Assembly (NCBI GenBank): GCA_029210745.1
Contig: JARGFI010000022.1
Location: 1 to 45,334 of the forward strand
DNA: 45,334 bases
DNA from: Desulfuromonadales bacterium
GTDB taxonomy: Bacteria > Desulfobacterota > Desulfuromonadia > Desulfuromonadales > JAHYIW01
Direction of reading: 5' to 3'
Of the stretch, positions 1 through 45,334 are shown piece by piece. Position 1 is the first letter of the stretch. Every line of letters begins with the position of its first letter. The notes beneath the pieces were generated by a model that did no database searches, was not told the origin of the DNA, and worked only from the letters and a program-made list of their open reading frames with translations. Both the position numbers and the translations under genes were made by a program.

Positions 1-2
1 TA

Positions 3-926
3 CTCGGCCTGGCCATCAAGGAACTCAAAGAGGAGCGTCCGTTGCTGAAGCAACTGGCAAAGGGGAGTGATTTAGCTGACCGCGGTGAGCGATACTTTCA
101 GTTTATTCAGGACCTGGCCAAATTTAATGGAACCCCCTTCATGACCTTATTGCGGCAGGAATGCGATTCTTTTTTTGAGCGTTTCCCCGGACATCCTAAA
201 ACCGAAATGGTACTGGAGATCAAGGCGGAGAGCCTGCTCCGCGAAAAGCGTTTCGTGGAGGCATTCTCCGGCTATCGCCAGTTAGTGGGTATCTACCCCG
301 ACAGTCCCCTCCGTTCCGCCCGATTGCTGGTTTTGGGTGGGGGGTACGACGATCAGCTTAAACAATATGAACGGGCGGTGGGGATCTTCGAACAGATCAT
401 CGCGGAGTATCCGGAACACGGTGCCGCCTTGACCGCCTATCAGCGGGCGGCACGCACCTACGAGAAGAACCTTGCGAGATATCCGAAGGCAGTTGAAACC
501 CTCGATCAGATCGTCCAGCGTTACCCAGAAAATGAAGCAGCACTGCAAGCGCTTCAGGATCAGGCGCGAATTTATACCGCGAATATTGGCAACTTCTATG
601 CGGCGATAAAAACCTATCAGCGGTTGGCTGACATGTTCCCCGGTGATGCCGCAGTGACCGCGCTGGTTCGTGCTGCCGAGCTGGCACGAAAAAATATTGA
701 GGATTTTGATTTACAGATTGAACTTCAGCAGCGCCTGGGCGCCGAGTACCCCGGCCGCGAAGAGTCGATTGTCGCTCTCTACAGCAGTGCTGAAACGTTT
801 GAAGAAAAGTTGCGTGATCCGGCTCAGGCGATTGACACTTATCAGTTGCTGATTGACACCTACCCGGACCACAAGTTGGTAAATAATGCCAAGAAACGCA
901 TCCAGAAGCTCACCGCGAAGCAATAG
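3..926 (+). CDS. TPR-repeat protein, 5' end outside window
   Basis: The frame is open from base 3, with no stop before the window edge, so the start codon probably lies upstream; the TTG at 42 is only an internal candidate. About 307 residues are visible. They form repeated helix-turn-helix units with the TPR pattern of small and aromatic residues, for example AVGIFEQIIAEYPE, AVETLDQIVQRYPE, AIKTYQRLADMFPG and AIDTYQLLIDTYPD. These YfgC/BamD-like TPRs usually act as protein-protein scaffolds. No signal peptide or membrane segment is visible because the N-terminus is missing. The 3' end converges on the sigma-54 activator gene on the other strand. A modest inverted repeat (916-923 with 938-945) overlaps the stop codon and may help end transcription. 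The partner and the process are unknown. Confidence 0.85.
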   Translation, partial: LGLAIKELKEERPLLKQLAKGSDLADRGERYFQFIQDLAKFNGTPFMTLLRQECDSFFERFPGHPKTEMVLEIKAESLLREKRFVEAFSGYRQLVGIYPDSPLRSARLLVLGGGYDDQLKQYERAVGIFEQIIAEYPEHGAALTAYQRAARTYEKNLARYPKAVETLDQIVQRYPENEAALQALQDQARIYTANIGNFYAAIKTYQRLADMFPGDAAVTALVRAAELARKNIEDFDLQIELQQRLGAEYPGREESIVALYSSAETFEEKLRDPAQAIDTYQLLIDTYPDHKLVNNAKKRIQKLTAKQ

Positions 927-997
927 GTGGTTTGTGGTTGCTTCGTTCCTGGCAGGGGGCGCGTTAACAGTCTGATTCGGTGACAGAGGCAAACATC

Positions 998-2368
998 TTA
1001 CATGAAACCGAACTTTTTCATGCGATAGCGAAAGGCATCGATGCCAAGAGTCAGTTTCTTTGCCGCTTTCGACTGATTCCCTTCAGACGACTCCAGGGCC
1101 TGACGGATCAGCTCCCGTTCTACATCTTCAATATCGATCCCCTCCGGCGGCAGGCGGAAATTCACCAGATTGCCTCCGCCGCCGGAGGTTTTGGCGATGA
1201 TTTCCTGGGGCAGATGCTCCAGCATCAGCGTTTCATCACTTTCCAGAATAATGGCCCGCTCAATGATGTTTTTCAATTCACGGACATTCCCCGGCCAGGC
1301 ATACTCGACCAGAAACTTTTCGGCCATTTTGGAGACACCTTTGACACTCTTGCCGAACTCATGATTATAGTAATCGATGAAATGTTTCACCAGGGTCAGG
1401 ATGTCATCTTTGCGTTCACGCAACGGCGGCAGATAAATCGGGATAACCTGCAAACGGTAATAGAGGTCGTTACGAAACGTTTTTTCTTCGATAGCCTTGA
1501 GCAGGTCTTTGTTGGTCGCTGAAACGATACGCACATCGATCTGAATATCCTTGACCCCGCCGACGCGCCGAAAGGCTCTCTCTTCGAGAACCCGCAATAA
1601 TTTTGCCTGCATCCCCAACTCCATGTCGCCAATTTCGTCGAGGAAGATGGTGCCACCGTCGCTGATCTCGAAAAGCCCTTTTTTCTGATTCCGGGCGTCG
1701 GTAAAGGCCCCTTTTTCGTGCCCCATCAATTCACTTTCCAAAAGTGTTTCGGGGACTGCGGCACAATTGATCGCCATGAACGGTCTGTCGGCGCGCGAAC
1801 TTTCGTAGTGAATCGCCTTGGCGATCAATTCCTTGCCGGTTCCGCTCTCCCCTTGAATCAGCACGGTACTGGCATCACTTTTGGCAACCTTGTCAACCAT
1901 CGACATCACGTTCTGCATATGCCGACTACTGCCGACCAGATTGTTTTTGCCGTAACGTTTGGTTTGCTCGGAGCGCAGGTGGGCGACTTCCCGTTTCAAC
2001 TCCCCGGTTTCGAGTGCTTTCTTGATAACAATCGCCAGCTCGTCAAGGTTGAACGGTTTGTTGACATAGTCATACGCCCCCAGACGCATCGCCTTGACGG
2101 CGGTTTCCAGCACCCCCAGCGCCGTCACCATGATCACCAGTACGTCGGCTTCCAGTTCCTTGACCTTTTCAAGAACCTCGATACCGTTCATGCCGGGCAG
2201 CTGGATATCGAGCAACATCAGGTCTGGAGGGTCTTCACGCACCATTTTCAAGGCCTCTTCGCCGCTGGCTGCGGTGGTTACCTCGTACCCCTGTTTTTTC
2301 AGATTCTGTTCCAGTGACCAGCGAATCAACTGTTCGTCATCAACAACCAGAATTTTATGTCCGCGCAC
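998..2368 (-). CDS. NtrC/AtoC-family sigma-54-dependent response regulator
   Basis: This 456-residue protein has the full NtrC layout. The receiver (about 1-120) has acidic pocket D10-D11, phospho-acceptor D54, T82 and K104. The AAA+ sigma-54 activation domain (about 143-380) has Walker A GESGTGKE at 173-180, a GAFTDA loop at 220-225 (the common form is GAFTGA) and Walker B FLDEI near 242-246. The C-terminus (about 410-456) is a Fis-type helix-turn-helix. It should bind enhancer DNA when phosphorylated and remodel RNA polymerase-sigma-54. The gene starts 3 bp after the upstream histidine kinase stops, so the two are a cognate pair translated from one mRNA. Its targets cannot be read from this locus. 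Two sigma-54 promoters elsewhere in the window are candidates only. Confidence 0.93.
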   Translation of the reverse strand: MRGHKILVVDDEQLIRWSLEQNLKKQGYEVTTAASGEEALKMVREDPPDLMLLDIQLPGMNGIEVLEKVKELEADVLVIMVTALGVLETAVKAMRLGAYDYVNKPFNLDELAIVIKKALETGELKREVAHLRSEQTKRYGKNNLVGSSRHMQNVMSMVDKVAKSDASTVLIQGESGTGKELIAKAIHYESSRADRPFMAINCAAVPETLLESELMGHEKGAFTDARNQKKGLFEISDGGTIFLDEIGDMELGMQAKLLRVLEERAFRRVGGVKDIQIDVRIVSATNKDLLKAIEEKTFRNDLYYRLQVIPIYLPPLRERKDDILTLVKHFIDYYNHEFGKSVKGVSKMAEKFLVEYAWPGNVRELKNIIERAIILESDETLMLEHLPQEIIAKTSGGGGNLVNFRLPPEGIDIEDVERELIRQALESSEGNQSKAAKKLTLGIDAFRYRMKKFGFM

Positions 2369-2371
2369 GGT

Positions 2372-3859
2372 TTATTCCTCTTCCTTAAACGTCAGCGTCC
2401 CGGAATCAGCGGGCAGCTCAAGAATGAATGTTGTCCCCTCACCCACCTTGCTGTCAGCCCAGATTGCACCGTCGTGTTGTTCGAGTAACTGGCGGCAAAT
2501 GGGCAAGCCAAGCCCCGTCCCTTGCGTCTTGGATGTATAGAATGGAGTAAATATTTTGTCAAGTTGATCTGCCGCGATCCCGCTGCCGGTGTCCTCGATT
2601 TCAATCCGCACCACCTTGCCGCTTGTCGATTCCGCCAACGACGTCCGTACACTCAAGGTGCCACCGTTCGGCATCGCCTGAATGCCGTTAATCAGCACGT
2701 TGAACAACACTTGCTGAATCTGTTTTTCATCGATCAGCAGCGGCGGCAGACCGTGAGCCAGGTCCTTGAACCGGTGAACCTTGTGGGCGCCGGGGTGCTG
2801 GTTTAAAAAGAACATGGTGTTGTTGACCAGTTCATTGATATTCACATGCGTCAACTCCGGCTTTCCCGGCTTGCCGAAGTAAAGCAGATCGGTGACTGTT
2901 TTGTTAAGCCGGTCGATCTGCTCGAGAACCTGGCGAACGATCTCCCGCCGTGGGTCGTCAGCTGCAAAGTCATCCGCCAATACCGACACCGCTCCGCTGA
3001 TACCGGCGAGCGGATTCCTGATTTCGTGCGCCAGACCGGTCGCCATTTCCCCGACCGAAGCCAGACGATCGGCGCGTGCCATCTGTTTATAGTGGTACTG
3101 TTCCAGTTCGTGTTGCACCCGTTCGAGGTTCATCACCATCGAATTGAAGCTGCGCATCAGGCTGCCCATCTCGTCGGAATATTTCGGTTCCATACGCACG
3201 CCAAGATCCCCTGCCTCGACCCTGGCCATGTTGTCGGCAATCAGTTGCATCGGGCGTCTGACAAAACGCAGCAGAATAAAGGAAACCCCCATCGACAGGA
3301 GGATAACGACCAGAGCGGTTGAAAGGAGTAGATATTGTGACGACTCACGGAGCTTGCTGGTGGTGTCGGCGAGCGAAAAGTTGAGGTTGAGCACCCCGAC
3401 AACTTTGCGCCCCGGACCGTGGCACTGATAACAGCGCACATCGGTGTAGATGGGCTTGATGATGCCGAGAATATCTTCGCCATCGACATGAAAGATCCCC
3501 TCGGTGCGTCCATTGTGGAACAGGGAGAAAGCATTGGCATCGACCCGCGAGCCGATCTCCCAGGGGCGCGATGATTTGAGAATTGTCCCGTCGGGGTGAA
3601 AAATCTTGATCCCGGCGAGACGGTGGTTGCGGCCAACCATCTCCAGCACGGCTTGCACATCGTCGCTGTTGCCGAGGCGCATAGAATTGAAAATCGACTT
3701 TTCGACTGTCGACAGCAACAGTTCGGTATTCTCTTTGGTGGCCGCGACCAGATGCACCTGTTCACGACGGACCTGAAAAAGAGTAAAGGCTCCGATAACT
3801 GTCGACAGAAGCAATATGTTAAGAATAATAATGCGACTGATCAGGCTGTTGAAAAACAA
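2372..3859 (-). CDS. Membrane sensor histidine kinase with periplasmic c-type heme motif
   Basis: This 495-residue protein has a first membrane segment at about 8-29 and a periplasmic sensor at about 30-176. A second membrane segment follows at about 177-200, then HAMP (about 200-253), HisKA with GLAHEIRNPL (phospho-acceptor H278) and HATPase_c with N391, DTGSGI at 423-428 and GTGLGL at 447-452. The sensor contains CYQCH at 143-147, a CXXCH site for covalent heme c, just before the second membrane helix. Heme-c sensor domains of this type are known in deltaproteobacteria and can sense redox state, oxygen or NO; the ligand here is unknown. It lies 36 bp after a transketolase subunit and 3 bp before its NtrC-type partner. 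Kinase assignment is firm; heme loading is inferred from the motif. Confidence 0.92.
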   Translation of the reverse strand: MFFNSLISRIIILNILLLSTVIGAFTLFQVRREQVHLVAATKENTELLLSTVEKSIFNSMRLGNSDDVQAVLEMVGRNHRLAGIKIFHPDGTILKSSRPWEIGSRVDANAFSLFHNGRTEGIFHVDGEDILGIIKPIYTDVRCYQCHGPGRKVVGVLNLNFSLADTTSKLRESSQYLLLSTALVVILLSMGVSFILLRFVRRPMQLIADNMARVEAGDLGVRMEPKYSDEMGSLMRSFNSMVMNLERVQHELEQYHYKQMARADRLASVGEMATGLAHEIRNPLAGISGAVSVLADDFAADDPRREIVRQVLEQIDRLNKTVTDLLYFGKPGKPELTHVNINELVNNTMFFLNQHPGAHKVHRFKDLAHGLPPLLIDEKQIQQVLFNVLINGIQAMPNGGTLSVRTSLAESTSGKVVRIEIEDTGSGIAADQLDKIFTPFYTSKTQGTGLGLPICRQLLEQHDGAIWADSKVGEGTTFILELPADSGTLTFKEEE

Positions 3860-3895
3860 TATTTCCGCCTTTTTGGGCCGGTTGCAGAGAAGCTG

Positions 3896-4834
3896 TTACT
3901 TACGTTGCATGACGCGCTCGGCCGCTTCAACCAGATGTGCTGCGGTTAAACCGTAGTGCAACAGCAATTCATCTCCAGTGCCGGACTGGCCGAAAAGATC
4001 GCGCAAACCGACCCGTTCGACCGGCACCGGGCAGCTTTCAGCGAGGGTTTCACAAACCACCCCGCCGAGCCCGCCGATGACCGAATGTTCTTCCGCTGTC
4101 ACCACGGCTTTGGTCTCCCGCGCGGCCTGTAGTGCCAGCACGCTATCAAATGGCTTGAGCGAGGCAAAGTGGAGCACTCGCGCCGAGATATTTTCAGCAG
4201 CAAGAATTTCAGCGGCAGCCAGTGCCCGCGCCGTCATCAAGCCGGTGGCCATGAAGGTCAGATCGGTGCCGTCGCGCAGGGTGACACCGCGACCGATGGC
4301 GAACGTGGCGGCGGCAGGGAAGATCGTCGGCACCTTCGAGCGCCCGAGGCGAATATAGATCGGACCCTGGCAAGCAGCAGCGGCGCGAATCGCGGCCGCG
4401 GTTTCGGGCCCGTCGGCCGGACACAAAACGGTCATGTTCGGCAGCGCACGCATGATCGCCAGATCTTCTACCGACTGGTGGGAACCGCCATCTTCGCCGA
4501 CCGTAATCCCGCCGTGCGTCGCCACAATCTTGACATTCATTTTTGGGTAGGCGACCGACTGGCGAATTTGTTCGAAAGCGCGACCGGCGGCAAAAACCGC
4601 AAAAGTAGACGCAAAAGGAATCATTCCCCCGGCGGACAATCCAGCCGCCATCCCCACCATGTTGGCTTCGGCAATCCCGGCATTAAAGAATCGTGCGGGG
4701 AACTCTTTGGCAAATCCCGCCGTCTTGGTCGAGCCGGAAAGATCGGCATCGAGGACAACGATCCGTTCGTTCTCCCGGCCCAGTTCCAGCAAGGTTTTAC
4801 CGTAGGCATCACGCGTTGCGATCTGTTCACTCAC
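3896..4834 (-). CDS. Transketolase, C-terminal subunit
   Basis: The 312 residues match the pyrimidine-binding (PYR) and C-terminal regions of a split transketolase. GIAEANMVGMAAG (52-64) carries the glutamate expected to activate the aminopyrimidine of thiamine diphosphate (E56), and a C-terminal domain with the GLGGVV stretch follows. With the N-terminal subunit encoded just upstream it should form a full enzyme that moves two-carbon ketol units between sugar phosphates in the non-oxidative pentose phosphate pathway. The two reading frames are 50 bp apart, and both have normal starts and stops, so this is a genuine two-gene enzyme and not a frameshift. Split transketolases are common in anaerobes and thermophiles. 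Confidence 0.93.
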   Translation of the reverse strand: MSEQIATRDAYGKTLLELGRENERIVVLDADLSGSTKTAGFAKEFPARFFNAGIAEANMVGMAAGLSAGGMIPFASTFAVFAAGRAFEQIRQSVAYPKMNVKIVATHGGITVGEDGGSHQSVEDLAIMRALPNMTVLCPADGPETAAAIRAAAACQGPIYIRLGRSKVPTIFPAAATFAIGRGVTLRDGTDLTFMATGLMTARALAAAEILAAENISARVLHFASLKPFDSVLALQAARETKAVVTAEEHSVIGGLGGVVCETLAESCPVPVERVGLRDLFGQSGTGDELLLHYGLTAAHLVEAAERVMQRK

Positions 4835-4884
4835 TGTATTTTGTCCTTATCCTGGATATCCAACTGCATGTAACGCTCATCCCT

Positions 4885-5712
4885 TCAGGCGTGACCAAGA
4901 TGCTCAAGCGCCCGTTCCAGTTCGTCATCGGACGGCGTGACACCATGGTAGCTGGCCTTGTGCTCAAAAAACGGCACGCCTTTCCCCTTGACTGTCCGCG
5001 CGACAATCATGGTCGGCTGACCGGCGGTCTGTTCCGCTGCGTCGAATGCCTGCATGAGCGCGGCAAAATCATGTCCGTCAACCTCCACAACGTGCCAGTT
5101 GAAGGCGAGAAATTTCGGACCGAGCGGCGCGATATTCATCACGTCAGCGACATTACCGTCGATCTGCAAACCATTTTGGTCGACAATCGCACAGAGGTTG
5201 TCGAGCCGATAATGTGCGGCGGCCAGCGCGGCCTCCCAGACCTGACCTTCCTGCATTTCGCCATCCCCGAGCAGCACATAGGTGCGCGAGTTGCGCCCGG
5301 CAAGACGGTTTGCCAGCGCCAGCCCAACCGCCTGGGAGATCCCCTGCCCCAGCGAACCGGTACAGACATCAACGCCGGGCGTCTTGTTCATGTCGGGATG
5401 CCCTTGCAGATGGCTGCCGAGGCGGCGCAACGTTTGCAGATCCTCACGCGGAAAATATCCGGCGGCGGCCAGACAGGCATAGAGGGCTGGGGCGGCGTGC
5501 CCCTTGGAGAGCACAAAGCGATCCCGCTCGGGCCATGCGGGGTTGGTCGGATCGTGTCGCAGCCGCTGGAAATAGAGCGCCGTCAGCACATCGATGGCCG
5601 ACAGACTGCCGCCGGTGTGTCCCGACCCGGAGGTGTTCAACATCTTTAAAATTTCGACCCGCAAACTACGGGCCTGCTCTTCCAGCGTGCGCAACAGCGC
5701 GTCGTCGATCAT
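4885..5712 (-). CDS. Transketolase, N-terminal (thiamine diphosphate-binding) subunit
   Basis: The 275 residues cover the PP domain of transketolase. The SGSGHTGGSLS segment (28-38), SKGHAAPALY (69-78) and the thiamine diphosphate-Mg motif GDGEMQEG starting at 149 with N180 at its end are all present. It provides the cofactor-binding half that pairs with the downstream C-terminal subunit. It follows the small hypothetical gene by 51 bp on the same strand, so the two probably share a transcript that runs on into the histidine kinase. The ATG start is preceded by a weak purine-rich stretch. Confidence 0.93.
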   Translation of the reverse strand: MIDDALLRTLEEQARSLRVEILKMLNTSGSGHTGGSLSAIDVLTALYFQRLRHDPTNPAWPERDRFVLSKGHAAPALYACLAAAGYFPREDLQTLRRLGSHLQGHPDMNKTPGVDVCTGSLGQGISQAVGLALANRLAGRNSRTYVLLGDGEMQEGQVWEAALAAAHYRLDNLCAIVDQNGLQIDGNVADVMNIAPLGPKFLAFNWHVVEVDGHDFAALMQAFDAAEQTAGQPTMIVARTVKGKGVPFFEHKASYHGVTPSDDELERALEHLGHA

Positions 5713-5763
5713 CTTTGATTCATTCCTCGGTTTGCGCCACAGCGGTGGACGATTGTCGAACGG

Positions 5764-6258
5764 TTATTTATCCTCACCGACCAGATAGGAGAGGATGAGG
5801 TCATCGAGACTGGGAGCTTTTGCCCGGTTCGCTCCGGGCGAGGTGCCAAGAACTGGCGGCGGCACGGGTGCGGAAACGGCAACCCGGGGGGGCAACGGCT
5901 CGTCCGGGAGGGGTGCGACGGGCGTTTCGGGTGCCTCCGCCACAGGGGATGTTTCAACGTCAACGGCGGGCAATCCGCCACCATAGCGCTTGGCGATCAC
6001 GGCGTCAAATTCGCCCCCCTTGAGTCGGCGCAGCATCTCCTTGTGCTGTTCCTTCATCAGGTCCTCAACGACCTGTTCCAGATTATCGACCTTGATGATA
6101 TCGGCGTAGCTGGTCTTTTTGGAGGCCAGAATATTTCCGCCACGGTACAACAGGGTAATAATGTGTGGAGTGGCGCGTCCACTGTCCTCGGTCTGAATAT
6201 GGTAGACCGCGCCCTTGTAACTGAAATTGTGATTAAACCCGACAACCATCCGCGACAA
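5764..6258 (-). CDS. Conserved protein of unknown function with proline-rich linker
   Basis: I do not recognise a named family in this 164-residue protein. Residues 1-95 are a compact mixed alpha/beta region (GFNHNFSYKGAVYHIQTED, then LYRGGNILASKKTSYADI) followed by an amphipathic helix rich in E and K. Residues 100-148 are a Pro/Ala/Val-rich low-complexity linker, and the last 15 residues form a short helical tail (SLDDLILSYLVGEDK) that looks like a docking peptide. It has no signal peptide or membrane segment. It is first in a minus-strand run that continues into the split transketolase and the heme-motif two-component pair, which suggests co-expression but not a function. Confidence 0.75.
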   Translation of the reverse strand: MSRMVVGFNHNFSYKGAVYHIQTEDSGRATPHIITLLYRGGNILASKKTSYADIIKVDNLEQVVEDLMKEQHKEMLRRLKGGEFDAVIAKRYGGGLPAVDVETSPVAEAPETPVAPLPDEPLPPRVAVSAPVPPPVLGTSPGANRAKAPSLDDLILSYLVGEDK

Positions 6259-6329
6259 TCACCCCGGAAAAATTAAGTTAATAGGCATTTTGGCACAGAG
6301 CCATCTTCGGTGCAAGACTTCTTGCGCCC

Positions 6330-8735
6330 TCAGCCCCGATGTTCCAGCAGTTTTTTCACCTTGGCAACCGCCTCAAGGGCATCGCGGGCATACAGATCGG
6401 CGCCGATCCGCTCTGCATAATCCTGGGAAACAACCGCCCCGCCGATCATCGTGAACACTTCGACCCCGGCAGCCCGTAACCGCTCAACCACCACGTCCAT
6501 CTGCGCAATCGTCGTGGTCATCAGGGCGGAGAGACCAACCGCATCGACAGCGTGCTCCTGTGCCGCGGCAACAATCCGGTCGGCAGCAACGTTCTTCCCC
6601 AGATCGATCACCTCGAAGCCGTGATTTTCGAGCAAAGTACACACGATATTCTTGCCGATGTCATGGATATCCCCTTCGACCGTTGCCATCAGGATGCGTC
6701 CGCGACTGGGCATGTCCTCACCCTGCATTTCTTCCTTGATGCGCGCAAAGGCGCGGTGCATGGTATCTGCGGAACGCATCACCTGGGGCAGAAACACCTG
6801 ACCGCTGCCAAACCGCCGCCCCACCTCTTCGAGACCTGGGAGCAACCCTTCATTGCTGATTTCAAGCGGCCGCAACCCGTCCCCAAGAGCCTGCTCGACC
6901 AGCGCGACAATCCCCTCTTCATCGCCACCGATGATGGCCTGCGCCAGTTGTTCACGAATCTCTGCCGGTGCATCGCCCAGCTTTGTCGGCGGCGCGGCAA
7001 GGGCATCAGCATAGTGGGCAATATAGGCGCTGGAATCGATATCCTTGCCGAGCAGCACCATCGCCGCGCGCAAGGCATCCATCATGCGTGCATCTTTCGG
7101 GTTGATGATTGCGGCATCAAGTCCCGCCTCCAGTGCCATGGCAAAAAAACTCGCCGAAAGGATCGGTCGCGCGGGAAGGCCGAAGGAAATATTGCTCACC
7201 CCCAGAACCGTCGCCAAATCAAGCTCGGCACGCACCAGGCGAATGGCTTTTAACGTTTCCACCGCCCGCTTCTGTTCCGCGGAAACGGTCAGGGTCAAAC
7301 AATCGATGACGATATCCGCGGCGGGAATACCTGCGGCCAGCGCCCGTTCCTTGATCTTGCGGGCCACCGCCAGACGACCGGCGGCAGTCTCCGGAATCCC
7401 CTGCTCATCAAGCGCCAGGCCGATGATTGCGGCACCGTATTTGCGCGCCAGCGGCAGAATTTTTGCGAGACTTTTCTCCTCACCACTCACGGAATTAATC
7501 AGCACCTTGCCATCGGCGGCCTGCAAGCCCCGTTCGAGCGCCACCGGGTCGGAAGAATCAAGGACCAGCGGGGTCGCCACCGCGCCGCCCAGCGCAAAGA
7601 CCGCGCGCTCCAGCGCCAGCGGTTCATCAACCCCCGGTGCACCGCAATTGACATCGAGCAGGGTTGCCCCGCAGGCGCTCTGTTCCTTCCCTTCACGTCG
7701 CACGTAGGCAGTTTTTCCTTCGTGCAACTCGGCACTGTACCCTTTTTTTCCGGTCGGGTTGATCCGTTCACCGATGATCGCGCAGGGCACCGTCGCACCG
7801 AGTGCTGTCACGGCGGTCCGGCTGGACAGGTAGCAGGTTGTGTGCGGCGGCGCGACCCAGTGCTGGTCAAGAGGAGTCAAAGCATTTTTGATGGCGCGAA
7901 TATGATCCGGAGTGGTTCCGCAGCAACCGCCGATAACCCGTACCCCCAGGGCGATCATGCGCTGGTGATAGACCGTCATCTCTTCCGGCGAGGCTGGAAA
8001 AATTGTTTCGCCATCGCGAAGCACAGGCAACCCCGCGTTCGCCTGCGAGATCAACGGACGCGCACTGACGGTGCGCATCGTGCTGAGTACGTCATAAATT
8101 CCGTCCGGCCCGAGGCCGCAGTTCGAGCCGATGACGTCGGCACCGAGAGCATCGAGGGTGACAATGGCCGCCTCCGGTGAGGTGCCGAGTACCGACCGGC
8201 CATTATCCTCAAACGTCATCATCGCAACGACCGGCAGGGTGGAGTATTCCTTGCACGCGACCAGGGCGGCCTTCAGCTCACGAATATCGAGAAACGTTTC
8301 GAGGCTGATCAGATCGGCTCCCGCCGCGGCAAAAGCACGCACCTGCTCGGCAAAGATCTCGACCATCGCAGTAAAGGCGGTCTCGCCGACCGGCGCGACG
8401 AAGAGCCCGGTCGGACCGATCGAAGCCCCCACCAGCACCCCTTCACCCCCCGCGCGGCGGGCAATCTCCACCCCGGCGCGGTTGATCTCGGCGACCCGGT
8501 CGTCCAGCCCGTAATGCGCCAGCTTCACCCGACTGCCACCAAAGGTATTCGTTACCAGGATATCCGCACCAGCTGCGGCATACAAGCTGTGTACCGCGGC
8601 AACGACCTCCGGTCTGGTCAGATTCAGCTCCTCGGGGCTCTGACCGGGTTGCAGACCACGGGCCTGCAACATCGTCCCCATCGCGCCATCGAGGACCAGA
8701 ACCCGTTCTGCCATTGCTTCCAGAAATCGGCTCAT
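6330..8735 (-). CDS. metH: Cobalamin-dependent methionine synthase lacking the reactivation domain
   Basis: The 801 residues comprise three modules of MetH. An N-terminal homocysteine methyltransferase barrel (about 1-290) has zinc-ligand cysteines in SNCGLGP and GGCCGTTPDH. A pterin-binding barrel follows (about 320-580; IGERINPTGKKG, DVNCGAPG). The cobalamin cap and Rossmann domain (about 590-801) has GDIHDIGKN at about 688-696, whose histidine binds cobalt. The enzyme transfers a methyl group from methyltetrahydrofolate to homocysteine. The fourth module of the E. coli enzyme (AdoMet-dependent reductive reactivation, about 330 residues) is absent and the protein ends right after the B12 domain. 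Short MetH proteins are typical of anaerobes and need a separate reactivator. The start overlaps the GerMN gene stop by 4 bp and has a GGAG ribosome site. Confidence 0.93.
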   Translation of the reverse strand: MSRFLEAMAERVLVLDGAMGTMLQARGLQPGQSPEELNLTRPEVVAAVHSLYAAAGADILVTNTFGGSRVKLAHYGLDDRVAEINRAGVEIARRAGGEGVLVGASIGPTGLFVAPVGETAFTAMVEIFAEQVRAFAAAGADLISLETFLDIRELKAALVACKEYSTLPVVAMMTFEDNGRSVLGTSPEAAIVTLDALGADVIGSNCGLGPDGIYDVLSTMRTVSARPLISQANAGLPVLRDGETIFPASPEEMTVYHQRMIALGVRVIGGCCGTTPDHIRAIKNALTPLDQHWVAPPHTTCYLSSRTAVTALGATVPCAIIGERINPTGKKGYSAELHEGKTAYVRREGKEQSACGATLLDVNCGAPGVDEPLALERAVFALGGAVATPLVLDSSDPVALERGLQAADGKVLINSVSGEEKSLAKILPLARKYGAAIIGLALDEQGIPETAAGRLAVARKIKERALAAGIPAADIVIDCLTLTVSAEQKRAVETLKAIRLVRAELDLATVLGVSNISFGLPARPILSASFFAMALEAGLDAAIINPKDARMMDALRAAMVLLGKDIDSSAYIAHYADALAAPPTKLGDAPAEIREQLAQAIIGGDEEGIVALVEQALGDGLRPLEISNEGLLPGLEEVGRRFGSGQVFLPQVMRSADTMHRAFARIKEEMQGEDMPSRGRILMATVEGDIHDIGKNIVCTLLENHGFEVIDLGKNVAADRIVAAAQEHAVDAVGLSALMTTTIAQMDVVVERLRAAGVEVFTMIGGAVVSQDYAERIGADLYARDALEAVAKVKKLLEHRG

Positions 8736-9379
8736 CGCGTTTCTCCTCCGCCGTGTTTTTCGATTAATTCTCCAACCGCGTCGGTAGAAACACCGTCGGC
8801 GGAATTTTCAACATAGCTGAAATCGACCGCAATCGGTCGCCGCAGGTCAACATGCCCCTTGATCGTTTCAACACTATTCCCTTCAACCAGAATATGGATC
8901 TGGCGAACATAGGGGAAATTGACCGCCAATGAGTCAACCAGGGCATAAACCGTCAATAGTTCACTGACCGATCCCCCCGGATGCGCGGCAATAAACTCCC
9001 GGCTGAAATCGAGCATGGCGACACTCTCGTGCAGTTCCAGCTGGAGCAGACGGGCGCTTTCCGGCAGCACGCGTGACAACTCCGGATTCACCGGCCCGGC
9101 AATCAGCGCCGCGACGACGGCGCGCAGGTTCACGCTATCATTCACATCTTGCGGCAACAGCCGGGGTTCAGCGCTCAGCCTCCCTGCGGGGGTGGCAAAA
9201 TAAAGGATTAACTCATGTTCGGGCAGTGCCTTGACGGTGTCAACCGGAGGCACCGGCGGGGCAGCGGGCGGAGTCAGGCGGAGCCACCCCCAGAGGGTGA
9301 GCGCAGCAACGGCCAGGATGACGATCAAGAGCGGTCCACCCCGCCGCCAGGAGGTGAGTGTGTGTTTTTCTTTGGCCAT
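8732..9379 (-). CDS. Membrane-anchored GerMN-domain protein
   Basis: This 215-residue protein has a positively charged N-terminus and one membrane anchor (about 14-33), then a Pro-rich linker and a GerMN-type domain (about 50-190: ELILYFATPAGRL, LRAVVAALIAGP, SVSELLTVYALVDSL, VEGNSVETIKGHVDL). GerMN domains are known from spore germination protein GerM and from LpqB. In non-sporulating bacteria they occur in envelope proteins of uncertain role. It sits between murI (3 bp upstream, with the ribosome site GGAG inside the end of murI) and metH (4-bp overlap). A cell-wall role next to murI is plausible but not shown. Confidence 0.85.
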   Translation of the reverse strand: MAKEKHTLTSWRRGGPLLIVILAVAALTLWGWLRLTPPAAPPVPPVDTVKALPEHELILYFATPAGRLSAEPRLLPQDVNDSVNLRAVVAALIAGPVNPELSRVLPESARLLQLELHESVAMLDFSREFIAAHPGGSVSELLTVYALVDSLAVNFPYVRQIHILVEGNSVETIKGHVDLRRPIAVDFSYVENSADGVSTDAVGELIEKHGGGETR

Positions 9380-9382
9380 AAG

Positions 9383-10213
9383 CTACTCCGTTATTTCGCT
9401 TTCATCATCGAGATGAGCCAGTTCGACATGGGTCACATTGGCCAGCCCGGCGCCAAAGAACACGCCACCGACGCGCTGAAAACGCTCCGGGGTATCGGTA
9501 ACGCAAAACCGCGTGGTCCCCGTCCCCGTCGTGGTCCGCAGCTGCTTGTTGGCCGACAGGATCGCCGCGACCCGGCGTGCGGTTTCTTCCGCCGAATCGA
9601 CCAGGGTGATCTTCTCCCCGACCACCTCTTGCAGGGTCTTTTTCAATAACGGGTAGTGGGTGCAACCGAGAACCAGCGTATCGACACCATCACCACACAG
9701 CGGTGCCAGATATTCCATGGCCGTCATGCGGGTCACCGGGTGAGTGGTCCACCCCTCTTCCGCCAACGGCACAAAGAGCGGACAGGCGACACTGCAAACG
9801 ATCAGTGCCTCATCCAACGATTTGAGCGTCTGTTGGTAAGCGCCACTGCGGATCGTTCCCTCCGTCCCGATCACCGCAACCTTGCGCGTTCGGCTGACCT
9901 CACAGGCGCGTCGCGCGCCCGGCTCGATCACCCCGACGACCGGGAGATGAAAGCGGTTCACCAGCGCTGGCAGGGCCACTGACGAGGCCGTATTGCAGGC
10001 CACCACGAGCATTTTCACCCCGTGTCGATGGAGAAAATCGCCGGCTTCCAGCGAATATTGCAACACCCGGTGTGCGCTTTTGGACCCGTAGGGGACGCGG
10101 GCGGTATCACCGAGGTAGATCAGGTCTTCCTGCGGTAGCAGTTGCCTGATCGCCTTGAGGACCGTCAACCCTCCGACCCCTGAATCAAAAACTCCGACCG
10201 CCCGCTTTGCCAC
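9383..10213 (-). CDS. murI: Glutamate racemase
   Basis: The protein has 276 residues from the GTG at 10213, which I prefer to the upstream TTG at 10237 because AAGGA lies 7 bases before the GTG and the family motif VGVFDSGVGG then starts near residue 5. The two catalytic cysteines are in VACNTASS (C73) and GCTHYPLL (C184). The enzyme makes D-glutamate from L-glutamate for peptidoglycan. It is the first gene of a murI-GerMN-metH operon and lies about 44 nt downstream of the predicted transcription start of a sigma-70 promoter at 10264-10293. Confidence 0.95.
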   Translation of the reverse strand: MAKRAVGVFDSGVGGLTVLKAIRQLLPQEDLIYLGDTARVPYGSKSAHRVLQYSLEAGDFLHRHGVKMLVVACNTASSVALPALVNRFHLPVVGVIEPGARRACEVSRTRKVAVIGTEGTIRSGAYQQTLKSLDEALIVCSVACPLFVPLAEEGWTTHPVTRMTAMEYLAPLCGDGVDTLVLGCTHYPLLKKTLQEVVGEKITLVDSAEETARRVAAILSANKQLRTTTGTGTTRFCVTDTPERFQRVGGVFFGAGLANVTHVELAHLDDESEITE

Positions 10214-10263
10214 CGTAAAGTCCTTATCTGTCCGCAATGTACAAGCTACTCATTAAACGAGTG

Positions 10264-10293
10264 ATGATAGGGAATCACGGCGATCAATGTCAA
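10264..10293 (-). promoter_or_regulatory. Sigma-70 promoter for murI operon
   Basis: Read on the minus strand, TTGACA (10293-10288) is followed by an 18-bp spacer and TATCAT (10269-10264). The hexamers match consensus at 6/6 and 5/6. Transcription would begin near 10257, about 44 nt before the murI GTG. Confidence 0.8.
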
Positions 10294-10418
10294 TCTTTTC
10301 CGCAGCGAAACCCGTTTTTTGTGTTTTTTGTTTATCATCGTAGCAAGATGGGCTACAATGAAAAGATGTTTATTATTGTCATGCGCGACAGCCATTATTC
10401 CGTCACTGGAGTTCATCC

Positions 10419-10751
10419 ATGAACACTGAGAGCTTTATCGAACTATTACAAAACTTCAAGAGTGACCGCATCATCGAAACCCTGGAGCAGCTCAACCTTG
10501 ACGCGTGGATTCACAACCCCTGGTTTCTCGGTGGCGTTGGCGTTTTTGCGCTGATCGCGCTGTTCATGAAGTGGCGCTTGCTGCTGGCGACGGTTGTCGG
10601 CATCGTCGGAATGGCCGGTCTTTTACTGTACACGCTTGAGCAGGGGACCGAGCTCACTTCGCTGGGCAACCAGAGCCTCATCATTTTTATCGGCGGTGGT
10701 CTCTTGATCGCCATCATCTTCATCTACCTGGTCGTCATCAAGTCAGACTGA
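10419..10751 (+). CDS. Small two-helix membrane protein of unknown function
   Basis: This 110-residue protein starts at an ATG with GGAG 8 bases upstream. The first 30 residues are an amphipathic helical region (SFIELLQNFKSDRIIETLEQL). Hydrophobic segments follow at about 37-48 and 52-68, and a strong one at about 83-105 (SLIIFIGGGLLIAIIFIYLVVI), so two or three membrane helices are likely. No cofactor motif is visible. It is 46 bp ahead of a membrane-anchored diheme mini-cytochrome on the same strand, which suggests a joint role in the inner membrane. I do not recognise the family. Confidence 0.75.
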   Translation: MNTESFIELLQNFKSDRIIETLEQLNLDAWIHNPWFLGGVGVFALIALFMKWRLLLATVVGIVGMAGLLLYTLEQGTELTSLGNQSLIIFIGGGLLIAIIFIYLVVIKSD

Positions 10752-10797
10752 CTTTGTCACCACCGGCATCTTTTCTTTCAGTCACCCGGAGGCATTC

Positions 10798-11055
10798 ATG
10801 TCCATAAAGAAACGCGACTGGCTTTTTGTCGCCCTGATCATCATCGTCGTCGGTTTTTTCATCGCCATCTCCGGCGAGGAAAAAACCACCAAAGTTCCCC
10901 ACGATGAAACGCACCGCAAATTCCAGGCAATGGTTGAACAGGAGGGAAAAAAAGCGACCGAAAAATTTTGCAAAGAGTGCCACAACCCTGACCAGCTCCC
11001 CCTCTCGGCGGCACATCCGCCACCGTTTCGCTGTCTTTTCTGTCACAAGTTCTGA
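10798..11055 (+). CDS. Membrane-anchored diheme c-type mini-cytochrome
   Basis: This is an 85-residue protein with GGAGG 6 bases before its ATG. A basic N-terminus precedes one membrane anchor (about 8-25), then a short charged spacer. The C-terminal 30 residues carry two CXXCH motifs, CKECH (58-62) and CLFCH (79-83), the second almost at the terminus. CXXCH is the covalent attachment site for heme c, so this is a periplasm-facing diheme protein, presumably for electron transfer. The heme domain is very small and the last heme sits two residues from the end. Maturation would use the system II genes resB and ccsA found elsewhere in the window. Partner and redox role are unknown. Confidence 0.85.
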   Translation: MSIKKRDWLFVALIIIVVGFFIAISGEEKTTKVPHDETHRKFQAMVEQEGKKATEKFCKECHNPDQLPLSAAHPPPFRCLFCHKF

Positions 11056-11113
11056 GTCGTTGCGCAGCCTCATCGCTCTTTGCTGACGCCCGGTTGCCGT
11101 GGGCACTCTCCAT

Positions 11114-11155
11114 CCACATGGGCCGACTGTGTATCACCACAGTCGGCCCATGTGG
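11114..11155. terminator. Perfect 18-bp hairpin without U-tract
   Basis: Bases 11114-11131 and 11138-11155 are perfect inverted copies around a 6-base loop. The hairpin begins 59 bp after the mini-cytochrome stop codon. No run of T follows on either strand, so it is not a textbook intrinsic terminator. It may end or protect the upstream mRNA, or be a mobile repeat. Confidence 0.55.
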
Positions 11156-11300
11156 CTCAGTTCGGAGTGCCGTCATTCTCCCGAACATCCCCCCTCTTTT
11201 CGCACCTCAAGCCACGCCGGTAAAATTTGACGAAAATCAGTCCTTCCGGATAAATGATGCGAATTCAAACACTTGGACAAAAACCCATGAATAAGAATTT

Positions 11301-11316
11301 TGGCATTCATATTGCT
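11301..11316 (+). promoter_or_regulatory. Sigma-54 (-24/-12) promoter
   Basis: TGGCATT (11301-11307), four bases, then TTGCT (11312-11316). The invariant GG and GC are 10 bases apart as required. Predicted start of transcription is near 11327, 40 nt upstream of the 40-residue membrane peptide. Confidence 0.65.
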
Positions 11317-11366
11317 TTTCGTCGAATTGGAAAAACAGCTATCTTCTTCTGGAGGTTTTTTGACTG

Positions 11367-11489
11367 ATGCGGCACAACAAAAATGAAAAAAACAGCGTGG
11401 TGGGGAAAATTGATTACCTGCTCTATCTGCTCGCCGGTGGGGTCCTGGTCATAATGAGTTTTTCATTCTTTCTCTGGTTGCGTTTCTAA
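11367..11489 (+). CDS. 40-residue single-helix membrane peptide
   Basis: This short gene starts at ATG 11367 with GGAGG at 11351-11355 and encodes 40 residues. Its basic, polar N-terminus (MRHNKNEKNSVVGKID) is followed by one hydrophobic helix (about 17-38) and the ending LWLRF. The combination of ribosome site, sigma-54 promoter 50 bp upstream and clean membrane-peptide composition supports a real gene. It is the only reading frame in the stretch between the mini-cytochrome and nrdG. Small single-helix proteins often tune larger membrane complexes; the partner here is unknown. Confidence 0.6.
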   Translation: MRHNKNEKNSVVGKIDYLLYLLAGGVLVIMSFSFFLWLRF

Positions 11490-11586
11490 CCATTAACCAT
11501 CGCACCTGGAACCCGTCACATACCGATCTGCCATCTTGCCATCTGCCTTGGGCCACATTGCGGGGTAGCGGTAACTTCCGAGTCCC

Positions 11587-12282
11587 TTATAACCCTCGAA
11601 GTAATACCTCCGCAGCATAGGGCTGCGCCCGTTGCGCCAACTCCTGGAGCCGTGCGGCCGGATACGCCGCGACAGCATGCCACTGCGCATCGAGCGCATG
11701 TTCCGGCACAAATTGCTGCAACGCCCAGCGCCGTGCCCCATTGATTGTTTTACCGAGGGTGTCAATGGTCTCCGCATCGATCCAGCCGGGAACACAGGTG
11801 GTGCGAAATTCATAATCGACCCCGGACGCCATCAGCATTGTTATCCCCCCCACAAATGACTGCATGTCCCCCCCGTCACCACCAAGTTCGCCATAACGCT
11901 CGGGGAGCGTTTTCAGATCGACGGCGACATAGTCCAGCAACCCTTCCGCCAGCGCCGCTTTTAGCACCGCCGGGCGCAATCCGTTGGTGTCGAGCTTGAT
12001 CTGCAACCCCAACGCACGAATTTCGCGCAACAGCGACAACAGGCCTGGCGCCAGCGTCGGCTCCCCGCCGGAAATGACAACCCCGTCAATAAACTTGCGC
12101 CGCCGGCGCAAATTGTTCAGCAGCTCATCCTCGGGGTAGTCGGGGAGTTCATCCGGCGCATCAATCAGTTGTGGATTATGGCAGTAAGGGCAACGCAGAT
12201 TGCACCCGCCATAAAAAACCAGCGCGGCAATCCGCCCCGGAAAGTCGAGCAGACTGGTGCCTTGAAAACCTTTGATGGTCAA
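11587..12282 (-). CDS. nrdG: Anaerobic ribonucleotide reductase activating protein (radical SAM)
   Basis: This 231-residue radical-SAM protein has CNLRCPYC at 27-34, the CxxxCxxC site for its [4Fe-4S] cluster, near the N-terminus, and a GGEPTL motif (about 72-77) for AdoMet. It generates the glycyl radical on class III ribonucleotide reductase under anaerobic conditions. The start appears to be the TTG at 12282, with alternatives nearby. It lies 3 bp after the stop of the separate glycyl-radical peptide and 173 bp after the nrdD stop, all on one strand. Its substrate here must be that separate peptide if the large subunit lacks the radical glycine. Confidence 0.93.
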   Translation of the reverse strand: MTIKGFQGTSLLDFPGRIAALVFYGGCNLRCPYCHNPQLIDAPDELPDYPEDELLNNLRRRRKFIDGVVISGGEPTLAPGLLSLLREIRALGLQIKLDTNGLRPAVLKAALAEGLLDYVAVDLKTLPERYGELGGDGGDMQSFVGGITMLMASGVDYEFRTTCVPGWIDAETIDTLGKTINGARRWALQQFVPEHALDAQWHAVAAYPAARLQELAQRAQPYAAEVLLRGL

Positions 12283-12285
12283 CCG

Positions 12286-12426
12286 TTATTCCCGTTCCGC
12301 ACTGACCGTGAATTCCTTGCGCTCCCTGAACTCTTCTTTTTTCCCCTTGTTCCACTGCTGCACCGGCCTGAAAAAACCGCAGACCCGCGAGTAAACTTCC
12401 GTTTTTTCCTTACATTTGGTGGACAT
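12286..12426 (-). CDS. Stand-alone glycyl-radical peptide of class III ribonucleotide reductase
   Basis: This 46-residue gene starts at ATG 12426 with AGGAG 6 bases upstream and ends 3 bp before nrdG. Its sequence matches the extreme C-terminus of NrdD: EVYSRVCGFFRPV (10-22), then QQWNKGKKEEFRERKEF (23-39). In this family the RVxG glycine (G17 here) carries the stable radical made by NrdG. The upstream large subunit stops just before this segment, so the enzyme is encoded in two pieces. The two frames are separated by 29 bp with an in-frame stop and a dedicated ribosome site, so a simple sequencing frameshift is unlikely. A longer reading of the frame back to 12528 overlaps nrdD and is not needed. 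Confidence 0.85.
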   Translation of the reverse strand: MSTKCKEKTEVYSRVCGFFRPVQQWNKGKKEEFRERKEFTVSAERE

Positions 12427-12455
12427 ATCAATCTCCTGTGAGTGGTGAACCGAAG

Positions 12456-14444
12456 TCACGCCGCCTCCTCCGCATGGGGATGTGGGCAGGCAAAATGTTC
12501 CCCCGAAACATAACCGTGCTCCGGACAAATTGTGAACGTGGGACTGAGCGTAAAGTAGGGTAGCCGGAAATTCTCGGCAATGCGCCGCACCAGCAGGCGG
12601 GCGCCGCGCCAGTCGTCAATGCGCTCGCCGAGGAAGCCGTGAAAGACCGTCCCGCCAGTGTAGCGGGTTTGCAGATCGTCCTGATGACATAGCGCCTCAA
12701 AAATATCGTCAGTGCAACCGACCGGCAGTTGCGATGAGTTGGTATAGTAGGGCGTTTCACCACCGGCGGTGATGGTGTCCGCATAGCGATCACGATCCAG
12801 CCGCGCCAGACGGTAACTGGTCCCCTCTCCCGGCGTTGCTTCCAGATTGTAGAGCTGCCCCGATTCTTCCTGATAGCGCAGCAGTTCGTTGCGCATCCGG
12901 TCGAGCGTTTCGGTCGCCAGTGCCTTGCCGGCAACGCCATCAATCCCCTCACCGACCAGCGCCCGGCACGCCTCGTTCATGCCGATCAGACCGATGGTCG
13001 AAAAGTGATTGTCCCAGAAACGTCCACTGCGGGCGAAGATACCATCAAGATAGAATTTGCTGTACGGGTAGAGCCCCTGCGCGGTAAAACGCTCCAGCTG
13101 CTTACGCTTGATCTCCAGCGATTCCCGTGCCCACCCCATCAATGTGGCAATGCGCGCGAAGAACGCCTCCCGGTCTTCCGCCTCATAGGCAGCACGCGGC
13201 AAATTGAGCGTCACCACGCCGATCGACCCGGTCAACGGATTCGAGCCAAAGAGGCCGCCCCCGCGCCGCCGCAATTCCCGATTATCAAGCCGTAACCGGC
13301 AGCACATCGAGCGCGCATCTTCCGGATCCATATCGGAATTGATAAAGTTGGAAAAATAGGGGATGCCATACTTGGCGGTCATCTCCCAGATCGGCCGGTA
13401 ACGCTCGTCCTCCCAGTCAAAATCGCGGGTGATATTATAGGTTGGGATCGGGAAGGAGAAGATCCGTCCGGAGGCATCCCCCGCCATCATCACTTCACAA
13501 AAAGCCCGATTGAACAGATCCATCTCGGCCTGATAATCGGCGTAGGTGGTCTCCTGCAACTCCCCGCCGATGACCACCGCCTCATTGCGCATATTCGAGG
13601 GGGGCGCCATATCGAGGGTGATATTGGTGAAGGGGGTTTGGAAACCGACCCGCGTCGGCACATTCATGTTGAAGATGAACTCCTGCAGCGACTGTTTGAC
13701 CTCTGCGTAACTCAGTCCGTCATTGCGAATGAAGGGGGCGAGCAACGTATCGAAATTGGCAAACGCCTGAGCACCGGCCGCTTCCCCCTGCAAAGTGTAG
13801 AAGAAATTGACCACCTGCCCGAGGGCGGTACGGAACCGCCGCGCCGGGGCGCTCTGCACTTTACCGAAGGCCCCGGTGAACCCCTTCAACAGCAGATCTT
13901 TCAGATCCCAGCCGCAGCAGTAAACGGACAGCATCCCCAGATCATGGACATGAAAATCGCCGTCGCGGTGTGCCTTGCCGATATAGTCGGGATAGATCTT
14001 GTTCAGCCAGTAATTACTGGTGATGTTGGCGGCGATGTGGTTATTCAGCCCTTGCAACGAATACCCCATATTGGCGTTTTCATTGACCCGCCAGTCCTCC
14101 TGGGAGAGGTAGGAATCGACCGCCTCGATCGACTCCTTGATAAATTCTTCGGTACTCCGCAACGCCTCATGCTGCTTGCGGTAAAGGATATAAGCCTTGG
14201 CGACCTTGGCGTGGCCGTTTTCGATGAGAATCTTTTCCAGCAGATCCTGCACATTTTCGACCGTCGGCACGCGATCGTCCTTGTAGAGAACGTCGAGAAT
14301 GCCGCACACCTGGCCGCAGATTATCTCGACTTTCGCCATATCGGCACCACCGACGGCACGTACAGCTTTTTTGAGCGCGGCGGAAATCTTGTCGCGCTCG
14401 AACGGCACGAGGCGACCATCTCTCTTGCGAATAAATTCAATCAT
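12456..14444 (-). CDS. nrdD: Anaerobic (class III) ribonucleoside-triphosphate reductase, large chain without glycyl-radical tail
   Basis: I place the start at ATG 14444 (662 residues), because GGAGG at 14455-14451 is 6 bases upstream and the ATP-cone (IEFIRKRDGRLVPFERDKI) then begins at residue 2. A start at 14522 would overlap the NrdR-like site. After the ATP-cone (about 1-95) comes the ten-stranded barrel with cysteines at YCCGW (176-177) and SMCCRL (381-382), the region of the catalytic thiyl cysteine. The C-terminus has zinc-site-like residues C640, H643, C653 and H655/H657, then stops. The usual final 40-50 residues with the radical glycine are missing and are supplied by the next gene. 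The enzyme makes deoxynucleotides without oxygen. Confidence 0.93.
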   Translation of the reverse strand: MIEFIRKRDGRLVPFERDKISAALKKAVRAVGGADMAKVEIICGQVCGILDVLYKDDRVPTVENVQDLLEKILIENGHAKVAKAYILYRKQHEALRSTEEFIKESIEAVDSYLSQEDWRVNENANMGYSLQGLNNHIAANITSNYWLNKIYPDYIGKAHRDGDFHVHDLGMLSVYCCGWDLKDLLLKGFTGAFGKVQSAPARRFRTALGQVVNFFYTLQGEAAGAQAFANFDTLLAPFIRNDGLSYAEVKQSLQEFIFNMNVPTRVGFQTPFTNITLDMAPPSNMRNEAVVIGGELQETTYADYQAEMDLFNRAFCEVMMAGDASGRIFSFPIPTYNITRDFDWEDERYRPIWEMTAKYGIPYFSNFINSDMDPEDARSMCCRLRLDNRELRRRGGGLFGSNPLTGSIGVVTLNLPRAAYEAEDREAFFARIATLMGWARESLEIKRKQLERFTAQGLYPYSKFYLDGIFARSGRFWDNHFSTIGLIGMNEACRALVGEGIDGVAGKALATETLDRMRNELLRYQEESGQLYNLEATPGEGTSYRLARLDRDRYADTITAGGETPYYTNSSQLPVGCTDDIFEALCHQDDLQTRYTGGTVFHGFLGERIDDWRGARLLVRRIAENFRLPYFTLSPTFTICPEHGYVSGEHFACPHPHAEEAA

Positions 14445-14518
14445 CAACATCCTCCACGGCAGACGCGTAAACCAGCCAGAGAAATCTATCATAGAAGAAT
14501 CTGGAGTCAAGTTAAAAA

Positions 14519-14534
14519 ACACGATATATAGTGC
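14519..14534 (-). promoter_or_regulatory. NrdR-box-like operator upstream of nrdD
   Basis: ACACGATATATAGTGC matches the NrdR box pattern (ACACWATATATWGTGT) at 14 of 16 positions and is nearly symmetric. It lies 75 bp upstream of the nrdD start. NrdR boxes usually come in pairs; a convincing second box was not found, only the weak ACACAAGTAGTACCAC at 14543-14558. Confidence 0.7.
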
Positions 14535-14676
14535 GACTATTCACACAAGTAGTACCACATCTTGTTTTTACTGTGGGAAACCGGTGGACAAGTGCGTGAC
14601 GGACTGTGGATATCTTGACCACTTTTTGAGCCTGTGATAAAGATAACGCTGACTTATGCCGCGAAGGAGTCCACCG

Positions 14677-15096
14677 ATGAGTGACCTGGCCCGATTCGGG
14701 ATATCGATCGACGAACAACTGCTTCAGCGTTTTGACGAACTGATCAGCAACAAAGGCTACGACAATCGTTCCGAGGCGATCCGTGATCTGATTCGTGCCA
14801 CGCTGGTTGAAGAGCAATGGGCACAGGACGACCAGGAAACGGTCGGCACCGTCACCCTGGTCTACGATCATCACACTCGCGACCTCGCTGACAAACTCAC
14901 TGAACACCAGCATTCTCACCACGACGCCATCATCTCGGTGCTGCACGTCCACCTCGATGCGCACCATTGTCTCGAAGTCGTGGTGGTCAAAAGTACCGCG
15001 AAGATGGTCAGAAAAATCGCTGATGAACTGATCGGCGCCAAAGGGGTCAAGCACGGCAAGCTGGTCACCTCGACCACCGGCAAGGATCTGGGCTGA
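14677..15096 (+). CDS. nikR: Nickel-responsive regulator NikR
   Basis: The 139-residue protein starts at ATG 14677, 7 bases after AAGGAG. The first 45 residues form a ribbon-helix-helix ([28 protein letters not shown]) and the rest an ACT-like metal-binding domain. High-affinity nickel ligands of the family are visible: a histidine in HSHHDAIIS, then LHVHLD (HxH) and the cysteine of HHCLEVVVV. With nickel bound, NikR represses nickel uptake or nickel-enzyme genes. No nickel transporter is adjacent; the neighbouring MFS protein is not of a nickel family. It is divergent from nrdD, and the 230-bp gap must hold both control regions. Confidence 0.93.
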
Positions 15097-15133
15097 CCGC
15101 CCCTCACCCACTAAAGAATCACGGATCTACTCA

Positions 15134-16309
15134 ATGATCAATCACTGGCGCCCATACCGCGACCGCGACGCCCTCAAAGTTCTGATCGGCGGGATGCTCG
15201 GAATGGTGGTGACGATGGGGATCGGACGCTTTGTCTTTACCCCGATCCTGCCGCTGATGCAACGCGACCTGGCAATGAGCAATACCGTGGCAGGATGGCT
15301 GGCGGGGCTCAACTACCTCGGCTATCTCGTTGGCGCCATCGCCTGCACTGTCGCCCCGCAGCTGCTGCGCTCGCGCCTGGTCACTGGCGGGGCGCTACTG
15401 ACCAGCATTGCCACCACCTTCTGGATGGGGTACACGCTGACGGTTTTCTGGTGGGGAGCGTTGCGCCTGTTTGGCGGACTCGCCAGCGCCATCCTGTTTA
15501 TCGTCATCAGCGTCGAAGTCAGCGAAGCCCTCACCCGGCGCAATTACGGCCACTGGGTCGGCAGTCTCTATGGCGGCGTCGGACTCGGCATTGTCCTGAG
15601 CGGACTGATCGTTCCGCAACTCGATCAATTAGGCGGCTGGGATGCCGCTTGGGTCGGCAGCGGCATCATCGCCGCGCTGCTGTCAGCGCTCGGCATCATG
15701 CTCGGTCGCAGACGCGAACTGATCGAGCCAATTCATGTCTCCAGACCGGCGGCGAGCGGCACCTTGCGCGGGCTCACCCTGCTGGCCGCGGCCTACTTTT
15801 GCGAAGGGCTGGGCTACGTCGTCACCGCGACCTTCATTGTCGCCATCATTACCCACACGCCGGGGCTCGAAAGCTTTGCGTCCTACAGCTGGGTCGCGGT
15901 CGGCTGCGCCGCGATTCCGTCGACCATCCTCTGGCCCTGCCTTGCCCGGCACATCGGCAACCGCCCGGCGCTGCTCACGGCCTACGTCGTCCAGGCCGCA
16001 GGTATTCTGGTCAGCATCGGCGCCACCTCGGTGGTCGCCGTCGTCTTCAGCGCCCTGACCTTCGGCGGTACCTTCATGGGGATCGTGGCGATGACGCTGG
16101 GTGAAGGGAACCGCCGGATGGGAGCGGACGGGCGGCGGGCAGCGGCATTACTAACCGCTGCTTTCAGCGTTGGGCAGATGCTCGGCCCGATCCTTGCCGG
16201 GGTGCTGGCCGACCGGCAGGCCGGGTTCACACTGCCGCTGCTGCTGGCGGCGGGATGCGTCAGCGGCGGAGCATTACTGGTGGCACTCGATCGCGGTTAT
16301 CGGCATTGA
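15134..16309 (+). CDS. MFS transporter, YbfB/YjiJ type
   Basis: The 391 residues form about 12 membrane helices. The first helices read GGMLGMVVTMGIGRFVFTPILPLM, and the second pair starts with WLAGLNYLGYLVGA, a signature of the YbfB/YjiJ subgroup of the major facilitator superfamily. The substrate of this subgroup is unknown. The gene follows nikR by 37 bp on the same strand with no clear terminator between them, so they may be co-transcribed, but a metal-transport role should not be assumed from that. Confidence 0.85.
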   Translation: MINHWRPYRDRDALKVLIGGMLGMVVTMGIGRFVFTPILPLMQRDLAMSNTVAGWLAGLNYLGYLVGAIACTVAPQLLRSRLVTGGALLTSIATTFWMGYTLTVFWWGALRLFGGLASAILFIVISVEVSEALTRRNYGHWVGSLYGGVGLGIVLSGLIVPQLDQLGGWDAAWVGSGIIAALLSALGIMLGRRRELIEPIHVSRPAASGTLRGLTLLAAAYFCEGLGYVVTATFIVAIITHTPGLESFASYSWVAVGCAAIPSTILWPCLARHIGNRPALLTAYVVQAAGILVSIGATSVVAVVFSALTFGGTFMGIVAMTLGEGNRRMGADGRRAAALLTAAFSVGQMLGPILAGVLADRQAGFTLPLLLAAGCVSGGALLVALDRGYRH

Positions 16310-16332
16310 AGATTTCGGCGGCAGGCTTGATG

Positions 16333-16512
16333 CTATTCCGTGTTATCGGCGGCGGAGCCGCCCCCGGCATTGATTTTCTCGTAGAGTTCGATCTGCTCGG
16401 CCATGCTCAGCTTGCGCCGACAACCGGTTGACACACGCAGACACAGCCGACAGCGATCGTCGCTGCACCATTGGCACATTTTACAATCAGGGCAGGGATG
16501 TTTCTTGTCCAT
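16333..16512 (-). CDS. Cysteine-rich 59-residue protein, possible metal or Fe-S binder
   Basis: This short gene starts at ATG 16512 with GAGG about 9 bases upstream and encodes 59 residues. Seven cysteines are packed into residues 7-31: C7, C10, C13, C16, C21, C24 and C31 (CxxCxxCxxC, then CRLCL). A short helix follows (LSMAEQIELYEKI) and a Gly/Ser-rich tail. The spacing fits a zinc or iron-sulfur binding knot. It converges on the MFS gene. I do not recognise a named family. Confidence 0.7.
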   Translation of the reverse strand: MDKKHPCPDCKMCQWCSDDRCRLCLRVSTGCRRKLSMAEQIELYEKINAGGGSAADNTE

Positions 16513-16821
16513 AGCTTTAATCCTCTGCCTTCAGTCTAACGCCGGGGGAAGATCGCGCGCAAGGGACACAATCTTGACTTCTTTTGCAAGGAAAGCCCCT
16601 GCAACGATATCATCATCGCAGCCAGCCCCTGCCCTTTGGCTGAAGCTGGAAGACCCTTCGCGGCTGAAAGCCGCTCCCACAAGAGACCCTTCGGCAGCAA
16701 ACTAGAATCGTTGCCGCAAAGCATCTTTCTCGAACATCACACACCATGCTCCTGAAAGACAGAGGGTATCGAATGACGATCAGCCCCGCTCCGTCAACCT
16801 GGCGGCTCAACGGGTCGCCAA
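16513..16821. other. Intergenic stretch with REP-like repeat
   Basis: About 309 bp carries no convincing gene. Besides the REP-like repeat listed separately, it holds two loosely matching inverted segments (GCAACGAT near 16611 and ATCGTTGC near 16707), which suggest a composite repeat element. Confidence 0.5.
16655..16683 (-). repeat. REP-like palindromic repeat
   Basis: On the minus strand this reads GTGGGAGCGGCTTTCAGCCG followed by CGAAGG, the pattern of Pseudomonas-type REP sequences: a GTGGGAG head and a small GC hairpin (16660-16665 with 16669-16674, 3-base loop). Such repeats are spread by RAYT transposases. No RAYT gene lies in the window. Confidence 0.55.
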
Positions 16822-17736
16822 TCACCCCAGCGTTCGCCGCATCTTCTCCATGTAGGCCTCGAACATGAAATCACTCTGTTCCCGCATTCGGCGTCGCACC
16901 CGCACCAGTTCACGATCATCGCGAAACGCGGTGCGCAGGTACTCGGCATAGCGTAAATCATCGAACCAGAGCCGGGCTACTGGCTGGCTGTGGGCGGCGT
17001 GAGCAGCGTCGAGGGCCTGAACAAAAGCGGCGCGATCGGTCACAATGTCCTGCAAGGGCAGCGCGAACTCTCCCTGCAGCCAGCCCCAGACCGGCAGCCA
17101 GGCGGGCAGAGCCTCGGCGCTGAAGTCGTGCTCCTCGTTTTCCAAAGAGCCGAGCAGATCTTGAATCAACGGGCTGAGCTGCGACTCGAAGTCAACCTCT
17201 TGTGGCCCTTCGATGAAAGCGGCAAGATAAGCGCTCTTCGCCAGATTCGGATCACCCTGTCTGGTCAGGGCAGCGCCGCGCCAGGCCAGAAAGCGCCCAC
17301 GCTCGCTGATTCCAGCATCCAGCGCGCGGCCAAACCAATACGCGGCTTCGGCGCATCGACCGGCGTCCAGCAGCAGCGTACCCAAATGGAACCGCGGGGG
17401 GCGATAGATCAGCTCGGGAGCAGGCAAGCGGCACAGATCGTCAACCAGCAGCTGAAGCAAAGAAACCGCGAGGGCGGGCGGTGTTTCCGGCGTCAGATTC
17501 AGCCACAGGCTATGGATTCCCTCGACACTGGAGACCGCAGCATGAAAGAGACTCAGCCTCTCGTGCCAGACCGCGACCTGCTTCCGCAAGGCGAGCAGCT
17601 CGGCATCATCCGGCTCATCGACCAGCAGCGCGGCATAGACGGCAAGGGCGTCCTCCAGACGCAGGGCGCGCAGCAGCTCGTCGGCGTCGTTGAGGCGGAT
17701 CGTGCGACGGTTGTCACAAAAGAGATCAAGTTGCAT
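16822..17736 (-). CDS. Hypothetical protein, helical repeat-like
   Basis: This 304-residue soluble protein has mostly alpha-helical composition. Residues 20-65 (ELLRALRLEDALAVYAALL, ELLALRKQVAVWHERL) and 120-175 (GTLLLDAGRCAEAAYWFGRAL, AWRGAALTRQGDPNLAKSAYLAAF) look like TPR units, and the C-terminal part is acidic and aromatic-rich. No catalytic motif is seen. It lies downstream of the 93-residue basic protein on the same strand. Its start has only a weak ribosome site. Confidence 0.7.
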   Translation of the reverse strand: MQLDLFCDNRRTIRLNDADELLRALRLEDALAVYAALLVDEPDDAELLALRKQVAVWHERLSLFHAAVSSVEGIHSLWLNLTPETPPALAVSLLQLLVDDLCRLPAPELIYRPPRFHLGTLLLDAGRCAEAAYWFGRALDAGISERGRFLAWRGAALTRQGDPNLAKSAYLAAFIEGPQEVDFESQLSPLIQDLLGSLENEEHDFSAEALPAWLPVWGWLQGEFALPLQDIVTDRAAFVQALDAAHAAHSQPVARLWFDDLRYAEYLRTAFRDDRELVRVRRRMREQSDFMFEAYMEKMRRTLG

Positions 17737-17764
17737 CGACTTGTTCCAGCAGGAAAGGGTTCTG

Positions 17765-17800
17765 TCAATTATTGTCGCCAGCTCGGGAAATGGTGGTCAT
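17765..17800 (-). CDS. Possible 11-residue leader peptide
   Basis: ATG 17800 follows AGGAGGGAG at ideal spacing, the strongest ribosome site in this area, yet opens only an 11-codon frame (MTTISRAGDNN) that ends 29 bp before the 304-residue gene, whose own ribosome site is weak. It may couple translation into that gene. Function is not shown. Confidence 0.3.
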   Translation of the reverse strand: MTTISRAGDNN

Positions 17801-17819
17801 TGCTCCCTCCTGTTCTTTT

Positions 17820-18101
17820 TCAAAACGGCATATCATCCGGACTGGACTTCTCGAACGTTTCGGGCGTTTCAGTTTCTTCGTCCATTTCGCGCTCGTAGAG
17901 CACCTCCCACATTTCATTCTGATGCAACCAGAGGGGGTCGGCATTCCTGCGGATGAACTCATCGGCATCCATTCCTTCGACAGTGGGTGGTCGCTTGACG
18001 CGTTTCTGCTTCCCGCCGATGAAGATGCTCATGTACTCCTTTTGCCGTCGCTTCTTCGCCGCCTTTTCGGCGGCAGTGCGTTTTCTTTTCGGTTTTTTCA
18101 T
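17820..18101 (-). CDS. Small basic-to-acidic protein of unknown function
   Basis: The 93 residues start at ATG 18101 with GGAG 8 bases upstream. The N-terminal third is strongly basic (KKPKRKRTAAEKAAKKRRQK), typical of nucleic-acid or ribosome-associated peptides. The middle (YMSIFIGGKQKRVKRPPTVEGMDADEFI) is compact, and the C-terminus is acidic. No named family is recognised. The downstream 304-residue gene may be in the same transcript. Confidence 0.65.
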   Translation of the reverse strand: MKKPKRKRTAAEKAAKKRRQKEYMSIFIGGKQKRVKRPPTVEGMDADEFIRRNADPLWLHQNEMWEVLYEREMDEETETPETFEKSSPDDMPF

Positions 18102-18125
18102 GATTTCATCTCCAACCCATCTCTA

Positions 18126-18176
18126 CTACCGCTGCTCGATCAGCACCTTCGCGGCGAGCACATATTTTTTGTCCAT
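18126..18176 (-). CDS. Possible 16-residue leader peptide
   Basis: ATG 18176 lies 6 bases after AAGGTG and opens a 16-codon frame (MDKKYVLAAKVLIEQR) that ends 24 bp before the start of the 93-residue gene. The helical composition is plausible, but the frame is too short to be sure. Confidence 0.25.
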   Translation of the reverse strand: MDKKYVLAAKVLIEQR

Positions 18177-18647
18177 CGGTACACCTTTTTATAGGAATTT
18201 ATACTGCTTTATACGGCGTTATTCACTGCAATTCGAATAATTTCTTATAAAACCCGGGGGGCTACTGCTGAAAGAGAAGTACAGGGCATATATTCTCACA
18301 GAAAACAGTCGACCTCATCACCCAATCGCCCCAGCTTCCGGCACCCCATCCTGACCCATAACGCGTTTGTCTTTCCAGAGAACAACCCACTCTCATCCTC
18401 CCGATGAAAAGGGCCTGCTTGACGCATTGACGAACACATCACCCCGGAACGACCTGACTCTTTGCTGACATATTTTCGCCACCAGCACAAACACTTGTCG
18501 CCAGATGCTGTCAAACCTTCACAAAAAAATCACCAGAAAACCGCCATTTCCGCGAAAAAACAACCATTGGCACCTTTCTTGGATGGATAACTGCGACCAG
18601 CAAAAAGAGTCTGTCAACAACTTGCGCTCTGCCATAAAGGATGTGCC
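18177..18647. other. Intergenic stretch without convincing gene
   Basis: About 470 bp. The left end is AT-rich, with two TATAAA-like hexamers on the minus strand (18185-18215) that could serve the small genes to the left. A 72-codon minus frame (18296-18514) has odd composition and no ribosome site. A sigma-54-like element, TGGCACC, four bases, then TTGG (18568-18582), is 53 bp upstream of the receiver-only regulator, but its -12 element lacks the conserved C. Confidence 0.5.
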
Positions 18648-19031
18648 ATGCCCCGCAAAGCCCTGATCGCTGATGATGAACCGCGTTATCGCGATCTGCT
18701 CAAACGTATTTTGGAAAAGAATGGCTATGTCGTCGACCTCGCGGCCTGTGGTGAAACAGCGACGACCCTGTTGCTCGATAATCGTTACGACCTGGTGGTG
18801 ACCGACCTTGACATGCCCGGTCTCAACGGATTCGACGTGATCGAACTGGTCAAACGCCTGCCGAACACCCCGCCGGTGCTGATGGTTACGGCGCAAAAAA
18901 CGATGCTTGATGAAGGGTGGAAGCGCCTCGGTGATGTCCAGTGCTTGCTCAAACCTTTTTCACTGGAAGATTTTCGGGCCAAAGTCGACATATTGACAAA
19001 CTCATGGCAACCCTTTGTGAAGTCCGAGTGA
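18648..19031 (+). CDS. Receiver-only response regulator
   Basis: This 127-residue protein consists of a CheY-like receiver alone. The acidic pocket D9-D10, phospho-acceptor D53 (VVTDLDMPGLNG), T81 and K102 (LLKPF) are all present. There is no output domain, so it must act by protein contact, as a phosphate sink, a relay or a switch on another machine. No kinase is adjacent. The start is supported by AAGGA about 7 bases upstream. Confidence 0.9.
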   Translation: MPRKALIADDEPRYRDLLKRILEKNGYVVDLAACGETATTLLLDNRYDLVVTDLDMPGLNGFDVIELVKRLPNTPPVLMVTAQKTMLDEGWKRLGDVQCLLKPFSLEDFRAKVDILTNSWQPFVKSE

Positions 19032-19073
19032 AGGATCATCATCCCGGAATACGAAAAAAAATGACTCGCCCTC

Positions 19074-19102
19074 TTGACAAACAAAACCAATTAAGTTATA
19101 TT
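19074..19102 (+). promoter_or_regulatory. Sigma-70 promoter for candidate small RNA
   Basis: TTGACA (19074-19079), a 17-bp spacer and TATATT (19097-19102). It points into a stretch with no reading frame that ends in an intrinsic terminator. Confidence 0.8.
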
Positions 19103-19109
19103 TCACGCC

Positions 19110-19194
19110 AATAGGAAAGAGAACCTTCTTCATACCAAACCTCCTTCCACCTTTAGCGCGCTTCGCCGCCCTCCCGGCAAGCGCGCATTTTTTT
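19110..19194 (+). ncRNA. Candidate 85-nt small regulatory RNA
   Basis: A near-consensus promoter predicts a start near 19110 and an intrinsic terminator ends at 19194, giving a transcript of about 85 nt without a plausible open frame. The unpaired part contains AAACCTCCTTCCACCTTT (19137-19154), which is complementary to Shine-Dalgarno sequences (GGAGG, AAGGAGG). C/U-rich seeds of this kind are typical of trans-acting small RNAs that block translation starts. It lies between the receiver-only regulator and the converging his operon. No known RNA family was recognised. Confidence 0.55.
19156..19194 (+). terminator. Intrinsic terminator of the candidate small RNA
   Basis: GCGCGCTT (19156-19163) pairs with AAGCGCGC (19179-19186). 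An inner GCC/GGC pairing extends the stem, and seven T residues follow (19188-19194). Confidence 0.85.
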
Positions 19195-19205
19195 GTTCTG
19201 CCTCC

Positions 19206-19303
19206 GGAGCCTGTCCGAAAATAAGGGCCGAAGCGAAAACCCAGAAGTTTGAGGGCAGATTGTGGCTCGTTTGCAGCCGGTCATTCATTCTCGGACAGGC
19301 TCC
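19206..19303. repeat. 98-bp element with 13-bp terminal inverted repeats
   Basis: GGAGCCTGTCCGA (19206-19218) and TCGGACAGGCTCC (19291-19303) are perfect inverted copies enclosing 72 bp without a gene, as in a miniature transposable element or insertion-sequence remnant. A 15-base part of the right end, continuing into the flank (CGGACAGGCTCCTGG), recurs at 43411-43425 in the accessory region. No target-site duplication is obvious. Confidence 0.5.
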
Positions 19304-19306
19304 TGG

Positions 19307-19528
19307 TCAGATATATTTGACCAACTTGCGCAGCGTCCCGACCCAGGAGCAACCGCAGCAGTGCACGGCGGAAAAATCTCGCCCGGAAAGGTCAGCGGCG
19401 GAGGCTTCAGTCGGGAACGGAGTACCAGAAAAATCGACGTGAAAGTAGATATTATCCCCCTGTTCATCGACGATGAAGAAGCGGGCGACGCCACATTGTG
19501 GGCAAAGCAGATATTTTGGTCCGGACAT
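19307..19528 (-). CDS. Small zinc-ribbon protein
   Basis: The 73 residues have an N-terminal CPQCG (9-13) and a later HCCGCSW (about 56-62), giving a two-knuckle zinc ribbon around a beta-rich middle (ARFFIVDEQGDNIYFHVDFSG). It starts 26 bp after the hisG stop with GGTGAG upstream, so it is probably the last gene of the hisI-hisG operon. No function is known to me. Confidence 0.7.
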   Translation of the reverse strand: MSGPKYLLCPQCGVARFFIVDEQGDNIYFHVDFSGTPFPTEASAADLSGRDFSAVHCCGCSWVGTLRKLVKYI

Positions 19529-19554
19529 TATAATCTCACCGCGAGCTGCATCAA

Positions 19555-20430
19555 TCAGATGATCTTGTTGAGCGGGTATTCAACAATCCCCTCGGCACCG
19601 AGCTTGATCAGCTCGGGAATAATCGAACGAACCTGGTTCTCGGGAAGAATTGTTTCGATCGACACCCAGTCCGATTGATAGAGGTGCGCGACGGTCGGTC
19701 GATTGAGGCTCGGCAGAATCGCGGTAATCGCTGCGACCTTGTCGCACGGAGCGTTCAGCTTCAACCCCACCATCCCCTCGGCGGCCAGCGCGGCATTGAG
19801 CAATGTCGCAATCTGTTCGATTTTGGTGCGTTTCCAGGGATCGTTCCACGCATCCTTGTTGGCGATCAGCACCGGCACCGATTCCATCAGCTCGCAGACG
19901 ATGCGCAGGTTATTGGCGCGGATCGTCGAGCCGGTCTCGGTCACTTCAACGATCGCGTCGCACAACCCGGTCAGAATCTTTGCCTCGGTAGCTCCCCACG
20001 AGAACTCAACATCAACCGCGATCTTCTGTTGTGCAAAGTAGCGTTTGGTGAAACCGACCAGTTCCGTCGAGATCGTTGCCCCGGCAAGATCCGCGGGCTT
20101 CTGCACCGGCGAATCCTGCGCCACCACCAGCACCCAGCGGGCCGGGCGGCGCGACACCTTGGAATAGACCATTTCGCAGACTTCGATCACATCGGAATCG
20201 TTTTCCCGCACCCAGTCGCGCCCGGCAATGCCGACGTCAAGCTTGCCGCGTTCGAGCACGCCAGCCATCTCTTGCGGACGCACCAGGCTGCATTTCATTT
20301 CGTCATCGTCGCAGGTCGGAAAATAACTCCGCGAACTGGTCTTGATCTTCCACCCCGCCTTGTCAAACAGCTCGACGGTTGCTTGCTCCAGGCTCCCTTT
20401 CGGGATACCGACTTTCAATTCGTTGCTCAT
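19555..20430 (-). CDS. hisG: ATP phosphoribosyltransferase, long form
   Basis: The 291 residues fit the long form of HisG. Catalytic domains (about 1-210; [49 protein letters not shown] with the PRPP-binding loop) are followed by the C-terminal ACT-like regulatory domain (about 215-291) that binds histidine. It starts histidine synthesis by joining ATP and PRPP. It follows hisI by 42 bp. The C-terminal domain implies feedback inhibition without HisZ. Confidence 0.95.
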
Positions 20431-20472
20431 CTCATCCTCTTCAGTTGATTGGCCACCGGGGCTGGAAAATAA

Positions 20473-20853
20473 TTATTTCTTCTTGTAAACCTCGTCCGGG
20501 TCGAACAGCGGGTTGGAGTGCTCGACCCACTGGCCGTCTTCCCATTTGACATAAAAACAGCTGCGATTGCCGGTGTGGCACGCGGCGGGACCGTTTTGCT
20601 TGACCTTGATGACGACGGTATCGGCGTCGCAGTCGGTGTAGATTTCCTTGACCTCCTGCGTGTTCCCCGATTCCTCTCCTTTCATCCAGTACTTGTTGCG
20701 GGTGCGGCTGAAGAACCAGGTCTTGCCGTCGCGCAAGGTGTTCTCCAGCGTTTTTTTATCCATGAAGGCCACCATCAACACTTCATTGTTCTCGTAGTCC
20801 TGAATAATCGCCGGAATCAGGCCACCCATTTTGTCAAAATCGATTTCTATCAC
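20473..20853 (-). CDS. hisI: Phosphoribosyl-AMP cyclohydrolase
   Basis: The 126 residues match the stand-alone HisI cyclohydrolase. [19 protein letters not shown] is followed by the metal-site residues DCDADT (magnesium) and CHTGNRSCF (zinc cysteines). It catalyses the third step of histidine synthesis. There is no HisE fusion domain at the C-terminus, so phosphoribosyl-ATP pyrophosphatase must be elsewhere. The GTG start at 20853 is supported by AGGAGGT upstream. It is the first gene of an operon with hisG and the zinc-ribbon gene. Confidence 0.95.
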
Positions 20854-20886
20854 GCGCTACCTCCTGTTTATTTGATAAGAAAACCT

Positions 20887-20915
20887 TTAATACAACGCAC
20901 CCGAAACGGTGTCAA
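20887..20915 (-). promoter_or_regulatory. Sigma-70 promoter for hisI-hisG
   Basis: On the minus strand, TTGACA (20915-20910), a 17-bp spacer and TATTAA (20892-20887). The start of transcription would be near 20880, leaving a leader of about 27 nt before the hisI GTG, too short for an attenuator. Confidence 0.75.
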
Positions 20916-20946
20916 CTTTTTGCTCGCGCCCGGCAGCGAAACTGTT

Positions 20947-21852
20947 ATGATGGCGACTATGCAATCCTTGACGATTCAACCTGACGAAGCCGTACTCACC
21001 ACACTTGAATTCCTGCAACGGCGCATCCCCGCCGCTCCCGCCGCATATCTGCGTCAACTGCTGAAAAACGGCAAGATCAGCGGCGACCAGGGGCCATTGC
21101 GGGCGACCGATCGCCTGCGCGCCGGGACAACGGTGCAGCTGCCAGCCAGTGGCCGACTGCAAGAACTCCTCGCCGCCCCCGCACCGCCGCCGACCGCCGT
21201 CGAGCTCCTGTTTGAGACGCGGGAGATTCTGGTCGTGGCCAAACCGGCGGGGCTGGCGATGCACGCCGGAGTTGGGCACGAGGACGATCATCTCAGCGGG
21301 CGGGTCAACGCCCTGCTCAAGGCGCGTGGCAACCGTTTCATGGTCGCGCCGGTGCAACGGCTTGATCTGGACACTTCAGGGCCGGTGCTCTTCGGCAAGG
21401 GGAAAAGCGCCTGTGCCGAACTGGGTCGCCTCTTCATGCGCCATGATGTCGAAAAAGACTATCTGGCGCTGGTTTCCGGTCAATTGCGCGGCGAACTTTA
21501 CGCTGGCCAGACCCTCACTTCAGTGATTCCGGCCAAAGGCAAAACCAAGGAGGCAACAACCTCCTTTCGCGTTCTCGGTCGCTCCCCTGCCGCCACGCTT
21601 CTGGAGCTGCGCATCCATAGCGGTCGCCAGCACCAGATTCGCCGCCAGCTGGCCGAGCTCGGACACCCGCTCTACGGTGACCACCGTTATCGCGGACCTT
21701 GCCCGGAAGGGTTGCCGCGCCTCTTTCTGCACTGTCGGCGGCTGGCGTTCAACGACCCTTTCAACGGGGCACCGCTCGACTTCACCCAGCCCTTGCCCGC
21801 TGATCTGAAAATATTTCTGGACACCATCGTCCCCGCAGCGGCCTTGCCCTGA
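20947..21852 (+). CDS. RluA-family pseudouridine synthase
   Basis: About 301 residues from ATG 20947 (ATGs at 20950 and 20959 are also possible). The N-terminal part (about 15-75) resembles an S4 RNA-binding domain. The catalytic domain (about 85-300) has the signature QRLDLDTSG with nucleophilic D140, and later HSGRQHQIRRQLAELGHPL (motif III). It converts uridine to pseudouridine in rRNA or tRNA; the target site cannot be read from sequence. The first motif residue is Q where HRLD is usual. The frame continues upstream to 20518, but that part is antisense to hisI and not coding. Confidence 0.88.
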   Translation: MMATMQSLTIQPDEAVLTTLEFLQRRIPAAPAAYLRQLLKNGKISGDQGPLRATDRLRAGTTVQLPASGRLQELLAAPAPPPTAVELLFETREILVVAKPAGLAMHAGVGHEDDHLSGRVNALLKARGNRFMVAPVQRLDLDTSGPVLFGKGKSACAELGRLFMRHDVEKDYLALVSGQLRGELYAGQTLTSVIPAKGKTKEATTSFRVLGRSPAATLLELRIHSGRQHQIRRQLAELGHPLYGDHRYRGPCPEGLPRLFLHCRRLAFNDPFNGAPLDFTQPLPADLKIFLDTIVPAAALP

Positions 21853-21898
21853 ACCGTGTCACGTCGCCGGTGCGGAAAATCTGGTTTTGCGGAAAACC

Positions 21899-21927
21899 TT
21901 TTCATCGCACCATTTTCAGGCTAGAAT
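21899..21927 (+). promoter_or_regulatory. Possible sigma-70 promoter for the AsmA-like gene
   Basis: TTTTCA (21899-21904), a 17-bp spacer and TAGAAT (21922-21927). It lies 44 bp before the start codon. Each hexamer is a moderate match. Confidence 0.45.
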
Positions 21928-21971
21928 ACCAGCTGTTATTCCTCTGACGACCCTGAGCGATTGTCCCGACT

Positions 21972-24900
21972 ATGACTCCACGACGTCTGCTACTCAGTAT
22001 TGCCCTCCTGGTTGGCCTGATCATCGGGGTGGCTTGCGCCGTCTTCATCAGCACGTTTGACATCAACGATTATCGCGCCACGCTCGAAAAATCGCTCAGC
22101 GAAGCTCTGGCGCAGCCGGTCAAGCTCGGCGCGGGGCACATGGCACCGGGGTTCGGCCTGGCCATCACTTACGATGGGATTGTCATCGGGGATGACGCAA
22201 CTGAGCCGCTGCTGACCGCCAGGCAATTGATGTTCAAGGTGCGCTTGCTGTCTCTTTTGGCGTTGCGCGTTGATTTTTCACACGTCTCGCTGCTGCAACC
22301 GGTGCTGCGTCTGAACACAGTCGCAAACAGTTTAACGAACGGCACAGGGGTAACCCTGGGAGCGCAAAGCACCCTTCAGACCTTGATTCATTCGCTGCGC
22401 ATCCACGACGGCAAGATCATCTGGAACGGTGGTTCCGCGCAACAACCACACAGCGTGGTCCTCGACCAGATGAATGCCGCGGTCTCCAACCTGGCGTTCG
22501 ATCGACCGATCAAGCTCCAGCTGCAAACCCGTATCAACAGCAATGGCGACACAATCCCTTTGCAGGCGGTCGGCAAGATCACCCTCCCGCGTCAGGCTGA
22601 CTGGCACCAGCTTGTGACCGATCTGGAAATCCGCGCCGCGGCGCTGCCCGCCGCGATGTTTAATCAATTCCTCCCCCCCGACATCACCCTGGCCGCCGAC
22701 GGCCCGTTCACGCTGCGGCTGGAACTCGACGGTTCTCCCCACTCCGGTCTGCGCACGGCAGCACAACTGAACGCTAAAAAACCGCGCCTCATCTTGCCGA
22801 ACCAGGGGACTCTCCCCCTGGCCGAGCTGGCACTGGCAGGGGTCTGGACGACAGGGAAAGAACAACGTATCGACCAGCTGCGCCTGACGACGGGTGCGGC
22901 GGTCGTCGCCGGGGAAATCGTTCTCTCAGGCCCGGCGGACAACCGCTATTGTGCCGGACGACTGAGCGGAACGATCCCTGAACTGAATAATTTTCAGTCC
23001 GCACTGCAAAACTGGCTCCCCGCCGAGGCGGTTGACTCCGGGGCGCTTGGCGGCCAGCTGGAATGTTCTGAATTTTCCTTTGCCGGAGAGCTTTCCGCAT
23101 GGCAGGGGCCGTGGCGCGAGCTGCCAATCAAAAGCGCCGCACTCCGCCTGTCGAATCTTGCCGTCCCTCTCCCTGACGGCCTGTCATTCACCGCTGGCGA
23201 ACTCAGCATCGATTTCAGGAACGATATCCTGACCTTCAGCGATGGTCACGGGCGACTGGCCAAACAGCCGCTGAGCTTCTCCGGCACCGTGACCCATCCG
23301 GCAACAGAGGGTACCCTTGACCTGTTCCTCGACACAACGGTGTCATCTGACGTCTTGACCACTTTGCCCTTCAACCTTCCCGCAGCCTTGGCCCTCAGCG
23401 GGAATATTCCGCTCACCGCGCGCCTTGGCGGGCAACTGACCTCACCCGAAATCCGGCTCGTTGCCGACCTGACACCGTTCGCTGTCAGCCGGGACGCTCA
23501 TCCGCTGAAAAGAGTGGACGAGCCCGGACGTTTCACCGCCACGCTGACGGCAACCGATCCTGAACGGTGGCGCGGCGACGCCCTCCTGGAAATACCGCTG
23601 ATCACTCTTGCCATCGACGGGACCAGGCAACGCGGCGGTGATCAAACCTTTCAACTGAACATTGCGGCGCCTGCCACACCGGTGTCCCGCTTCACGACGC
23701 TCCTGCCGGAGCTGGCCACACTCCGTCCCGCCGGAACGATCAGCGGGAATTATCGGCTCAGCGGCGCAGCAGGACAACCGACCCGCCATGCGGGAACGCT
23801 GCAATTAAACGCTGTCGGCGTCTCGCTGCACGGCGTTGTCGCCGATATTTCCGCGCTCAACGGAGTGATCAACATCACCCCCGAGCAACTTGACGGTACC
23901 GGCTTGACCGCAGTGATCGGTGCATCCCCGGCGGCCTTTGATCTGCATGTTGCTGACTTGACCGCACCGGTCATCGACATCGACTTGCGCGTTCCACAAA
24001 TCCGGGGCGATGAGTTGATTTTTTATTCCCCCACCCGCACCCTGCACGATCTCGACGCCCGGTTACGCATCAGCGCTGAGCACATCGAATTCAGTCGGGT
24101 CAGTGTTCGGCTGCCCGCGGGGACCTCGGCGACGGTGACCGGATACGCCGACTGGCACGACCAGGTCAAAGTCAAGCTTGATATTGCCGGAAAGTGGGCC
24201 GATGTCGATGAAATCATCGGTTTATGGAGTGACCCGCACGCGCCGCACGCCGCCTTGACACCCACCGCCGCGCTGCCAGCGGTCCCCCATGTACAGAAAA
24301 ATCACGATGTTTTCGTCGATATCGCCGTCAAGGCCGAAAACGGGGTGATCAAAAACTTTACCTTTCGCGACGCCGAAGCACGCATCGTCTGGCGCGATAA
24401 TAGATTGATCATTCATCCGCTGACCTTCTCTGGAGATCCCGGATTTTGCACTGGGCAGGTGATCTTTGAAAACCATCCGGGTGCACGTTCCCGGCTGCGG
24501 GTTTCCGGTTACGGCAGTGATTTTGCGGCAGCAACCGTTTATGAGCGTCTGCTGCAAAAAAAAGCGCCCCTTAGCGGCAACATGATCAGCGGTTTTTATC
24601 TCGACGGGTTGCTCAACGGCACATTCATCGACACCCTCAATGGCGGGGTCAGTCTGCGCATCAAAGACGGTGTGCTACGCCGTTTCAAGATTTTGTCCAA
24701 AGTTTTTTCCATTTTGAATGTCTCGCAGATCTTCCAGTTTCAGTTGCCTGACATGGCGCGGGAGGGGATGCCGTTTGAGCGACTTGACGCCTCGTTCAAA
24801 ATCACCGACGGGGTGTTGCACACCGAGGACCTATTTATCAAGAGTAACGCCATGAACCTGTCGCTGATCGGCGATATCAACCTCGCCAACAAAACCCTCG

Positions 24901-25157
24901 CTCTGGTCATGGGGGTCAAGCCGCTGCGCACGGTCGATCGCATTATCACCCAGATTCCTTTGGCTGGCTGGATTCTGACTGGTGAGGAAAAAGCGTTGAT
25001 TACCGCACAGTTCAAGGTAACCGGGGCGAGTGATGAGCCCACGGTTGAGGCCATTCCCATCACCTCGTTGTCCGACACGGTATTCGGTATTTTTAAACGT
25101 ATTTTCGGCCTCCCCGCGAAGGTGGTGACCGATGTCGGGGAGTTTATCAAACAATAG
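21972..25157 (+). CDS. AsmA/YhdP-like large envelope protein
   Basis: The 1061 residues begin with one membrane anchor (about 4-27) and the AsmA N-terminal pattern FDINDYRATLEKSL. Long beta-rich repeats follow. The C-terminal region (about 850-1040) has the AsmA-like conserved block (LNGGVSLRIKDGVLRRF, NAMNLSLIGDINL). AsmA-like proteins of this size, related to YhdP and TamB, form long hydrophobic grooves in the periplasm that carry phospholipids between inner and outer membranes. The protein is anchored in the inner membrane with its bulk in the periplasm. It is a single gene with a convergent neighbour, resB. Lipid transport is inferred from the family. Confidence 0.85.
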   Translation: MTPRRLLLSIALLVGLIIGVACAVFISTFDINDYRATLEKSLSEALAQPVKLGAGHMAPGFGLAITYDGIVIGDDATEPLLTARQLMFKVRLLSLLALRVDFSHVSLLQPVLRLNTVANSLTNGTGVTLGAQSTLQTLIHSLRIHDGKIIWNGGSAQQPHSVVLDQMNAAVSNLAFDRPIKLQLQTRINSNGDTIPLQAVGKITLPRQADWHQLVTDLEIRAAALPAAMFNQFLPPDITLAADGPFTLRLELDGSPHSGLRTAAQLNAKKPRLILPNQGTLPLAELALAGVWTTGKEQRIDQLRLTTGAAVVAGEIVLSGPADNRYCAGRLSGTIPELNNFQSALQNWLPAEAVDSGALGGQLECSEFSFAGELSAWQGPWRELPIKSAALRLSNLAVPLPDGLSFTAGELSIDFRNDILTFSDGHGRLAKQPLSFSGTVTHPATEGTLDLFLDTTVSSDVLTTLPFNLPAALALSGNIPLTARLGGQLTSPEIRLVADLTPFAVSRDAHPLKRVDEPGRFTATLTATDPERWRGDALLEIPLITLAIDGTRQRGGDQTFQLNIAAPATPVSRFTTLLPELATLRPAGTISGNYRLSGAAGQPTRHAGTLQLNAVGVSLHGVVADISALNGVINITPEQLDGTGLTAVIGASPAAFDLHVADLTAPVIDIDLRVPQIRGDELIFYSPTRTLHDLDARLRISAEHIEFSRVSVRLPAGTSATVTGYADWHDQVKVKLDIAGKWADVDEIIGLWSDPHAPHAALTPTAALPAVPHVQKNHDVFVDIAVKAENGVIKNFTFRDAEARIVWRDNRLIIHPLTFSGDPGFCTGQVIFENHPGARSRLRVSGYGSDFAAATVYERLLQKKAPLSGNMISGFYLDGLLNGTFIDTLNGGVSLRIKDGVLRRFKILSKVFSILNVSQIFQFQLPDMAREGMPFERLDASFKITDGVLHTEDLFIKSNAMNLSLIGDINLANKTLALVMGVKPLRTVDRIITQIPLAGWILTGEEKALITAQFKVTGASDEPTVEAIPITSLSDTVFGIFKRIFGLPAKVVTDVGEFIKQ

Positions 25158-25377
25158 TGGTGAGCGGGTATTGACGGGCGTCAGCACCCGGTAACCGCCA
25201 GGCTTTCGAAAATTGCTACCTTGCGCCGCAACCGGCTGCGCTTCGGGAACAATGAATGGACCCGCCGTTTCCGGTATAGTCAGCGACCACCCGGTCTACA
25301 ACCTGGTCGAAGGCATGGTGGATGGCGCTGATCGGGGAGGGAGTACGGGTCATGACCGGATGATTGCCGTCAAGAGG

Positions 25378-26613
25378 TCAGTGCGGGTTGCCGCTGGCAA
25401 GCGTGGCCGCCAACGCTGTCAGCCGGTCCTGCCCGATCTCGCCGCGAAAACCGCTCAAAGGTTCGAGAATCAATTGCCCCGCGTCACGACGGACGCCAAC
25501 CGCCCGATACGGTACAAAAAAGGCGCACAGCAAGCCGCTGACGAAAGTGATTGAGGCGACCCACACCAGCCCTTCGCCAGGATCGCGGGAAAATTGAAAA
25601 CCGGCATACCAGAAGCCTTTGTCATCTTTGGCATAAGCGGTCTGATAGATAGCGATACCGCGATGCACCAGGGGGTGATTGACGCTGATCACCCCCTGCT
25701 TGACGACCTGACCGCTTTCGAGGATCGACACCTCGCTATGAAGCTGGCGCAACAGGGGGTCGCGCCAACCGAGCAGGCGCAGGTCGACGCCCGGATCAAC
25801 CCGGTTGTCAAGTTTTTGTTCGCCAGTAAAGAGATGGTATTCGCCGAGATAATCGCCGTCACGGGAAATGCCGAGAATCAGGTGCTGATCGTCCGGGGAG
25901 AAGGTGAGAACTTCGGCGCTGACGCCAGGGGGCGACAGCTGGACGGTCTCTCCCTCACGAGTCACGTACTCGTGAAGAACTGTCTTTTCGGCGGCATTGA
26001 CTTCGCCGAATTTGAGCTCGATCGGATAATAACGCGGTTCAAAGTGATCGAGCCGAAAGGTAAATCCGAGTTGCCGGTCGCGATTCAGATCCCAGTCAAA
26101 ACAGCTGGTGCTGCTGTCACCGCTGTAAATATTCAGCGTCCCGACAAAACCGAGCTCAGCGGCAAACGCGCCGACAATAATCAGCAGGCAGGAGAGATGT
26201 GCGATCGTCGACCCCCAACGCCCGAGTCGTCCACGACGCGCCAGCAGCGGAATATCGTCCCCCGTCGCCGCCGTCAGCAGATACCCGTGCCGCACCAACG
26301 CGTCGCGCACGGCCACGGACTCGGCTCCGCCCAGCGCGACCGCTGCTCCGGCGGGAGGACCGCTGCGAGCGGCCACGGCCTGCAACAAGGTCGTTGCATC
26401 GCGCCGATTACGCCCGATGATTTTGACCGTACAGGTCGCCAGTTGAACAAAGAACAGGGCAAATAAGCCACGAAACCAGAGACTCTGATAGTAGAGTTCA
26501 AAACGTCCGTCAGGCCCGGCCTGCAACGTACCGCCGATGCTGAGCAGCGCCAGACCGAGCATCAGGGCCAGGGTCAGTTTCAGCGAACTGAAGATGTCAA
26601 TAAATTTCCGCAT
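25378..26613 (-). CDS. resB: Cytochrome c biogenesis protein ResB (CcsB)
   Basis: The protein has 411 residues from ATG 26613, which is preceded by GAGAG; the longer frame to 26679 runs into the control region. Membrane helices lie at about 12-30, 48-70 and 140-165, with the last near 365-388, and a large periplasmic domain sits between helices 3 and 4. The pattern FSSLKLTLALMLGLALLSIGGT is typical of ResB. With CcsA (encoded at 39001-39837) it forms the system II heme c synthase that attaches heme to CXXCH motifs, several of which are in this window. It is separate from ccsA here, whereas they are often adjacent. Confidence 0.88.
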   Translation of the reverse strand: MRKFIDIFSSLKLTLALMLGLALLSIGGTLQAGPDGRFELYYQSLWFRGLFALFFVQLATCTVKIIGRNRRDATTLLQAVAARSGPPAGAAVALGGAESVAVRDALVRHGYLLTAATGDDIPLLARRGRLGRWGSTIAHLSCLLIIVGAFAAELGFVGTLNIYSGDSSTSCFDWDLNRDRQLGFTFRLDHFEPRYYPIELKFGEVNAAEKTVLHEYVTREGETVQLSPPGVSAEVLTFSPDDQHLILGISRDGDYLGEYHLFTGEQKLDNRVDPGVDLRLLGWRDPLLRQLHSEVSILESGQVVKQGVISVNHPLVHRGIAIYQTAYAKDDKGFWYAGFQFSRDPGEGLVWVASITFVSGLLCAFFVPYRAVGVRRDAGQLILEPLSGFRGEIGQDRLTALAATLASGNPH

Positions 26614-26773
26614 GGATCTCTCATTATGAAAAAGTTGCCGGATTCTAGCATCATAACCGGTGCCGGACAAGAGGATCATGGTCCCTTGTATTTTTACTGG
26701 TTCATTATTCTCAACTTACCTATAATGGAGCACTGACAACGATTACCATTCACCACAGGAGAACTGCTGCACC

Positions 26774-28156
26774 ATGATTGTTATCCCGCAAAAAATCATC
26801 CGCGCCTCCCGGCTATTCCTGTTGCCATTCCTGTTGCTGGCCATTCTCGTGGCGTGCGAAGCTCCTCCAGTAAAAGAAGAACCGCCTGCAACGCCAGCCA
26901 GGCCGGTACCGGCAACGGCGACCAACCAACGCGAACAACCGGCGGCAACCCCCTTGCTGAGCGCGCCGCTCAAGGCGCGGCTGGTCGAATTGCCCGAAAT
27001 GGCATTGCCCGTTTTTCGGCACACCATGGAACAAAAACCGACGCTGGTCCTGATGGCAAACAACCCCTTTCTTGCTCCGCTGCCGACCGACAGCGCTGCC
27101 GATATCGTGAAGTTACTGGGCGCGCCTGCTGAGGCGCTGGTGCCCAAACTTGTCCCCTTTGCGTCCGACCCGCCACTATTGACCGACATGACGGTTTCCG
27201 CCGCACTGGCCGCCGGTTATTTCAGCCGGGTCCTGTGGGTGGTACCGACCAAAGGCGAAAAAGAGCTCTTTTCAGGCGCACAACTGAAAACCCAACTGGT
27301 CGATCTCGGCGCGATCAACGAAGCCGAGGCGGCTTCGTTTCAGGAGGACATCGACGGCAGCGTTGTTGCCGTTATTCGCGGAGTGCCATGGCACATCGTT
27401 CATTACACGCAACTGCCGCAGCTGAGCGAAGACGTCGTCGTTTACCTTGATCTGGATTTTTTCAAGCCTCTCTACCGGGGCGAGATCAAAACCCCCCTGC
27501 TCGAAATCACCTACGCGCTGCTCAACACGCTGAAAAAAAATGCCTGGAAAACCCTCAACCTGGTCATCTGTCGCAGCAACCTGAACGGGTTACCACTTGA
27601 AACCCGATTTCTTGGCAACGATCTGGCCGAGGCCTTCCGCACTCCGCAACTGGTGTCCGGAGAACCACCCCTGAAATGGCAACAGCGTAAAAATGCACTC
27701 TATCTCGAAAACTTCATGCAGAATGAAAAAATCCACGATATCTACCGGCAGATGCTGGAGGGCAGCCCCGATGACCCCTCCGTCAAGTTCGCGCTCTACC
27801 AGATTTTGCGGCGGCTCAAGCGCGGCGATGAAGCTCTCGACCTGCTTGCCCAGGCGGTCGCAACTGATCGTTACTACGCTCTCGAATACCTCAATCTGGC
27901 TGCTGTCGCAGAGGAAAAAAATCTGCCCCACAAAAAACTTGAAATGTTTGCGCGCGCACAGGAGATTTTTCCGGACAACCCGTTTCTGACCATCGAAGTC
28001 GCACGGATCATGATTGAAATGGGCCGTGTTGATCAGGCGAAGAGCATGGTCGATGAATTGCTGAAACGCAACTGGTCACCGCTCTACTTTCCGCAGATCA
28101 AAGATTATCTGCGCACATTGATTGCCCGCGAACAACCTGCAAAGGTGCAGCAATGA
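26774..28156 (+). CDS. Lipoprotein with C-terminal TPR-like region, unknown function
   Basis: The 460 residues begin with a signal peptide and lipobox (LVAC, Cys about residue 28), followed by a Pro/Ala-rich linker. The middle domain (about 75-330) is unrecognised alpha/beta (VVPTKGEKELFSGAQL, VVYLDLDFFKPLY, LNLVICRSNLNGLPLETRF). The C-terminus (about 335-440) contains TPR-like helices (ALYQILRRLKRGDEALDLLAQAV, EVARIMIEMGRVDQAKSMVDEL). A TATAAT hexamer at 26721-26726 could be its -10 element. The downstream lipoprotein overlaps by 4 bp, so the two are translationally coupled. No function is assigned. Confidence 0.75.
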   Translation: MIVIPQKIIRASRLFLLPFLLLAILVACEAPPVKEEPPATPARPVPATATNQREQPAATPLLSAPLKARLVELPEMALPVFRHTMEQKPTLVLMANNPFLAPLPTDSAADIVKLLGAPAEALVPKLVPFASDPPLLTDMTVSAALAAGYFSRVLWVVPTKGEKELFSGAQLKTQLVDLGAINEAEAASFQEDIDGSVVAVIRGVPWHIVHYTQLPQLSEDVVVYLDLDFFKPLYRGEIKTPLLEITYALLNTLKKNAWKTLNLVICRSNLNGLPLETRFLGNDLAEAFRTPQLVSGEPPLKWQQRKNALYLENFMQNEKIHDIYRQMLEGSPDDPSVKFALYQILRRLKRGDEALDLLAQAVATDRYYALEYLNLAAVAEEKNLPHKKLEMFARAQEIFPDNPFLTIEVARIMIEMGRVDQAKSMVDELLKRNWSPLYFPQIKDYLRTLIAREQPAKVQQ

Positions 28157-28923
28157 ATCTACGCATTAAATTACTGCGTCGGCCAGAGGTGCTTTTTGTC
28201 GTTTTCGTTCTCATCGGCACCTTCGCCCTGAGCAGCTGCAAACGCCAGGCGGAGGAACCGGTCAAAGAAGCGGTGCAGACGCCTCAGCCACCTCCCCCGC
28301 CAACAACCGGGACGCAGCCCCCCCCGGAAGAGCCGCCCCCCCCCATGCCGCCGATCAGCGAAACGTTTGACGGAGATCCGCAACTGTCTCTCTTCCCGCG
28401 GATTGGTGGCAATCGCCCGGCGGACGATGACTCCGAACAGCTCGGTTACTGGAAAACCTTTATCGAGCATCTGCAACGCACCTCGGGCATCGCTCGGGGA
28501 GCGGGCGTGGACGGCAGTAACTGCTGGATCTTTCGCGGCAACGAGGGGGTTAACTCCCTCGGATTTTTTTCACCTCTGGCGGTAAATCCGCAGGGAAATT
28601 ACCGGGTTACTTTCGATTTTCGCGGCGATCTGCCGGAGCAGGGGGAGGCCGGCGTCGGTGTCCTTGAATTTAAAGAGTTTTTGTGGATTGGAGATCAGTT
28701 CACCGAAAAACAGTTACGGGATAATCTGCTCGCCGCGCAGGTTGGCGTGCGGCTGGAGGGGCCGCAGGAATGGGCATCCCACAATTTTGACTTTACCGTT
28801 TCACCCGCAACCGGTATGGTTCACCTGATCCTCTTCCGTGAAGGAAAACAAAGTCGGGTGCCGGTCTATTTTGATAATATCCGCATCGAACCGGTCACCC
28901 CTCAACACCCCCTGGAGAAATAA
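28153..28923 (+). CDS. Lipoprotein with proline-rich linker and jelly-roll-like domain
   Basis: The 256 residues begin with a signal peptide and lipobox LSSC (Cys about 29), then a charged and strongly Pro-rich linker (about 30-75). The remaining 175 residues are beta-rich (NCWIFRGNEGVNSLGFFSPL, NYRVTFDFRGDLPEQGEAGV, FDFTVSPATGMVHLILFREG, VPVYFDNIRIEPV), the pattern of a carbohydrate-binding-like beta-sandwich. It may bind a wall or surface polymer. It overlaps the preceding lipoprotein by 4 bp (ATGA), and the OsmC-like gene follows after 1 bp. Confidence 0.75.
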   Translation: MNLRIKLLRRPEVLFVVFVLIGTFALSSCKRQAEEPVKEAVQTPQPPPPPTTGTQPPPEEPPPPMPPISETFDGDPQLSLFPRIGGNRPADDDSEQLGYWKTFIEHLQRTSGIARGAGVDGSNCWIFRGNEGVNSLGFFSPLAVNPQGNYRVTFDFRGDLPEQGEAGVGVLEFKEFLWIGDQFTEKQLRDNLLAAQVGVRLEGPQEWASHNFDFTVSPATGMVHLILFREGKQSRVPVYFDNIRIEPVTPQHPLEK

Positions 28924-28924
28924 C

Positions 28925-29311
28925 ATGATGGAGATCTCTTTCCCCGGCGGCGTTGCCGTACATGCCGCCTTCGACGGTTTCAGCGTCGCGACCGACCAGC
29001 CGCTCACCTCCGGTGGCACCAATGCCGCACCATCCCCCTTCGCCCTCTTTCTGGCTTCCCTCGGTACCTGTGCCGGCTTCTTCGCCCTGCGTTTTTGTCA
29101 GCAACGTGATATCGATACCAGCGGGATGAAACTGACGCTGGAAACAGAAAAAGGGGAGATCCGAAAAATCGATCGGGTCAAAATCAGCATCCAGCTGCCG
29201 GAAAACTTTCCGGAGAAGTACCGCAAGGCGATTATCAAAGCAACCGACGCCTGTGCGGTCAAGCAGGCGATCCTTGACCCCCCCGAGTTCATCGTTGAAG
29301 CAGTGCACTGA
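28925..29311 (+). CDS. OsmC/YhfA-like protein
   Basis: This 128-residue protein starts at ATG 28925 with GGAG 7 bases upstream; a second ATG follows directly. Two family cysteines are present: C49 in LGTCAGF, at the start of the central helix, and C110 in ATDACAVKQ. OsmC proteins reduce organic hydroperoxides with such a cysteine pair, while the YhfA branch has no proven peroxidase activity. The short form here resembles that branch. It is the last gene of the two-lipoprotein run. Confidence 0.85.
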   Translation: MMEISFPGGVAVHAAFDGFSVATDQPLTSGGTNAAPSPFALFLASLGTCAGFFALRFCQQRDIDTSGMKLTLETEKGEIRKIDRVKISIQLPENFPEKYRKAIIKATDACAVKQAILDPPEFIVEAVH

Positions 29312-29313
29312 AA

Positions 29314-29349
29314 CAACGGGCCGCATTCACCAAAGAATGCGGCCCGTTG
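29314..29349. terminator. Perfect 15-bp hairpin without U-tract
   Basis: Bases 29314-29328 and 29335-29349 are perfect inverted copies with a 6-base loop, starting 3 bp after the OsmC-like stop. There is no following T-run. It has the same form as the hairpin at 11114-11155 and probably ends or protects the upstream mRNA. Confidence 0.6.
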
Positions 29350-29376
29350 CTGGTCTATTGATACACTGAATAACGA

Positions 29377-29529
29377 TTGATGCACTCGCAAAAGCTCAAA
29401 GGATGGCTAAGCAAAAATTTCGTCCTACAAGGCCTGGTGGTTTTTCAGGGGCGAAGGCCTGCATCAGGCAGGTCGAGGTCCTGAAAAGCAGCGTAACGCA
29501 GTAGGGTGGACTTTTTGCGACGCCATCAA
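29377..29529. repeat. 153-bp element with imperfect 17-bp terminal inverted repeats
   Basis: TTGATGCACTCGCAAAA (29377-29393) and TTTTGCGACGCCATCAA (29513-29529) are inverted copies with about 4 mismatches enclosing non-coding DNA. It has the size and shape of a miniature inverted-repeat element. Its right end touches the stop codon of the Ig-like lipoprotein gene. Confidence 0.5.
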
Positions 29530-30822
29530 CTATTGAGCTGCGGTCGTAAAGGTCCAGTCGGTCAGCGTTGCATTGTTAATCGTATTCCCCGCCAGATCAA
29601 CAATCCGGTAGTTCACATCATCTTTCAGCAGGACGGCATGGTAAATGGCACCCGGCATCAAATCGCTATCCGGGGCGAAGGTCGCGGTTCGCGTCAGGTC
29701 ATCGTAGGTCAATGTGCCACTGACCACCGCTCCGGTGTCAGCCGTCAATGCAAAGAGGTTACCCAGCCCGGTCGCCGGGTCGACAAGAAACCCGTTATTG
29801 TCAAGCAGCTGTATGCTCTCGTTGAAACGGAAAGTTACCGTGGCTGCGGGTGAAGCGGTGACCGAATTGGCTGCCGGGGAGAACGCCGTGAGGGCCGGGC
29901 CGGAAATATCAAAATAAATCCGCGTCGTCGCCACCGGCACGGTGGCACTGTTGTAGGCCGGGGCGGAATTGTACAAGGTTGCGGTCGCCAGCGTAATTCC
30001 GGCAGGAATATCGGTCAGGGTGACCTCCCAGCCGTCAGCGACAGTTGCGGAGTTGATGACCGCTGTCGCTGTCGCTGTCAAAAACGGGTTAAAGACGAGT
30101 AAAATGTCGGTTGCCGCTACCCCGCCCCGCGTTCCGCTCAAGATCAGGCTGTTGTATGTCGCGTTCATCCGCGCCGGAGGATGGATGGACAACCCCGGCA
30201 CCGCCGGATCGACCGTGATCGGCACCAGCAGACTGTTGTAATTGCCCGCCGGGTCGATCGCGACGATATTATATGTGGCACTTGGCCCTGACACCGGATA
30301 TTCCCACAGTGACTGATCGACCGGGACAGGGGTGCCGTCGACAGTAAGCGTGGCGCTGTCCTCAACGCTGCCGCCGATAACCTGCGACAACAGCGAGGTC
30401 GGCGTCAAAATCTGGTAAACGCTGACCGTCGGTGGAGTCTGGTCAACAAGAATGTTCAGGTATACCTGAGTGCGATTGCCGATCTGATCCGATGCAGAGA
30501 CAACAATGATGTTACTCCCCGGTTGCAGATTGGTGACCGCTGCCGTCCAATCAAGGAGCGGAGCACCCCCCGATACCCCGCCAAAGGTCACGGTCGCGGT
30601 ATCACTCTCGAATTCAAGATCGCCGTACCCGGCTTCGATCTGGCCGCTGATGGTGATAACGGCGGACAGATCGTTCGTCGCGTAGCTCGCGGTGCCGGAC
30701 AGCTCAACTGTCGCCGTCAGGCGGGGCGGATCTTCATCATGATCGTTTTCAGCACATCCGCTAAAGATGAGCAGGGTTATCATAACGGCGGTAAACAGGC
30801 CGTAACGCAGTATTCCAGACAT
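29530..30822 (-). CDS. Lipoprotein with Ig-like repeats and a Big_5 domain
   Basis: The protein has 430 residues from ATG 30822, chosen because GGAG is 7 bases upstream. A signal peptide ends in the lipobox FSGC (Cys about 23). Several Ig-like beta domains follow (about 35-125, 125-200, 205-305), and the last domain (about 310-430; ALTAFSPAANSVTASPAATVTFRFNE, ending DLAGNTI and DWTFTTA) fits Big_5. Such proteins are surface or periplasmic and bind other proteins or matrix. It is the last gene after the QueG-like protein, 62 bp away. The Thr/Ala/Val-rich composition fits a secreted beta protein. Confidence 0.8.
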   Translation of the reverse strand: MSGILRYGLFTAVMITLLIFSGCAENDHDEDPPRLTATVELSGTASYATNDLSAVITISGQIEAGYGDLEFESDTATVTFGGVSGGAPLLDWTAAVTNLQPGSNIIVVSASDQIGNRTQVYLNILVDQTPPTVSVYQILTPTSLLSQVIGGSVEDSATLTVDGTPVPVDQSLWEYPVSGPSATYNIVAIDPAGNYNSLLVPITVDPAVPGLSIHPPARMNATYNSLILSGTRGGVAATDILLVFNPFLTATATAVINSATVADGWEVTLTDIPAGITLATATLYNSAPAYNSATVPVATTRIYFDISGPALTAFSPAANSVTASPAATVTFRFNESIQLLDNNGFLVDPATGLGNLFALTADTGAVVSGTLTYDDLTRTATFAPDSDLMPGAIYHAVLLKDDVNYRIVDLAGNTINNATLTDWTFTTAAQ

Positions 30823-30884
30823 TAATTTTCTCCGTTGCACTGATGATTAGAAACAGGGAACGATAGCCGGAAAGAGGATAAAAC

Positions 30885-31775
30885 TCAACTCTTTTTGGCC
30901 CCGGATCGGCCTGAAAAGGCTTTTTGCAATGCCGCGGGGATCCCCGCTTCACAAGGAATCTTCACCTGGCACAGACCGCAGGGGGTCGCATCGATACCAT
31001 AGGTTTCACGGCTATGGGGGGCGGTCACGTTCCGGATATAGGCCGCACAACCGTCCTTGTCATGTCCGTTCAGACCGATCACCTGCGCCGGGCAGCGACC
31101 GGCGCAGGCCCGACAGCTTCCCTTGGCGTGATGCAGGCAATAAGCGTGCGGATCATCTCCATAAGGACGCGGCGAAAGGGGCAGCTGGAGCGCAGTCACC
31201 ACCGAGCCGAGGCGCACCGCCTTACCCAGTGGGGTGATCAATCCGTCGCTGAGACCGAAGGTACCGAGTCCGGCAACGAACGCGGTGTGACGTTCCGACC
31301 AGTTAGAGGCAATGCCAAAGCGTGGCGATTGACGATAGGCAAAACCGGGTTGCCGGGCGGGCGCAACGGCTGGATAACCGCTCTGCACCAGAAATTTAAC
31401 CAGATGATCGCGCAAGGCCTCATTAAAGAGCTCGCCAAAATAGCGCGATCTCACCCAGCGTTCGGCGGGCAGTGCTGTCGCGTGCCGTTGATCGGTCCGC
31501 GTCGCAGCGGTCTGCGGCAGGACATAGCTGATAACCCGCAATTCGTCGGCGCGGCAACTGTGCTGAGGATATGCCTGACAAAAAACCTCCAGGGGGGTCC
31601 AGTAAAACGGGCCGATATCCTCTTTGAAGCGTTGAAAGTAAGGGTCATCACCGGCAGCAACGCCGACGATCGGTCCACCCCAGGCGGGCTCATGCGTCGG
31701 CAGATCAAGGGTGTTGGCTGCCGCTTGCGAGCAAAATGCGGCGACGCTTTGCTCGATCCGCTTTGTGTTCATCAT
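30885..31775 (-). CDS. QueG-like iron-sulfur protein
   Basis: The 296 residues carry two cysteine clusters like those of epoxyqueuosine reductase. The first is C221, C224 and C228 (SCRACAGRCP) and the second C266, C269 and C275 (CGLCQVKIPC), with further cysteines at 213 and 243 available to complete two [4Fe-4S] centres. The C-terminal half also has the FAVAGLGTFGL-like turn (here FVAGLGTFGLSDGL). The N-terminal half is not clearly a cobalamin-binding QueG domain, so this is more likely a paralogue of unknown substrate than QueG itself. It lies between the SIMPL-domain and Ig-like lipoprotein genes. Confidence 0.78.
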   Translation of the reverse strand: MMNTKRIEQSVAAFCSQAAANTLDLPTHEPAWGGPIVGVAAGDDPYFQRFKEDIGPFYWTPLEVFCQAYPQHSCRADELRVISYVLPQTAATRTDQRHATALPAERWVRSRYFGELFNEALRDHLVKFLVQSGYPAVAPARQPGFAYRQSPRFGIASNWSERHTAFVAGLGTFGLSDGLITPLGKAVRLGSVVTALQLPLSPRPYGDDPHAYCLHHAKGSCRACAGRCPAQVIGLNGHDKDGCAAYIRNVTAPHSRETYGIDATPCGLCQVKIPCEAGIPAALQKAFSGRSGAKKS

Positions 31776-31795
31776 CTTTGCAACTCCATTTCCAC

Positions 31796-32503
31796 TTACC
31801 GGTTCGGGGCTATCTCGCAGACCAGGGTCACTGCGGCGTGCAACGAGACATCGCCGGGCTTGATTGGCGGCGCACTGCGGCTGGCGGAAAATACTTCCAC
31901 CGCCAGCATCACCGGACGCGGCGGAAGGGCATTATCGAGACGCAATTCCGCGACCCGGACAATGCGCATATCCGCTGCTGCCGCCAGCGCCCGGGCATCG
32001 CTGAACGCGTTCTCGGTCGCTTTTACAATCGCTTCAGAGCGATATTTTCGTGGATTCGACAGGTCGAAAGATAACTGTCCGAGGGCATTGGCACCAGCAT
32101 CCGTCGCCGCCACGATCAGTTGCCCGATCAAAGACTGATGGGTCGTCTTGACGCTGACACGATTGCTCGCCCGATAGCCGATAATTTCCGCGGGAGCGCC
32201 TTCCTGGGTGGAATAATTCCACTGGGGCTGCAACTGCAATTGGCCGGTTGCGAATTCATCCTCCGCCAGGCCGAGCTCTTCAAGCACAGAAATGATCCGA
32301 ATCATGATTTCGGAGTTTTCTTCGATGGCCTGCTTCGCGTTATCTGCCCCGGTTTCTACCGCGAGTTCAATCACGGTTCGATCTGCCGGAACGGCAATCG
32401 TCGCTGCGCCGCGCACGGTCAACCGGGGAACATCAGCGGCACAAACCGGAACGGTGAACCCGAGTAAGAGTAAACCCGCGATCAATTGATTGATGAATTT
32501 CAT
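31796..32503 (-). CDS. Secreted SIMPL-domain (DUF541) protein
   Basis: The 235 residues start with a signal peptide (about 1-22, cleavage after VCAA). The mature part fits the SIMPL/DUF541 fold: LTVRGAATIAVPADRTVIELAVET at the start and the SNPRKYRSEAIVKATENAFSDARALA segment near residue 165. The family is periplasmic or outer-membrane associated (YggE and BP26 are members), with a proposed role in oxidative stress. It is first in a run with the QueG-like and Ig-like genes. Confidence 0.85.
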   Translation of the reverse strand: MKFINQLIAGLLLLGFTVPVCAADVPRLTVRGAATIAVPADRTVIELAVETGADNAKQAIEENSEIMIRIISVLEELGLAEDEFATGQLQLQPQWNYSTQEGAPAEIIGYRASNRVSVKTTHQSLIGQLIVAATDAGANALGQLSFDLSNPRKYRSEAIVKATENAFSDARALAAAADMRIVRVAELRLDNALPPRPVMLAVEVFSASRSAPPIKPGDVSLHAAVTLVCEIAPNR

Positions 32504-32600
32504 CCGCCATAACCTTTCTCAATCAGTGGGGCGCCCCCGGTTACAGGTAGATTCTGCCACAAACGAGCGAACAAGCGAACCGTTCAGATGATTTTCCGCG

Positions 32601-33890
32601 TTAAAATTTTGCCAGCAATTTTTTGACTGCGGTAATATCGGTCTTTTTCCACGGGCCGACGATAGCACCTTTCAACAGCGTCCCGCGAAATACATCGCGG
32701 GCAACGGCAAGCAGGTCGGCCGCAGTCACCGCTTCGATATCATGCCGATCCTGCTCAATGTCACGCACACATCCGGTGAGTTCCCCCCAGCCATAGCGGG
32801 TGGCCATTTCCTCGGCATGATCGCGACTGAAGTCAAGGGCATAAAGGTAACTCTGCTTGACCCGCGTCAGTTCCTCAACAGTGACCGGAGTGTCGCGCAC
32901 CGCGGCAAGAATCGACAGGGTTTCACCGACCGCCGCAACCAGATTCACCGGCGTTGTCGTCAGATCGATGGAAAAAACTCCGCCATCGACAAACATGCTC
33001 AGGTTGGCATCGACATGATAAACCAGACCGAGCCGCTCGCGCAAACCATGCATCAGGCGTGAGGTCCCCCCCCAGGCCAGCATCCGGCGCAACACGCGGA
33101 AACACATCTGTCGTTCATCGTCCCGACCGGGGGTGGGGAAGGCCAGTTGCAGGTTGATCTGTGAATCGGAATCGCGAATCCAGGCCAGCTCCGGCAAGGC
33201 GGTCTCGACCGGGAGGGGAAGCCGCTGTGGTGGCGGTGCCGGGATGCCGTGCCAATCACCGAAAGCCATTTCGGCAGCGGCCACCGCCGCCCCATGTTCC
33301 ACCGCCCCGGCAACGGTCAGAACGATGTTGGTGGGAGTGTAATATTGTTGCAGGTAGTGGCGCAAACCGTCCAGGCTCTGGGCACGAATGGCCTCAAGGG
33401 TGCCGATTGTCGGCAGACTCAGAGGGTGCCCCGGCCACAACAGTTGTCCGGTGAGATAGTCGGGATTGATCATCTCCCCTTTTTCATTGAGGTCTTCCAT
33501 CGCCTCTTCAAGAATAATCTTACGTTCAACCTCCAAATCCCCGAACCGGGGACGACGGATCATTGCAGCAAAAAGTTGCGCCCCCTCGGCCAGTCGTTGC
33601 GGATGCAGGCGCGAATGAAAGCAGGTTGTTTCAGCGTCAGTGGACGCGTTCACCGCGCCGCCGATCATTTCAAAAGCACTTTCCAGCTCCAGGCTGGTGG
33701 CATGCTCGGCGGTTCCGCGGAACAACATATGTTCAAGAAAATGCGATGTGCCTGCCGTCGCCGGCGTTTCGTTACGACTTCCAACACCGACATAACAAAC
33801 CATCTCGGCGCTGTGCAGTTGCGGTTGATTAACCGTGACGACCCGCAAACCGTTGGTCAGGACTGTTTTTTGAAAAAACGGTTCGATCAT
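32601..33890 (-). CDS. M16-family zinc metallopeptidase (pitrilysin type)
   Basis: The protein has 429 residues from ATG 33890, preceded by GGGAG; the longer frame to 33944 runs through a hairpin. The inverted zinc site HFLEH is at 50-54 and the third ligand glutamate lies about 75 residues later (EEAMED, about 128-132), so the active-site domain is complete. A second, non-catalytic domain follows. The family degrades peptides or processes pre-proteins. It is the last gene after hemB, 72 bp away, with a hairpin in the gap. Confidence 0.92.
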   Translation of the reverse strand: MIEPFFQKTVLTNGLRVVTVNQPQLHSAEMVCYVGVGSRNETPATAGTSHFLEHMLFRGTAEHATSLELESAFEMIGGAVNASTDAETTCFHSRLHPQRLAEGAQLFAAMIRRPRFGDLEVERKIILEEAMEDLNEKGEMINPDYLTGQLLWPGHPLSLPTIGTLEAIRAQSLDGLRHYLQQYYTPTNIVLTVAGAVEHGAAVAAAEMAFGDWHGIPAPPPQRLPLPVETALPELAWIRDSDSQINLQLAFPTPGRDDERQMCFRVLRRMLAWGGTSRLMHGLRERLGLVYHVDANLSMFVDGGVFSIDLTTTPVNLVAAVGETLSILAAVRDTPVTVEELTRVKQSYLYALDFSRDHAEEMATRYGWGELTGCVRDIEQDRHDIEAVTAADLLAVARDVFRGTLLKGAIVGPWKKTDITAVKKLLAKF

Positions 33891-33913
33891 GATTCTCCCG
33901 TGAAAAGCAAACA

Positions 33914-33934
33914 GGGGCGACCAGTGGTCGCCCC
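33914..33934 (-). terminator. Hairpin between hemB and the M16 peptidase gene
   Basis: GGGGCGACC and GGTCGCCCC form a 9-bp stem with a 3-base loop between hemB and the peptidase gene. The downstream tail on the minus strand (TGTTTGCTTTT) is only partly T-rich, so read-through into the peptidase gene is likely. Confidence 0.5.
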
Positions 33935-33962
33935 CATTATACAAAATAGTTCAGCACACAAT

Positions 33963-34937
33963 TCAACCATTAAGTAAACGCGCCGCCTCTTTGGCATGAT
34001 AGGTGATGATCAGATCGGCACCGGCGCGTTTCATGCCGAGCAGCGTTTCGAGCATGACCCGGTCGCCATCGATCCAGCCTTTGGCGGCGGCGGCCTTGAC
34101 CATGGAATATTCGCCCGAGACGTTATAGGCGACCAGCGGCAGGTCGAAACGATCCTTGAGATCGCGCAGGATATCGAGATAGGCCAGCGCCGGTTTGACC
34201 ATCAGGAAATCGGCGCATTCCTGGACATCGAGTTGCGCCTCCCGAAATGCTTCGATCCGGTTGGCCGGGTCCATCTGATACGAACGGCGATCACCGAATT
34301 GCGGCGTCGAATCAGCGGCGTCACGGAACGGTCCGTAGTAAGCGCTGGCATACTTGACAGCGTAGCTCATCACCGGAATATGCTCAAAACCGTTTTCATC
34401 GAGCGCTTCGCGAATCGCCAGCACCCGCCCGTCCATCATATCGGACGGAGCGACGATATCGGCACCGGCCCGCGCATGTGAAAGCGCCTCGGCCGCAAGG
34501 AGTTCCAATGTTTCGTCATTATCAACATCACCATTCTTGATGATCCCGCAATGACCGTGATCGGTGTATTCACACATACAGACATCGGTAATCACCAGCA
34601 GCTCGGGAACCTCAGCCTTGATCGCGCGGATCGTCTCCTGAATGATCCCGCTATCGCTGTAGGCGTCGGAACCGACCGCATCCTTCTCCTTAGGAATCCC
34701 GAACAGAATCACCGCCGGAATCCCGAGCGCATGAACTTCCTTGGCCTCGGCAACGATATGTTCAATCGATTGCTGGTAAATCCCCGGCATCGATGCAATC
34801 TCTTTTTTGATATTTTTGCCGAACGCCGAAAACATCGGGTAGATAAAATCATCGACCCGCAGGTGGGTCTCACGAACCATGCGGCGCAGGGTGTCGTTAC
34901 GCCGTAAACGGCGACCTCGAAATTCTGGAAAAACCAT
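33963..34937 (-). CDS. hemB: Porphobilinogen synthase
   Basis: The 324 residues are a complete HemB. Active-site lysines are K195 ([14 protein letters not shown]) and K248 ([12 protein letters not shown]). The metal loop has cysteines at 120, 122 and 130 ([14 protein letters not shown]), the zinc-dependent form. It condenses two 5-aminolevulinate molecules to porphobilinogen. The start is supported by GGAGG. It follows the cobA/hemD fusion by 29 bp in the tetrapyrrole operon. Confidence 0.97.
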
Positions 34938-34966
34938 CTGTTTACCTCCGGTGCGGCACGTTAAGT

Positions 34967-36490
34967 TTAAGGCCGGGTCTGATAATAAGCGATAAGCGCC
35001 GCGAGCATATCGTCAACCGTCGCCTGCTCCGGCTCAACAGCGACAGAAATCCCCTGCCTGAGCGCCGTCTTGGTCGTCAACGGACCGATTGAAGCGACCG
35101 CCACACGGTCCAGCAAGTGCGGAGCCTCATCCCCGACCATCTTCATGAAGTTATCGATCGCTGACGACGAAGCAAAGGTCACGACGTCAAGCTCGCCGGC
35201 TGCGAGCATGGCACGAATCCGCACGCCATCGCCTTCGGGAACAATCGTCCGATAGGCAACCGGATCGCTCACCAGTGCCCCGGCCGCGCGCAGCTTGCTC
35301 GGAATCAGGTCGCGCGCCAGATTGGCCTTCGGATAGAGGACGCGGGAACCCTTGACCCCTTTTTCAATCAGCAGTTCGACAACCCCTTCGGCGCGATAAT
35401 CACTCGGCATCAGATCTGCGTAGATGCCGCGTTCTTCAATTGCTCCGGCGGTCTTCGGCCCGACGGCAACGATCTTGACTCCGGCGAGAGCACGAACGCC
35501 CTGCCCCAGTTCTGTCAACCGGGCAAAGAAAAAGCGAACCGCATTGGCCGAAGTCAGAATCAGATAATCGGTGCGCGGCAGACCGGCGATGGCGACATCG
35601 AGATCGGTCCAATCGGCGGGAGCAACCGTTTCAATCGTCGGGCAGCAGACCGCCTCGGCGCCGAGTGCTGTCAGCAGTGCAGCGAATTCTCGGGCCTGAG
35701 CTGCGGCGCGGGTCACCATCACCCGCTTGCCGAAGAGGGGCCGATTGTCAAACCAGCGTAATTCATCACGCAGATTGACCACTTCGCCAACCAGAATGAC
35801 CGCCGGGGGTTTGATCTTCGCTTCGCGGGCCTTGACGACAACATCGGCCAGGGTCGCCACCACAGTTTCCTGCCGGGGGGTGGTCGCCCAGCGGATAATT
35901 GCGACCGGCGTTTCCGGCGCGCGCCCGTGAGCCATCAACTGTTCGGCAATGACGCGCAGGTTTGCCATCCCCATATAAAAAACCAGGGTGCCAACGCCGG
36001 TCGCCAGCTTCTCCCAGTCAAGACTCGACATTTTTTTCGCTGGATCTTCGTGGCCGGTTACCAGCCCGAGGCTGGTGGTGTAGTCGCGGTGGGTCAAGGG
36101 AATCCCCGCATAAGCGGCGGCGGCAAACGCGGCGGTGATACCGGGAACCACCTCAAAGGGGATTTTATGGCGGTGCAGATATTGCGCTTCTTCACCACCA
36201 CGACCGAAAACATAGGGGTCGCCCCCCTTGAGCCGAACAACGATTTTACCCGCCCGCGCCTTCTCGACCAGCAGGGCATTGATCTCGTCCTGCGGCGCAT
36301 AGTGCCGTCCCTTGCTCTTGCCAACATAGATGCGCTCGGCGGCTGCCGGAGCATCATCAAGGAAGACCGGATTGGACAGATAATCGTAAACCACCACCTC
36401 GGCGAGACGCAAACAGTCGCGCCCCTTGACGGTCATCAACCCCGGATCGCCGGGTCCGGCACCCACCAGATAGACAATACCTTTGCTCAC
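34967..36490 (-). CDS. Fused uroporphyrinogen-III methyltransferase / uroporphyrinogen-III synthase
   Basis: This is a 507-residue fusion. Residues 1-240 are the AdoMet-dependent methyltransferase CobA ([18 protein letters not shown] at the start, [34 protein letters not shown]). Residues about 255-507 are HemD ([46 protein letters not shown]). HemD closes the tetrapyrrole ring and CobA methylates the product toward precorrin-2, so one chain covers the branch from heme to siroheme and B12. Such fusions are known in clostridia and deltaproteobacteria. The start is GTG 36490. Confidence 0.95.
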
Positions 36491-36580
36491 GTCATTATTC
36501 CGTTCGCAAAACCCGCAAGGACATTCCTGCGGGAAATCATTCTTTCATCAAAAATCTGAACCGTAAAACAGTCAATCATT

Positions 36581-36691
36581 TTCTCACCACGAAGAGCACG
36601 AAGCTCACGAAGAAATCATCATCCCAATGGGGTTTGCCCAAGGGCACTCTTCGTGGCCGCTGTGAGCTTCGTGGTGAAAACCGTCCGAATT
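36581..36691. repeat. Imperfect inverted repeat with CACGAAG units
   Basis: The left arm reads CACCACGAAGAGCACGAAGC, and the right arm (36650-36680), read on the other strand, has CACCACGAAGCTCACAGCGG then CCACGAAGAG. CACGAAG recurs several times. It lies in the gap between hemC and cobA/hemD, inside the operon. Repeats of this type are widespread in environmental bacteria. Confidence 0.5.
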
Positions 36692-36700
36692 CTTTGGAAA

Positions 36701-37663
36701 TCAGACGTCTTCCTTGTCGACGTTGAATGTCTCGTGTGCGTAAACTTCGTTGAGGATCGCCCCCGCGCCCTGAATCAGCAGGTCGTCGGCCAGCGAGGTA
36801 CCGAGCTTCTCGGCGGCGGCAACCGGGCCGCAGGCGACCTTCTTCAAACAACGTACCCCCTCGCAATCGGAAACAAAACCGGTCAACGTCAGGGCATCTC
36901 CGGCCACGGTACCATGACAGGCAATCGGCACCTGACAACCGCCCTGCAGACGCTTCAGGAAGGCGCGTTCGGCGCGCACCGCCCAATCCGTTTCCGGATG
37001 GTTGAAAAAGTCGATCATCGCGTTGGTCGCGTCGTCATCGATCCGTGATTCAATCCCCAGCGCCCCCTGACCGATGGCGGGGATCGACACGTCCACCGGC
37101 AGATATTCACCGATCTGCCCCGAGAATCCGAGGCGGTGCATCCCGGCTGCCGCCAGAATCACCGCATCGAGATTATCTTCGGTCAGTTTGCGCATCCGCG
37201 TCTCGACATTGCCGCGAATATCGACCATCGCCAGATCGGGACGGATGTGCAGCAACTGCGCCTTGCGGCGCAGGGCACTGGTGCCAATCCGCGCCCCTTG
37301 CGGCAGATCTCTCCAGCTGGCAACACCGGGACGCAAGATCACGATGTCACGACAATCTTCACGTTCGGTGATACAGCGTAGCGCCAGTCCGTCGGGAAAA
37401 TAGGTCGGCACATCTTTCATCGAATGCACCGCAATATCGATCTCGCCGCGCAACATCGCTTCCTCGATTTCCTTGACAAACAGCCCCTTGCCACCGACCA
37501 TTGCCAGCGGCACATCGAGGATTTTATCCCCCTTGGTCTTGATCTTGGTCAGGGTGACTTCCAGATCAGGATAGCGTTTTTCCAGCTCGGATCTGACCCA
37601 GTTTGCCTGCCACAGGGCCAGTTGGCTGGCGCGAGTACCGATACGCAACAATTTTCTACTCAT
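36701..37663 (-). CDS. hemC: Hydroxymethylbilane synthase
   Basis: The 320 residues are a complete HemC. The RIGTRASQLALWQA start, KEIEEAMLRGEIDIAVHSMKD and the cofactor cysteine C243 in LQGGCQVPIACHG, which holds the dipyrromethane, are all present. It polymerises four porphobilinogens. The start codon follows the hemA stop directly (TAAATG), so the two are translationally coupled. Confidence 0.97.
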   Translation of the reverse strand: MSRKLLRIGTRASQLALWQANWVRSELEKRYPDLEVTLTKIKTKGDKILDVPLAMVGGKGLFVKEIEEAMLRGEIDIAVHSMKDVPTYFPDGLALRCITEREDCRDIVILRPGVASWRDLPQGARIGTSALRRKAQLLHIRPDLAMVDIRGNVETRMRKLTEDNLDAVILAAAGMHRLGFSGQIGEYLPVDVSIPAIGQGALGIESRIDDDATNAMIDFFNHPETDWAVRAERAFLKRLQGGCQVPIACHGTVAGDALTLTGFVSDCEGVRCLKKVACGPVAAAEKLGTSLADDLLIQGAGAILNEVYAHETFNVDKEDV

Positions 37664-38995
37664 TTAACCATGACTCCTTTTGCCCTCGCCATCGAAGTGG
37701 TCGAGGGGTTTTATTTCATTGTCGGGATTCGGGGTTTCAAGATTAAAGAGTGCCCGCACCGCATCGATATAACCGTCGCTGGTTGCATCGTTGCTGCTCT
37801 GTTTAAGCAACAATGTCGGGTGGTGCAGCACCTTGTTGATAATTGCCGCCGTCAACGCCTCGATGGCCTTGCGTTCTTTTTCGTCCAGGCCCTTGAGGTT
37901 ACCGAAAGTCTTTTCCAGTTCGCTGCGCCGGATATCTTCGAGTTTCCTGCGCAGGGCAACGACGGTCGGCACAACATCCAGACTGCCGAGCCAGCGAAAA
38001 AATTGGCCAATCTCCTGTTCGACGATCATTTCAGCTTTTTTTGCTTCTTTTTTGCGCTCCTTGAGGTTGGCGGCCACCACCCCCTGAAGATCATCAACAT
38101 CGTAGAGATAGATATTGTCGATGTCGTTAACCCGCGGGTCAATATCACGCGGCACGGCAATATCGATCATGAACATCGGTTTGTTCTTGCGCCGCCGAAT
38201 CACTTCTTCGGCCTTTTCGGCACTGAGCACAAAATCAGGGGCACCGGTCGAGGTCAGCACGATATCGACTTGCGGCAGATAATCGGCGAATTCTGCGAAC
38301 GGCACCGGGCGACCGCCGAACTCATCAGCGAGCTTCTCGGCGCGGGCAAAGGTGCGGTTGGTGACAAGGACCGAGCGCACACCGTTACTGACAAAATGGC
38401 GCGCCGCCAGTTCGCACATCTCGCCGGCACCGATCAGCATGACGGTTTTATCTTCGAGCTTTTCAAATATTTTACGCGCCAGTTCAACGGCGGCAAACGA
38501 CACTGAAACCGCGCTGCTGGCGATACTGGTCTCGGTACGCACCCGCTTGGCAACGGAAAATGCTTTATGCAAAAAACGGTTGAGAATCAGCCCGGCGGTC
38601 TTGTGCTCGGTGGCGTAAGCATAGGCGGTCTTGATCTGACCAAGAATTTGCGGTTCGCCAAGAACCATCGAATCGAGGCTGGAAGAGACACGGAAGACGT
38701 GACGGATGGCATCTTCGCCGTAGTAGTCATAGAGATGGGGTGCCAGCACCGCGTTATCAAGATTGTGATAATCGGCGAGAAAACACCGCAATTGAACGAT
38801 CGCGTTATCGATGTCGCGGGTACAGGCGTAGAGTTCGACGCGATTGCAGGTCGAAACAATCACCGCCTCGTTGACTGTCGACAGGGCGAGCATTTGCCGC
38901 AGCGGTTTTTCCATCTCGGTCGGCGCAAAGGCAACCTTCTCGCGAATTTCCACCGGCGTGGTTCTGTGGCTAAGGCCAACGACAATAATATTCAT
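37664..38995 (-). CDS. hemA: Glutamyl-tRNA reductase
   Basis: The 443 residues are a complete HemA. The catalytic cysteine C50 is in STCNRVELY and the [14 protein letters not shown] motif is near the N-terminus. An NADPH-binding domain follows ([17 protein letters not shown], about 180-210), then the dimerisation helices. It commits glutamate to tetrapyrrole synthesis by the C5 pathway. It lies 5 bp after ccsA. Confidence 0.97.
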
Positions 38996-39000
38996 ACCGA

Positions 39001-39837
39001 TCAGCCCCCGGCCAATGCACGAAAGCTGTGTTCACCGGAAAGAAACCAGTTTACGCAGAGGAAAGAGAAAAGCAGGCAGAGGAAACCGATAATGGAGAAA
39101 ATCGCCGCCCGCCGCCCCCGCCAGCCGACGGTCAGCCGACCATGCAGCAATGCTGCATAGAGAAACCAGGTGATCAGCGCCCAGGTCTCTTTCGGATCCC
39201 AGCGCCAGTAGCCACCCCAGGCCATATTGGCCCAGATCGCGCCGGAAACGATCCCCATGGTCATCAGCGGGAAGCCGAAGGACAGGCATTTATAGTTGAT
39301 GCTGTCGAGGGTGTTCAGGGCCGGAAGGCGAAAATACAGCCCGGAAAAGCGCTTCTTCTTCAGCAGGCGCTCCTGAATCAGATACATGATCCCGGCAGCA
39401 AAAGCGATGGCAAAGACCGCATACCCGGCAAAGGCCAAACTGACATGCACCGGAAACCACCAGGTGTCGAGGATCGGATTCAGCTCCTTGATCTCCCTCG
39501 GCGCGCCGAGGCTGAAGATCATCAGGCCAAGGGCCAATGGTGTGCAAAAGGCACCGAGTACCGCCAGACGATAGCGCAGATCGAAGAGGAGAAAGATGCC
39601 GACAATGGCCCAGGCAAAGAAGGACAATGACTCGTGCAGGCTCGCCATCGGCGCATGTCCTGCTTCGATCCAGCGTGCACCGAGAGTGATGCAGTGCAAC
39701 AGGAATCCGCCGCTGAGAACCCAGCGGGCCATCTTCCCGGCCACATCCTTCTGCGCGAGAACATCGATCAGATAGAAGACGGTGGCCACGAAATACAAAA
39801 GCAGGGTGATTTTAAACAACAGCAGATTGACGCTCAT
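39001..39837 (-). CDS. ccsA: Cytochrome c assembly protein CcsA (HemX-type)
   Basis: The 278 residues have about eight membrane helices. The heme-handling tryptophan motif [15 protein letters not shown] lies near residue 200, with histidines on either side. It belongs to the CcmC/CcmF/CcsA heme-handling family. In system II, CcsA and ResB form the heme c synthase; in some hem operons the same family is called HemX and tunes HemA levels. Both roles are possible because it lies between the precorrin-2 dehydrogenase gene (4-bp overlap) and hemA (5 bp). Confidence 0.92.
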
Positions 39838-40502
39838 ATCATTTCTTCCGAAAGCCGCACATCCAGCGCGGCAAGAGTCCAGCGCGGGCCGAGGTGCTCC
39901 GTTAACAAACGATCGACCGCAACAATGTCGCCGGTCGCCAGCAACTGCGGCAGTCCAGCAGCCAACAGTTGCTGTAAAACCTGCGGATTATAGAAATTTT
40001 TCATACCGGGTGTCAATTTCTTTCGGCGCAATGCCGCCGCAATGGCAACAACCGCCCCCCATTCCTCACCGAACTGTTCGGCCAGCAGGTCGCGCAGTAC
40101 AACCGCCAACAGCGGGCTTTCCCCCGCGGTGGCGACCGAGATCGACAGTTTACCTCGCTGCAGTGTTGCCGACAGGGTAAAATCGCCCGCAGCGGGATCG
40201 TCGGCACTATTGACGGGGATGCCGCGCGCGCGCGCCGCTGCGGCGACAGCGACGTTGACTGCGCGATCATCGGTTGCAGCAAAAGCCAGACAGGCCCCGT
40301 CAAGATCGGCGGGGAGAAAGTGACGGGCTATCACCTCAACTGACGGGACGTCCTGAAATACGGAGTTCCCTTCTGGCGCGATCAGGCGCACCCGCGCGCC
40401 AGAGTTCAACAGGCCACGCACCTTACGGGAACCGACCGTGCCACCACCAACCACCACGCACAGCTGCCCGGTGACATTGAATAACAGGGGATAATCACTC
40501 AT
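39834..40502 (-). CDS. Precorrin-2 dehydrogenase / sirohydrochlorin ferrochelatase-type protein
   Basis: The 222 residues match the N-terminal (Met8p/SirC) part of CysG: an NAD-binding Rossmann fold with LCVVVGGGTVGSRKV (about 14-28), VNSADDPAAGDFTLSATLQRG, and a C-terminal helical domain. It oxidises precorrin-2 to sirohydrochlorin and may insert iron. Placed first in the operon, it feeds siroheme while CobA/HemD supplies precorrin-2. The ATG at 40502 is about 20 nt from the predicted transcription start. Confidence 0.9.
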   Translation of the reverse strand: MSDYPLLFNVTGQLCVVVGGGTVGSRKVRGLLNSGARVRLIAPEGNSVFQDVPSVEVIARHFLPADLDGACLAFAATDDRAVNVAVAAAARARGIPVNSADDPAAGDFTLSATLQRGKLSISVATAGESPLLAVVLRDLLAEQFGEEWGAVVAIAAALRRKKLTPGMKNFYNPQVLQQLLAAGLPQLLATGDIVAVDRLLTEHLGPRWTLAALDVRLSEEMI

Positions 40503-40527
40503 GCCGCGCCATGTCTTTCATCGCTGC

Positions 40528-40557
40528 ATCATAGGGAGGAGGATGGAAAATTGTCAA
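40528..40557 (-). promoter_or_regulatory. Sigma-70 promoter of the tetrapyrrole operon
   Basis: On the minus strand, TTGACA (40557-40552), an 18-bp spacer and TATGAT (40533-40528). Transcription would start near 40521, 19 bases before the first gene. One arm of a 13-bp inverted repeat fills the spacer. Confidence 0.8.
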
Positions 40558-40610
40558 GGAGAGAACGCCGCCGATGGCATTCTCGCGCAGCGAAACGTTT
40601 TCCATCCTCC
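40538..40610. repeat. 13-bp inverted repeat overlapping the hem promoter
   Basis: GGAGGATGGAAAA (40538-40550) and TTTTCCATCCTCC (40598-40610) are perfect inverted copies 47 bp apart. Between them is a second hairpin (40561-40569 with 40576-40584, one wobble pair on the minus strand). The first arm sits between the -35 and -10 elements of the hem promoter. The element is either an operator pair or the folded 3' end of degP mRNA. Confidence 0.5.
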
Positions 40611-40624
40611 GCCTGTAGCAACCA

Positions 40625-42079
40625 TCATTGGGCTAATTTCAAGGCCAGATAGCGTGAACCTTCACCCTGTCTGATCAATAGCAGATGAGCCTTCCCTTTG
40701 GTCAGTAATTTGATCGCCTGGGCAGGGCTGGTGACCACCTGACGATCGATTTCCTGAATCAGCACGCCACGCTCAAGTCCCGCGTCAGCAGCAGCCGAGC
40801 CCGGTTTTACTGCCGCGACCACCACGCCCCGCTCCCCCTCGTAGCCGAGGCGCGCGGCCAGCTCCGGCGTCAGCTCCTGCAAGTTCAGTCCCAGCTCCGG
40901 CACATCGCGCTCACCTGCGGCAGCGGCACTTTGGGCGTCATCCAGCTTGCCGATCGTTGCAGTGATCAGCCGCGTCCTGCCATCACGCAGAATCCGCAGC
41001 GTGACACGCGTCCTGGGCGGCGTGAGTGCAATACGGTTACGGAAATCCGTGACCTTGCCGACATCTTTGCCATCAAGTTGCTGAATGATATCTCCGCGTT
41101 TGAGCCCTGCCGCGGCAGCGGGGGTGTCCTCCAGCACCTGCGACACCAGCACCCCCTGTTCGTTGTCCAGCCCGAACGATTGCGCCAGTTCCCTGGTCAG
41201 ATCCTGGATATAGACGCCGAGCCGACCACGAATCACCGCACCGTGCTCAATCAACTGACGCCGAATCTGTTTGGCCATGTTGACCGGAATGGCAAAGCCG
41301 ATCCCCATGTACCCGCCGTTGCGACTGAAAATGGCGGTACTGATCCCCACCACCTCGCCATTGAGATTGACCAGCGGTCCCCCGGAATTGCCCGGATTGA
41401 TCGCGGCATCGGTCTGGATAAAATTCTCGTAGTCACTGAGTCCCATGCCGCTGCGCCCCTTGGCACTGACAATCCCGGCGGTCAGGGTATGGGAGAGACC
41501 GAAAGGGTTCCCCACCGCGAGCACCCAGTCGCCAACCTCAAGCTGCTCGGAATCACCCAGCCGCAAGAAAGGAAGATCGCTCTCGTCGATCTTGATCACC
41601 GCCAGATCGCTCGGTGGATCGGTGCCAACGATCTCGGCAACATATTCCTGTCCATCCTGCATCGTCACACGGACCTTGTCGGCGTCCTCAACCACATGGT
41701 TATTGGTGAGGATATAGCCGTCGGGCGAGATAATGAATCCTGACCCCTGACCAATTGTGTGGCGCTGGGGTGCCTGCTGACGGGGACGCTGCGAGCGCGG
41801 AGGCTGTCCGAAAAAACGGCGGAAAAATTCGTCATTGAACGGGCTGTCAAAAGGCGAGAAATATTGTGATGGGTTGCGTCGGGAAACTTCCTGCTCGACC
41901 TGGATAAAAACGACCGCCGGGGAAACCTTTTTAGCGACGCTGCGAAACGCCTGACCACTCTGGCGCAGGTTTTCCACCCCTTGTTCCTGGGCGTGAACGG
42001 CGACGGGCGCGACCACACCGAACCCCAGGATCAGCAGCACTGCGAACACCAATGGCAACAATTTGCGCTGGTTTGTCAT
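40625..42079 (-). CDS. degP: DegP/HtrA-family periplasmic serine protease
   Basis: This 484-residue Do-type protease has a signal peptide at 1-30 (cleavage after VHA). The trypsin-like domain (about 45-270) has the triad H128 (TNNHVV), D158 (SDLAVIK) and S232 (NPGNSGGPL). PDZ1 (about 280-375) and PDZ2 (about 390-480) follow. It degrades or refolds misfolded envelope proteins. The start overlaps the response-regulator stop by 4 bp (ATGA) and has AAGGAG upstream. The pair appears to be transcribed from a sigma-54 promoter, which is unusual for degP. Confidence 0.95.
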   Translation of the reverse strand: MTNQRKLLPLVFAVLLILGFGVVAPVAVHAQEQGVENLRQSGQAFRSVAKKVSPAVVFIQVEQEVSRRNPSQYFSPFDSPFNDEFFRRFFGQPPRSQRPRQQAPQRHTIGQGSGFIISPDGYILTNNHVVEDADKVRVTMQDGQEYVAEIVGTDPPSDLAVIKIDESDLPFLRLGDSEQLEVGDWVLAVGNPFGLSHTLTAGIVSAKGRSGMGLSDYENFIQTDAAINPGNSGGPLVNLNGEVVGISTAIFSRNGGYMGIGFAIPVNMAKQIRRQLIEHGAVIRGRLGVYIQDLTRELAQSFGLDNEQGVLVSQVLEDTPAAAAGLKRGDIIQQLDGKDVGKVTDFRNRIALTPPRTRVTLRILRDGRTRLITATIGKLDDAQSAAAAGERDVPELGLNLQELTPELAARLGYEGERGVVVAAVKPGSAAADAGLERGVLIQEIDRQVVTSPAQAIKLLTKGKAHLLLIRQGEGSRYLALKLAQ

Positions 42080-42516
42080 GATAAGCTCCTTTGCTGAGAC
42101 GTTGCCCCGCTCGTGGCGGGGAAGTAAGAATTGATCAGCGCGATCAACTGATCGAGGTCAAACGGTTTATCAATTGTCTCGGTTGCTCCCAGCGCCTTTG
42201 CGGCCTCATGGGTCGCACTGTCACCAAAAGCAGTCATGCAGATAACAAACGGCAAGTCGGGAAGATCGTGCAGCGCTTCGAGCACCTCCAGACCGGTCAG
42301 TGCCGGCATGCGCAGATCGGTCAGCACCAGATCATACCGCTCCTGATCCTCACTCTGGCGGTAGTCCAGACGCTCCAGCAGTTCCAGTCCGTTACTGCAG
42401 CTCGTAACAGTATAACCGACCCGGAACAACGAAAACGCCAACAGTTCACGCAATTCGCGGTCGTCTTCGGCAAGAAGAATTTTCAGATGCTGGTCAAGCG
42501 GTTGGGTGACATTCAT
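42076..42516 (-). CDS. Receiver-only response regulator coupled to degP
   Basis: The 146 residues are one receiver domain. The acidic pocket E17-D18-D19, phospho-acceptor D67 (LVLTDLRMPAL), the CMTAFGD threonine and KPF near residue 116 are present. An extra stretch around residues 52-60 (YRQSEDQER) lengthens the loop before beta-3. There is no output domain. It starts 6 bases after GGAGG and is the first gene of the sigma-54-driven unit with degP, so it probably acts in envelope stress signalling by protein contact. Confidence 0.88.
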   Translation of the reverse strand: MNVTQPLDQHLKILLAEDDRELRELLAFSLFRVGYTVTSCSNGLELLERLDYRQSEDQERYDLVLTDLRMPALTGLEVLEALHDLPDLPFVICMTAFGDSATHEAAKALGATETIDKPFDLDQLIALINSYFPATSGATSQQRSLS

Positions 42517-42551
42517 TGCAGACCTCCGGGAACGGGTTCACAGAAACCAAT

Positions 42552-42567
42552 CGCAACCCTCGTGCCA
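42552..42567 (-). promoter_or_regulatory. Sigma-54 promoter of the response regulator-degP unit
   Basis: On the minus strand, TGGCACG (42567-42561), four bases and TTGCG (42556-42552). Both -24 and -12 elements match consensus almost fully and the GG-GC spacing is 10 bases. Transcription would start near 42541, 25 nt before the regulator ATG. Confidence 0.85.
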
Positions 42568-42611
42568 AATTGATTATCAATAATTACATATGTTTACGAA
42601 TCATAAAAGCG

Positions 42612-42644
42612 GGGGCATTGTACCCCGTCGGGGCAAAATGCCCC
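42612..42644. promoter_or_regulatory. Tandem 15-bp dyads, candidate enhancer sites
   Basis: GGGGCATTGTACCCC (42612-42626) and GGGGCAAAATGCCCC (42630-42644) are two near-palindromes of the form GGGGCANNNTRCCCC with centres 18 bp apart. They lie about 78 and 96 bp upstream of the predicted sigma-54 start. Together they also make an imperfect long inverted repeat (13 of 15 positions). Confidence 0.6.
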
Positions 42645-42726
42645 AGATCAGAGCAGATACAGGGAGATCAAACTTGACTGTATTTGGGAGCGTGGTTTGC
42701 TTCGGGAGGCAAACAAACCATCGACC

Positions 42727-42774
42727 TTGACAATTAAAAACAAAGGGGATAGAGTTAACATCTGATGTTAACTC
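42727..42774 (+). promoter_or_regulatory. Promoter with overlapping perfect 23-bp palindrome
   Basis: TTGACA (42727-42732), a 17-bp spacer and TAGAGT (42750-42755). GAGTTAACATC (42752-42762), one central T, and GATGTTAACTC (42764-42774) form a perfect palindrome over the -10 and start region. This is the typical position of an autorepressor operator. The nearby winged-helix gene at 42976 is the obvious candidate repressor. Confidence 0.65.
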
Positions 42775-42791
42775 ATGGAGGGGAAAAGGCC

Positions 42792-42979
42792 GTGAATTAA
42801 ACCCTTGAAACCTTATTGGACCTGAACGGATTTGAGTATTACTATGAATCCGGATTCCGCATTAAATATCAGGCAAGACGGGCAAAAGTGAGCGAACAAA
42901 TTCTTCTTTTACCAGCGTCGAACAGTTAGTGGATGACTTTGAAAAAGCCGTCGATGCGATTATTGAGGTGTCACCGTGA
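42792..42979 (+). pseudogene. Decayed DUF6516-type toxin gene
   Basis: From GTG 42792 the reading frame has a stop at codon 3, then continues with TLETLLDLNGFEYYYESGFR and IKYQARRAKVSEQ, the N-terminal pattern of DUF6516 toxin-like proteins (L-DLNGFEYYYESG-IK-). The frame then runs into a stop at about 42928-42930. A C-terminal piece (TSVEQLVDDFEKAVDAIIEV) follows in another frame and ends at TGA 42977-42979, overlapping the GTG of the next gene. The middle of the usual protein (about 50 residues) is missing. So the gene has a nonsense change, an internal deletion and a frame change. Family assignment is from memory of the pattern. Confidence 0.65.
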
Positions 42980-43350
42980 AAAGAAAGCGTCTTAGAATAG
43001 GTATTGCTACGCCACAGGAGTTCCGGGCACGTACTCACGCGATAGTTCGCGGTGAGTACAAACCAAAAGTAAACGAACCGAAAGTCTGGTTTGAATCTTT
43101 AAAATCAGCGGCTCAGGTTTTGAGTGAACAAAACCAGGTGTTACTTAAAGTGATCGATGAGCGTCACCCTGAGTCTCTTAAAGAGCTGGAAGAAATGACC
43201 GGGCGCAAAAGCAGTAGTCTGTCACGCACATTGAAAACGATGGAGAAGTATGGAATTGTCAAACTGCGTCGTGAGAACAACCATCTTGTCCCGGAGGTTA
43301 TCGTGACAAGTTTTCAGATTGAGTTTGGCATTCGGGATTCGTTTGCGTGA
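42976..43350 (+). CDS. Winged-helix regulator of the HVO_A0114 type (antitoxin-like)
   Basis: The 124 residues start at GTG 42976, which overlaps the stop of the decayed toxin gene (GTGA). The N-terminal 40 residues are basic. Residues 60-110 form a winged helix (VLLKVIDERHPESLKELEEM, KSSSLSRTLKTMEKYGIV, EVIVTSF). This matches the helix-turn-helix proteins that sit directly after DUF6516-type genes and are thought to act as DNA-binding antitoxins or autoregulators. The frame is intact although its partner is broken. It could still repress its own promoter at 42727-42774. Confidence 0.78.
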   Translation: MKRKRLRIGIATPQEFRARTHAIVRGEYKPKVNEPKVWFESLKSAAQVLSEQNQVLLKVIDERHPESLKELEEMTGRKSSSLSRTLKTMEKYGIVKLRRENNHLVPEVIVTSFQIEFGIRDSFA

Positions 43351-43391
43351 TTTAGCTGGACGGCTTGCAACTTTTGAAAACCTGAGAGGCG

Positions 43392-43544
43392 ATGGCTACC
43401 TTTTTTTACACGGACAGGCTCCTGGACCTTGCGTTTTCAACCGAGTTTCAAGAGAAGAGGTATCAAGCACATGGGAACAATCAAGGTGATCGGCTTTTTT
43501 ATTGCGATCAACGTGAAAGATTGTTAAAGTCGCGAATCTTTTGA
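43392..43544 (+). CDS. Possible 50-residue peptide or gene fragment
   Basis: ATG 43392 follows GAGAGGCG closely and opens 50 codons (ATFFYTDRLLDLAFSTEFQE, continuing to RERLLKSRIF). The composition is protein-like and includes one cysteine. Codons 7-11 coincide with the 15-base repeat shared with 19292-19306, and the 3' end lies in the first copy of the tandem duplication. It may be the remnant of a longer gene. No family is recognised. Confidence 0.25.
   Translation: MATFFYTDRLLDLAFSTEFQEKRYQAHGNNQGDRLFYCDQRERLLKSRIF
43411..43425. repeat. 15-base copy of the 19-kb element end
   Basis: CGGACAGGCTCCTGG is identical to bases 19292-19306, which cover the right terminal inverted repeat and the first bases beyond it. 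It suggests a solo end of the same mobile element. Confidence 0.4.
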
Positions 43545-43579
43545 AATTTATTGTTAAAGTCGCGAATCTTTTGAAATTT
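43520..43579 (+). repeat. Perfect 30-bp tandem duplication
   Basis: Bases 43520-43549 and 43550-43579 are identical (ATTGTTAAAGTCGCGAATCT, then TTTGAAATTT) with no spacer. It is not a CRISPR array because there are only two head-to-tail units and no spacers. Confidence 0.9.
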
Positions 43580-43885
43580 TAATCGGCTTGGGAGGATACG
43601 ATTATAAACCGCTTTTGCTAATGATTTGCAGCACGGCGGTTTTTTGCGTTTTTGGGGGAAGAATGCAAATCAGGAGTACAGGTCAATGTGCGCGAGGGTT
43701 TCTGGAACCCGAAAAAGTAAGATTGGCGGTTGCCTTTCGGTTGTGTTCAGGAACTTGGTCTTGTGCGGTGGATAATCGATGATAAATCCATATGTGCCAA
43801 TTGTTGGCGTATGTGTAAAAGTTATATAAAACAAGTTACGTGCAAAATAAATTACGGACAATCAGCAATATGAATGGAGGACAGT

Positions 43886-44968
43886 ATGAGTTTCGATGAA
43901 AAAATAGCAGCTTTGATCCAGAGGCTTCCCAAATTGACTGATCATTTGCAGACTGAAGAAGCCACAAAAAACGCTCTTGTCATGCCATTCATTGCTGCCC
44001 TTGGTTACGATGTTTTTAACCCAAAAGAAGTCGTCCCAGAATTTACTGCTGATGTGGGAACAAAAAAAGGAGAAAAAGTTGATTACGCAATAATGAAGGA
44101 CAATGAAACCTGCATATTAATCGAGTGCAAAAAGGCGAATGGTGATCTTTGCCATGAAAACATGAACCAGCTCTATCGTTATTTTACGGTAACAAAAGCA
44201 CGCATAGCTATTCTAACTAATGGAATTCAATATAGATTTTATTCAGATTTAGAAGAAACAAACAAGATGGATAATAAGCCATTCTTAGAGCTTGATTTGG
44301 CAAATCCAAAATTAAATGCCTTGGCCGAAGTCAAAAAAATGGCAAAAGAGGATTTTGATCTTGATCGCATGCTCAGTACTGCGAGTGAGCTAAAATATAC
44401 CTCCGAGATTAAGAAAGTCCTAATAACACAATCTGAATCGCCAGACGAAGAGTTTGTACGTTACTTTTTCCAGCGAGTAATGCCAGGCAGCAGATTTACA
44501 GCCTCCTACAAAGAACTATTCACCCCCTTGGTATCCAAAGCCTTTCACCAGTTTCTCAGTGACAGAATAAGCGACAGGCTTCGATCCGCTCTCGAAAATG
44601 AAAAAGATAAAACCAACGACAATTCAGAGGTAGATCCTGAGTCAAGTCAAGAAGATAAACGAGATGGCATAGTCACAACCGAGGAGGAATTGGAAGGTTG
44701 GAATATTGTCAGGGCAATTTGTGCAAAGCTAGTCTCTCCTTCACGTGTTGTTCACAGAGACACAAAATCATATATGGGGATATTACTTGACGACAACAAT
44801 AGAAAGCCAATTTGTCGTTTATGGTTCAACGGCAAGCAAAAATACCTTGGAGTATTAGACGCCAATAAAGAAGAAACGAGAGTTCGCATTGATTCGGTAG
44901 TTGATATCTATCTCCACGCCGACAAGATCCTTGAAATTATCGCAACATATGAAACTAACGAAAAATGA
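43886..44968 (+). CDS. Stand-alone HsdR N-terminal-like nuclease domain protein
   Basis: The protein has 360 residues from ATG 43886, chosen because GGAGG at 43876-43880 precedes it; the ATG at 43874 overlaps that site. The N-terminal domain (about 1-150) has the PD-(D/E)xK nuclease signature of type I restriction R proteins: VDYAIM (D66) and LIECKKA (E80, K82). The C-terminal part (about 250-360; EELEGWNIVRAICAKL, YMGILLDDNNRKPICRLWFN) is a separate folded module. There are no helicase motifs, so it is not a full HsdR. The gene is AT-rich and unlike its neighbours, which suggests transfer. Defence is a guess from family; the cellular substrate is unknown. Confidence 0.78.
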   Translation: MSFDEKIAALIQRLPKLTDHLQTEEATKNALVMPFIAALGYDVFNPKEVVPEFTADVGTKKGEKVDYAIMKDNETCILIECKKANGDLCHENMNQLYRYFTVTKARIAILTNGIQYRFYSDLEETNKMDNKPFLELDLANPKLNALAEVKKMAKEDFDLDRMLSTASELKYTSEIKKVLITQSESPDEEFVRYFFQRVMPGSRFTASYKELFTPLVSKAFHQFLSDRISDRLRSALENEKDKTNDNSEVDPESSQEDKRDGIVTTEEELEGWNIVRAICAKLVSPSRVVHRDTKSYMGILLDDNNRKPICRLWFNGKQKYLGVLDANKEETRVRIDSVVDIYLHADKILEIIATYETNEK

Positions 44969-44998
44969 AGCACTTGTTGATTCCCACATTATTCGGAC

Positions 44999-45334
44999 TT
45001 ACCTTTCCTGATTATTAAAGAGGCCAGAGCCCGCCCAGAAGCTGTCGCGCTGGTAGCGGTTGATCTGGTTGAAGGCCTCGCGGATGTCCACGCCCCGGCG
45101 CTTGAGCTCCACATGCACCATGGGCAGACCATTGACCAGCACCGTCACGTCGAAGCGATTGGCCCGGTTGGCCCCGCCATCCCCTTGTGGCACCTCGTAT
45201 TGGTTGATGACCTGCAAGCTGTTGTTGTGGATATGCAGCTTGTCGATCAGGTAAATGTTCTTGACCGTGCCATCGTCGCGCTTGAGCACCTGGATATGGT
45301 CTTCCTGGATGCGTGTGGTCTTTTCAACGATGCC
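44999..45334 (-). pseudogene. hsdR fragment truncated after the nuclease domain, 5' end outside window
   Basis: The frame is open from the window edge at 45334 to TAA 45001-44999. The visible 111 residues match the N-terminal region of type I restriction subunit HsdR: NIYLIDKLHIHNNSLQVINQ, then FDVTVLVNGLPMVHVELKRRG with the D-x(n)-ELK nuclease motif, then FNQINRYQRDSFWAGSGLF. Right after GSGLF, the conserved continuation to the rest of the protein is lost and the frame ends with NNQER. All helicase motor domains must be missing. The fragment is GC-rich, unlike the AT-rich gene it faces. Hence it is a truncated remnant at a recombination junction. Confidence 0.8.

Follow-up and report, generated by a model that had tools for sequence, protein, structure and literature searches.

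A very probable gene for a regulatory RNA of an order-wide Desulfuromonadales family with predicted anti-Shine-Dalgarno sites

What is encoded by a short stretch of DNA that starts with a good promoter, ends with a strong terminator and has no reading frame in between? Such a stretch lies in the segment of 45,334 nucleotides from a Desulfuromonadales genome that was analysed here (hereafter the window), and the first-pass annotation had read it as a small RNA whose C/U-rich seed can pair with ribosome-binding sites. The Desulfuromonadales are metal and sulfur reducers in which post-transcriptional control seems to have been little studied. We conclude that the locus is very probably the gene for a regulatory RNA of about 85 bases that belongs to an order-wide family of the Desulfuromonadales. 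The features of the locus are collected in Table 1.

Table 1. Features of the small-RNA locus (positions in the window)
Feature	Position	Strand	Basis or remark
-35 element TTGACA	19074..19079	+	promoter scan of window
-10 element TATATT, spacer 17 bases	19097..19102	+	promoter scan of window
predicted small RNA, ~81-87 nt	19109..19194	+	from promoter and terminator; 5' end placed 6-8 bases past the -10 element, 3' end at the T tract
5' C/U-rich motif ACCUUCUUC	19123..19131	+	shared with several members in other genomes
anti-Shine-Dalgarno stretch AAACCUCCUUCCACC	19137..19151	+	predicted unpaired, minimal fold
terminator hairpin	19156..19186	+	outer stem GCGCGCTT (19156-19163)/AAGCGCGC (19179-19186), inner stem GCCG (19165-19168)/CGGC (19175-19178); one c between the 5' arms, one a between AAGCGCGC and T7; covaries across family
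terminator loop CCCUCC (DNA CCCTCC), anti-Shine-Dalgarno core	19169..19174	+	CUCC invariant in 67 aligned members
T tract (T7) of intrinsic terminator	19188..19194	+	sequence

The promoter had been described as a near-consensus sigma-70 promoter, and the scan bears this out: TTGACA-17-TATATT (19074-19102) agrees with the consensus at 11/12 bases, and no other site on the plus strand of the window reaches this level; in shuffled windows, scanned on both strands, the mean was 0.23 such matches per window and the maximum 1. The minus strand of the window has three matches of this quality, at 40016 (12/12), 40557 and 10293. The strong intrinsic terminator (19156-19194), a hairpin followed by a T tract, lies about 85 nt from the predicted promoter, where it had been placed. 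A simple terminator scan missed it, because the interior between GCGCGCTT and AAGCGCGC is 15 bases long and exceeds the loop limit of the scan, which is 8. It was also correct that there is no reading frame, as the predicted transcript contains no ATG, GTG or CTG start and its sole TTG is located at its extreme end; a small ORF or a coding leader is ruled out on this ground.

The predicted transcript is structured. An RNA of 88 nt folds at -27.9 kcal/mol versus -13.5 +/- 2.75 for shuffles (z = -5.2), and the minimal part of 63 nt gives a z of -5.6. Lack of conservation even in close strains had been named as the observation that would speak against a small RNA; a congener (same genus) carries 1 substitution in 86 positions across the predicted transcript (19110-19195), with 20/177 substitutions in the upstream intergenic region and 6/25 in the segment before hisG. 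The first-pass annotation had located the seed in an unpaired C/U-rich stretch. This is right for the minimal 63-nt fold, in which AAACCUCCUUCCACC is unpaired, whereas in the full-length fold part of the stretch pairs weakly with the 5' end. The single-stranded stretch is a candidate for the seed, but the CCCUCC loop of the terminator, which is the more constant site across the family, had been overlooked.

The hairpin defines an RNA family of the Desulfuromonadales that is conserved and covaries. Covariation in related genomes, which had been proposed as a check, is evident in the alignment of the 67 family members that were fetched: all 8/8 stem pairs vary on both sides, 98.7% of the cells pair, and the covariation score, at 0.596, exceeds that of shuffles (0.189) and of slid controls (0.131 at most). 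The stems vary from member to member (GCGCGC, GGGGTGCCC, CCCCGC and GCCCGCG are examples) while the loop CUCC stays constant. It is present in 67/67 members and is followed by U in 63/67, a constancy that is partly built in, since the model with which the members were collected contains the loop; stem covariation and a comparison with other terminators are less affected by this. For that reason the terminator loops in the same 292 kb were used as a control, and CCTCC was found in the loop of 64/67 members versus 3/179 other terminators. A CCUCC loop as a general property of terminators in this DNA is rejected by these numbers. In the own genome of the window, CCTCC followed by a T tract, when no stem is required, occurs 33 times versus 49 in the reversed control, so there is no enrichment by sequence alone and the structured hairpin is what counts. 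The second site recurs as well: in the region 5' of the stem, CCUCC lies in an unpaired segment in 26/67 members (expected 5.9), AACCTCC occurs in 11/67 (expected 0.6), and ACCUUCUUC in 5/67 (expected about 0). The family was defined by a covarying GC-rich stem, a YCCUCC(Y)G loop, a T tract and, no more than about 110 nt upstream of the hairpin, a promoter of its own; the window copy has all of these.

As regards distribution, when 98 related genomes were searched at the DNA level, the hairpin turned up in several further families of the Desulfuromonadales. The first covariance model (R1), built from 13 sequences, finds the family in 82/136 genomes of the order; a single genome may hold as many as 7 copies, and some copies are in tandem. 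The window copy scores 62.4 bits (E = 4.4e-13 in its own genome) with this model, of which it is itself one of the 13 training sequences. One locus (L074 2915-3600, minus strand) has four copies of the RNA in tandem with a spacing of mostly ~219 bases, and three-copy tandem arrays are present in genomes G044, G082 and G086. A strict sequence pattern run against 84,980 species gave 8 records only, all of which are titled Desulfuromonadales, Desulfuromonas, Pelobacter or Geoalkalibacter. A second model (E <= 1e-5), applied to an even phylum sample of 395 genomes, matched the own genome, 7 genomes of the same order and 4 others, and gave 0/8 matches in the same-class genomes listed. At the looser threshold of E <= 0.001, the first model matches 11 genomes of the class but outside the order, which indicates that the family, or a look-alike, reaches somewhat further.

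That some genomes carry several copies, also in tandem, and that a different palindromic repeat lies just downstream of the window copy, would fit a repeat or mobile element that has spread in genomes and has no regulatory role. We find this scarcely credible: where a genome has several copies, their stems, flanks and promoters differ; the stems covary; and model R1 gives no significant match in the own genome other than the window copy. The second model and inspection point to two further candidates there, both with a divergent stem. One (C85:48772-48825; L139 1501-1554, minus strand; E about 0.02) has the loop CCCCUCCUG and a TTGACA promoter that overlaps a TGAC..GGTC palindrome; the other (C54:49-100; L140, plus strand; E about 0.1) has the loop CCCCCUCC and is preceded by another hairpin, likewise with a C/U-rich loop. 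The repeat downstream of the terminator (window 19203-19308) is ~106 bp long, has inverted ends (GGAGCCTGTCCGA...TCGGACAGGCTCC) and is MITE-like; related sequence recurs at six further sites of the own genome, and the congener has a copy that is ~64 bases longer.

The genomic surroundings of the window copy raise two other explanations. A gene for a response regulator (PF00072) is located upstream on the same strand, with its stop at 19031, and no hairpin is visible from there to 19156; moreover, 35/66 members have a same-strand gene upstream. The hairpin might accordingly be the mere terminator of the response-regulator gene, its CCUCC loop being a local habit of terminators. We disfavour this explanation and regard it as improbable, considering the rarity of such loops among the other terminators of the same DNA, the enrichment of CCUCC in the segment 5' of the stem, the near-consensus promoter just upstream of the window copy and the dedicated boxes that recur before other members (see below). 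In addition, the upstream gene is on the opposite strand in 31/66 members according to a crude ORF call, and these hairpins cannot terminate that gene. The window hairpin would nevertheless also stop read-through transcripts of the response-regulator gene. A related possibility is that the RNA derives from the 3' UTR, or has a dual origin, being cleaved from or made together with the response-regulator mRNA and acting by the same anti-Shine-Dalgarno pairing. The distance of ~125 nt from the stop codon to the hairpin on the same strand, and the preservation of the gene pair in the congener, are in line with this, but the window RNA has its own promoter and other members adjoin unrelated or opposite-strand genes, and we consider such an origin very improbable.

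The upstream regions indicate that many members have a promoter of their own. With expected counts derived from mononucleotide shuffles, TTGAC is present in 26/67 upstream regions (expected 8.8), a box of the ACG-N-CACGT type in 17/67 (expected 0.3) and a TKACC-N5-GGTNA palindrome in 12/67 (expected 0.7). A search of six genomes for TTTTACG-N5,7-CACGTGG gave six matches (L133-L138), each of which immediately precedes a family member; the reversed control gave none. All matched boxes have the form TTTTACG-N6-CACGTGG and were found only upstream of family members, which points to this box as a candidate site of a dedicated regulator. We found no description of the CACGTGG and TKACC-N5-GGTNA promoter boxes in the literature. 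The family has multiplied into paralogs with different promoters, which could let several signals act via the same kind of repressor. A more far-reaching proposal is that each paralog of an order-wide anti-Shine-Dalgarno family has its own class of promoter box (CACGTGG, TKACC-N5-GGTNA or plain sigma-70), by which several environmental signals would converge on one shared translational brake; to our minds the case for and against it is evenly balanced.

How might the RNA act? We think it likely that the locus is a stand-alone gene for an anti-Shine-Dalgarno small RNA of the order-wide family, which blocks the initiation of translation. Transcription from the sigma-70-type promoter would yield an RNA of ~85 nt that ends at the intrinsic terminator and would offer anti-Shine-Dalgarno sequence twice, as single-stranded AACCUCCUUCCACC and as the CCCUCC loop of the terminator. 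Both sites could pair with several mRNAs at ribosome-binding sites of the GGAGG type, and pairing would prevent loading of the 30S subunit and lower translation; the broad range of targets proposed by the first-pass annotation is plausible. The invariant CUCC is usually read as CCUCCUG, which is complementary to the Shine-Dalgarno sequence CAGGAGG. Judged by duplex energy with the seed, only 1/32 start regions of the window, the starts being chosen mechanically, falls beyond the 1% cut-off set by random sites. The U-tail of the terminator may be a binding site for Hfq, since the own genome encodes Hfq (E = 6e-23). In sum, the anti-Shine-Dalgarno design recognised by the first-pass annotation has gained from order-wide conservation, stem covariation, the invariant CUCC, recurrent promoter modules and multiple or tandem copies.

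Alternatively, the CCUCC sites may imitate the 3' tail of 16S rRNA and be bound by a protein that recognises this tail, in place of pairing with mRNAs, so that the RNA would titrate a protein or mimic the ribosome. The core of the 16S rRNA tail is ACCUCCUU, which matches AACCUCCUU in the window and, in one relative, the repeated ACCTCCTTT copies. We know of no protein partner that requires a CCUCC hairpin loop, which counts against protein titration. Against it also speak the pairing precedents for multicopy, loop-displayed C/U motifs (PMC4132741, PMC8295292), and we judge it highly implausible.

Pairing with mRNAs is the preferred reading, and the question is whether the RNA belongs to a system that is already known. 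At gathering scores, Rfam gave no match in the window, nor in 20 loci with other members. The window reaches 18.2 bits with alpha-r14 (NfeR1; RF02344) versus a gathering score of 58.8, with 0 matches at gathering in the 20 further loci, and 14.8 bits with suhB/mmgR (RF00519) versus 41. Likewise, the window RNA has one strong hairpin with a CCCUCC loop and one unpaired AACCUCC, and not the three CCUCCUCCC hairpins of alpha-r14. Membership in LhrC is rejected in view of the absence of a Rfam match at gathering and of a window fold that lacks a strong 5' stem-loop A. Yfr1 of cyanobacteria, compared here by description only, is very short and, like the window RNA, has an unpaired C/U-rich stretch ahead of the terminator hairpin; it differs in that its motif ACUCCUCACAC lies between two hairpins, outside the terminator loop. 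In the searchable literature on small RNAs of Geobacter and Desulfuromonadales and on anti-Shine-Dalgarno motifs, we came across no account of this RNA, nor of any other small-RNA family of the order; a survey of 50 genomes including Geobacter reports 48 unnamed 'terminator stem' candidates, which may overlap with ours (PMC11109978). The kind, a multicopy anti-Shine-Dalgarno small RNA, is already known, and the Desulfuromonadales family appears to be new. Being conserved and easily spotted, with a short seed, dedicated promoter boxes and several paralogs, the RNA offers a direct entry point to post-transcriptional regulation in this order.

Three known systems are particularly similar. In alpha-r14/NfeR1 (SmelA075) of Alphaproteobacteria, CCUCCUCCC anti-Shine-Dalgarno motifs are displayed in hairpin loops on variable stems, silencing occurs via occlusion of the ribosome site, and related copies exist (PMC10746234, PMC3927594); in NfeR1, three CCUCCUCCC loops pair and block translation initiation (PMC10746234). 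Our family shares the loop-displayed motifs, the variable stems and the related copies with it, while alpha-r14/NfeR1 has three hairpins and a longer motif and is found in a different class. LhrC of Listeria, which is also multicopy, blocks translation initiation by pairing through UCCC motifs, one in a loop, one in a linker and one in the loop of the terminator (PMC4132741); it differs in having UCCC instead of CCUCC and an extra 5' stem-loop A, and in being from a Firmicute. In RepG of Helicobacter pylori, the C/U-rich terminator loop is sufficient for pairing and the gene is located beside that of an orphan response regulator (PMC8295292), both of which recall the window copy, whereas RepG comes from another lineage and targets G-repeats in an mRNA leader and not the Shine-Dalgarno sequence itself. 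In our best reading, the window RNA works like alpha-r14/NfeR1, LhrC and RepG and is a member of none of them. The Desulfuromonadales would then be another, apparently independent, lineage in which the terminator hairpin doubles as a pairing site, and the occurrence of such sites in separate lineages bears on the repeated origin of repressors of this kind.
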